The position numbers and the translations under genes were made by a program. From NCBI GenBank assembly GCA_018457135.1, contig JAGGDU010000083.1, positions 1 to 38,856 of the forward strand: a stretch of DNA of 38,856 nt, written 5' to 3'. Below the pieces are notes generated by a model, which saw nothing but the letters and a program-made list of their open reading frames with translations, was not told the DNA's origin and did no database searches. This document shows positions 1 to 38,856 of the stretch, piece after piece. How positions within the stretch are numbered: the first letter of the stretch is position 1; each line of letters begins with the position of its first letter. Origin of the DNA: Trichodesmium erythraeum GBRTRLIN201 (lineage in GTDB: Bacteria > Cyanobacteriota > Cyanobacteriia > Cyanobacteriales > Microcoleaceae).

Positions 1-824
1 TTGCAACTGCAAGTTCTGACAAAACCGCCCGCCTCTGGGATACTGAGAATGGCAATGTATTAGCTACTCTCAACCACCAGGACTGGGTATTTGCAGTAGC
101 CTTTAGCCCCGACGGCAAAACCATTGCTACTGCAAGTTCTGACAATACCGCCCGCCTCCATTGGGCAACACCAGAAGGCTTAATTCAAGAAGGTTGTCGC
201 CGCCTCAGTCGGAATTTAACAGCAGAGGAATGGCAGCAGTATATCAACAGCGACTTGGAGACATATCAGAAAACTTGCAAAAATATTCCCGTTCATCCTA
301 GTTTAATTGCAGAAGCTAAAAATCTTGCAAAAACAGGGGAAAAACCGAAAATCAAACAGGCAATTTCTATCTTCAAAAAAGCTCTAGAATTGGAACCAGA
401 AATTGACCTCGATCCTGATACAGAAACTAGAGAAACAGACCCCCAACTTGTAGCAAATAAACTTGCTGCTTCTGCCAAATTAAAATAAGGTAAAAAATTA
501 GCAATAGAGGGAAAAATAGAAGAAGCAATTAATCTTTATAATGAAGCACAAAAATTAGATTCAGATGTCGAAATAGATGTGGATAATTGGGATGTTATAC
601 TTTCCTGTGATGGAAAAATCCAGAATTATCAAGATTTAGCAAGAGCATTAACAGGAAATTATCAGGGAGCAGTTGAGGATTTTCAAGTATTAGTAGAATC
701 CATAAAAGATGAGGATGAAAAAGCAAAACTTGAGGGTTGGATAGAGACTTTGAAAAAAGGAGAAAATCCCTTTAATTCTGAAGTATTGGAGGAGCTGAAA
801 AATAATAGACGAATTTATGGTTAG
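1..824 (+). pseudogene. WD40-repeat / TPR protein, 3' end, broken by an in-frame stop
   Basis: The frame is open from the left edge and encodes WD40 blades (TARLWDTENGN..., then FAVAFSPDGKTIATASSDNTARL), a linker (EGCRRLSRNLTAEEWQQY), and helical TPR-like sequence. A TAA at 486-488 interrupts it. The same frame continues without a shift (GKKLAIEGKIEEAINLYNEAQ) to a stop at 822-824, so this is one gene with a nonsense codon. As I recall related cyanobacterial WD40-TPR proteins, a longer stretch (another TPR helix pair) lies before DLARALTGNYQGAVEDFQ. Here that part is short and odd, suggesting an internal deletion near 575-630. Such proteins are scaffolds, often linked to signalling or conflict systems. 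The 5' part lies outside the window. The pseudogene call is firm on the stop codon and weaker on the deletion. Confidence 0.8.
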
Positions 825-1162
825 ACAGCATTAATTACTATCTATCAAAAGTATTTAATAATCCGTCGTAAGCCACCATTATAGAACAACATATTATGGT
901 TAGGAAACTGATGCAGCATACTTCAGACTTATGAGGCACGCCCACGGGAGCAAGATGCCCGGACTAGATAACTTTTACCATTTATTATGTAAATCATTTG
1001 CCCCAAATATGCCGTAAATTCTCAAACTCATTTAAAGACTAATTTTAACCCTTAACCTTTAACCTTTAACCTCTAACTTTTAACCTCTAACTTACCTCCT
1101 TGGGGGGAAAAAAATTTAGCTTAACCATTGCCTTTTAACCCTTAAATTTTAACCCCCAACTT
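825..1162. repeat. Spacer with heptamer-type short tandem repeats
   Basis: No gene is seen here. From about 1044 to 1160 the sequence is made of degenerate repeats of the type TTAACCT/TTTAACC/CTAACTT. Similar A/T-rich heptamer runs occur near 5030-5070, 6990-7040 and 17228-17262. They resemble the short tandemly repeated repetitive sequences known from filamentous cyanobacteria. Confidence 0.6.
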
Positions 1163-2563
1163 CTACGATCGCTTTAATATATACTTTCTCAAAAGCCAAA
1201 TTAACAAACTAACAAAGAAAACTAAGGTTATATTATATACAAACGTATTTTGACAAAGAAAAAACCTATCATTAAAAATAGACTTACATTCCGTAGCCGC
1301 ATTATCTCCTGTTAAACCAGCAATAGCAACTCCTGTAGCTACCACACTAATTAACCCTTTAAAATCGCGATCTACCTTAGCCCTTTCTATTTCTGTTTGG
1401 CTACGAATAGCATTAATATTATTCTCTAATAACCTCAAACCTAACTCAAAACTTTCTAAATATTCTTTAATTTGCCAAAGATACTTATCTTTAACCAACT
1501 TGCTAAAATCATCCAAAAAATCAATATTAGTTCGAGAACCAGGCACCTTTTCAGTAGCATTTTTAGAAATAGTTTTTAATCTTTTCTCATAATTACTTAA
1601 ATTAATTTGTATTGTAACCTTTTGAAACTGAAGATTATTCATATTATTCGTGTATTGATTCATAATAACCTGAACTTTCCTCAGAATAGAACCAATTTCC
1701 TCCAACCTATTAACCTTACCATTCCCTTCAGTAACCTTTTCTTCTATAGACCCAGTTATAGAATAAACTTTAGCAAACATTTTCTTAGCTTTATTGATTA
1801 AAACAGAACCTTGACCATAAGCCCAAATAATTTTGTGATGGTAATATAATAAGGACATCCAGTCCGTATATAACTCACTTAAAATCTCGAAACTTTCTTT
1901 ATCTGGATAAATAGCAACAATAACATGTTTATTTTGCACAAAAATAGAATTTTCTTTCTCTCCTAACTTAACTACCTCCTCCTTAAAACCCTTGTCAGAA
2001 TACTCAAAAATTGTAGCACCAATAAACTCACCTTTCTTGTGAAACTTAACTTCTTCTTTTGTATTAGGAAAAATAGCTTTGTAAGACTCTTGAGCAATTT
2101 GTTCTATTTCTGCTGAAGTTATTTCCGAGAAATTAGGTAAGTAAGTAGACAACATCCAAGTCTGACCTAATGTAGCTTTATTATCCCCTAACTTTCGTTG
2201 AATTCTTTCCTTTAACTCAGCAAAATATTCTGGAGTTTTTTCCTGAGAACCATTAACTTCAGCAACCTCCAATAACAGTCCATAACTATCTCCTAACCGT
2301 ACTGGATAGTAATAACCATTCTCTATAGGAGTATCAGGATCTAAAGGAGCATAAATATCCTTAAGAAGTTGAATATATCCAACCTCTTGCTTCTGCCTTT
2401 GGTCGAGATCCTTTCCGTCTTCTTTTAACCTTTCCTGAACAGTTTCATCGAACTTTTGATAAAAATATTCGCGTTTTTCCCCTATACTTTTTTCATTATC
2501 ACTCAGACTATTTCTTAAGTCATAGAGAAATAAGTCAATGGTAGGATTAATAATATTGAGCAT
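1163..2563 (-). CDS. Unrecognised 466-aa protein with two C-terminal membrane helices
   Basis: I do not recognise the family. The N-terminal 250 residues look soluble and mixed alpha/beta (for example NGYYYPVRLGDSYGLLLEV and NKHVIVAIYPDKESFEIL). Residues about 270-400 are long, charged and helical, probably coiled coil. The C-terminus holds two likely transmembrane helices: about 405-420 (GLISVVATGVAIAGL) and about 442-460 (YNITLVFFVSLLIWLL), followed by a basic tail RKYILKRS. A coiled coil leading into a helical hairpin recalls the CorA-like membrane architecture used by some conflict-system effectors, but no GxN signature is present, so this is only an analogy. The ATG at 2563 lacks a strong ribosome site. 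The same-strand gene at 3028-3513 lies 464 bp upstream, so co-transcription is uncertain. Confidence 0.65.
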   Translation of the reverse strand: MLNIINPTIDLFLYDLRNSLSDNEKSIGEKREYFYQKFDETVQERLKEDGKDLDQRQKQEVGYIQLLKDIYAPLDPDTPIENGYYYPVRLGDSYGLLLEVAEVNGSQEKTPEYFAELKERIQRKLGDNKATLGQTWMLSTYLPNFSEITSAEIEQIAQESYKAIFPNTKEEVKFHKKGEFIGATIFEYSDKGFKEEVVKLGEKENSIFVQNKHVIVAIYPDKESFEILSELYTDWMSLLYYHHKIIWAYGQGSVLINKAKKMFAKVYSITGSIEEKVTEGNGKVNRLEEIGSILRKVQVIMNQYTNNMNNLQFQKVTIQINLSNYEKRLKTISKNATEKVPGSRTNIDFLDDFSKLVKDKYLWQIKEYLESFELGLRLLENNINAIRSQTEIERAKVDRDFKGLISVVATGVAIAGLTGDNAATECKSIFNDRFFLCQNTFVYNITLVFFVSLLIWLLRKYILKRS

Positions 2564-3027
2564 TTCAGTTATTAGTTATTAGTATTTCCGACTTGAGCTA
2601 GAGGCTTAAAAACTAGAAAATTCCTTTTCATTTATCAAACTTTATGTTCAGAAAAAAGTTGATAAAACATAGCTCCTACAAACAGAGAACAAAAGTTTTC
2701 ATCCCCCACCTTTCTAGGGAATAGAATTACCATTTCTCAAAAACTTTTCCACCTATATCTTCAGGAGAATAACCCATTCCTAAAAATTCTCAGGAGGAGA
2801 AATAAGAAAATCAAAGAGTAGGGAAAAAACAAACACTTATAAAATTCACATTAACTAAAACCAAGACAGCAAAAAAGTTATTTACTTTCTGTCTAAATCA
2901 AAAATTAATGCAATCTATAGAAATTGGCACTAAACCAAATCATATCCATAAAAAGCTAGTTTTTCCAAATCATTCTAACACTCTTACCCCCTGCTGAGAA
3001 CCTTCTGCTTTCCATAATAATTAGAAA
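2564..3027. other. Spacer without recognised features
   Basis: AT-rich sequence between two same-strand genes. I see no coding remnant, RNA gene or clear terminator in it. Confidence 0.5.
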
Positions 3028-3513
3028 TTATTTATTCTTCGACCTATTTGGACGAATCAAATTTAATAGCCGCTCCAACTTGCTAGATTTTTTTACTATT
3101 TCTTTTGCTATTTCTGATGGCTCTGGCGATGATAAAACCTGCATAGACATATTAGTAATTTCTTCTTCACTTGTTAGATCAGAAGAATTAGGCTTAATAA
3201 TAGGACGGGTATGTTTCAGAGCAGCCGCCGGAATAACTGCTTCTAATTCTTCTTGAGTGGGAATAAAATCATAAATATTATCAACCTCATCTAACTTAGA
3301 TTTAAAGTCCTGAAAGATTGTACTTAAAGACGAATTTTCATTAATTATTCCCATTAAATTAGACTCAATATCTGTTTCCCAAGCAGTAGGTTTAACAAAT
3401 AGTTGTTCAGCAATAACATAGAGAGCATCTTTAGCCTCAGAACCTAAAGAATTCTCTAACTCTCCGATAGCTAATAACGTAGATAATAAGAACTTATCCT
3501 TTGAATAATTCAT
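3028..3513 (-). CDS. Unrecognised 161-aa acidic/helical protein
   Basis: The ORF begins at an ATG preceded by a strong ribosome site (AAAGGAG, plus-strand positions 3521-3527), which supports it being expressed. The N-terminal half is helical and acidic (LSTLLAIGELENSLGSEAKDALYVIAEQLF). The middle is a flexible acidic linker (SSDLTSEEEITNMSMQV) and the C-terminus is basic (KKSSKLERLLNLIRPNRSKNK). There is no signal peptide, membrane segment or catalytic motif that I can recognise. It lies upstream of the 466-aa membrane protein on the same strand, so the two may form a functional pair. I cannot name a family. Confidence 0.6.
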   Translation of the reverse strand: MNYSKDKFLLSTLLAIGELENSLGSEAKDALYVIAEQLFVKPTAWETDIESNLMGIINENSSLSTIFQDFKSKLDEVDNIYDFIPTQEELEAVIPAAALKHTRPIIKPNSSDLTSEEEITNMSMQVLSSPEPSEIAKEIVKKSSKLERLLNLIRPNRSKNK

Positions 3514-3673
3514 CTAAATTCTCCTTTATTTATAACTTATTTTTTTTTATTTTCAGATAATTTTAGTTATTGAACTTATTAATTTCCTCTGTGAACTTTA
3601 ACATATCTATATCTGACTTTCATAAATAGGAAAACCTGCTTTAATAATTCAACTATTCATTAGACACTTAAAC

Positions 3674-3897
3674 TTACTCCTCCAAAAACAAAAGCCACCC
3701 TATTTCTTACTTCACAACCAGTATTCATAGTAACTATTCTCAAGACTTACAATAAATAAACTCTCAAGCCTTCCCTTTTTATTAAAATTACTCCTCCAAA
3801 AATAAAAGTCACCCTATTTATTATTTTACACCCAGTATTTATCCTAACTATTCTCAAGATTTATAATAAATAAACCCTCAAGTCTTCCCTTTCTATT
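3674..3897. repeat. Two-copy tandem repeat, period 114 bp
   Basis: Copy 1 (3674-3783) and copy 2 (3788-3897) both begin TTACTCCTCCAAAAA and run through CAGTATT, AACTATTCTCAAGA, AATAAATAAA and TTCCCTTT in the same order. Substitutions are scattered, so the duplication is not recent. It does not encode an obvious protein. Confidence 0.75.
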
Positions 3898-3950
3898 TTT
3901 AGAAGGTAGCTCTGGGTAAGTCCTATAACTAATAATTAATAACTGAAATT

Positions 3951-4824
3951 CACCAGACAAAAAACCAAATTGACCTACCACCACCTTTTCGCGATCATAC
4001 TCAACTACCAGATGAGGACAGCACCCATGTAAAAAATTTCCAAGAACATCCCCAAAGTATCCTCCTAACTAACTCTATCCAACCTATTTTACAACAGCAA
4101 CATCCAGATAAAAATTATCCTATTGGCCAAGATAGTAGTATCAGCGAAAAACTGACCCCCCAGAAAAAAGGTCAGAAGCGCCGAACTAGTTTTATATTCC
4201 TAACGTCCCACCACTGTTAAATGGTGAAATTCGTCCTATTATCTATGGCGAGAATATATGGCACCTTTAGTTTATCTAGAATTTGCCAGTGAAGACGGAA
4301 CAGAATAGTTAGAAAAAACGTCATTCTGATTTTCCCAGGATGGTGAAACAACAAGACCAGGAAAACTTTGGGTATATAAACGTATTATCAAAATATCTTA
4401 TTGCGGAGTGTATATCATCACAACTGGCCACTTAGAAATATATCATTTGGTGGGTGGCTCTTGTCGCCAGCCTCCTAATGACCCGGGTCACTATTTAACT
4501 GAGTCCCTAGGAATAGAACTGGGAATATGTCAGGGCTCCTATAAAAATCAAACTCTATCATGGTTACCTTGGTAGGACCCTGAACGGAACCTGTTATTGA
4601 CAGGAGCAGAAAGAGTAAAAGTAGAAAAATCTCGTGGCGATCGCTTGGCTCACATAGCAGAACCAGAACGCCAACAGGCAGAGCCGGAACGCCAACGGGC
4701 AGAAAAAGCAGAACAAACACGAAGAAATGCTATTCCTAAATTATTAGCAACAGGAATAACTGTCGAACAAGTAGCACAAATTCTTAGTTTAACAGTTGAA
4801 GAAGTGAGGGAAATTTCTGGTTGA
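3951..4824 (+). pseudogene. Uma2 family (DUF820) endonuclease pseudogene
   Basis: Translating across frames recovers Uma2 blocks in order: LPDEDSTHVKNFQEHPQSI, LTNSIQPILQQQHPDKNYPI, GQDSSI, PLVYLEFASEDGTE, GKLWVYKRIIKISYCGVYII, TGHLEIYHLVGG, GHYLTESLGIELGICQGSY, NLLLTGAERVKVE. Stops (such as after EDGTE and SWLPW) and frame changes interrupt it. The last part, from about 4597, is still open: a charged EPERQQAEPERQRAEKAEQ coiled coil and a C-terminal helix-turn-helix-like tail (ITVEQVAQILSLTVEEVREI). Uma2 genes are PD-(D/E)XK-like and very abundant in cyanobacteria. This one also appears to lack a large central segment between GQDSSI and PLVYLEF, where the stretch near 4140-4250 is scrambled. 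I judge it non-functional. Confidence 0.8.
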
Positions 4825-5311
4825 AAGTAAATATTATGACCATCCTGGCTCTATCTTTGATAAACCTGTGGGATGATATTAAGTTCAGTTTATTCTGTCA
4901 TAGCGATCGCTTCCACTAGAAGTAGTTTGCTCAACAATGAAAAAACTCTTAACCTATAACTTTTTCTACTAGTAGCGATCGCTTATTTGTTAAGTTTCGT
5001 CCCTCAACCCCACCTACAGCTATAATTTTTAACTTTTGACTTTTAATTTTTAATTTTTAATTTTTAACTTAAAATTTGACTGGCAGCGATCGCTTATTTG
5101 TTGGGTTTCGTCCCTAAACCCACCTACCAGTCTTTTGGCTTTAAAATTTTAACTTTTGACTTATATCCCTACCAATAGACGTTATTCTTGCAGATAAGTC
5201 AAAAATATGTTAATTGAATATAGAAAAGACATTCATAAAGATTTATAACGCATCGAATTTTAAATTCAAACCGCCAAAGTAAATACAACTTATCAATAAA
5301 AATAAATTAAA
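4825..5311. repeat. Spacer with two copies of a HIP1-headed dispersed repeat
   Basis: Positions 4974-5020 and 5085-5130 both read AGCGATCGCTTATTTGTT, then a GGGTTTCGTCCCT-like core, then an AACCC-CACCTAC segment. T/A heptamer tracts (TTTTTAACTTTTGACTT) follow each copy. The core matches the widespread cyanobacterial intergenic repeat built around GGGTTTCGTTCCTCAACCC. No gene is seen. Confidence 0.6.
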
Positions 5312-5974
5312 ATGCTCAAAGCAATTTTGTTTGACCTTGATGGCACCCTAGCAAACACAGACCCCTTGCATTACCAGACCTGGAAAGAAATTTTAGATAA
5401 TCACGGAATACCAATTAATCATAACTCTTACAAACAATATATTAGTGGTAGAACTAACCCAGAAATTATTCAAGATTTACTGCCAAAACTATCAACTACA
5501 GAAGCAGAAGAACTAGCAGACTATAAAGAAGTTAAATTTCGAGAAATGGCTAAAAACTTGCAGCCATTAACAGGATTATTAGACTTAATTGAATGGATTA
5601 AAAACCAAAAACTCCAGAAAGCCGTAGTAACAAATGCACCACCAGAAAACGCTAAATTTATGCTCGAAGTTTTAAAGCTAAAAGATACATTTCCATTAGT
5701 AATATTAGGTGGAGAAATGACTGTAGGCAAACCCGACCCAGCACCTTATAAATTATGTTTAGAAAAACTAGCAATTTCCCCAGAAGAGGCAATTGTTTTT
5801 GAAGATTCCCGTTCTGGAGTTAAATCAGCAGTAGGAGCAGGAATTTATACAATAGGAGTTGCTTCTACCCACGAACCTAAATCTTTATTAGAAATAGGAG
5901 CCAGTATTGTGATTAATGATTTTAGTGATCATAAACTAGAGGAAACTTTAAATAATTGGAATATTTATCGGTAA
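5312..5974 (+). CDS. HAD superfamily hydrolase, beta-phosphoglucomutase-like
   Basis: The 220-aa protein has all HAD motifs. Motif I is FDLDGTLANTD, with nucleophile D8 and acid/base D10. Motif II is VVTNAP (around 105-110), the motif III lysine lies in GKPDPAPY, and motif IV is IVFEDSRSGVKSA. The helical cap between motif I and motif II (about residues 16-85) is the C1-type cap of beta-phosphoglucomutase and phosphoglycolate-phosphatase relatives. It should be a cytosolic Mg-dependent phosphatase or phosphomutase on a small phosphorylated metabolite. The exact substrate cannot be read from the sequence. The length is normal and the gene looks intact. It stands alone, flanked by long spacers. 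Confidence 0.88.
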   Translation: MLKAILFDLDGTLANTDPLHYQTWKEILDNHGIPINHNSYKQYISGRTNPEIIQDLLPKLSTTEAEELADYKEVKFREMAKNLQPLTGLLDLIEWIKNQKLQKAVVTNAPPENAKFMLEVLKLKDTFPLVILGGEMTVGKPDPAPYKLCLEKLAISPEEAIVFEDSRSGVKSAVGAGIYTIGVASTHEPKSLLEIGASIVINDFSDHKLEETLNNWNIYR

Positions 5975-7070
5975 AAAAAAATCAAATTTTCACCTAAGAA
6001 TTTAGCTTTCATCTATCAAATATTAATTGATAGTTAGACGAACAAAGAAAAGCATATATAATCAGAGCCACAGTACCAAAGCGATTAGCTTATTTTTGTG
6101 ACTAAAACAATCAATATAAATAGCAATCCAGTAGTGTAATTTATACCCTTTAACAAAAATTAAATCATCTATTCAAAAGTAATCCCTTAATACCCTTAAT
6201 ACTTTTTCAGATTTTTTCATGCCTAAAACTTTAACCCTACAGTAATTTCATTAAATTACACAGAATTAAAGCTAATAAAAATATTTGGAGTAAGAGGAAA
6301 AAAAATTAGATTAAAAGAAAAGAAATCATCAAAAATTTTAAAAATAAAAAGTAAATTGAACAATATATCTATCACAAATATTTCCCAGAACCATTTATAT
6401 AAGTAAATAAAATATACTGATATTTCTCTCCCACAAACCAGGTTTCTGGCAACATTCCAAAGCAAGCAGATTTGATCTAAAATTTCAATTATTAAATAAT
6501 AATATAAAATCAATAACTTTTTGACTCTCTTGAGCTAAATTAATGTTAATTATTTTTATGTTATGCAGACGTCCTTATGAAACATCCCCAACTCTACTGA
6601 TCTAATCTAATCCCCTACTTTTCTACTCAATAAAATGTAGAAAAGTTTTCAGAAATGGTATTAGTATTAATGCTCAATATCTGGATGCGATCTGAAGTCC
6701 GTTAAAAAAAATGGAGTCAGCATCTACAAAATATTACCAGTAATATTTGGTATTAAGTAGGTGCACACAAAAAATAGTTGACTTGAGGTAAATGTACATT
6801 TTGTTATATAGCAACAAAGTTTAACCCCTATCTACTTATAAAGATAATATCAAAATCAGCCTCATTAAGGTGGTACTAAAAATATCCATTAGTGTAGTAG
6901 AAATAACGAAAAATTCGGCGTAGAATAGGGCACAAAAAAATATTTACTTCACGGTTTATACCATATGAATCTGCTGTAAATAATTAACTTTTTTAGCTTT
7001 TAACTTTTGATTTTTGGATTTTAACTTTTGACTTTTACTACACTTCACCACCAAATCAAAAAAAAAGTGC
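5975..7070. other. Long AT-rich spacer upstream of thiC
   Basis: About 1.1 kb without a supported gene. It has homopolymer runs and, at 6990-7040, repeats of the type TTTTAACTTTTGA. The one longish minus-strand frame at 6256-6513 has low-complexity, AT-driven composition and no ribosome site, so I do not call it. Confidence 0.5.
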
Positions 7071-7076
7071 TATAGT
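7071..7076 (+). promoter_or_regulatory. Putative -10 box of the thiC transcript
   Basis: TATAGT lies about 9 bp before the first base of the TPP aptamer, where a -10 element for a riboswitch leader would be expected. No convincing -35 box is visible. Confidence 0.35.
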
Positions 7077-7084
7077 AACCCACT

Positions 7085-7164
7085 AAGCTAGGGGTGCCTA
7101 AAATATTTAGGCTGAGAAATACCCTTAGAACCTGAGACTGGTTAATACCAGCGGAGGGAAGCTG
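7085..7164 (+). promoter_or_regulatory. TPP riboswitch (THI element) upstream of thiC
   Basis: The conserved THI segments appear in order: GGGGTGCC (7091-7098), GGCTGAGA (7110-7117), ACCC (7121-7124), GAACCTGA (7128-7135), and GGTTAATACCAGCGGAGGGA (7140-7159). The closing P1 helix can form between AAGCT (7085-7089) and the AGCT at 7160-7163. It ends about 20 nt before the thiC start. With no room for a long terminator stem, control is probably at translation initiation: the AAGGA at 7172-7176 could be masked when TPP is bound. Confidence 0.95.
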
Positions 7165-7183
7165 TTTATTTAAGGAAAAAAAT

Positions 7184-8644
7184 ATGCGGACAGAATGGAT
7201 CGCCAAACGTAGTGGACACAAAAATGTCTCTCAGATGCACTACGGTCGTCAGGGAATCATCACTGAAGAAATGAACTTTGTGGCCCAACGAGAAAATCTT
7301 CCTGCTGAGTTAATTCGTGCAGAAGTAGCAAGGGGACGAATGATTATCCCTGCGAATATTAACCACACTAACCTTGAACCAATGTGTATTGGAATTGCTT
7401 CTCGGTGTAAAGTTAATGCCAACATTGGCGCCTCTCCCAATACTTCTGATATTACTAAGGAAGTTGATAAACTAAAACTATCCATTAAATATGGTGCAGA
7501 TACCGTGATGGACTTATCCACAGGTGGCGGTAACTTGGATGAAATTAGAACTGCTATTATCAACGCTTCCCCAGTACCTATCGGAACAGTACCAGTATAC
7601 CAAGCAGTAGAAAGCGTTCATGGCAGAATAGAAAATCTGACTGCTGATGACTTTCTTCATGTTATTGAAAAGCATGCTCAACAAGGGGTAGACTATCAAA
7701 CCATCCACGCCGGAATTTTAATTGAACATCTACCTCTAGTCAGAAGCCGTATCACTGGTATAGTTTCCCGTGGCGGTGGAATTATCGCCAAGTGGATGCT
7801 CCACCATCACAAACAAAATCCTCTTTATACTCATTTTGACGATATTATTGAAATCTTCAAAAAATATGATGTTTCCTTTAGTTTAGGAGATTCTCTACGA
7901 CCCGGTTGTACCCATGATGCTTCTGATGAAGCCCAACTAGCAGAATTAAAAACATTAGGTCAGTTAACTCGCCGTGCCTGGGGACATGAAGTTCAAGTTA
8001 TGGTAGAAGGTCCTGGTCATGTACCAATGGACCAAATTGAGTTTAATGTGAAAAAACAAATGGAAGAGTGTTCAAGTCCTCCTTTGAATGCTTTGGATCT
8101 AGATCCCTTAGCATCCAACGCCAATGAACAGATGGAAAAGTTTAATGTTCTAGGTCCAGCTCCTTTCTATGTTTTAGGTCCATTAGTCACAGATATTGCT
8201 CCTGGTTATGATCATATTACTTCTGCTATTGGTGCAGCAATGGCGGGATGGTATGGTACAGCAATGTTATGTTACGTTACTCCGAAAGAACATTTAGGTT
8301 TGCCTAACGCTGAGGATGTCAGAAATGGACTCATTGCTTATAAAATTGCAGCCCATGCAGCAGATATTGGTCGGCATCGTCAGGGAGCGAGGGATAGAGA
8401 TGATGAACTTTCTGCTGCTCGTTACAATTTTGATTGGAACCGTCAATTTGAGTTATCTTTAGATCCAGAGCGAGCCAAAGAATATCACGATGAAACTTTG
8501 CCTGCGGATATCTATAAAACTGCTGAATTTTGTTCTATGTGCGGACCAAAATTCTGTCCGATGCAAACTAAGGTTGATGCTGACGCTTTGACAGAATTAG
8601 AGAAGTTTTTAGCCAAGGAAAAAGAAGTTGTAACTCAAAGTTAA
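7184..8644 (+). CDS. thiC: Phosphomethylpyrimidine synthase ThiC
   Basis: ThiC is a radical-SAM enzyme that converts aminoimidazole ribotide into hydroxymethylpyrimidine phosphate for thiamine synthesis. The 486-aa protein starts [20 protein letters not shown], as expected for cyanobacterial ThiC. It carries the family core ([60 protein letters not shown]). It ends with the [4Fe-4S] ligand motif C-x2-C-x4-C in [13 protein letters not shown]. The start is fixed by AAGGA at 7172-7176 and by the riboswitch just upstream. It is full length. A TPP riboswitch controls it, so expression should fall when thiamine is plentiful. Confidence 0.97.
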
Positions 8645-8850
8645 TAGACATATTAATTTTAAAATAATTAGGGTGGGGTAGAAAACAATTAATATTTGGG
8701 TTTAATTGTTAATCTTTGTATTTTGTGTGTTCCTGCTTTCTGGAAAAACTGTTTCAGAAATACTCCATGGAATTGATGAATCCTAAAAATCTAAATCTTT
8801 CTATCCCACCTATTCTAATTTGTTAAGTTATGCCTTACTAAGGAACTCCT

Positions 8851-8902
8851 AAAACCCTTTTTTTTAAGTGGGGTTATGGGGAGGTATTGGTAGGGTTTTT
8901 TT
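8851..8902 (+). terminator. Possible terminator after thiC
   Basis: AAAACCCT (8851-8858) can pair with AGGGTTTT (8892-8899), followed by more T residues. The 33-nt loop is long for an intrinsic terminator, so the call is weak. Confidence 0.3.
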
Positions 8903-10107
8903 ATTCTCTAACCTAACCATTTTCGTTTAGTAATTAATACAAATCCGCTTATTACAGGGCGCTTATTCCATCGCCAAATTCAATATATGGCAAAGAATTC
9001 AACTTTTTTTGTTTGATAAAAAAATTTCAGACACAAGTTATTGCAGCATTTTTTAATGGATAAAATTCAAAACTATTAGATGTTGATAGGTAAGCATTCA
9101 ATAACTGAATACTTACATTAATAAAGAAAAAAATAGATACAATAAGCCTTCAATTTTCCTGGTTAGGCGATCGCCTTTTTAAATATATTTACTATTGGAA
9201 AATATCCATTTAATCGAAAATTTATAACTTATCTGTTTTGTCAAGTTTGATTTTAAGAAAGACGTTGATCAAGCAGAACTTTGAAAGTAGAGATGTTGGA
9301 AAGTATTGTAAGTTAATGATGGGAGAGAGGATGGGAAAAGAGGGGATAAAGAAAGAGAAAAAGTTACTAAAGTTTGCTAATTTTTCAATTTCAAAATGTC
9401 ATTAAAATCTGAGTAAATATTTGCTTCAGTTAGCTTAAATAAAAACAATTCCTAAATTTCTCTTCAAAGGTAATTGATAAACTTGGCTAATTTGAAACTT
9501 TAATAGAGTGAGCAACTCAAAACTTTTCTCCTCGTAGTAGAGAGGTAAGGAGTGACTATTTCATTACAGCACTTACCACGGCCTATGAGGTAAACATTTA
9601 GGGTGCAAGATGGCCATATAACAAGAGTTTTACTATTCACCCCTTGTACATCTGATACCATGGCCGATCCTATATGGTACGGTACTATTTGCTTTCCGTG
9701 ACCAAGCTAGCGATCGCTACCCTTTTGTCTTTGTTAACTCAAAAGCTTGAATAGTCTACTAATAACTGATAAAGCTCTAAAAGTATCTCAGTTTTTAAAG
9801 CCAAACCTATTAAATTTACCAAAAATAATTTTTTTAAAACGTCAAAGTAGCTACATCAGAAGCAAAATATTTCTGAGATAATTATTTACATTGGTTTTTT
9901 TAGAGCTGCAAGTACACGAAACTAATTCTATATCTATACAAGCTCAATTTTTTACCTTCTTATAAGATCCCAGAAAATGAGAATAGGTAAATAATTTTAT
10001 AGTGGTACTTATGATTGAAATTCTTTACAAAAATATTCACTCTAAAGTGCTAGTTGTGTTAAAATAACTAATTCTATTTAACAATATCTACTATAGGAAA
10101 AAAATCA
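8903..10107. other. Long spacer without recognised genes
   Basis: About 1.2 kb of AT-rich sequence with HIP1 sites near 9167 and 9711. I found no open frame with protein-like composition, no tRNA and no recognisable transposase fragment. Confidence 0.5.
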
Positions 10108-10329
10108 ATGGTTCAAGCCACTATCTACTCCCTTGATGCTATTAAGGATGAAGTCCAAGAATTATTAAGAAAAGAACTTATTAGTCGTCATCAATCTATT
10201 GATACTCTTCGTTCGTACATTCATCATCGAGATTGGGATGAAGTTGAGTCAGAATTAGAAAGAAATGATTTTCTTGCTAGAGACCGCATTACTGACTTGA
10301 TAGGTAAAGAAGAATGGCGAGAAGATTAA
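10108..10329 (+). CDS. DUF4327 family small protein
   Basis: This 73-aa protein matches the cyanobacteria-restricted DUF4327 family. The recognisable parts are YSLDAIKDEVQELL, LISRHQSIDTLRSYI, DWDEVESELERNDFLARDRI and the terminal DLIGKEEWRED. It is soluble, charged and probably all-helical, and its function is unknown. The start has a purine-rich ribosome site (AGGAAAAAAATCA) just before the ATG. It stands alone, with a clear terminator downstream at 10386-10430, which argues that it is a real expressed unit. Confidence 0.88.
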   Translation: MVQATIYSLDAIKDEVQELLRKELISRHQSIDTLRSYIHHRDWDEVESELERNDFLARDRITDLIGKEEWRED

Positions 10330-10385
10330 TGGATAAATCTAAGTCTAGTTTCTCATACACTCATATTTAATCCAATCAATTCATC

Positions 10386-10430
10386 TAGTTCTAGAGCTTT
10401 TTTAATATACTCTAGAACTATAACTTTTTT
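10386..10430 (+). terminator. Rho-independent terminator of the DUF4327 gene
   Basis: Perfect 11-bp arms, TAGTTCTAGAG (10386-10396) and CTCTAGAACTA (10410-10420), are separated by a 13-nt loop. A T run follows at 10425-10430. Confidence 0.65.
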
Positions 10431-10872
10431 GACTAAATTTAGGTTTTTTGCTATTTCTTAGCAATTAGACTCTAGAAAAGCAATAAAAATAACCAGATAA
10501 ATCACAGAGTTTAGTTAACAATAAAATTCATCTACAAATAATATTTATAAAAATAAAATTCAAGCATAAGAAAGTTTTTTATTCATTGGTATAAGATAAG
10601 GTTTCACTAAAACAGCCTTAGATTTTTTTAGTAAATTTTTGAGAAAATATTCAAGATTTCCTGAATTTTATATCTTATTCATTGAGGTTATTTCTTCTGA
10701 ATTCTAAGTACCTGCTAATAAACCGTAAATAAGTTGATTGTTTTAATAATCACATTTTTTTTAGTAAGTAAATTTCTCTCAATAAAAATGTAAAATAAAT
10801 AAGCAATCAATTATCATAACTCAACTAATTTTCTCTCATAAAAACTAGCATTATGAGTTTTTCAAATCTGCT
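10431..10872. other. Spacer between convergent genes, nothing recognised
   Basis: AT-rich sequence between the DUF4327 gene and the 3' end of pyrE. No coding remnant or RNA gene is evident. Confidence 0.5.
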
Positions 10873-11499
10873 TTAGTCGTCATTTTTATCATTAATATTT
10901 TTGAGATTTTCTTGTAATTCTGAGACAGTAAATATTGACTTAAAATAAATACCTTCTTTTTGATAAAATTCTTGAGCACCTTGTTGTCTATCAACAAGAG
11001 AAAAAATATGATTAACCTGATAACCTGCCTCTCGCAGTCGATGAACTGCCATCATTGCTGATGCTCCAGTTGTCACGACATCTTCTAAAACAACTACTTT
11101 GGCATTATCATCTAATCTTGGCCCTTCAATGTAAGACATTGTACCATGTCCTTTAGCTTGTTTGCGGATAATTAAAGCTGGTATAGGACGATTTTCATAA
11201 GCAGATACCACACTAACAGCAGTGACAATTGGATCAGCACCTAATGTTAAACCAGCTACTCCTTGAGTATCTTCAGGTAACATAGACAAGATTAATCTGC
11301 CAATTATCAGAGCTCCTAGGGGATGAAGAGTAACGTACTTACCATTTATATAATAGGAGCTACTTTGCCCAGAGGATAATATAAAGTCTCCCTCACGATA
11401 AGCTAATGTACTTAAAAGATCAAGTAATTGTTGTCTAATAGTTGTTATATCAGTAGTAGCCAAAGATGATGAATTTAGAGATTTAATTTGGTTTGTCAT
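10873..11499 (-). CDS. pyrE: Orotate phosphoribosyltransferase
   Basis: PyrE transfers the phosphoribosyl group of PRPP to orotate, giving OMP in pyrimidine synthesis. The PRPP-binding signature is VVVLEDVVTTGASAM. Other family blocks are LAYREGDFILSSGQSSSYYINGKYVTLHP, GLTLGADPIVTAVS and the flexible-loop region RKQAKGHGTMSYIEG. I place the start at the ATG at 11499 (MTNQIKSLNSS), which matches the usual cyanobacterial N-terminus and gives 208 aa. The frame stays open to a GTG at 11535, which would add 12 residues; neither start has a strong ribosome site. The gene appears intact and monocistronic. Confidence 0.93.
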   Translation of the reverse strand: MTNQIKSLNSSSLATTDITTIRQQLLDLLSTLAYREGDFILSSGQSSSYYINGKYVTLHPLGALIIGRLILSMLPEDTQGVAGLTLGADPIVTAVSVVSAYENRPIPALIIRKQAKGHGTMSYIEGPRLDDNAKVVVLEDVVTTGASAMMAVHRLREAGYQVNHIFSLVDRQQGAQEFYQKEGIYFKSIFTVSELQENLKNINDKNDD

Positions 11500-11754
11500 A
11501 TCAAGTGCAACATTTAAGTATAACCTGTTGGCCACTAAGCCTTTAATTAGGATATAAATGGCTGTTCCAAGTCAATATATGAGGACAACCTCGACTTGTG
11601 AATAATTCTTATTACCTTATAGCTGCAATTTCTATTGCCTTATTGTTAGGTTGACAGCTTAGCATGCCACGGGGTAGAGACTGAATATCAATCTTCAAAG
11701 CTGGTCTAAATGGGGTCAAAGCTCTAACTACCAAATGAGTGAGACTGTTAAAAG

Positions 11755-12360
11755 AGACTGACAAGTGGACGAAGTAGTGCTACAAGCAAAAGCCCTAATA
11801 CATAAATGGTTAGCCCAGGTAGGATTTAGAACTAAAACCAGAAAAAACTAAAGTTGCCCACACCAATTGAAGTACATGAAGGAAATAAACTCGGGTTTGA
11901 TTTCTTAATATTCACTATCAGGAAATGAAAAGTTAAGTCAACTAAATAAGGATTTAAGATACAGATAAAATCATCCACTGAGAGTATAAAAACTCACTAT
12001 CGGAAAAATTGCAGAAGTATGTAATGGATATAAAACTACCCCAGTAAAGGCTTGAATAGCTAAATTAAACGTGATAATAAGAGGATGGGCTAACTACTTT
12101 TGTACCTTAGTCAGCAAAATGGGTGAAAGAGAAGTATTTTTATTCTGTCACAAACACCCGAAACTAGGTATTAAATGACAAAGAATAAAGAATTATACTA
12201 AGCCTACACTTAGATTTAGGTATTATAAGCCATGTCAAAATAAAAGGCAATAAATCCCATTATGAGGATGATTGGAACGATTGGAGCAATAGAATCGGTA
12301 AATATCTAGGCATAAGGAAAGAAATAACGGTTATATTAAAATAACAAAAGAACAGATGGG
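11755..12360 (+). pseudogene. Group II intron reverse transcriptase/maturase remnant
   Basis: Across frames this encodes the C-terminal half of a cyanobacterial group II intron protein. It begins after the catalytic YADD box (VVLQAKALIHKWLAQVG) and continues with KLPTPIEVHEGNKLGFDF-like sequence. Next comes the maturase X domain (HYRKIAEVCNGYKTTPVKA, IAKLNVIIRGWANYFCTLVSK, then HKHPKLGIK). The pre-HNH segment ISHVKIKGNKSHYEDDWNDW, SNRIGKYLGIRKEI follows. It stops where the HNH zinc motif should begin. Many stops and frameshifts are present. No domain V/VI hairpin of the intron RNA is evident at the 3' edge. The 5' RT domains are missing. Confidence 0.85.
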
Positions 12361-12402
12361 CAGTGTCTGCTAGTAAAAAAAACTTACCGAACAATTTGGT
12401 TT

Positions 12403-12438
12403 AAAGCTTTCCACCTTTTTTTTTGGGGGAGGCTTTTT
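12403..12438 (+). terminator. Terminator-like hairpin
   Basis: AAAGCTTTCCACC (12403-12415) pairs imperfectly with GGGGGAGGCTTT (12425-12436), followed by TT. The preceding AATTTGGTTTAAAGC also occurs at 16887-16901 before another degenerate hairpin, so both may be mobile-element ends rather than gene terminators. Confidence 0.4.
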
Positions 12439-12649
12439 GCTGTAGTTATAGAGTGAAAAATGCTCTGTGGTATTTAAATGCTCTAAAAAAAAGTGAGTAG
12501 CTAACTGATTAAGGATAGTTAGGTACAATTTAATACTAATCTAATCTCTATTCCCTATTTCCCAAAATACTAACGATAAACTTTTTCTTGAGAATCTCCC
12601 TGCTATAATATCAACAATTTAGCAATAATCTATGTCGTAATTAGAGTTT

Positions 12650-13051
12650 ATGGCCATAAATTGGAAAAGTTTCAGTGGCACTATTATTTTTTGTGCGATC
12701 GCGAACCTAACATCTATCCAGGTTGCTCAAGGAGAACATCTAGAAGATACTGCTGGTACATATCAACCTTTTGCAGAACAGTTTAATCGAGCAACTCAAA
12801 GACGTTCTGGTAACTTTTTTAGAAAAAGAAACCTATTGCATCAGATAGGTCGTTATTTTGGTATTCCTAAGTATCCAGAGCAAGCTATTGAGAGTGATGA
12901 TACTCGAATTAACCAATTATATATAGATGAACAAAGACGACAATTTTCTAGTACCCCAGTTATTCGAACTCCAGATATAATTAATCCCTATAATCAATCT
13001 GTACTAACAGCTCCTCCCTCTGAGTCAACGCCTACTTTTGGTGGTAATTAG
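12650..13051 (+). CDS. Small exported protein, function unknown
   Basis: The 133-aa protein starts with a signal-peptide-like segment: a lysine near the N-terminus, a hydrophobic core (GTIIFCAIANLTSIQV) and a likely cleavage site near AQG at about residues 26-28. The mature part is polar and partly disordered, with many Q, R, P and S residues. It includes FRKRNLLHQIGRYFGIPKYPEQAI and a proline/serine-rich end (TAPPSESTPTFGGN). I recognise no enzyme motif. It is likely periplasmic or outer-membrane associated. The gene lies alone. The ribosome site is weak, as is common in cyanobacteria. Confidence 0.65.
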   Translation: MAINWKSFSGTIIFCAIANLTSIQVAQGEHLEDTAGTYQPFAEQFNRATQRRSGNFFRKRNLLHQIGRYFGIPKYPEQAIESDDTRINQLYIDEQRRQFSSTPVIRTPDIINPYNQSVLTAPPSESTPTFGGN

Positions 13052-13798
13052 TTCTTTGGGGGTTGGGGAGTAAGAAGTAGTTCTAGTAGTTACGAGGAAT
13101 AATGATAACCAGTGAAAGGGGATGAATATTTATAATTTATATTATTTATATTAGATTATGCAACGCCATTCTTTTTCTTCTAAAAAAGTTATCTAGATTT
13201 TCTGAGTTAGGAAGATTTGGTCTAGGAATGGGTAGCTTGTAAATGTAGTAATGTTTATAAGTAAACTCTTTTCATTCTCAGGAGTCTAACTGCAAAAAAT
13301 CATTACTTGTACACCAAACTAGCTAGGAATTTAGTGTCTGTGGTTTTACAGCTTACAGATACTTGTTTGTTGAGCATCAGAAGGTAAGCGCTGCTATTAA
13401 ATCTGAAAATTATATACAAGCTTCAGTTTAAGTTTAAATTAATTTCAAGCCTAATCTTAAAGAGAAGTTTTATACTACGGTAAGTAGTAATTTTTGAAGT
13501 ACTGAGGCAGAATCGAAAGTCTATCCAATTAGGTGTCAGTCAGTTTAGCTAAGTTTAGTAAAATCTTGAGATAATCATGATATACTTCCACAAAAGATTC
13601 TCAAACCTTTACTCAACCTTTATAAAAATTGGCATTTTGGGAAATATCTATTAGATAACTAGAATTTACGGATTTATATGACTTGTTTCTAGAATAGATA
13701 AATCTTTGTTTTTAACAAAGGCACTGGAAGGGCACTGGAAAAAATAGTGTTTCTAAGTTTGCCCTGGTAAGTTATATTACAAAAATGATCTGAGAAAA
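13052..13798. other. Spacer without recognised genes
   Basis: About 750 bp of AT-rich sequence. A short direct repeat GGCACTGGAA occurs twice near 13719-13740. Nothing else is recognised. Confidence 0.5.
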
Positions 13799-13871
13799 CG
13801 AGCACGGAGGGATTTGAACCCCCGACACCCAGAACCGGAATCTGGTGCTCTATCCACTGAGCTACGCGCCC
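13799..13871 (-). tRNA. tRNA-Arg (anticodon CCG)
   Basis: On the minus strand the sequence folds as a cloverleaf. The acceptor GGGCGCG pairs with CGTGCTC, with discriminator G. The D-arm is in TAGCTCAGTGGATAGAGCA. The anticodon stem CCAGA/TCTGG encloses the loop TTCCGGT, giving anticodon CCG. The T-arm is GGGGGTTCAAATCCCTC. The CCA end is not encoded. Confidence 0.95.
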
Positions 13872-14219
13872 TTAGTAAGGTTATGATTAACTGTAGCATT
13901 TTTAGTCTCAAATTGGCAATACTTAAATTATTTTTCTTGTAGGATTATTTCTATGAGCTCTACAATACACTTCAAACAAAAAAAATGGTTTTCTGGCATT
14001 TGTTGCTTAAAGTTTTTCTATGCACAAACTAAAACTATTAGACTATAACTCTGTTTTTAAGGTGTGTTTATGGTCTAGATAGGTAGTTTTTTAGATGGGT
14101 TAAAGGTTTTTTTGCTTTTATGATCTAGACAATAATATAAAGTGGTCTGCTTATTTACAAGACTTTAAGCCCCATTTTTCGGTAAAATTGTCACTGTATA
14201 ATTTGACTTTAAAAAACCC

Positions 14220-15536
14220 ATGGAAATAACTGACCATAACTTATTACCTAAACTAGAGTCCTTATCAAAAAATTTTTCTAATTTAGGTATTCGCCTCTCC
14301 CTAGCAGCTAAAGAACTACAAAATAGAGGTACTCCTCCTTTAGAAAGTTTACTGGAAGAACTGATGGACTACAGTAAAAATTTTACGGACCTGAAAGACC
14401 AGGGACTAAAATTGGCACAAAAATCTCAAGTTTCTACTGGGGTAATATCTTCTTTGACAGAGTTAGAACACTTAATTAAAACAGTTATAGAAACTGCAGA
14501 ATTATCAATAAATCAACCAGCTTTAGATATTCTTCATCAAATTTTGGCGATCGCTCACGAAGAACAACCAGAATTTCCTCCTTTAGAATTAGTTAAAGCA
14601 CAAGCTCAGGAATTATATCAAACAATTTCTCAGACAAAATCTGAAAAATTATCTGATGATGCTCAAGCTTTAATAGAAAATAGACACCCACTTTCAGGAG
14701 TATTAAAACTTGTGAAACAGGGGAAAAATTTAGATGACGAAGAGTGGTTAGAATGGGAGGAAAAAGTTAACGCAGCTTTTGACAAAAAACTAACCTTAGC
14801 AATATCAAGAGGAAAACTGACAATTTCTAATGCCCCCTTAGGCAAAAAATCTAGAATCATATTACCTACACTGGAAGAATTAGAGCGAGATGAAAATCTT
14901 GGTAGTCAACCAACTGCTTTACAAAAGCCAACTACTAAAAATTTATCGCCTTTAATAGTTGTACCATCTGGTGGTGGTGAATCTAATCAAACACTTATTG
15001 ATGATCCAGATATAATGATTTTAGAAGATTCTACATCAGCAAAATCTCTAGAGGAACTTATTATTGTTCCTGGTGTAGAAATGCCTCAAAATTCTTCTAA
15101 AACTCAAAGACCAATAGGAGTGTCTGTAGGATTAAAAGTTATAGTTCATATACAAAATCTGGGCGATCGCTCATTTGCTGCTAGAGAATATGCAGGTACT
15201 CGCGGTCAAAGTTTCCGTGTGGAAGCTTTTCAAGTTAATATAGAGCCTCCTATTGCTGGATTAAATTTGGAATATATGGCTAATATCGGTGGAGTTGGCG
15301 ATACTCCTTGGTTAGAAGCTGGAAAATTAGCTGGAGAACGTGGAAAAGCTCGTCGACTAGAAGGATTTGCTATGCGGCTTACAGGTGATAAAGCTAGCAG
15401 TTATGATGTATTTTACACAGCTCATGTGCAAAATATGGGAGATTTGCCAGTTTATTCAAATGGTCAATATTGTGGTACTCGCAATAAATCTCTAAGGGTA
15501 GAGGGAATTAAAGTTTGGATAGAATTTAAGAGTTAA
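14220..15536 (+). CDS. Protein with three C-terminal ChW-like (clostridial hydrophobic W) repeats
   Basis: The 438-aa protein has two parts. Residues 1-190 are helical and charged, partly repeated in style (LEELMDYSKNF...LEHLIKTVIE). The linker (about 200-290) is acidic and low in complexity. The C-terminus contains three tandem ChW-like repeats: about 304-346 (VIVHIQNLGDRSF...AGTRGQSFRVEAFQVNI), 347-392 (LEYMANIGGVGDTPW...AGERGKARRLEGFAMRL) and 393-438 (VFYTAHVQNMGDLPVYSNGQ, CGTRNKSLRVEGIKVWI). ChW repeats normally have GW where all three here have GD, so the signature tryptophan is replaced. No signal peptide is seen, which is unusual because ChW proteins are generally surface proteins. Role unknown; a carbohydrate or protein binding module is plausible. 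Confidence 0.75.
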   Translation: MEITDHNLLPKLESLSKNFSNLGIRLSLAAKELQNRGTPPLESLLEELMDYSKNFTDLKDQGLKLAQKSQVSTGVISSLTELEHLIKTVIETAELSINQPALDILHQILAIAHEEQPEFPPLELVKAQAQELYQTISQTKSEKLSDDAQALIENRHPLSGVLKLVKQGKNLDDEEWLEWEEKVNAAFDKKLTLAISRGKLTISNAPLGKKSRIILPTLEELERDENLGSQPTALQKPTTKNLSPLIVVPSGGGESNQTLIDDPDIMILEDSTSAKSLEELIIVPGVEMPQNSSKTQRPIGVSVGLKVIVHIQNLGDRSFAAREYAGTRGQSFRVEAFQVNIEPPIAGLNLEYMANIGGVGDTPWLEAGKLAGERGKARRLEGFAMRLTGDKASSYDVFYTAHVQNMGDLPVYSNGQYCGTRNKSLRVEGIKVWIEFKS

Positions 15537-15987
15537 CACTTAGGGCTCAGTATTTAGACTTTTTTAAGATGGCAGAAACAGGATAACTATTCCTCTAAAT
15601 ATTCTGCCTATTTTGTTTGTAAGCTTGAAGGAAATGATCATTTTATATTAATAGAGTTGTTGGATATAGAGGATAAAATAATTCAAGAATAAATTGAGAA
15701 GAAAAATACTAAATATAGAATAAGCTTTAAAAGAAGATGATTGAAAATAGCATTCACACTGATTAAACTGTGAAGTATTTGAATCTAAGGAGTGAAGTAT
15801 TTTTATTGAGTGTATGAGCAAATATTGCTGGAAAAACATTGTGGACAGTTATAGGAGTTGAAGAAACATTTTTAAATTTATGGGTTGAAAATACAGGAGG
15901 TTCCGACCTGAGCAGTTTTTTTCAAATTGTGATAGTTTTGTTTAGGGTAAGTTTTCTGTTCAAATTTTTTCACAAAAACCCAATCCT
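15537..15987. other. Spacer between convergent genes
   Basis: The small frames here (15648-15839 minus and 15839-16051 plus) have no ribosome site or protein-like composition, and the latter runs into the cobS 3' end. I call no gene. Confidence 0.5.
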
Positions 15988-16755
15988 TTATTCTAAAGTA
16001 ACTACAACGCATAGTAATAATGCTTCTGTCCATTCAACTACAGCGCCGTAAGTGTCGCCAGTATGACCGCCCAAATAACGGTTAAACCAAGCACCTGTTA
16101 GTAGAGCGATCGCTATTCCTCCTATTGCCATTCCACAAGCTACCAACCAATTTTGAGGATCTAATAAAGTAAGAATTCCACTCATAAGCAGTAATAAGAG
16201 TATTCCTAGTAAAAAATCCAAAATAGAATATTTTGCTTTTTTGTGAAATGCTCCTTTTCCAGTAGGTTTAAGATAGGGGTAACAAGCGATCGCTACTAAC
16301 TGACCCCATCTCCCCCAACCTGCTATTCCCATTAGTATTAAAAGGCGATCGCTGTCTAAATCTGTTAAAGCTGTAATTTTGATGAGTAGTAGAGCGATCG
16401 CTGCCATTGCACCAAAAGCTCCTGTAGCGCTATCTGTCATTACTTCGAGTCTTCGTTTTTTTTCTGGTACCGCTAACCCATCAGCAGCATCCATTACCCC
16501 ATCCAAATGTAAACCGCCAGTTAAAGCAATTCCAGATATAATCACTACAGTTGATCTAGTGAGTACAGGCATTCCTAAAGAATGTAATCCTATATCTACT
16601 AAACCTTGAATACCTCCAAGTATCAATCCGATCAATGGAGCTAAACGAGCAATACCGTGAAAATCTAAATTCCAATCATGGGGAATTGGTAAACAGGTGT
16701 AAAAAGCAATTCCAGCCATGAACTTGGCAAGAGTTTCTCTAATTAGTTGCATCAA
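15988..16755 (-). CDS. cobS: Adenosylcobinamide-GDP ribazoletransferase (cobalamin synthase)
   Basis: CobS joins adenosylcobinamide-GDP to alpha-ribazole in the last steps of (pseudo)cobalamin synthesis, at the inner membrane. The 255-aa protein has the family motif DGVMDAADGLAVPEKKRRLEVM (given in part), with the Asp-rich catalytic DGxxDxxDG. It also has STGAFGAMA and several membrane helices (for example LLGILLLLLMSGILTLL and ACGMAIGGIAIALLTGAW). The N-terminal FYTCLPIPHDW block is typical. Length is normal and the ATG at 16755 fits the family start. No other cobalamin gene is adjacent. Confidence 0.95.
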   Translation of the reverse strand: MMQLIRETLAKFMAGIAFYTCLPIPHDWNLDFHGIARLAPLIGLILGGIQGLVDIGLHSLGMPVLTRSTVVIISGIALTGGLHLDGVMDAADGLAVPEKKRRLEVMTDSATGAFGAMAAIALLLIKITALTDLDSDRLLILMGIAGWGRWGQLVAIACYPYLKPTGKGAFHKKAKYSILDFLLGILLLLLMSGILTLLDPQNWLVACGMAIGGIAIALLTGAWFNRYLGGHTGDTYGAVVEWTEALLLCVVVTLE

Positions 16756-17440
16756 TATTTACCGTCGCAAATTTATGATTTATGATCCTGAAGTTGGTTG
16801 AAGACTCGCCCTCTTCTATAAGGGAGCCTCATAGCGGGAAAACCGATCAACCAAATCAGTTTTGACAAGTTTTATACTATTTTACTCAAAAATTTGGTTT
16901 AAAGCCTCGCCTATAGCCGTAGGACTTTTTAATTGTATTTTTTTTTAACATATGTTATAATTATATTTAATAGCTAATGTTAGGTAAAAATAGAATTAGT
17001 TGTTGATTAATGGTTCAGGTGTCAAGTGTCAGGTGTCAGATTTAAAAATTAAATTGATAACACCTTGCTCACTAATCCATTAATTTGTGGCCAGATATTT
17101 GATCTATAACTAATTATCCAAACATGATCTTAAGTTGACAAAATAAATTTTCTATAGTAAAGAATATTTGGCTAATTGTTAACATTAAATTTATAATCTG
17201 TGCAAAAATTTGAAGAATGATACTAAAGGATATATAGCCAAACTCAAAAGTTAAAAGTTAAAAGTAATCTCTGACTAGGTTTCGGGATTTAGCAATGTTT
17301 TAAACTCAATTCGTAGTGCTTGTTATTGATTCATATTCAGAGAAACTGTGCCAAAATTGGAACAGGAATAGCAATATCTTACAACTGAGAATAAAAAAAT
17401 TGTTCTGATAACTGTCTACTAAATTAGAGGCTTTTGCTAT
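16756..17440. other. Spacer with short repeats
   Basis: It contains AATTTGGTTTAAAGC (16887-16901) followed by a degenerate hairpin to about 16925, like the one at 12393-12438. A GTGTCAAGTGTCAGGTGTCAG microrepeat lies near 17020-17040, with AAGTTAAAAGTTAAAAGT near 17240. No gene is recognised. Confidence 0.5.
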
Positions 17441-17887
17441 ATGAGTTCCAACAATTTTGACCACAAGGTATCTGCACCTTGCATAATTGACAATGGCATT
17501 ATTGTCAACAAACGTGATATGCAAAGACTATTAATAGATTTAGGCAGAGTTAAGTACATCCATACTCAAGATGGCCAAATTCAAAGCCAAGGAGAAGGAT
17601 ATATACTAGAAGTATTTGCCGATCATCAACGGTCAACTTTAATTGCAAATCACTCAATATATTTGAATGTATTTAGTTTTGACTACCTAGAACTGAGGAG
17701 GTCCCCATGTCAAGAAACTTATTTTAATTTTTTTAATGAAGGACGTCAGTTAAGGCTAATTCCGCTATCAAACCCCTTGCAAGAAGAAAATAGCAGAAAC
17801 ATTAATGCTGCAGCTTTTGATGCAGTAATGGATCAAGTCTTGTCATCTAACTGGGATCTAGAGTTAGATGATGATTGCCCATTTTAA
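17441..17887 (+). CDS. Conserved-looking 148-aa protein, function unknown
   Basis: The protein is soluble with mixed composition. It opens with a short polar segment and an APCIIDNGIIVNKRDMQRLLIDLGRVKYIHTQDG block, continues with a beta-rich core (EGYILEVFADHQRSTLIANHSIYLNVFSFDYLEL), and ends in a helix plus an acidic tail (FDAVMDQVLSSNWDLELDDDCPF). No signal peptide or membrane helix is present. Composition and layout look like a real cyanobacterial gene, but I cannot assign a family. The upstream ribosome site is weak. The downstream spacer up to tgt (17888-18159) contains two copies of GCGCGAAGTTAAA. Confidence 0.65.
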   Translation: MSSNNFDHKVSAPCIIDNGIIVNKRDMQRLLIDLGRVKYIHTQDGQIQSQGEGYILEVFADHQRSTLIANHSIYLNVFSFDYLELRRSPCQETYFNFFNEGRQLRLIPLSNPLQEENSRNINAAAFDAVMDQVLSSNWDLELDDDCPF

Positions 17888-18159
17888 GGAGAAAGGAAAA
17901 ATATAAGGGATAGGAGATGTTTATTGAACTAAGAAGGGGCGAAAGCGCGAAGTTAAATTCTTGCTATTGTAAATTTAAGAGAGGTAAGAATATCTGAAGC
18001 GCCCTGGTGAAGTAAGATTAAAATCAGAAGGAGCAAAGGTACAAAGGGTTGAAGGCGTGAAGGCGCGAAGTTAAAATCAAATTTTGGCTCTGACTAAATT
18101 TCTCATTCTAGAGAAAATAGGTGAAATTTTCTCGCTTACTAAAATCTAAGATCGATCTT

Positions 18160-19263
18160 ATGTCCCAAAACTTTTCCTTTAATTCTCAGGCTCGTTGTAG
18201 CTATACAAAAGCTCGTGCAGGTATTTTTATAACTCCTCATGGGAGTATAAATACACCTAGATTTATGCCTGTGGGAACCTTGGCAAATGTAAAAACTCTC
18301 ACACCTGCTCAGTTAGAGGCGGCAGGTGCGCAGATGATCTTGGCAAATACTTATCATCTTCACTTACAACCAGGAGAAAGTATTGTTGCTGGTGCTGGTG
18401 GGTTACATAAATTTATGGCTTGGAATAGGCCAATATTAACTGACTCTGGAGGATTTCAGGTATTTAGCTTAGGAGATATCCGAACTATTAGCGAAGCAGG
18501 AGTTAAGTTTCGCTCTCCTCATGATGGTAGCATGATTGATTTAACTCCAGAACGCTCGATCCAAATTCAGAATGAATTGGGAGGGGATGTAATTATGGCT
18601 TTTGATGAGTGTCCACCTTATCCAGCGAGTTGGGAAGAGGTGGAGTTGGCAACAAATCGCACTTATCGATGGTTGCAGCGTTGCATAGAGGCTCATCAAC
18701 GTCAGGATCAAGCTTTGTTTGGTATTGTTCAAGGTGGTGTTTATCCTGAACTTCGTTCTATAGCAGCAAGGCAGTTGGTAGATTTGGATCTGCCTGGTTA
18801 TGCTATTGGTGGGGTAAGTGTAGGAGAACCAGGCGAGTTAATAGATCATATTGTGAAGGTGACAACTCCTTTCTTGCCAGAGGATAAGCCTCGTTATTTG
18901 ATGGGAGTTGGCACTTATAGGGAAATGGTACGGGCGATCGCTGAGGGTATAGATTTATTTGATTGTGTGATTCCTACTCGTTTGGGGCGACATGGGGCAG
19001 CATTAGTGAGGGGTGAGAGGTGGAATTTGAAGAATGCTAGGTTTAAGGAAGATTTTAGACCACTTGATGAGTTTTGTCCTTGTTATTGTTGTCAAAATTT
19101 TAGTCGAGCTTATCTGAGTCATTTGGTTAGAGCAAAGGAAGCTTTGGGTTATACTCTTTTGTCTTTGCATAATGTTACAGAATTGATTAGTTTTACCCAA
19201 CGTATTCGGGATGCTATTTTGAAAGATAGGTTTATTACGGAGTTTGGTAGTTGGCTAAGATAG
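18160..19263 (+). CDS. tgt: Queuine/archaeosine-type tRNA-guanine transglycosylase
   Basis: Tgt exchanges guanine 34 of tRNAs with GUN anticodons for the queuosine precursor. Recognisable blocks are [34 protein letters not shown], the substrate-binding [34 protein letters not shown], and [13 protein letters not shown], which carries the catalytic aspartate. The C-terminal zinc site is CPCYCC...H (C-x-C-x2-C plus a later His). I choose the ATG at 18160 ([21 protein letters not shown], 367 aa), which fits the family. A GTG 39 bp upstream (18121) is in frame and would add 13 residues. Intact. In many cyanobacteria psbK follows tgt; here a MITE-like repeat and nadB debris follow instead. Confidence 0.95.
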
Positions 19264-19347
19264 TTGAAGTGAGATTCAAAACCATAATCAAAGACTTTGG
19301 AAATTACGGTTTGGTTTTAGCCTTGTCAAGTAGTAAAATTAACCACC

Positions 19348-19527
19348 AGGACTTACACAAAAAAGCAGTCAAAAATAGGCTCAAATATATATAACCAGAG
19401 GCTTTTACTTGAAAAAGGTATGATTCCTTTATCACCAAGGGTTCTAGTCTCTTTTAGATTTTTGATGCAATTTCCTTGTCTACAGTGACTTTCAAGCATT
19501 TTTCTGCCCCAAAAAATGTGTAAGTCT
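19348..19527. mobile_element. MITE-like element with GGACTTAC-type inverted ends
   Basis: The left end AGGACTTACACAAAAAA (from 19348) and the right end AAAAAATGTGTAAGTCTT (to about 19527) are inverted repeats around about 145 bp with no coding capacity. The same end motif (GGACTTACGC/A) recurs at 20620, 30178-30220 and 32131. It resembles ends of a small non-autonomous insertion element. Confidence 0.5.
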
Positions 19528-19766
19528 TACTACTCAGTTCAAAAAAATGTACCAACGGAAAATTATTCATAGAAATTGGGCTTTTCTAAGCAACTCCATA
19601 GGTAAAGATATCAAAACTCTAACTAATGAAGAAGAGGGTAGAAAAAAAAGTTTAGTAGGTAGATGCCAAAAAGGAAAGTGCCAGTTTTTCGGTGCAAAAA
19701 GCTAGTATTTTGGGCTGACTATGGCCTCAAATTCAGGGGTTGCTGAATCAAGGGATAAATTCTATT

Positions 19767-20590
19767 AGTCCGGGAATTGAAGTCTGACTCATTAGATCGC
19801 AAGCCACTCCACCCATCCAATAATGAGCAGCAGGAGCAACCGGAATAGGTTCTTGAAAAACATCAATACCCCATTTTTGACAGACATTGATAATATTGGG
19901 AAATCTGTCGCGAACGCGGTCTGAGTCAATGGCTCGCAAGTCCAAATAAACATGAGCATTGGTAGGCTTGGTAGCAGTTTTGTGCAAATGATGGAAAATA
20001 GCTCTACTGACAACATCTCTAGGAGCTAACTCTCCAGCCGGATGATACTCAAAGGCAAAGCGGTTTCCCTTATTGTCTATTAGGTGCGCTCCTTCTCCAC
20101 GAACAGCTTCACTAATGAGAAAACGAGGTGCTCCTGGTTTAATTAAGGCAGTAGGATGAAATTGGAAAAATTCCAAATCTCGCAAAACTGCCCCGGCACG
20201 CCACGCTATAGCAATTCCATTCCCCGTACTCACCTCAGGATTAGTAGTTTGGGCAAATATTTGACCGCCTCCACCTGTTGCCAAAACTACTACAGAGGAT
20301 TTTAAACATTGGATTTTACTTTCGTGAAGAAGACTAATACCTTGAACCCGAGCCTTTTGTGTGGCTAACCACAAATTTAATGCTACTGCCTGGGAAATTA
20401 TCTAAATATTTGGACGTTCTTGAGCTTCAATAACGAGTGTATCAATAATAGCTCTACCTGTGGTATCTGCTGAATGAAGTACCCGGGGATGAGAGTGAGC
20501 AGCTTCGAGAGTCATTGCCAGTTTTTTTCCTTTGCGGTCGAAGGCAACTCCCATTTCTACTAGATGAGCGATCGCCTTGGCAGCATTCTC
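19767..20590 (-). pseudogene. Partial second copy of nadB (L-aspartate oxidase), carrying the same TAG
   Basis: This segment matches nadB residues about 95-365. From 19767 to about 20576 I find one difference from the copy at 30841-31650 (TAGATG versus TAAATG), at a constant offset of 11,074 bp. It includes the same TAG codon (plus-strand 20402-20404). At the N-terminal edge, identity falls sharply: the next 18 bp differ at 5 positions but still encode ENAAKAIAHL where the other copy has VDNAARAIAHL. At the other edge the reading frame runs from SIPGL into unrelated IEFIP and a stop. Both the N-terminal FAD-binding part and the C-terminus are missing, so it cannot be a functional oxidase. The sharp change in identity suggests a gene-conversion tract or a recent segmental copy. 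Confidence 0.9.
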
Positions 20591-20617
20591 CATATTATTA
20601 GTCATTGACTTTCAATA

Positions 20618-20631
20618 ACAGGACTTACGCA
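20618..20631. repeat. Left 14-bp inverted repeat, ACAGGACTTACGCA
   Basis: It is the exact reverse complement of TGCGTAAGTCCTGT at 32127-32140. The pair brackets the seven-gene cluster, nadA and full-length nadB. It matches the outer part of the palindrome at 30178-30220. Confidence 0.55.
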
Positions 20632-20712
20632 AAGACACTATCTAGAAAAACCAGGAAATAGAATCAAGCCAACTTCACTAAGAATATGCGCTATATCAGA
20701 ATAAGTCAAAGT

Positions 20713-21531
20713 TTAGATCAAGCACTCATCAACTTTAGTTAGCGCCATCTGACGCTGCCATTTTTCTTTGATGGTCTGATAATCATTGTAATATTCTTCT
20801 GGATTAAATCCTGGCAATATTTCAAAAACATCTATTTCTTGCCATAGAGGTTGTAAACTTTCAATGACTGCCATAGATTGAAAAACAATTTTTTCTGGTT
20901 TTAACCAATATTGTTTTTCTTCATGGGTGACATTAGGACGCAACTTATTTTCATTACCTGTATCTGTGGTACTAACATTAATAAAACGTCCCCTAATTAA
21001 TCCTTGCCACTCTTCTGACTTAGCTAAGTCTTTGATATATTGGCGTAAAGTATCCTTAGCATAAGTATAAGAATGCCAAAATGGGATTTTGTATTTATCA
21101 CTAATGGAACCAAAACCACAAAGAGCGAGGGTTGTTTTTCTCCCTCGCTGATGTTCTTCATTAAGTTTTTCTACTAAAGGGTTGACTACGTTAACAAAAG
21201 TATGATAGTTCGATGAGAATACTTCATCATCTATTTTGTGCCGCTCCTGGTTTAGGTGTGGTAGAGACTTGAGGTCTTCGTATTTAAATTTACCTACACC
21301 ATGCACCAATATTAAATCATTAACCTCACTAAGGTCTAATTGTTTGATCGCTTCCCTAGTTCTTTTTTCATCTAACAGATCGACTTTAAATTGTATAACA
21401 TCGGTTGTTTCTAAATGGCTTCGGGAAAGAGCCACACATTTTGTATTTTCTTGTTTTAAAAAGTGTTTGAGGTAGCAAGATCCAACAGCGCCTCCTGCAC
21501 CGGTGACAATTGCTAATTGAGTATTCATCAA
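20713..21531 (-). CDS. Short-chain dehydrogenase/reductase (SDR) family protein
   Basis: The 272-aa protein has a Rossmann N-terminus with the nucleotide-binding loop TGAGGAVGS (about residues 10-18). The second strand ends in ALSRS, the DLLD site follows, and the catalytic tyrosine/lysine pair is in SYTYAKD (YxxxK). LCGFGSISDKY supplies the usual Ser strand. It should be a cytosolic NAD(P)-dependent oxidoreductase; the substrate is unknown. The C-terminus (EILPGFNPEEYYNDY) is longer than in minimal SDRs. The start is either of two adjacent Met codons (21531 or 21528). It is the last of seven minus-strand genes in the cluster, 263 bp after the nicotinamidase gene, so it may have its own promoter. 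Confidence 0.85.
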   Translation of the reverse strand: MMNTQLAIVTGAGGAVGSCYLKHFLKQENTKCVALSRSHLETTDVIQFKVDLLDEKRTREAIKQLDLSEVNDLILVHGVGKFKYEDLKSLPHLNQERHKIDDEVFSSNYHTFVNVVNPLVEKLNEEHQRGRKTTLALCGFGSISDKYKIPFWHSYTYAKDTLRQYIKDLAKSEEWQGLIRGRFINVSTTDTGNENKLRPNVTHEEKQYWLKPEKIVFQSMAVIESLQPLWQEIDVFEILPGFNPEEYYNDYQTIKEKWQRQMALTKVDECLI

Positions 21532-21794
21532 ATTTTTTGCCTCTATTTTTTATGTTGGTATCTTCAAAAAGAATTATATTATTTTCATTTAATAAAAGTA
21601 GGATTCAACATCTAGGTCTAAAATTTTAAAATTTTATTTCAAACGCCAAATTCTACCTTCATTTCTAACAATAAGCCCTCGGCGATAAACATTTAGAAGG
21701 GTATTTAAAACTCTCTTAAACCTTTCGGTTTATAGAAACTAGTGATTTCAACTAGGACTGCTAAAAGCTAATAGCTAGTTAAGTGAATCAGCTT

Positions 21795-22538
21795 CTAAAG
21801 CTTAATAGTAGAAGCAATAAATGCACCACGTTCGGCCATTGTATATAACCCTACATGATGAGATATTTTCTGTGGATGAATAGCAGTTTTGGGTAAGCCT
21901 TTCTCGGCTGCCATTTGTGCTGTCATATCAAAAGTAGCACAACCTTGATCGTATACAGCCACATCTTTTAAGGTAGGCGCTAAACCATGATTGCGTACTG
22001 ACAGAATAGTAACAACAAAGTCCATGACACAGATATCAGTACAAATTCCAACTACAACAAGGGCCTCAAGCTTATTCTTATTTATCCAATCCAACAATAC
22101 ATTACCTTGGGTATCTATGTCAATAGAACCTATAAATCCATTAATACAATCCTTAAAAACCAATGTTGCCAGGGGGTTATCGTGTAACCATTGAAGTTCG
22201 GGAACGAGTTCTTCTTCTCCCGTACCCTTTTCACAATGTGGTGGATAAGGAGGCTCGGGTTTTCCTGGTTCATGGGTATCTAAAAAGGCTAATACAGGCC
22301 AACCTTTTTCTACAAAAGTACGAGCTAGGCGATCGCTTTCCGAGACCATTGTAGCGATTTGTTCGTTTGGCTCTTGGGGGGCTAATGGTCCAAAACCAAC
22401 AGTGCAAAAACCATTAAGTACATCTACGACTATGAGTCCGGTAGGGCGATCGGCTATAATATAGGGCTGTGGATCAATAGGTAAAGCAGCTTGAATGGTT
22501 GCTAAACTAGTATCAGGAGTAGCTAGAGTTGTAGTCAT
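21795..22538 (-). CDS. Nicotinamidase-like cysteine hydrolase (isochorismatase superfamily, plant NIC1 type)
   Basis: It resembles plant nicotinamidase NIC1, which hydrolyses nicotinamide to nicotinate for NAD salvage. Shared segments are VVDVLNGFCTVGFGPLAP, PEPPYPPHCEKGTGEEELVP, FKDCINGFIGSI and VVVGICTDICVMDFV. The catalytic triad is visible: Asp in VVDVLNGF, Lys in FKDCINGF and Cys in GICTDICV. Metal-binding residues are plausible in the DTHEPG and PPHC segments. I choose the ATG at 22538 (MTTTLATPD, 248 aa), because AAGGA lies about 10 bp upstream. An upstream in-frame ATG at 22580 would add 14 residues. Placement beside nadA and nadB agrees with an NAD role, but amide hydrolysis of a different substrate within the cluster is possible. 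Confidence 0.85.
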   Translation of the reverse strand: MTTTLATPDTSLATIQAALPIDPQPYIIADRPTGLIVVDVLNGFCTVGFGPLAPQEPNEQIATMVSESDRLARTFVEKGWPVLAFLDTHEPGKPEPPYPPHCEKGTGEEELVPELQWLHDNPLATLVFKDCINGFIGSIDIDTQGNVLLDWINKNKLEALVVVGICTDICVMDFVVTILSVRNHGLAPTLKDVAVYDQGCATFDMTAQMAAEKGLPKTAIHPQKISHHVGLYTMAERGAFIASTIKL

Positions 22539-22815
22539 ATTTATTTTAATCCTTATTTTTTCAAGAGATTTTCTGTTCAAATCTCATCAGTTTTGAATCG
22601 GGAAGGACTAATTTTTTGTTAGTACTTATAGTTATTTTAATTTAGATTAAGACAAGTATTTCTTGCTATAACTCGCGTTTCAGCAGAAAAAGTTTTCCAT
22701 CTCTTTTTGCAATGACTATAACTATTAAATCATAGCGTCCTTAGCCATAAACTTGGTATAGAACCCTAACCCATTCTAGGAGGAGAGATTAGGGTTGCTA
22801 TATAACTTTGAAAGT

Positions 22816-23931
22816 CTACATAAAAAGATGTTTATTTTGATGAAAGCGCTGCCGTGCCTGCAAAAAATCCCAAGAAACACAGGCTATTTCCAGATGTCGA
22901 TTACCTGTAAAAGCTTTCCGTCCATGCATAATCCTGGAGTCATTCATCAACAGAAGGTCTCCCGGTTCTAGACTAAAGCAGTATTCATAAACTGGATTTT
23001 TTACATATTGAAAGAAGGTTATGTAAGCTGCATAAAATTCCTCCATTTGATCGAATGGTAATTTCCAAGTGTAGCTGTGAGAGTTGGCAAAATTGATTCT
23101 AGTCACTTTTCCATATTCATCTAATTCTAATATAGGCTGAGTTCTGGAATAAAAGTATTGCCATTTTGTGTACACCTGTTTGAACTGGATGGGAGTTTGA
23201 GTCAAAATCTGAAAATAATCCGGATGTTGCTGACGAAAATCATCCACAACTCGAAAACCGTCTACGATCAGCGACTCCCCACCAGAAGCACTATTTTCTA
23301 CACAATACAAGCTGGTGAGCAAAGGTGGAGTGTGCCAATAAGTATAGTCAGTATGGAAGCTCATCGCATTACCAGTCTCTGCTAAATCCTTTCCTTCATT
23401 TGTAGTCTTTGATGGTGCGAACAATCCGTAGTCACCGTTGTAAATTGGCCCAATGGATTCTATTGTAGCCTGCAAATCCTTGGCTGGTATATTATGGAGT
23501 ACGGTGAATCCGAAAGTAAAAAGCTGCTCGAGCCACAATTCGGGATTGGATGAAAGAGCTTCCTGCAACTTTGATATATTTGCTTCTATCCAAGCTTTAT
23601 CCCATAAAAATTCCTGGTTCTGAGAATTAGATTCAGAGTCTTCATTTTCATTATCCTGCTCTCCGTCATCGTAAGCGTGACTCAACAACCAAGATATTGA
23701 GAATGTACTTTTGTGAGGAGGATCTTCGTTCCAAATGATAGTCAGTTCCCCATCTTTCTCTTCTACAGATAATGGTTCAGGGCATAAAGTATGCTTCATT
23801 TCATATAGTTTCTGAAAAGAAGTTGGATGACGAGATTTTGGAGATAAGCAATTATCCCGCAACCAAACATAGTGAAAACGTTTGCCTTTGACTGTAAGAA
23901 AAGTCTTATTTAAAGTTGCTGTACTCTTCAT
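22816..23931 (-). CDS. Gamma-butyrobetaine hydroxylase-like Fe(II)/2-oxoglutarate dioxygenase
   Basis: The architecture is that of gamma-butyrobetaine or trimethyllysine hydroxylases. The N-terminal GBBH-like domain (about residues 10-85; YVWLRDNCLSPKSRHP) is followed by a TauD/TfdA double-stranded beta-helix domain (about 125-371). Iron ligands are H193 and D195 (SFHTDYTYW) and H336 (RIMHGRKAF), and R345 is the likely 2-oxoglutarate anchor. An acidic low-complexity insert (about 88-107) links the domains. The length of 371 aa is normal. Family members hydroxylate betaines or related amino acids, so it fits with the betaine-type N-methyltransferase in the same cluster. The actual substrate is inference. 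The gap to the preceding gene is 153 bp. Confidence 0.88.
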   Translation of the reverse strand: MKSTATLNKTFLTVKGKRFHYVWLRDNCLSPKSRHPTSFQKLYEMKHTLCPEPLSVEEKDGELTIIWNEDPPHKSTFSISWLLSHAYDDGEQDNENEDSESNSQNQEFLWDKAWIEANISKLQEALSSNPELWLEQLFTFGFTVLHNIPAKDLQATIESIGPIYNGDYGLFAPSKTTNEGKDLAETGNAMSFHTDYTYWHTPPLLTSLYCVENSASGGESLIVDGFRVVDDFRQQHPDYFQILTQTPIQFKQVYTKWQYFYSRTQPILELDEYGKVTRINFANSHSYTWKLPFDQMEEFYAAYITFFQYVKNPVYEYCFSLEPGDLLLMNDSRIMHGRKAFTGNRHLEIACVSWDFLQARQRFHQNKHLFM

Positions 23932-24084
23932 GGAAAACTCCTATTTTTTTAGTTGTTCAAAATCAAAAAATACAAATTAATCAGAACTTATGCAGAAACT
24001 GGGTTGATGAAGTAAATCTCCTGGTTTTAATAGCAATATCAGAGGAATAAACCTGTTTTTTTTGGTTAGTTTTTGTAAATCCTA

Positions 24085-25485
24085 TTAATTTAAATTTTGA
24101 CATTCATCTATCATAATTTCCATTAATTTTGGTGGCATACGCTGATAAGATAAATCTAATTGTTGATATTCTTTCCAAAGCTTGTGATATTCATCTTTAT
24201 CTAAACGCGCTTCTTGAGTGTAGCAATTAATTGCTTTCCCAGTAAATCCTTTTTCCAGACATTTTTCTAAAGCAACTTTTGTCTCTTCAATTTCACCCAC
24301 ACATTCAAAAGCATTATGAGCTTTTAGCCCCATTAGTTGTCGATAATAAAGCTGTAGTTCAGGTTTATCAAAAAGATTTTCTTTGTTTAAAACTTGTTCA
24401 ATTTCATTTGCCTGTTCTGGAGTTAGATAAGCCATATAGGATAAATAAACATAAGCACATTTAGGACAGGATTTACACCAAGGCGGCTTAGTATTACAAG
24501 AGTAAACTAATTTTAAATCGCCTTTTTTAACTTTGTGAGCCAAAATTCGATATACTAATATATCAGAACATGGTTTTAGTAAACTAAAGACTACTAAATT
24601 ACTAATAAATTCTTCTTGAATATACTTTTCATAAACTTCTTTACACTCGGTACTTTTACACCAAGCATGATTAATATTTTGATTCCCTACTGTCACCTGT
24701 TCCCTATCAGCACTTTTTTCATTGCCATAACATAATTGCGTATATTTCTCTTGCAGAATAATAGGCAAAATTCCAAACATTCCATAAGCTAAGGGTAAAT
24801 CTTCATAATTTCTAATATCAGAAATTTCTAAATTTTCTACGCGATGAAGTTGAGCTGCTGGAGAATTTAGGAATGACTCAATAATGTACTGACGGTGAAC
24901 TTTTTCCGGTGGATTTTTAAGTTGATAAAGATGCTGTTCATGCATTTCAAACAACTTGTTTTGATTAGCATGAGTATGTAAATTGATGCTAAAACTATCA
25001 AAAGGAATATGATTATCGTCTAAAATTATAGCCATTAACAGGCTATCTTTGCCACCACCATTGCCAACAAGTAAGGGGATTTTTCCAGGAATAATAGTTA
25101 CTGCTGAATTTTTTATAAGAGTAATATCCTGATGAATAATTTTAGTTCCTTGATAATCTAAATTATTTGTTTCATAACGCCACTGTCCTAAACATTCTTC
25201 GACGCTTAAATCCCAAATATTTTGTAGATTACTTGTCCAATATTTACTATATTTTCCTAAGTCAAGGTGAGTCGGTTTTAAACTTAATATCTTTAATCCA
25301 TGAAATAACAAAATATGGAAATAAATTTTCTCCATGTATTCTTGAGTATATTCTGATTCTAGCTGATGAAAGTCAACTGTTGAATACCAAAGAGTAGTTG
25401 TAAAAGTTATTTCGTTGTATTGGTAAAGCAAGGTCAAATTATGTTTTGACCGAGTACAATCAACAAGTTTTAAGACAATATTCAT
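24085..25485 (-). CDS. MurL-like PP-loop ATP-pyrophosphatase/epimerase family protein
   Basis: The frame from 25500 (TTG) encodes 471 aa; the ATG at 25485 (MNIVLKL) gives 466 aa and is my choice. The numbering here uses the long form. A PP-loop LLVGNGGGKDSLL lies at about 143-155 (core GGGKDS), the ATP-adenylating signature of N-type ATP pyrophosphatases. A cysteine cluster follows at about 335-348 (CNTKPPWCKSCPKCAYV). The combination matches MurL, the enzyme that epimerises the terminal L-Glu of UDP-MurNAc-L-Ala-L-Glu. No mur or other peptidoglycan gene is near, so here it may act on a different carboxylate. The TTG start would overlap the stop of the upstream oxidoreductase gene by 4 bp, so the two genes are surely co-transcribed. 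Confidence 0.72.
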   Translation of the reverse strand: MNIVLKLVDCTRSKHNLTLLYQYNEITFTTTLWYSTVDFHQLESEYTQEYMEKIYFHILLFHGLKILSLKPTHLDLGKYSKYWTSNLQNIWDLSVEECLGQWRYETNNLDYQGTKIIHQDITLIKNSAVTIIPGKIPLLVGNGGGKDSLLMAIILDDNHIPFDSFSINLHTHANQNKLFEMHEQHLYQLKNPPEKVHRQYIIESFLNSPAAQLHRVENLEISDIRNYEDLPLAYGMFGILPIILQEKYTQLCYGNEKSADREQVTVGNQNINHAWCKSTECKEVYEKYIQEEFISNLVVFSLLKPCSDILVYRILAHKVKKGDLKLVYSCNTKPPWCKSCPKCAYVYLSYMAYLTPEQANEIEQVLNKENLFDKPELQLYYRQLMGLKAHNAFECVGEIEETKVALEKCLEKGFTGKAINCYTQEARLDKDEYHKLWKEYQQLDLSYQRMPPKLMEIMIDECQNLN

Positions 25486-25496
25486 TCTTAATATTC

Positions 25497-26582
25497 TCAA
25501 TTTTTTGTAATATTTTGTTCTTCAATATTAAGTACAACTTTTCCAAAGAAACCTTTACTTTGAAAAAATTGTTGAGCCTCTTTTATTTTAGATAACTGAA
25601 AAACTTGAGCAACCAGAGGTTTTAATAAATCTGCTTCTAGGTATCTAACTAACCTTTGAAACACATCTGATTCTAGGCGTGTTGCTCCAATCATCTCTAA
25701 ATCTTTGTAAATCAAATCTCGTAAATCTAGAGAAACCATTGGATTTCGAATCGCTCCACAGGAAACGTATCTTCCTCTTGGCTCAAGAGATTTAATCATC
25801 AAATTAAAATAATCTCCTCCGACGACATCTAAAGCAACAGTAATTTTATGTTGAGCTAAATTAGACTCTAATAAATTATCTCGTCGATAAACATAATCTG
25901 CATCTAAATCTTTAGCAAAAGCTTCTTTATTAGCTCCAACAATAGCAATAACTTTTGCTCCCCTAATTTTACTTAATTGAATTAAAGCACTACCAACACC
26001 ACCAGAAGCCCCTATAATTACCACAGTATCTTCCGCTGTAATTTTTCCTTTAGTAAGCATATTTTCTGCTGTCGAATAAGAACAGGGAAATGTAGCTAAT
26101 TCAATATCAGAAAGTGAAGAATTAATTGGATAAACATTAGTAATAGGAACTACTGTATATTCAGCAAAACCTCCATCTAATTCACTGCCAATATATTGAT
26201 AATTATTAGGACTTTCACTACGAATCCAACTATCAACTATAACCCTTTGTTGGATAAATTTAGAATCTACATTTTCCCCAATTTCTATTACTTTCCCAAC
26301 GATATCAGCACCTTGTATTCGAGGAAACTGGGTACCATGTTGTGTCCAGCAAGCAGAATGATTGGGGTCATTTTCTGTGTTATCTTGGAGGATAGCTTGA
26401 AAATTATCCTCTGCAGCATACCAGCCAGTGCGAGTATTAATATCTGTATTATTTACCGAACAAGCTCCCACTTTAATCAAGACTTCTCCTGGTTTTGGAG
26501 TTGGTTTAGGAACTTGAGTATAGACCAGTTTTTCTGGTCCACCAAATCCAGTAAGAATAACCGCATTCATTAAATGAGTCAT
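25497..26582 (-). CDS. Medium-chain (zinc/quinone-type) alcohol dehydrogenase family oxidoreductase
   Basis: The 361-aa MDR protein has an N-terminal GroES-like domain (GFGGPEKLVYTQVPKPTPKPGEVL, then FPRIQGADIVGKVIEIGENV) and a Rossmann domain with the cofactor loop VVIIGASGGVGSALIQL. Cofactor and fold point to NAD(P)H-dependent oxidation or reduction of a carbonyl, alcohol or enone. The insertion GWYAAEDNFQAILQDNTEND and the CWTQHG segment place it in the subgroup often annotated as alcohol dehydrogenase family. Classical zinc ligands are not fully evident. The start could be the second Met (MNAVILTG). It abuts the MurL-like gene with no gap, so coupling is likely. Confidence 0.87.
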   Translation of the reverse strand: MTHLMNAVILTGFGGPEKLVYTQVPKPTPKPGEVLIKVGACSVNNTDINTRTGWYAAEDNFQAILQDNTENDPNHSACWTQHGTQFPRIQGADIVGKVIEIGENVDSKFIQQRVIVDSWIRSESPNNYQYIGSELDGGFAEYTVVPITNVYPINSSLSDIELATFPCSYSTAENMLTKGKITAEDTVVIIGASGGVGSALIQLSKIRGAKVIAIVGANKEAFAKDLDADYVYRRDNLLESNLAQHKITVALDVVGGDYFNLMIKSLEPRGRYVSCGAIRNPMVSLDLRDLIYKDLEMIGATRLESDVFQRLVRYLEADLLKPLVAQVFQLSKIKEAQQFFQSKGFFGKVVLNIEEQNITKN

Positions 26583-26871
26583 TGTTTTTGCTTATTCTAC
26601 AAATTCCTTCAGTAATTAACGATTAATAATTACCTCTCACTTTTAGGGAAAAGATTTACTAAAAAGGAAAAAAAAATATTTTTTCCCCTTAAAAAGGGAG
26701 GCTTTTAACCTGAATTATTACAGCAATTTCGGAGGGGCGTAAGGTACAAAAATTCATTTAGTAATTTTGGCAACACAGCTTTCGAGCCGGCAACAAGTGG
26801 GATACTTTTCTTACAAAGATAAAGATTAATTTTCAACTGTACCTTACCATCCTCATGGGTTCCTATAATTA

Positions 26872-27312
26872 TTAATTATTCTGTAACCTATTGCGCACTT
26901 TCATTAAAATCTCTCCCAAACGATTTTTACCACTCCCATCTTTACCACATCCCCAATAATAATCTTCAGGAGCGTTTTCTACTATTAACTCATCCTTGGT
27001 ACTCAGAAGAATTTCGCCAATATCTTTATGGCTTTGAAATTTACAAAGTAAACCTCGCTCCATCACATCCTCTTTTATTTCCTCCCAGTCTTTGCGGAGG
27101 GGACGACTACGCTCTCGTCCCATTTTAGCAGCACCTGCAGGAGTTTTAGCCCATCTAATTTCTTCAAGATGCTGAACCCCCAAAAATTTTTGGGCTTGGA
27201 AATAATGCTCTGAAGTTGGCCACCAAAGTCCATCTAGTTCAAAACCGTGGGGGGAAAAGTTGGAGAAACAACCATAAGGCTGTTCTGTTTCATCAAAAAA
27301 GTAAATAGTCAT
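26872..27312 (-). CDS. NADAR domain protein (YbiA/RibX family)
   Basis: The 146-aa protein is a single NADAR domain. It begins with YGCFSNFSPHGFELDG (family FSNF motif), followed by WPTSEHYFQAQKF (the HYFQAQK motif) and ends with APEDYYWGCGKDGSGKNRLGEILMKVR. These are the hallmark motifs. NADAR enzymes cleave N-glycosidic bonds: YbiA acts on damaged early riboflavin intermediates, and some members remove ADP-ribose from guanine in nucleic acids. Length is typical and the gene looks intact. It is 102 bp downstream of the methyltransferase gene and 289 bp upstream of the MDR gene on the same strand. Which NADAR activity applies here is not readable. Confidence 0.92.
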   Translation of the reverse strand: MTIYFFDETEQPYGCFSNFSPHGFELDGLWWPTSEHYFQAQKFLGVQHLEEIRWAKTPAGAAKMGRERSRPLRKDWEEIKEDVMERGLLCKFQSHKDIGEILLSTKDELIVENAPEDYYWGCGKDGSGKNRLGEILMKVRNRLQNN

Positions 27313-27414
27313 TTTGGTTATCAGTTATCAGTTAGCCTCCTTCGGAGGAACTTCGTTAATATAAACTTGAGCTTCAGCCAAAAGTTTGAAGTACTGAAGT
27401 TTATTTTTTTGTCC

Positions 27415-28248
27415 TTAATTTTTCTCCAGCAAACGGAAGTGTAAAATCGCCCATTGCATATATCCCTGTTCGTAACGTTCGATCCAAGGTTGAATGCTAT
27501 CTAAAGTTTTATCTACAAATTCCGTTGATGTCAGTTTTACTACTTCATTGTACCTTTTCTGTACTTCTTCCCTAAAACGCCGATAATGGATCGCTACATT
27601 TTGCGAAAGGTCAATAAAATTTAATTCCTCAAAACCTAAATCTTTTAATGTTTGACTGTAAAAGCGGTAAGATCCCATGTCACTTATCCCCAAACGGTCA
27701 AAAGCAGTTTGCAATGCTCCTGGGGGAAAAGTTTCACTCTCCATGGGGTCAGTAAAAATAAATTCGCCCCCTGGTTTTAAAATTCTCTTGATTTCTTGAA
27801 AAACTAGACAGCGATCGCCACTATGCAAAATAGCATCTTGAGACCAAACAATATCAAAAGAGTTATTTGGGTAGGGAATATCCTCAAAGCTTCCTTGAGT
27901 TATTTCCACCAAAGGATCTAAGTTTTGTTCTTGGTTGAGTTGGCCATTGCGTTGATTTTGCAATTGGCTTAAGTTGAGACAACATACAGAACAGCCGTAG
28001 GTTTTAGCTAAATACCTAGCTGCCCCTCCATATCCTGCTCCGAGGTCAATGACTCGGGAATTTTGGTCTATTTTTTTCAGAGTTTGGGCGATAGTTTTTA
28101 CTGTACTCAGGGAAGCATCGTGGATAGGTTCATCTGGTCTAGTGTATATTCCATAATGAATATGTTCCCCACCCCAGATGGCAGCATACAATTTGTCGGT
28201 TTCTGTACTATCATAATATTTTTGAGCAATTGTTACTGCTTCTGTCAT
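27415..28248 (-). CDS. SAM-dependent N-methyltransferase similar to sarcosine/dimethylglycine methyltransferase
   Basis: The 277-aa class I methyltransferase resembles the cyanobacterial dimethylglycine N-methyltransferase of glycine betaine synthesis along its whole length. Matching parts are YYDSTETDKLYAAIWGGEHI, HYGIYTRPDEPIHDAS, motif I VIDLGAGYGGAARYLA (about 65-80), CLNLSQLQNQRNGQLNQEQ, VWSQDAILHSGDR, and LKPGGEFIFTDPMES. The end YMQWAILHFRLLEK also fits. The partner glycine/sarcosine methyltransferase is not in the window. The enzyme may therefore complete betaine synthesis begun elsewhere, or permethylate another amino acid. Trichodesmium is known to accumulate a trimethylated homoserine. 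First gene of the minus-strand cluster; the weak ribosome site is AGAAGATAA before the ATG. Confidence 0.85.
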   Translation of the reverse strand: MTEAVTIAQKYYDSTETDKLYAAIWGGEHIHYGIYTRPDEPIHDASLSTVKTIAQTLKKIDQNSRVIDLGAGYGGAARYLAKTYGCSVCCLNLSQLQNQRNGQLNQEQNLDPLVEITQGSFEDIPYPNNSFDIVWSQDAILHSGDRCLVFQEIKRILKPGGEFIFTDPMESETFPPGALQTAFDRLGISDMGSYRFYSQTLKDLGFEELNFIDLSQNVAIHYRRFREEVQKRYNEVVKLTSTEFVDKTLDSIQPWIERYEQGYMQWAILHFRLLEKN

Positions 28249-28904
28249 TTATCTTCTATTTAAAGTGGATAGTAAAAAGTTTTTAAGTTATTTTCCTAGT
28301 AACCATATCACAAGTTGGAAAGATAATTTTTTTTAAATTAGGACTTAGGCAAAGGCACTTATTGTAGTGTAAATATCTTAACTGGAGCCAAAAATACAAC
28401 CTAGTATACCCATACTGCCTAATTTCTGTAAGAAGATTCTGTATTTCCAGCCTCCTCCCGAACACGAGGTACTAATAACTGAAATGACCATTACTATGTA
28501 GTACTACCCCTAAATCTTAATTATACATGGCAAAGTTTTTAGTATTGTTTAAGTACTTGAAAAATATCTACTCAAATTTAAGTTTTTGACTAATTAGAGT
28601 TTGCGTATTAAATCCAAAAGTATTGACTCATATTGGTCTTAACCTTTTTTTTTTGAAAAAAGCGCCTGGTTTTTGCTCCAACAAGGATGAAAAAGTTAGT
28701 ATTTTGGGCATTCCCATGGCAGAAAAATAAAGGGACAAACATATCCGACTACCAACCTTTCCCCGACCGGGAGGGTTTAAGGGTGGGTACATTTCCTGTT
28801 ATTCTGTAGGGACGCCTTTATGGAACATTCCTAGTTACTCTCCCGTTTGGAGAGTATCGGGGTGGGTTCCCTGCTCGTTAAAAGACTTTTTTTTTTAATT
28901 CTAA
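28249..28904. other. Divergent spacer between the methyltransferase gene and nadA
   Basis: About 750 bp lie between the divergent starts. It holds a degenerate GGACTTAGGCAAAGGCAC motif (28342-28359), related to the other GGACTTACGC ends, and a TAGTATTTTGGGC repeat near 28698 that also occurs near 19707. No gene is recognised. Confidence 0.5.
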
Positions 28905-28932
28905 TTGTATCAAACCCTAATTATAGTATAAT
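28905..28932 (+). promoter_or_regulatory. Putative nadA promoter
   Basis: TTGTAT (28905-28910) and TATAAT (28927-28932) are separated by 16 bp, about 75 bp before the nadA ATG. Inferred from consensus only. Confidence 0.35.
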
Positions 28933-29005
28933 TCATCAAACTATCTAAAGTAACTATAATTGGCCACTTAGTTACAAATAAATTACAGAGAAACTTAATT
29001 TAATA

Positions 29006-29977
29006 ATGTTTGCAACTCAAACTCGAATCAACCAAAATTTTAATAGCATACCAGATGATTTGTTTGAAGCGATCGCCGACCTAAAGAAAGAATTAAATGC
29101 TGTTATTCTAGCTCACTATTACCAAGAACCAGATATTCAAGATATTGCCGACTATATTGGTGACTCTCTTGGCCTTTCTCAAAAAGCTGCTGAAACTGAT
29201 GCAGATGTAATAGTTTTTGCGGGAGTTCATTTTATGGCAGAAACTGCGAAAATTCTTAACCCAAATAAACTGGTACTGCTACCAGATCTAGATGCAGGTT
29301 GCTCCCTCGCCGATAGTTGTCCACCAGAAGAATTTGGCAAATTTAAGGCGGCTCATCCTGATGCCATAGTAGTTTCTTATATTAATTGTACTGCTGCTAT
29401 TAAGGCAATGAGTGATATTATTTGCACCAGTTCCAACTCTGTCAAAATAGTTAAACAAATACCAACAGACCAACCGATAATTTTTGCCCCAGATAAGAAC
29501 CTCGGTCGCTATGTCATGGAACAAACTGGACGAGATTTGATTTTGTGGTCAGGCAGTTGTATTGTTCACGAGACATTCTCTGAGAAAAAGATTGTGCAAT
29601 TAAAAATAGAACATCCTGAAGCTGAGATTATTGCTCATCCAGAATGTGAACCAAATTTATTGCGTCATGCCAATTATATTGGTTCGACCACTGCTTTATT
29701 AAAATATTGCCAAGAAAGCCAAGAGCAAGAATTTATTGTGGCAACTGAACCGGGAATTATTCACCAAATGCAAAAGAGAGAACCCAAGAAAAACTTTATT
29801 CCCGCACCCGCAATGAATAATTGTGCTTGTAACGAATGCCCCCACATGAGGCTGAATAATTTAGAAAAGCTTTATTTAGCAATGAAAAATAAGACGCCAG
29901 AAATTATGATTCCTGAAGAAACACGAGTAGCAGCATTAAAACCTATTCAAAAGATGTTGGAACTTTCATTCACATAA
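29006..29977 (+). CDS. nadA: Quinolinate synthase
   Basis: NadA condenses iminoaspartate with dihydroxyacetone phosphate to give quinolinate in de novo NAD synthesis. The 323-aa protein has the three pseudo-repeats of the family. Visible motifs are [81 protein letters not shown] and [14 protein letters not shown]. The conserved cysteines for the [4Fe-4S] cluster are present. Length and start are normal and the gene is intact. It is divergent from the cluster and convergent with nadB, from which it is separated by about 245 bp. NadA needs the NadB product, so the damaged nadB next door is notable. Confidence 0.96.
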
Positions 29978-30177
29978 TAAAAATGCTCTTCTCTGTCTCA
30001 AGAGAATTCTAGCAAATTTTTCCCAATGCCCTAATAACTTTTATTTGTGATTTAGTCGATTATTTTAGACAAAAAGTAGCTTGGTTGCATCAAGGCTGTG
30101 ATATAGCTACCGTTAGGCTCCGCCAACACATCCAATTCCCTCTTATGAAGTCAACTAGATCTCAACTCTGTAACTAT

Positions 30178-30220
30178 TACAGGACTTACGCTGGTGTAGT
30201 GCACCAGCGTAAGTCCTGTA
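30178..30220. repeat. Perfect palindrome, 19-bp arms with 5-nt loop, between nadA and nadB
   Basis: TACAGGACTTACGCTGGTG (30178-30196) is the exact reverse complement of 30202-30220, around the loop TAGTG. It sits immediately after the nadB stop. Its outer 14 bases match the terminal repeats at 20618-20631 and 32127-32140, except at the last base. It looks like two insertion-element ends joined, and might also terminate transcription from both convergent genes. Confidence 0.75.
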
Positions 30221-30221
30221 T

Positions 30222-31937
30222 TCAAAATTTTTCAATGTTGACTGAAGACCCTCTCTCTTGGCCAGGGGGCGAGGCATTTGGAAAACCAGTTAATAAGCGA
30301 TCGCCCTGAACCAAAGTATGTAGTTTCCAATCATTAGAAGTTTTTGGATAATCACTGCGATAATGCCCACCTCTGCTTTCAGTTCGCCATGCAGCACTTT
30401 TAAGAATTAAATAACCCAAGTCTAAAATATTGAGTGTTTCTGCTGTTATCCGCAACTGCTCTTCAGCATTAGTCGAATTTAATTTTATCGTCTGGTTAGG
30501 CAAGAGATTAGCTAAAAACTTAACTATCTCAAAACTTGCTAAACTATCTCGCCAGCGCGCCACCTGATATAGTGCCTGACTTAATGACTCTCCTTTACGA
30601 GAAATTCCTGCACTTTCCCACATTAAACTTGGTAACATTTGTCGGATAGCCTCTATCTGTTCCATTTCCATATTCCAATTAGAACTTACCTGAAAAATAT
30701 CAGCATCAGGTGCCACCAAATTTGGCTCAATTTCAATCTGAGATAGTTGAGAAGCAAATACTAAACATTCTAACAAAGAATTGCTAGCTAAACGATTTGC
30801 TCCGTGAACTCCTGTACTTGCTGTTTCCCCAATTGCATATAGTCCGGGAATTGAAGTCTGACTCATTAGATCGCAAGCCACTCCACCCATCCAATAATGA
30901 GCAGCAGGAGCAACCGGAATAGGTTCTTGAAAAACATCAATACCCCATTTTTGACAGACATTGATAATATTGGGAAATCTGTCGCGAACGCGGTCTGAGT
31001 CAATGGCTCGCAAGTCCAAATAAACATGAGCATTGGTAGGCTTGGTAGCAGTTTTGTGCAAATGATGGAAAATAGCTCTACTGACAACATCTCTAGGAGC
31101 TAACTCTCCAGCCGGATGATACTCAAAGGCAAAGCGGTTTCCCTTATTGTCTATTAGGTGCGCTCCTTCTCCACGAACAGCTTCACTAATGAGAAAACGA
31201 GGTGCTCCTGGTTTAATTAAGGCAGTAGGATGAAATTGGAAAAATTCCAAATCTCGCAAAACTGCCCCGGCACGCCACGCTATAGCAATTCCATTCCCCG
31301 TACTCACCTCAGGATTAGTAGTTTGGGCAAATATTTGACCGCCTCCACCTGTTGCCAAAACTACTACAGAGGATTTTAAACATTGGATTTTACTTTCGTG
31401 AAGAAGACTAATACCTTGAACCCGAGCCTTTTGTGTGGCTAACCACAAATTTAATGCTACTGCCTGGGAAATTATCTAAATATTTGGACGTTCTTGAGCT
31501 TCAATAACGAGTGTATCAATAATAGCTCTACCTGTGGTATCTGCTGAATGAAGTACCCGGGGATGAGAGTGAGCAGCTTCGAGAGTCATTGCCAGTTTTT
31601 TTCCTTTGCGGTCGAAGGCAACTCCCATTTCTACTAAATGAGCGATCGCTCTGGCCGCATTGTCCACCATAAACCTTACTGCTTCCTGGTCACATAAACC
31701 TACACCTGCTTTGAGAGTATCTTCTAGATGCAAGATGGGGTTATCCGCAGGATCAATGGCAGCAGCAATACCTCCCTGAGCATAGTTACTTGAACCCATG
31801 TTTATAGTATTTTTAGTAACCAAGGCGACTCGGAGATGAACAGGTAAACAAAGAGCCGCATAAAGTCCGGCAGCACCTGAACCTACCACTATAATGTCAA
31901 AGTGAGGAAAAATACTTGGAGAATTTAATCTTGGCAT
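30222..31937 (-). pseudogene. nadB: L-aspartate oxidase gene with an in-frame amber codon
   Basis: NadB oxidises L-aspartate to iminoaspartate with FAD, the first step of de novo NAD synthesis. The frame from the ATG at 31937 (MPRLNSPS) gives the FAD-binding N-terminus DIIVVGSGAAGLYAAL, then SSNYAQGGIAAAI, HSHPRVLHSADTTG, VLATGGGGQIF, LEFFQFHPTAL, SEAVRGEGAHL, HYWMGGVACD, and GETASTGVHGANRLASNSLLE. Codon 154 is TAG (plus-strand 31476-31478), where relatives have NIQVISQA; a CAG to TAG change would explain it. Nothing else disturbs the 571-codon frame. The C-terminal tail (after LVQGDRLLTGF) looks unrelated to the family and abuts the palindrome. Unless TAG is read through, the oxidase is lost. 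Upstream in-frame sequence extends to 32063. Confidence 0.85.
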
Positions 31938-32126
31938 CTGTAAAAGTATATTTTTGTATAGAATAAATTCCTGTACAACATTTTTTGAACAAGTCTTTTC
32001 TAAAGTTGATTTTAGGGAATATTTATAATAGAAGTTACCCAAGCATATCAAATCACACACCATCTATAGTTAGTTTCCAGGCGCAGGTGCTCCGAACATG
32101 AAATACCTCACTAGGTATGGTGGTTA

Positions 32127-32140
32127 TGCGTAAGTCCTGT
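32127..32140. repeat. Right 14-bp inverted repeat, TGCGTAAGTCCTGT
   Basis: Exact reverse complement of 20618-20631. It lies upstream of the nadB start. Confidence 0.55.
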
Positions 32141-33098
32141 ATAACTAAAATGATGATCAGATTAATCAAGGCCCCTAAATAAAGAGGGGATAGAAAAGGA
32201 GATTGCTCAATTACGTAATTATTAGAGTTGTTTGGTTTGGGAAAAACTAAAAATGCTCAAAAGCTTACTCTTAAAAATTTTCATAATTTCAGACCTCAAA
32301 AGCACGCCTGGTAACCTGGACTTATTTTTGGCTTTAGCCATTTTTTTCCCTTAATTCCCAACAATTTTATTAAAAATATTATAATTCTTTTCTGAAAACT
32401 TGGCTACTTTTTTTAGGCTTTTTTTAGAGAAATAAGACTTAGGTCATGCTTCTATATATGGTGTATTTTGCTAATTATTTTAGATGTTTACACTACCATT
32501 AGTCTCTTGGCAGAAGTCCTAAGAAAATTTCAAGGCTTTGCATGATCTATTAATTTTGGCCAAAAAGAAAATATTTCTGCCCTAAGTACAAGACAAAAAA
32601 ATTAAACAATTAATATTCTGGACGGTACAAAGTTCTCGGTAGAAAAAAAACACTCTCCGTTAAAAGTTAGGGAATGGTGCATACTAGTTAATGATTCTTA
32701 AATTTGACCAGCTAATAGTATTTCTCAAAACTAATACTATACTTACAATCGACATAAAAACATTGAATAATATGGTGTGTCTTGTTAAACTAGATATTCT
32801 GAAATCTAAGGAATCAAGGATAAAAAAACTAAACAATAGGAGTATAAATATTTATGGTTATATTGGTTATCATAAACTCTATTCAGGAGATTTTTTTTCT
32901 ATGATTTTAGTAATTTAGATAATTTTTTTTTGGGGAAAAATTTTAGGATATATTTTCCCAGAATTACCCTAATAATTTACACATAATTTAAGTAGATAAT
33001 TATGGATATAATCAATCATTAAGCCTAATAATTATTGAGAATATTATTTTCATACTTCAACTAATTTATTGTACATAAATTAACCAGATATAGAGGTT
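32141..33098. other. Spacer with mobile-element scraps
   Basis: Mostly AT-rich sequence without a supported gene. A degenerate pair (AGACTTAGGTCATG near 32432 and CAGAAGTCCTAAG near 32511) could be a small eroded inverted-repeat element. The plus-strand frame at 32691-32918 has poor composition and is not called. Confidence 0.4.
32582..32614 (-). mobile_element. IS4-type transposase tail fragment
   Basis: On the minus strand these 33 bp match 35852-35884 with about two mismatches. They encode NCLIFLSCT-stop, the C-terminus of the IS4-like transposase remnant at 34890-35887 (NCLNFLSCT-stop), in inverted orientation. Confidence 0.55.
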
Positions 33099-33326
33099 AT
33101 GGTTACCAATAAAACAAAAGTTGAAGTAGATAATATTTGGAGATTTATCAGAAATTTTGAGACAATATTTAAAGAAATTATATTAAATATCAACCAGAAT
33201 TTTGTAGCTTCATTAACAGGATGGCAGTTCATCATTAAGGCTTTAGCAAGACCTTATCAAATTTCAAGACAAAGCAAATCCCAAACTCTCTTTATAAGCG
33301 GTAAATACGTCTTTTTTTTAATCTAA
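33099..33326 (+). CDS. Doubtful 75-aa open frame
   Basis: The frame encodes a helical, basic peptide (VEVDNIWRFIRNFETIFKEII, then SLTGWQFIIKALARPYQISRQ) that looks more protein-like than neighbouring frames. It has a possible AGAGG ribosome site before the ATG. I recognise no family. It may be a gene fragment, because it sits next to transposase debris. Low confidence. Confidence 0.25.
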   Translation: MVTNKTKVEVDNIWRFIRNFETIFKEIILNINQNFVASLTGWQFIIKALARPYQISRQSKSQTLFISGKYVFFLI

Positions 33327-33439
33327 ACACTTGATAAAATGGTAAGATATTGCTATACGAAATACTTCTAAAGTTTTGTGATCATAACATCTTATTATAC
33401 CCTCTGTTAACGGATGTTAGATAATAAATGTCTAAGCAC

Positions 33440-34468
33440 TTGCATACTCAAATAAAATCCCTTTTAAACTGATTTTATATTCTCTCAGCCCTAGCCATTC
33501 CTTGGCTTCTCTATAGAAAACCTACACCTAATTTCTCTTAGTATAAGTAGACAATATCCACTGGGGAGTTACATATTTACTATCAATATTAGTAATATAA
33601 TAGTTAATATCAGTGGCCTCAGAAACATTTTTAGTATTCATAACGATAGCTATAGTTTTTCGATCTGACATCCTAGATAGTTCTACTTTTAATATGGCTA
33701 CCCACACCCCGCATTTTTTTTGTACTTAGTTTAACTAAGTTAAAAGCCTTTGGGGATATACTCTCAGCTAGTTTTTCTAATTTAATTTCCTCTTTAATAT
33801 CATCCTGTTTTGGGATTTGGACTTTTCGATTTTTAGCTAATCCTCCTATATAAGTTAAATTTCTTTTCTCTAGTTGATTTAAGAATAATGTATTATTACC
33901 ATATCCCCTATCAATTAACACAATTTCTGGTTGATATCCGGGCTGACAAACATTTGTCAACTAGAGATATTGCGCTCATCTGGTTTCTTAAACTTATTCT
34001 CGGTCTTTTTTTCCTATAGGTAAAGAATTTGCTTTTTGATATAAAGCTATATCTAAAGGTAGACTTTTTACTCCATCATCAAGATGAGTTATAACGACAA
34101 CTATATCATTATCTGTTTTTCCAGTTTCTCCTATGTATTGTTGCCCCACTCCTGCAGTTAAATTACCACTTTTTCTATGTCCCGAGTCATCTATAATCAC
34201 AACAAATGAACAAGAGGGTTTAGTTTGACGACATTGCCACATAACTTGAAGACGACGCTCATTGACAGCACCAATTGACCAGTTGGCTCCAACTAAGAAA
34301 TGCCGTAACTTGTGGTATGATATATCTATAGTATTATTCGACATTTGAGACAAGTTTTTTCTTTGACTTTCTCAAGAGTAATCCTCCTATATAGTCTCTT
34401 AACCCAGTTGAGCGATCGCACCATCGATGGAAACAAGATAGTATGGTCACTGGATTTGTTTCTTTCAT
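33440..34468 (-). pseudogene. IS701 family transposase remnant
   Basis: It starts with MKETNPVTILSCFHRWCDR and TGLRDYIGGLLL at 34468. It continues with YHKLRHFLVGANW, NERRLQVMWQCRQTK, IIDDSGHRKSGNLTAGVGQ, QYIGETGKTDNDIVVV and LDDGVKSLPLDIALYQ. After a break near 33965-33995 come PEIVLIDRGYGNNTLFL and YIGGLAKNRKVQIPK, then IAIVMNTKNVSEATDINYYI, VTPQWIV and REAKEWLGLREYKIS. Order and motifs (DDSG, LIDxGYGNN) match IS701-type DDE transposases. Frameshifts and stops, including one after TYTKRN, inactivate it, and the far C-terminus is missing. Confidence 0.9.
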
Positions 34469-34544
34469 CGAACTTTTCCCGGGCAGTAATTAACGTAAAA
34501 TAGTTGTCATATATATATAATACCCTTTTTTTTATGTTGTTTCA

Positions 34545-34826
34545 CTAAATTCCCGATAATAATTCTGATTCTTGAAGCTTTTGCCCAAGCCCAGGGAATT
34601 AATCAGAATAATCAAGGGTTACTGGTACTCAATAGAGCTTGATAGCGGATCACAGATAAGTTAGAAATTCCGCCGGGTTTGTTTTTAAAGTTATTACCTA
34701 CTTATTCTCCTAAACTATAGCCTGCAGAGAGGCTATGGATCTTACTAGACGAATCAATTATGAATAAAGTTTTTGATTCTTTAGAACAGCTGAAACAAGT
34801 AATTTGCGATCGCGCAGCGGAATAGA
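34545..34826 (+). pseudogene. IS630 family transposase, C-terminal remnant
   Basis: The readable sequence is FAQAQGINQNNQGLLVLNRA, then ITDKLEIPPGLFLKLLPTYS, PKL-stop-PAERLWILLDESIMN and KVFDSLEQLKQVICDRAAE. This matches the end of IS630-like transposases (LPPYSPELQPAERLW region). The N-terminal two-thirds are absent, and stops interrupt the rest. Confidence 0.82.
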
Positions 34827-34889
34827 AATTAACCACAATATTCAGAACAACCCTCCTCTGGATCAGATTAACTTACTTCCTCACACTTG

Positions 34890-35887
34890 AGAAAAACATT
34901 TACCTTGCCATAGTGCTCGACTTAATTTTTTAGCTTTATTTTTAATTGCACTCATCCGTCTTCGTACAGTAAACTTGATTAATCTCTGGCTTTTCCCACA
35001 TCCGTTAAACCAGAATATAGCCACAAAAGACCACAACATTTTTTTCCTAAATTTGACTTTAAATTTGACTTAGATTTTACAGTGGGAGCCAAAACTATTG
35101 TCTCATTAATAAACATACCTCAACCTTAGACTTTTAGTATTGATAGAACACAATAGTCTTTTGGCTGTAATTGTTTTAATATTTTCGTTTTAGGAATTAT
35201 CCATAACGGTGTTGCTTTCCCTGTAACTTAGACGATCTTAAAAATAAAGGGAACTCCAACACTTGTAAAAAAATAGATTTTTCAGATAAATTCTCGGACA
35301 TTTTTCCCAATGCTCAAGTATTCTATCTTTCTAGTGATAGAGAGTTTATCAATAAAGAGTAGTTAACTTAATTAATGATTGAACCTGAAACTCCTTTTTG
35401 ACTAAAGTCAAAAGCAGATCATAATATTTGTGATGGGTAAAAGAGAATCTCAAACTCTTTCAGAAAAACAATAGGTTTGGGGCAGACAAGTGTATGTTTC
35501 AGCTTTACAGTTAGATGATGGAGAATTACTAATTGTGACTAGCAATGATTCAGCTTTCATAGCGCTCACATTTTATCCTCATTAATAGAGGAATGAAACA
35601 CTGTTCAGGATGTAACACCAGAGAATTCAATTTGGAACCAACTCATTTTAATCAACTCGAAAGACTGAGTAAACTACTGCTATTAATGAGTTTGGATTTA
35701 TAGTTGGGGAAGTTTAATTGGAGAATGGTTATATGAACAAATACCCTTAGAAATCAAAAAACACGATCCTAGGGCAAAAAGTATTTTTCCCTATAGGCTG
35801 GATCATTTACAAGCGATCGTTCTTGACATCAATTTCAAACAAAATGAATTTATTAATTGTTTAAATTTTTTGTCCTGTACTTAGCTA
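34890..35887 (+). pseudogene. IS4 family transposase remnant
   Basis: Across frames it reads KFDFKFDLDFTVGAKTIVSL, SIDRTQ, GIIHNGVAFPVT, KGNSNTCKKIDFSDKFSDIF, PNAQVFYLSSDREFINKE, LMIEPETPF, VWGRQVYVSALQLDDGELLI, VTSNDSAF, RNETLF, THFNQLERLSKLL and GEWLYEQIPLEIKKHDPRAK. It ends INCLNFLSCT-stop. The gene is complete in outline but full of stops and frameshifts. Confidence 0.88.
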
Positions 35888-36217
35888 AAACTCATAGTTA
35901 TACTTAAAAAACATGAACTTAAACTACTTGACAGTACAAAGTCCTGAGTGCATTGTAGAGTTTTTGAGTGTTAATCAAGATATTAAAAAAGCTTATCGTT
36001 AGTATTTACACCAGTTTATTTCTCAATCTAATTATATAACTGCTATAGTAGTAGCAGAGAAAAATCAAAACTTGAGTTTTTGACAGATAAATAATAGACA
36101 TCTCCAAAAATTATCACTTCCCTTACTGTAACTATCTTTTGGGGAGCGATCGCCAGCTCCACCAGATAGTCATTTTTTACGGGCTTTATAGTATTACAGA
36201 TAGTTACTGTTAGTTAT
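35888..36217. other. Spacer between transposase remnants
   Basis: It contains GACAGTACAAAGTCCTGAG (near 35933), resembling GGACGGTACAAAGTTCTCGG near 32619, possibly an IS4 terminal repeat. No gene is seen. Confidence 0.4.
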
Positions 36218-37165
36218 TTACCATTTTTATCTAGTTTTTTATTGATTTTTTCAGAGAAAGCAAAATGTATGATTTATAATAATATTAATTCTCCTCTTCT
36301 TAATATTACTAAACCACATATTTTTAAAATTACTTTCTCATAATTACTCTCTTTCAATCTCAATCTTTTTCGTGCCACTCTAAATATCTTTATCAGTCTT
36401 ATTATATGTTCTACAAATATTATTTTTGAGCTTTTTTTTGATTGTCTTTCTTTACTTCTTCTGACATTTTATGGCTTCTTTTTTTTGTTTAGCGTGTTAA
36501 TTTTTGACCATCTTGATATCCTTTATCTCTTTGAAATCTTGGTTCTCTACCCAAATTTTTTGTGGTTTTTTTGAATAACTTTATATCACTTTTTGGACTT
36601 CTTTATCCTCCTATTATATCTACAATTTTTTCTGCCTTTTCTGTGATTACTATCTGATTTTTAAACTTATTACTTTTTGGCTTTCCTGAATAATACTTTT
36701 TCTGTTTATCATCATTTTTTTTGCTTTTCCCTATCCTGCTCTGTACTATCAACTATCAATTCTCTTTATGTCAAAGCCTCTTTTATCCATAAATATTCGT
36801 TTTCTTTTCCCGAGAATTCCTCTAGTAAACTAGATGGTAATAATTCCCTCAAAATATCTATCCAAAGCCTGAAAAATATTATTTGCTGTTGATGAGCTAA
36901 CTCCAAATATTGCTCCTAGTCCCTGAAATGTTGGTACATGATACAAATAATATAAGGTCAACATTATCTCTTCTGTCTTGCTTAAAGACTTTTTTCTTCC
37001 TCCTCCTGCCTTGATTAACCTTTTTTATTGGCTGGCACTAACCTGTCTTTTTTTTTCAACTTTTTGAGGGTTTTCTATTAATTTCATTAGCTGTTCATCT
37101 GTAATACCAATAATTCTTTTTGTTTCTTTTGGATAGTTATAAATATATTCTAATACATTATTCAT
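36218..37165 (-). pseudogene. IS5-like (DDE_Tnp_4) transposase remnant
   Basis: From the ATG at 37165 it reads MNNVLEYIYNYPKETKRIIG, ITDEQLMKLIENPQKVEKKR, LIKAGGGRKKSLSKTEEIML, TLYYLYHVPTFQGLGAIFGV and SSSTANNIFQALDRYFEGII. Decayed DDE-domain parts follow (SPKSDIKLFKKTTKIW, FKEIKDI), then HIIRLIKIFRVARKRLRLKK and ICGLVILRRGEL, ending near LDKNGK-stop at 36218. The helix-turn-helix plus DDE_Tnp_4 layout is clear. Many stops and low-complexity T-runs show decay. Confidence 0.82.
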
Positions 37166-37908
37166 TTGGAAACAGGGTATATATAATTAGCCATTACAAT
37201 TTTACCTTAATTTTTATGTTGGAGAGGTCTAATACTGAAATACTGATATCGCTTTTTGAGATTCTTGTTGTCAGAAAATACTAGCTAAAAAATTGATATA
37301 GAACCTTAAGGAAAGCATTAAAAGTCTAAAATTTCAAGTAATCTTAAAAAGTATCTACAAAATGTCTAGGTTGTTAGATTGGGCTTTTAAAAAAAAATTG
37401 GGTCTAAAGCTTCGTCCTTCTAAGGTGACTGTTTAGTTTATTTTGAATTTATGTGTTATTCTAACTATTAATTAGTTTAGTAGCGGGTCGGGCAGCCCAA
37501 AACAAAAAACTGATATACCAGGCAAGCGTAACCCACCCCGATACCCTCGGTGGGAAGGGAGAAAAAGAGGTGGGTACAGCAACCTATAAAAAGTAAACCC
37601 ACATTAGGTCTAGGGAACGGTAATGATATTCGCTCCTAACAGCCGTGGAAGATTTCAAATTAAAACTTGAGAAGAATGCTTTAACCAGAGAAATCTAGCA
37701 TAAACTTTTCACTATTTATGAAAAATCCAGAGGAAATTCTCACCCAAGACAATTGAACGAAAAATTTACCTTCTTTTTTGCCAGTAGCGCGATGAAAGGT
37801 TAAGTCAAAAATAGCTTTCTCTCACCGATAGAAAATCTTTCTAGGATTGTATAAATTTTTAGAAAGGGATACTAGGTTTCTATTTTTGTTAATATAATCA
37901 ATAAGCTT
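37166..37908. other. Spacer upstream of the glutathione S-transferase gene
   Basis: AT-rich sequence with a CCCACCCCGATACCCTCGGTGGG inverted-repeat-like segment (near 37533-37555) and GAGGTGGGTACA nearby, similar to GGGTGGGTACA near 28783. These look like dispersed repeat scraps. No gene is recognised. Confidence 0.4.
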
Positions 37909-37917
37909 AAAGGAGAT
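37909..37917 (+). promoter_or_regulatory. Strong ribosome binding site of the GST gene
   Basis: AAAGGAGAT lies 4-12 bp before the ATG at 37921 and fixes the start. It is stronger than most sites in this window. Confidence 0.75.
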
Positions 37918-37920
37918 ATA

Positions 37921-38640
37921 ATGTCAACACAACCTGATATTCATCTTTACACAGCATCCACCATGAATGGTTGGAAGCCTTTAATTTTTCTTGAAGAAGC
38001 AGAAGTCGAATACAACCTAACACCCATCGACTTTAGCAAAAAGGATCAGAAATCTGAGTGGTATATGAAGCTTAACCCCAATGGACGCATCCCAACTATC
38101 GTAGATCTTAGCAATGATAATTTTGTCGTCTTCGAGTCTGGTGCAATTCTTTGGTATCTAGCGGAAAAGTACGGAAAATTCCTTCCCAAAGAAGAAAAAT
38201 CCCGCTCCCAAGCACTTCAGTGGTTAATGTTTCAGATGGGTGGTGTTGGCCCAATGATGGGTCAGGCTATGTACTTCCAAAGGATTGCTGAACCTCAAGG
38301 ACATCATGAAGAATTTTCAATCAAGCGATATGTCCAAGAGTCACGTAGACTACTCGAAGTTTTAGATAAGCAACTTGAAGGTAAAACCTACTTGCTTGGA
38401 GATGAGTTTAGCATTGCAGATATAGCTACTTATCCTTGGGCACGCTCCTACTACTGGGCTAAAGTATCAGTAGATGGACTAGAAAATCTTCAAGCTTGGT
38501 TTGAATGTATTGACAACAGACCTAGAACTCAACGGGCACTTGAAATCCCTAAACCATTTCCTGCATTTTTTGGTAAGGGGGATGTCGCGACTGCGGAAAG
38601 TGCTAATGCTGATCGCTTTAAAACTGATGTCAAATCTTAG
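37921..38640 (+). CDS. Glutathione S-transferase family protein (Ure2p/YfcG-like)
   Basis: The 239-aa protein has an N-terminal thioredoxin-like domain (YTASTMNGWKPLIFLEEAEVE, then NPNGRIPTIVD and the glutathione gamma-Glu-binding FESGAILWYLAEKYG). The C-terminal all-helical domain (about 92-210) includes YLLGDEFSIADIATYPWARSY, the conserved N-capping box. The T-x-N-G-W-K start is typical of nu-class/YfcG-like members with disulfide reductase or peroxidase activity. It is cytosolic, full length and preceded by a strong ribosome site. The surroundings are decayed mobile DNA, so there is no operon context. The physiological substrate is unknown. Confidence 0.93.
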   Translation: MSTQPDIHLYTASTMNGWKPLIFLEEAEVEYNLTPIDFSKKDQKSEWYMKLNPNGRIPTIVDLSNDNFVVFESGAILWYLAEKYGKFLPKEEKSRSQALQWLMFQMGGVGPMMGQAMYFQRIAEPQGHHEEFSIKRYVQESRRLLEVLDKQLEGKTYLLGDEFSIADIATYPWARSYYWAKVSVDGLENLQAWFECIDNRPRTQRALEIPKPFPAFFGKGDVATAESANADRFKTDVKS

Positions 38641-38856
38641 TAAGTTAAGTAAATATGTATTGAAATTCTCAGCTATCTAACTAAATCTAAATCCATTTAA
38701 CTCACAACCCAGGTAAAAAAAGAGTTATAGCAATCGAACAAAAGCTTAGGACACTCTCTCTATTCCGGATTTGGAATATAACCGAAATTAATGTCTTAAC
38801 CTATACTGTGCGACTCGTTGGTCACTAAAACCAGGAAACTGTGTATAAATGACCAT
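38641..38856. other. Right edge spacer
   Basis: No gene or terminator with a clear stem is recognised before the window ends. Confidence 0.4.

Follow-up and report, generated by a model that had tools for sequence, protein, structure and literature searches.

A seven-gene set among NAD de novo genes of Trichodesmium erythraeum as a candidate nicotinate-derived specialised-metabolism cluster

Seven consecutive genes of Trichodesmium erythraeum GBRTRLIN201, lying among genes of de novo NAD synthesis, probably form a gene cluster of specialised metabolism with nicotinate as its starting compound, and we consider it likely that its end product is nicotinate-derived. The gene set, its conservation, its linkage to nad genes and its catalytic motifs are read from the window (the whole stretch of 38,856 nucleotides analysed, from contig JAGGDU010000083.1) and from related genomes. 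An ORF check of the window found all seven minus-strand ORFs within positions 20713-28248, in the order and on the strand of the original prediction, with gaps of 102, 289, -4 (an overlap), 153, 235 and 263 bp between successive genes, and its family calls also held (an SDMT-like methyltransferase, MT; NADAR; the oxidoreductase MDR; a MurL-like PP-loop protein, MURL; a TauD/GBBH-like dioxygenase; an isochorismatase-fold protein, ISOC; and a divergent SDR). Comparison of the window with Okeania (L005) gave a dN/dS of 0.10-0.22 for each of the seven genes, so they are not chance ORFs, and this ratio indicates that they are under purifying selection. A promoter and terminator scan of the locus gave counts close to chance level (47 versus a mean of 39.8, sd 7.2, and 7 versus 8.8).

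The nad genes flanking the set are key neighbours which were absent from the original prediction. The quinolinate synthase gene nadA (29006-29977, plus strand) is divergent from MT, scored 408.7 bits with TIGR00550 (cut-off 262.9) and is the only intact nadA that a search of its own genome found. The L-aspartate oxidase frame, nadB (30222-32063, minus strand), scored 621.9 bits with TIGR00551 (cut-off 452.75) and is interrupted by one in-frame TAG at 31476-31478, which we count against a nicotinate cluster. Self-BLAST revealed a partial nadB copy of 827 bp downstream of the SDR gene (19766-20592, minus strand), with 5 mismatches in 827 bp to positions 30840-31666 and the same TAG. The nadC gene of this genome is on contig C216. 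A candidate second nadB on contig C155 was rejected, as it has 38% identity, scores below the NadB cut-off and groups with presumed succinate-dehydrogenase-type proteins, a label for that group taken from low identity.

This linkage recurs across genomes. An orthologue of MT is present in 16 genomes, and in 15 of them at least one of nadA, nadB and nadC, whether intact, partial or a remnant, is located no more than 15 kb from it. This count takes in broken or partial MT genes (G329, G369, G302 and G305), and its sole exception is a 4.8-kb contig. Around MURL, within the same distance, a nad gene in any of these states occurs in 8 of 10 genomes. For ISOC a nad gene is found within 15 kb in 24 of 30 genomes (23 of 30 without G042, which is counted by its stretch L057, where ISOC adjoins nadC), the exceptions being G369, on a 6.8-kb contig, and five genomes (G137, G169, G247, G263 and G334) with no nad gene in the fetched stretches of 13.7-19.9 kb each. 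As a control, nad genes were sought around distant MURL homologues (about 30-39% identical), and none was found in any of the 16 stretches fetched (306 kb), all of which were used.

Copy number counts on both sides. Of 17 genomes, 4 have two copies of nadB, and one genome carries two intact nadA, which counts for a nicotinate cluster. In several carriers, however, no nadA or nadB was found beyond the cluster copies, so that few genomes show additional, dedicated ones; this scarcity of extra nad copies is counted against a nicotinate cluster. Trees of nadB, one calculated without the partial row G371 and the other without the partial row and without one of the two sdhA rows, do not tell which of the copies came first, which is also counted against it. 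Given these trees, a "housekeeping" label for the second nadA/nadB loci (G323 C66, G245 C193, G118 C93 and G084 C4) was dropped; their nadB genes form a long separate clade spanning two families. At these second loci, nadB adjoins a gene for a methyltransferase-domain protein in G323 and G084.

Variants of the set are found in Okeania, Hydrocoleum, Moorena and Symploca. That the set would be a conserved unit had been set beforehand as a test, and MT orthologues were indeed found with NADAR, MDR, ISOC, SDR and MURL in several genera, with some partners missing in places. In the L156 cluster all genes are on one strand, in the order nadA-nadB-MT-NADAR-MDR-MURL-PhyH-ISOC-SDR; nadC is within the cluster in Moorena and G180, and the tailoring block between NADAR and the nicotinamidase-type gene ISOC varies by genus. 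An alternative explanation is that nadA, nadB, nadC, NADAR and the nicotinamidase together balance the NAD pool, with the tailoring genes carried along as passengers in a busy region. The L246 sister cluster, which has no MT and in which an EamA transporter, NADAR, an FMN reductase-like gene, ISOC, nadB and an NMN-deamidase-related gene are all that is present, would fit this, as would the sister species G329, where the set has decayed and nadA and nadB are kept, outlasting most other genes. Passengers would not, however, be expected to recur as MT, MDR, MURL, GBBH or PhyH, and SDR do, jointly in several genera at about 50-92% identity, nor to have the dN/dS of 0.1-0.2 seen for the tailoring genes between the window and Okeania, and we think this explanation improbable. 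The L246 cluster also counts for a nicotinate cluster, since it pairs NADAR, ISOC and nadB with the NMN-deamidase-related gene.

The MURL gene (24085-25500, minus strand) encodes a distantly MurL-like PP-loop protein with a putative role in ATP-dependent carboxylate activation; a nicotinate-only product has no obvious need for a PP-loop protein, and this is counted against a nicotinate cluster. It carries the motifs GGGKDS at 148 and CxxCxxC at 342, and an alignment of eight sequences suggests that it likely starts later, at Met6. Its match to the NCBIfam MurL model NF041275 is 92.8 bits (cut-off 700, E 1.6e-26) and spans residues 251-414 only; no Pfam match was found, a PDB search gave nothing better than E 0.98 and the AlphaFold model was unusable (pLDDT 43.5). 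It resembles the MurL glutamate epimerase (Xanthomonas type) in a C-terminal region and in having a PP-loop-like motif, but the match covers only some 165 residues and no peptidoglycan gene was recognised among the annotated neighbours. MURL and a dioxygenase might instead be a core which modifies an amino acid or peptide, with the nad genes hitchhiking and nicotinate not being the substrate. In Spirulina (L012) a MURL orthologue (57%) adjoins PhyH (43% to the Moorena PhyH). The neighbours also include a PLP decarboxylase, a HalD-like protein and an Asn-synthase-like protein, and the 11-kb contig showed no nad gene. At L058 a MURL of 38-39% identity is paired with PhyH and a DAO-type oxidase. 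Against such a core, the tie to nad genes is closer for MT than for MURL, and the clusters of G358, G180 and G253 keep nad genes while no close MURL was found in them, so that we regard it as a poor explanation of the locus. The Spirulina MURL lacking nad genes, the ISOC genes lacking nad genes and the occurrence of NADAR away from the cluster, non-carriers included, are nevertheless counted against a nicotinate cluster.

The proteins encoded between MT and SDR contain two candidates for supplying nicotinate. NADAR (26872-27312, minus strand) is a YbiA-type N-glycosidase (TIGR02464 159.3 bits, above the cut-off of 73.7; best PDB match YbiA, 3.7e-44) that putatively releases nicotinate or nicotinamide from pyridine nucleotides or nucleosides. 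Its Glu112 aligns with a Glu of YbiA which we take to be the subfamily Glu in the rule of PMC11125620. Other substrates have been reported for YbiA enzymes, which is counted against a nicotinate cluster. ISOC (21795-22580, minus strand; PF00857) appears to be a nicotinamidase-type hydrolase, likely starting later, at Met15, with PncA as its best PDB match (7.8e-9) and a score of 29.8 bits with the bifunctional nicotinamidase model PRK11609, below the cut-off of 174. Residues D53, K143 and C184 and a metal site of D101, H103 and H115 are invariant in 7 aligned sequences, and by alignment these are the six nicotinamidase residues tested (catalytic D, K and C; metal D, H and H). We presume that these six take the corresponding roles in PncA, which presumably has a further metal His, and we also assume a likeness of ISOC to plant NIC1.

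The MT gene (27415-28248, minus strand) is nearest to sarcosine/dimethylglycine N-methyltransferases (best PDB match 2o57, 2.2e-60) and its product is a candidate N-methyltransferase of a pyridine (or reduced-ring) nitrogen. It scored 323 bits with NF041675, and three orthologues 331, 340 and 356, all below the cut-off of 550, a yardstick to be read with caution as three likely SDMTs, including one in fusion with a GSMT above its respective cut-off, score only 368-477. The MT orthologues are 69-93% identical (fragments included) and separate from a group at 38-52%; identity to likely glycine-betaine enzymes is 45-52%, and this likeness counts against a nicotinate cluster. Enzymes of glycine-betaine synthesis (GSMT/SDMT) are the closest named relatives of MT, but MT has no GSMT among its neighbours and keeps other gene company. 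The plant trigonelline-forming enzyme belongs to another methyltransferase family.

The dioxygenase gene (22816-23931, minus strand) encodes a GBBH-like 2-oxoglutarate/Fe(II) protein which is a TauD family member by PF02668 (1.2e-44), has the iron ligands H193-x-D195 and H336 and matches TmpA (6npb) at 3.9e-47, while scoring 234.4 and 238.9 bits against the GBBH and TmpA equivalog cut-offs of 414.75 and 400. We take the trimethylammonium cage of human GBBH to be Y177, W181, Y194 and Y366. At these places the window protein has Y168, A172, E185 and C351 (the numbering of the first three was checked, with an offset of one). It shares family and iron ligands with gamma-butyrobetaine dioxygenase and TmpA but has three of the four cage aromatics replaced. 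The original prediction allowed for a hydroxylated or epimerised quaternary-ammonium osmolyte made from an amino acid. Read as a betaine osmolyte cluster, MT would trimethylate an amino acid, for instance toward homoserine betaine, and the GBBH-like enzyme would hydroxylate it, which would suit both the SDMT-like MT and the report of homoserine betaine as the compatible solute of T. erythraeum (PMC6753628). However, such a cluster predicts no nad linkage and leaves the nicotinamidase-type gene, NADAR and the MURL gene unexplained; SDMT-type genes, fused or free, occur elsewhere too, and the surroundings of the two SDMT-like genes examined yielded no nad gene; and the set has decayed in the sister species. 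With the unit lying among NAD de novo genes, the nicotinamidase residues kept in ISOC and scores below the SDMT, GBBH, TmpA and MurL equivalog cut-offs, the predicted osmolyte was not upheld. The loss of the cage together with the nad company led us to reject a homoserine- or glycine-betaine pathway, and a betaine osmolyte in general seems unlikely. An N-methylation step, and a product lacking a described pathway, as had also been predicted, are both still plausible.

For the nicotinate cluster that we favour, we infer every substrate, the order of the steps and the product. NadB would oxidise aspartate and NadA would close the pyridine ring to give quinolinate, which NadC, encoded on C216 in this genome and inside the cluster in some relatives, would convert to nicotinate mononucleotide. 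NADAR would then cut the N-glycosidic bond and ISOC would convert nicotinamide to nicotinate. MT may methylate the ring nitrogen, giving a trigonelline-type intermediate, or act on a reduced ring; methylation at the ring nitrogen is put forward only tentatively. The carboxylate would be activated by MURL through adenylation; redox steps with NAD(P)H would fall to MDR and SDR, and hydroxylation to the dioxygenase, GBBH-like or PhyH. MDR (25497-26582, minus strand; PF00107, PF08240) is a predicted zinc-type/quinone-oxidoreductase-like dehydrogenase with 4j6f as its best PDB match (1.4e-84), and SDR (20713-21531, minus strand) is a divergent short-chain dehydrogenase with the motifs GAGGAVG and YTYAK, a PF00106 score of 27.8 bits, barely above 26.6, and no PDB match at 0.001. 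Homarine (N-methylpicolinate) was set aside as a product, as no candidate quinolinate decarboxylase was recognised.

Trigonelline is made from nicotinic acid (PMC8269262), and the window resembles that synthesis in combining nicotinate with an N-methyltransferase; several further enzymes accompany MT, however, and therefore trigonelline could be no more than an intermediate. The altemicidin (sbz) pathway, in which NAD is a building block first joined to SAM by a PLP enzyme (PMC11610977), likewise diverts pyridine-nucleotide chemistry to a specialised metabolite, but the window's seven genes include no PLP family and clusters of this type instead come with nad genes of the de novo route and a gene of nicotinamidase type. 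Among the titles and abstract openings by which a literature search was mostly judged, no nicotinate gene cluster of such a kind was described.

Whether these loci are a new cyanobacterial cluster family, with a captured NAD de novo front end, a dedicated quaternising MT and genus-specific tailoring leading to different pyridine or reduced-pyridine alkaloids, is in our view evenly balanced. That balance extends to the captured copies being the cell's only nadA or nadB in some lineages, and to the Moorena cluster, which possibly extends into a polyketide synthase of one module, with an adenylation domain that lacks Asp at the usual amino-acid-binding site. If the proposed pathway is true, this would be a natural-product family which taps the NAD pathway via nad genes carried in the cluster, hosted by filamentous cyanobacteria of the sea such as Okeania, Hydrocoleum, Moorena and Symploca. 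The cluster gives a context for the PP-loop family of MURL, and carriers compared with the sister species in which the set has decayed offer a handle on marine nitrogen-containing betaines and alkaloids.

Open reading frame and profile searches confirmed a row of seven minus-strand genes, with coordinates and families as claimed in the original prediction: an SDMT-like methyltransferase (MT, 27415-28248), NADAR (26872-27312), an MDR oxidoreductase (25497-26582), a MurL-like PP-loop protein (MURL, 24085-25500), a GBBH-like dioxygenase (22816-23931), a nicotinamidase-type isochorismatase-fold protein (ISOC, 21795-22580) and an SDR (20713-21531), with gaps of 102, 289, -4, 153, 235 and 263 bp. 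Purifying selection acts on all seven (dN/dS relative to the Okeania stretch L005 is 0.10 for SDR, ISOC and MT, 0.18 for MDR, 0.19 for GBBH and MURL and 0.22 for NADAR; against the Symploca stretch L010, synonymous sites of SDR, ISOC and MT were saturated, so that no ratio could be obtained). The genome measures 7.2 Mb and the window is its contig C83, where ordinary genes also flank the set, including ThiC (7184-8644), cobalamin synthase CobS (15988-16755) and queuine tRNA-ribosyltransferase (18121-19263). A betaine or amino-acid product had been proposed, but the flanking NAD de novo genes nadA (29006-29977, plus strand) and nadB (30222-32063, minus strand) had been missed, and we infer instead a product derived from nicotinate, with the substrates, order of steps and product all putative. 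No matching pathway was found in the literature searched, which comprised open-licence papers.

Self-comparison revealed an 827-bp piece of nadB (19766-20592) on the opposite side of the set from nadA and nadB, a direct repeat of 30840-31666 with 5 mismatches, and an identical in-frame TAG interrupts both copies. No nadB with an uninterrupted frame was detected in the window genome; relatives have intact copies, and the stop may be a sequencing error, subject to read-through or a real loss.

MT was searched against 388 genomes of the order. At E 1e-50 or better it matched in 41, of which 16 have an orthologue, counting broken and partial genes, with an identity of at least 69%. Within 15 kb of it, 15 of the 16 carry a nad gene, whether intact, partial or a remnant, at 45% identity or above; in the exception, G305, the contig is 4.8 kb long. 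The same distance holds a nad gene around ISOC in 23 of 30 cases by script (24 with genome G042 added), and around close MURL orthologues in 8 of 10, the two without one being Spirulina and an 11.9-kb Hydrocoleum contig. Our own calculation gives about 1% as the chance that, with three genes in 7 Mb, one lies within 15 kb of a given gene. The search of 16 control stretches surrounding distant MURL homologues (306 kb), and of two around SDMT-like genes, turned up neither a nad gene nor ISOC nor NADAR.

Spirulina (G028) is a real exception, its MURL lying in a different cluster. That cluster, in strain CS-785/01 (L012 161-9406), encodes a PLP decarboxylase, HalD-like, Asn-synthase-like, MURL, PhyH, isochorismatase, AlaDH-like, SDR and methyltransferase proteins and looks like another pathway. 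Many cyanobacteria have a distant MURL-like family (L061-L075; about 450 aa, 30-34% identical), its gene often adjoining one for a protein of about 165 aa (DUF427 in L062).

ISOC retains D53, K143 and C184 with the metal residues D101, H103 and H115, invariant in all seven aligned sequences, and its best PDB match is PncA (7.8e-9). NADAR scores above the cut-off of the riboflavin-intermediate N-glycosidase model and has YbiA as its best PDB match; because YbiA enzymes have several substrates, according to PMC11125620, we infer a pyridine nucleotide as its substrate from the company it keeps. NADAR genes also occur away from the cluster, in carriers and non-carriers. In genome G231 a compact pyridine-nucleotide cluster without MT (L246 6033-11862) encodes an EamA transporter, NADAR, an FMN reductase-like protein, a CinA/MoCF protein (best model "NMN deamidase-related", 224 bits against a cut-off of 293), ISOC and nadB, and G326 (L241) and G101 (L248) have NADAR, ISOC and nadB with ORFs of similar length at the other positions.

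The GBBH-like protein has the Fe ligands H193, D195 and H336. In human GBBH, the trimethylammonium group is held by Y177, W181, Y194 and Y366 (the numbering of the first three agrees with the sequence at an offset of one), and at these positions the alignment places Y168, A172, E185 and C351, the Glu being common to the window, Okeania L005 and Symploca L010. These cage residues argue against a GBBH-type betaine substrate. MT falls under the SDMT model cut-off, a test of little force since three likely real SDMTs do so too, and gene company is the better guide to its function.

When public genomes were scanned for the PP-loop protein, 10 loci emerged (two each in Okeania, Moorena and Symploca, two Hydrocoleum contigs, Spirulina and a distant Gracilibacteria match). 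Gene order is largely conserved across relatives: nadA-nadB-MT-NADAR-MDR-MURL-PhyH-ISOC-SDR on a single strand in Symploca SIO2E9 (L156), nadA...MT...NADAR-MDR-MURL-GBBH-ISOC-SDR-orf562-nadB in Symploca SIO2C1 (L157), and nadC / nadA remnant-MT-NADAR-MDR-MURL-GBBH-ISOC-SDR-...-nadB in Okeania SIO1I7 (L159). Moorena-type genomes G084 and G042 (L153, L154, L056, L057) have nadA-nadB-MT-NADAR, other genes including a polyketide synthase (PKS), then ISOC-SDR-nadC-MDR-MURL-GBBH-PhyH. In Hydrocoleum, of which strain CS-953 is a relative in the window's genus group, the set is scattered across several contigs. A recurrent protein of about 560-570 aa, with an N-terminal methyltransferase domain and a C-terminal half lacking a Pfam match, is encoded close to nadA and nadB, or between them, in L166, L169, L010, L157 and L237. 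Between the halves of the Moorena-type cluster (L153 11563-16778, L167 2023-11511) lie genes for a methyltransferase-domain protein, an FAD oxidoreductase, a B12-binding and MetH-activation-domain protein, a single-module A-KS PKS with thioesterase and a sulfotransferase-domain protein.

The nad genes of the cluster are in part extra copies, four of the 17 genomes examined (G323, G245, G118, G084) having two NadB-type nadB genes. Intact nadA occurs twice in G084, once in G127 together with a partial copy, and once each in G323 and G245, where it lies elsewhere and a 39-residue remnant is next to MT; one copy each was found in G369, G281, G042, G173 and G118, and none in G305, G349 or G362. The window genome and its sister G329 each have one intact nadA and a second piece (C40:40972-41268 in L016, 67% with 3 stops, and the shorter C28:13645-13842, 61%, respectively), and in both the cluster copy may have taken the place of an earlier nadA. 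In a nadB tree of 44 rows, a single clade (100/100) unites the copies from these clusters in family f1 and takes in G326, whereas four sampled congeners of G326 fall elsewhere, so nadB did not simply follow species. As the deep branches lack resolution and second copies form a long separate clade common to two families, our claim from the tree is of non-vertical movement and does not extend to which copy is original.

In G329 (window's genus group; nadA 98%), nadA, an unbroken nadB and ISOC are retained, but MT is split over two frames, NADAR is a fragment and a stub of 20 residues is left of GBBH; the stretch yielded no MURL, MDR or SDR, and the genome no MURL match at 1e-5. The pathway is therefore dispensable there, nadA and nadB being kept.

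Across the loci a frame recurs. One end holds nad genes, MT and NADAR, the other ISOC, often with SDR and nadB, and what lies between them varies: MDR-MURL-GBBH in the window and Okeania SIO1I7; MDR-MURL-PhyH in Symploca SIO2E9; a CmcI-type methyltransferase, a GST-domain protein and an amidotransferase-domain protein in G253; a Rieske-type oxygenase in G305 and G371 (its C-terminal part in G358); and MR/MLE, methyltransferase, 2-hydroxyacid dehydrogenase, HpcH, HMGL-like, PrpD, FAD oxidoreductase and PhyH in G302 and G311 (Okeania genus group, annotated from both). The PKS of G084 reads A-PCP-KS-AT-KR-ACP-TE (Pfam on both ends plus sequence, the AT read by eye), and its A domain has FPWEI at the site that is Asp in domains activating amino acids. 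This would suit a starter unit that is a plain carboxylic acid, nicotinate for instance, a link that is speculative because short unannotated ORFs and a Uma2 gene separate the PKS part from ISOC. A constant frame with a changing middle is the pattern of a biosynthetic family whose pathways begin alike and end differently.
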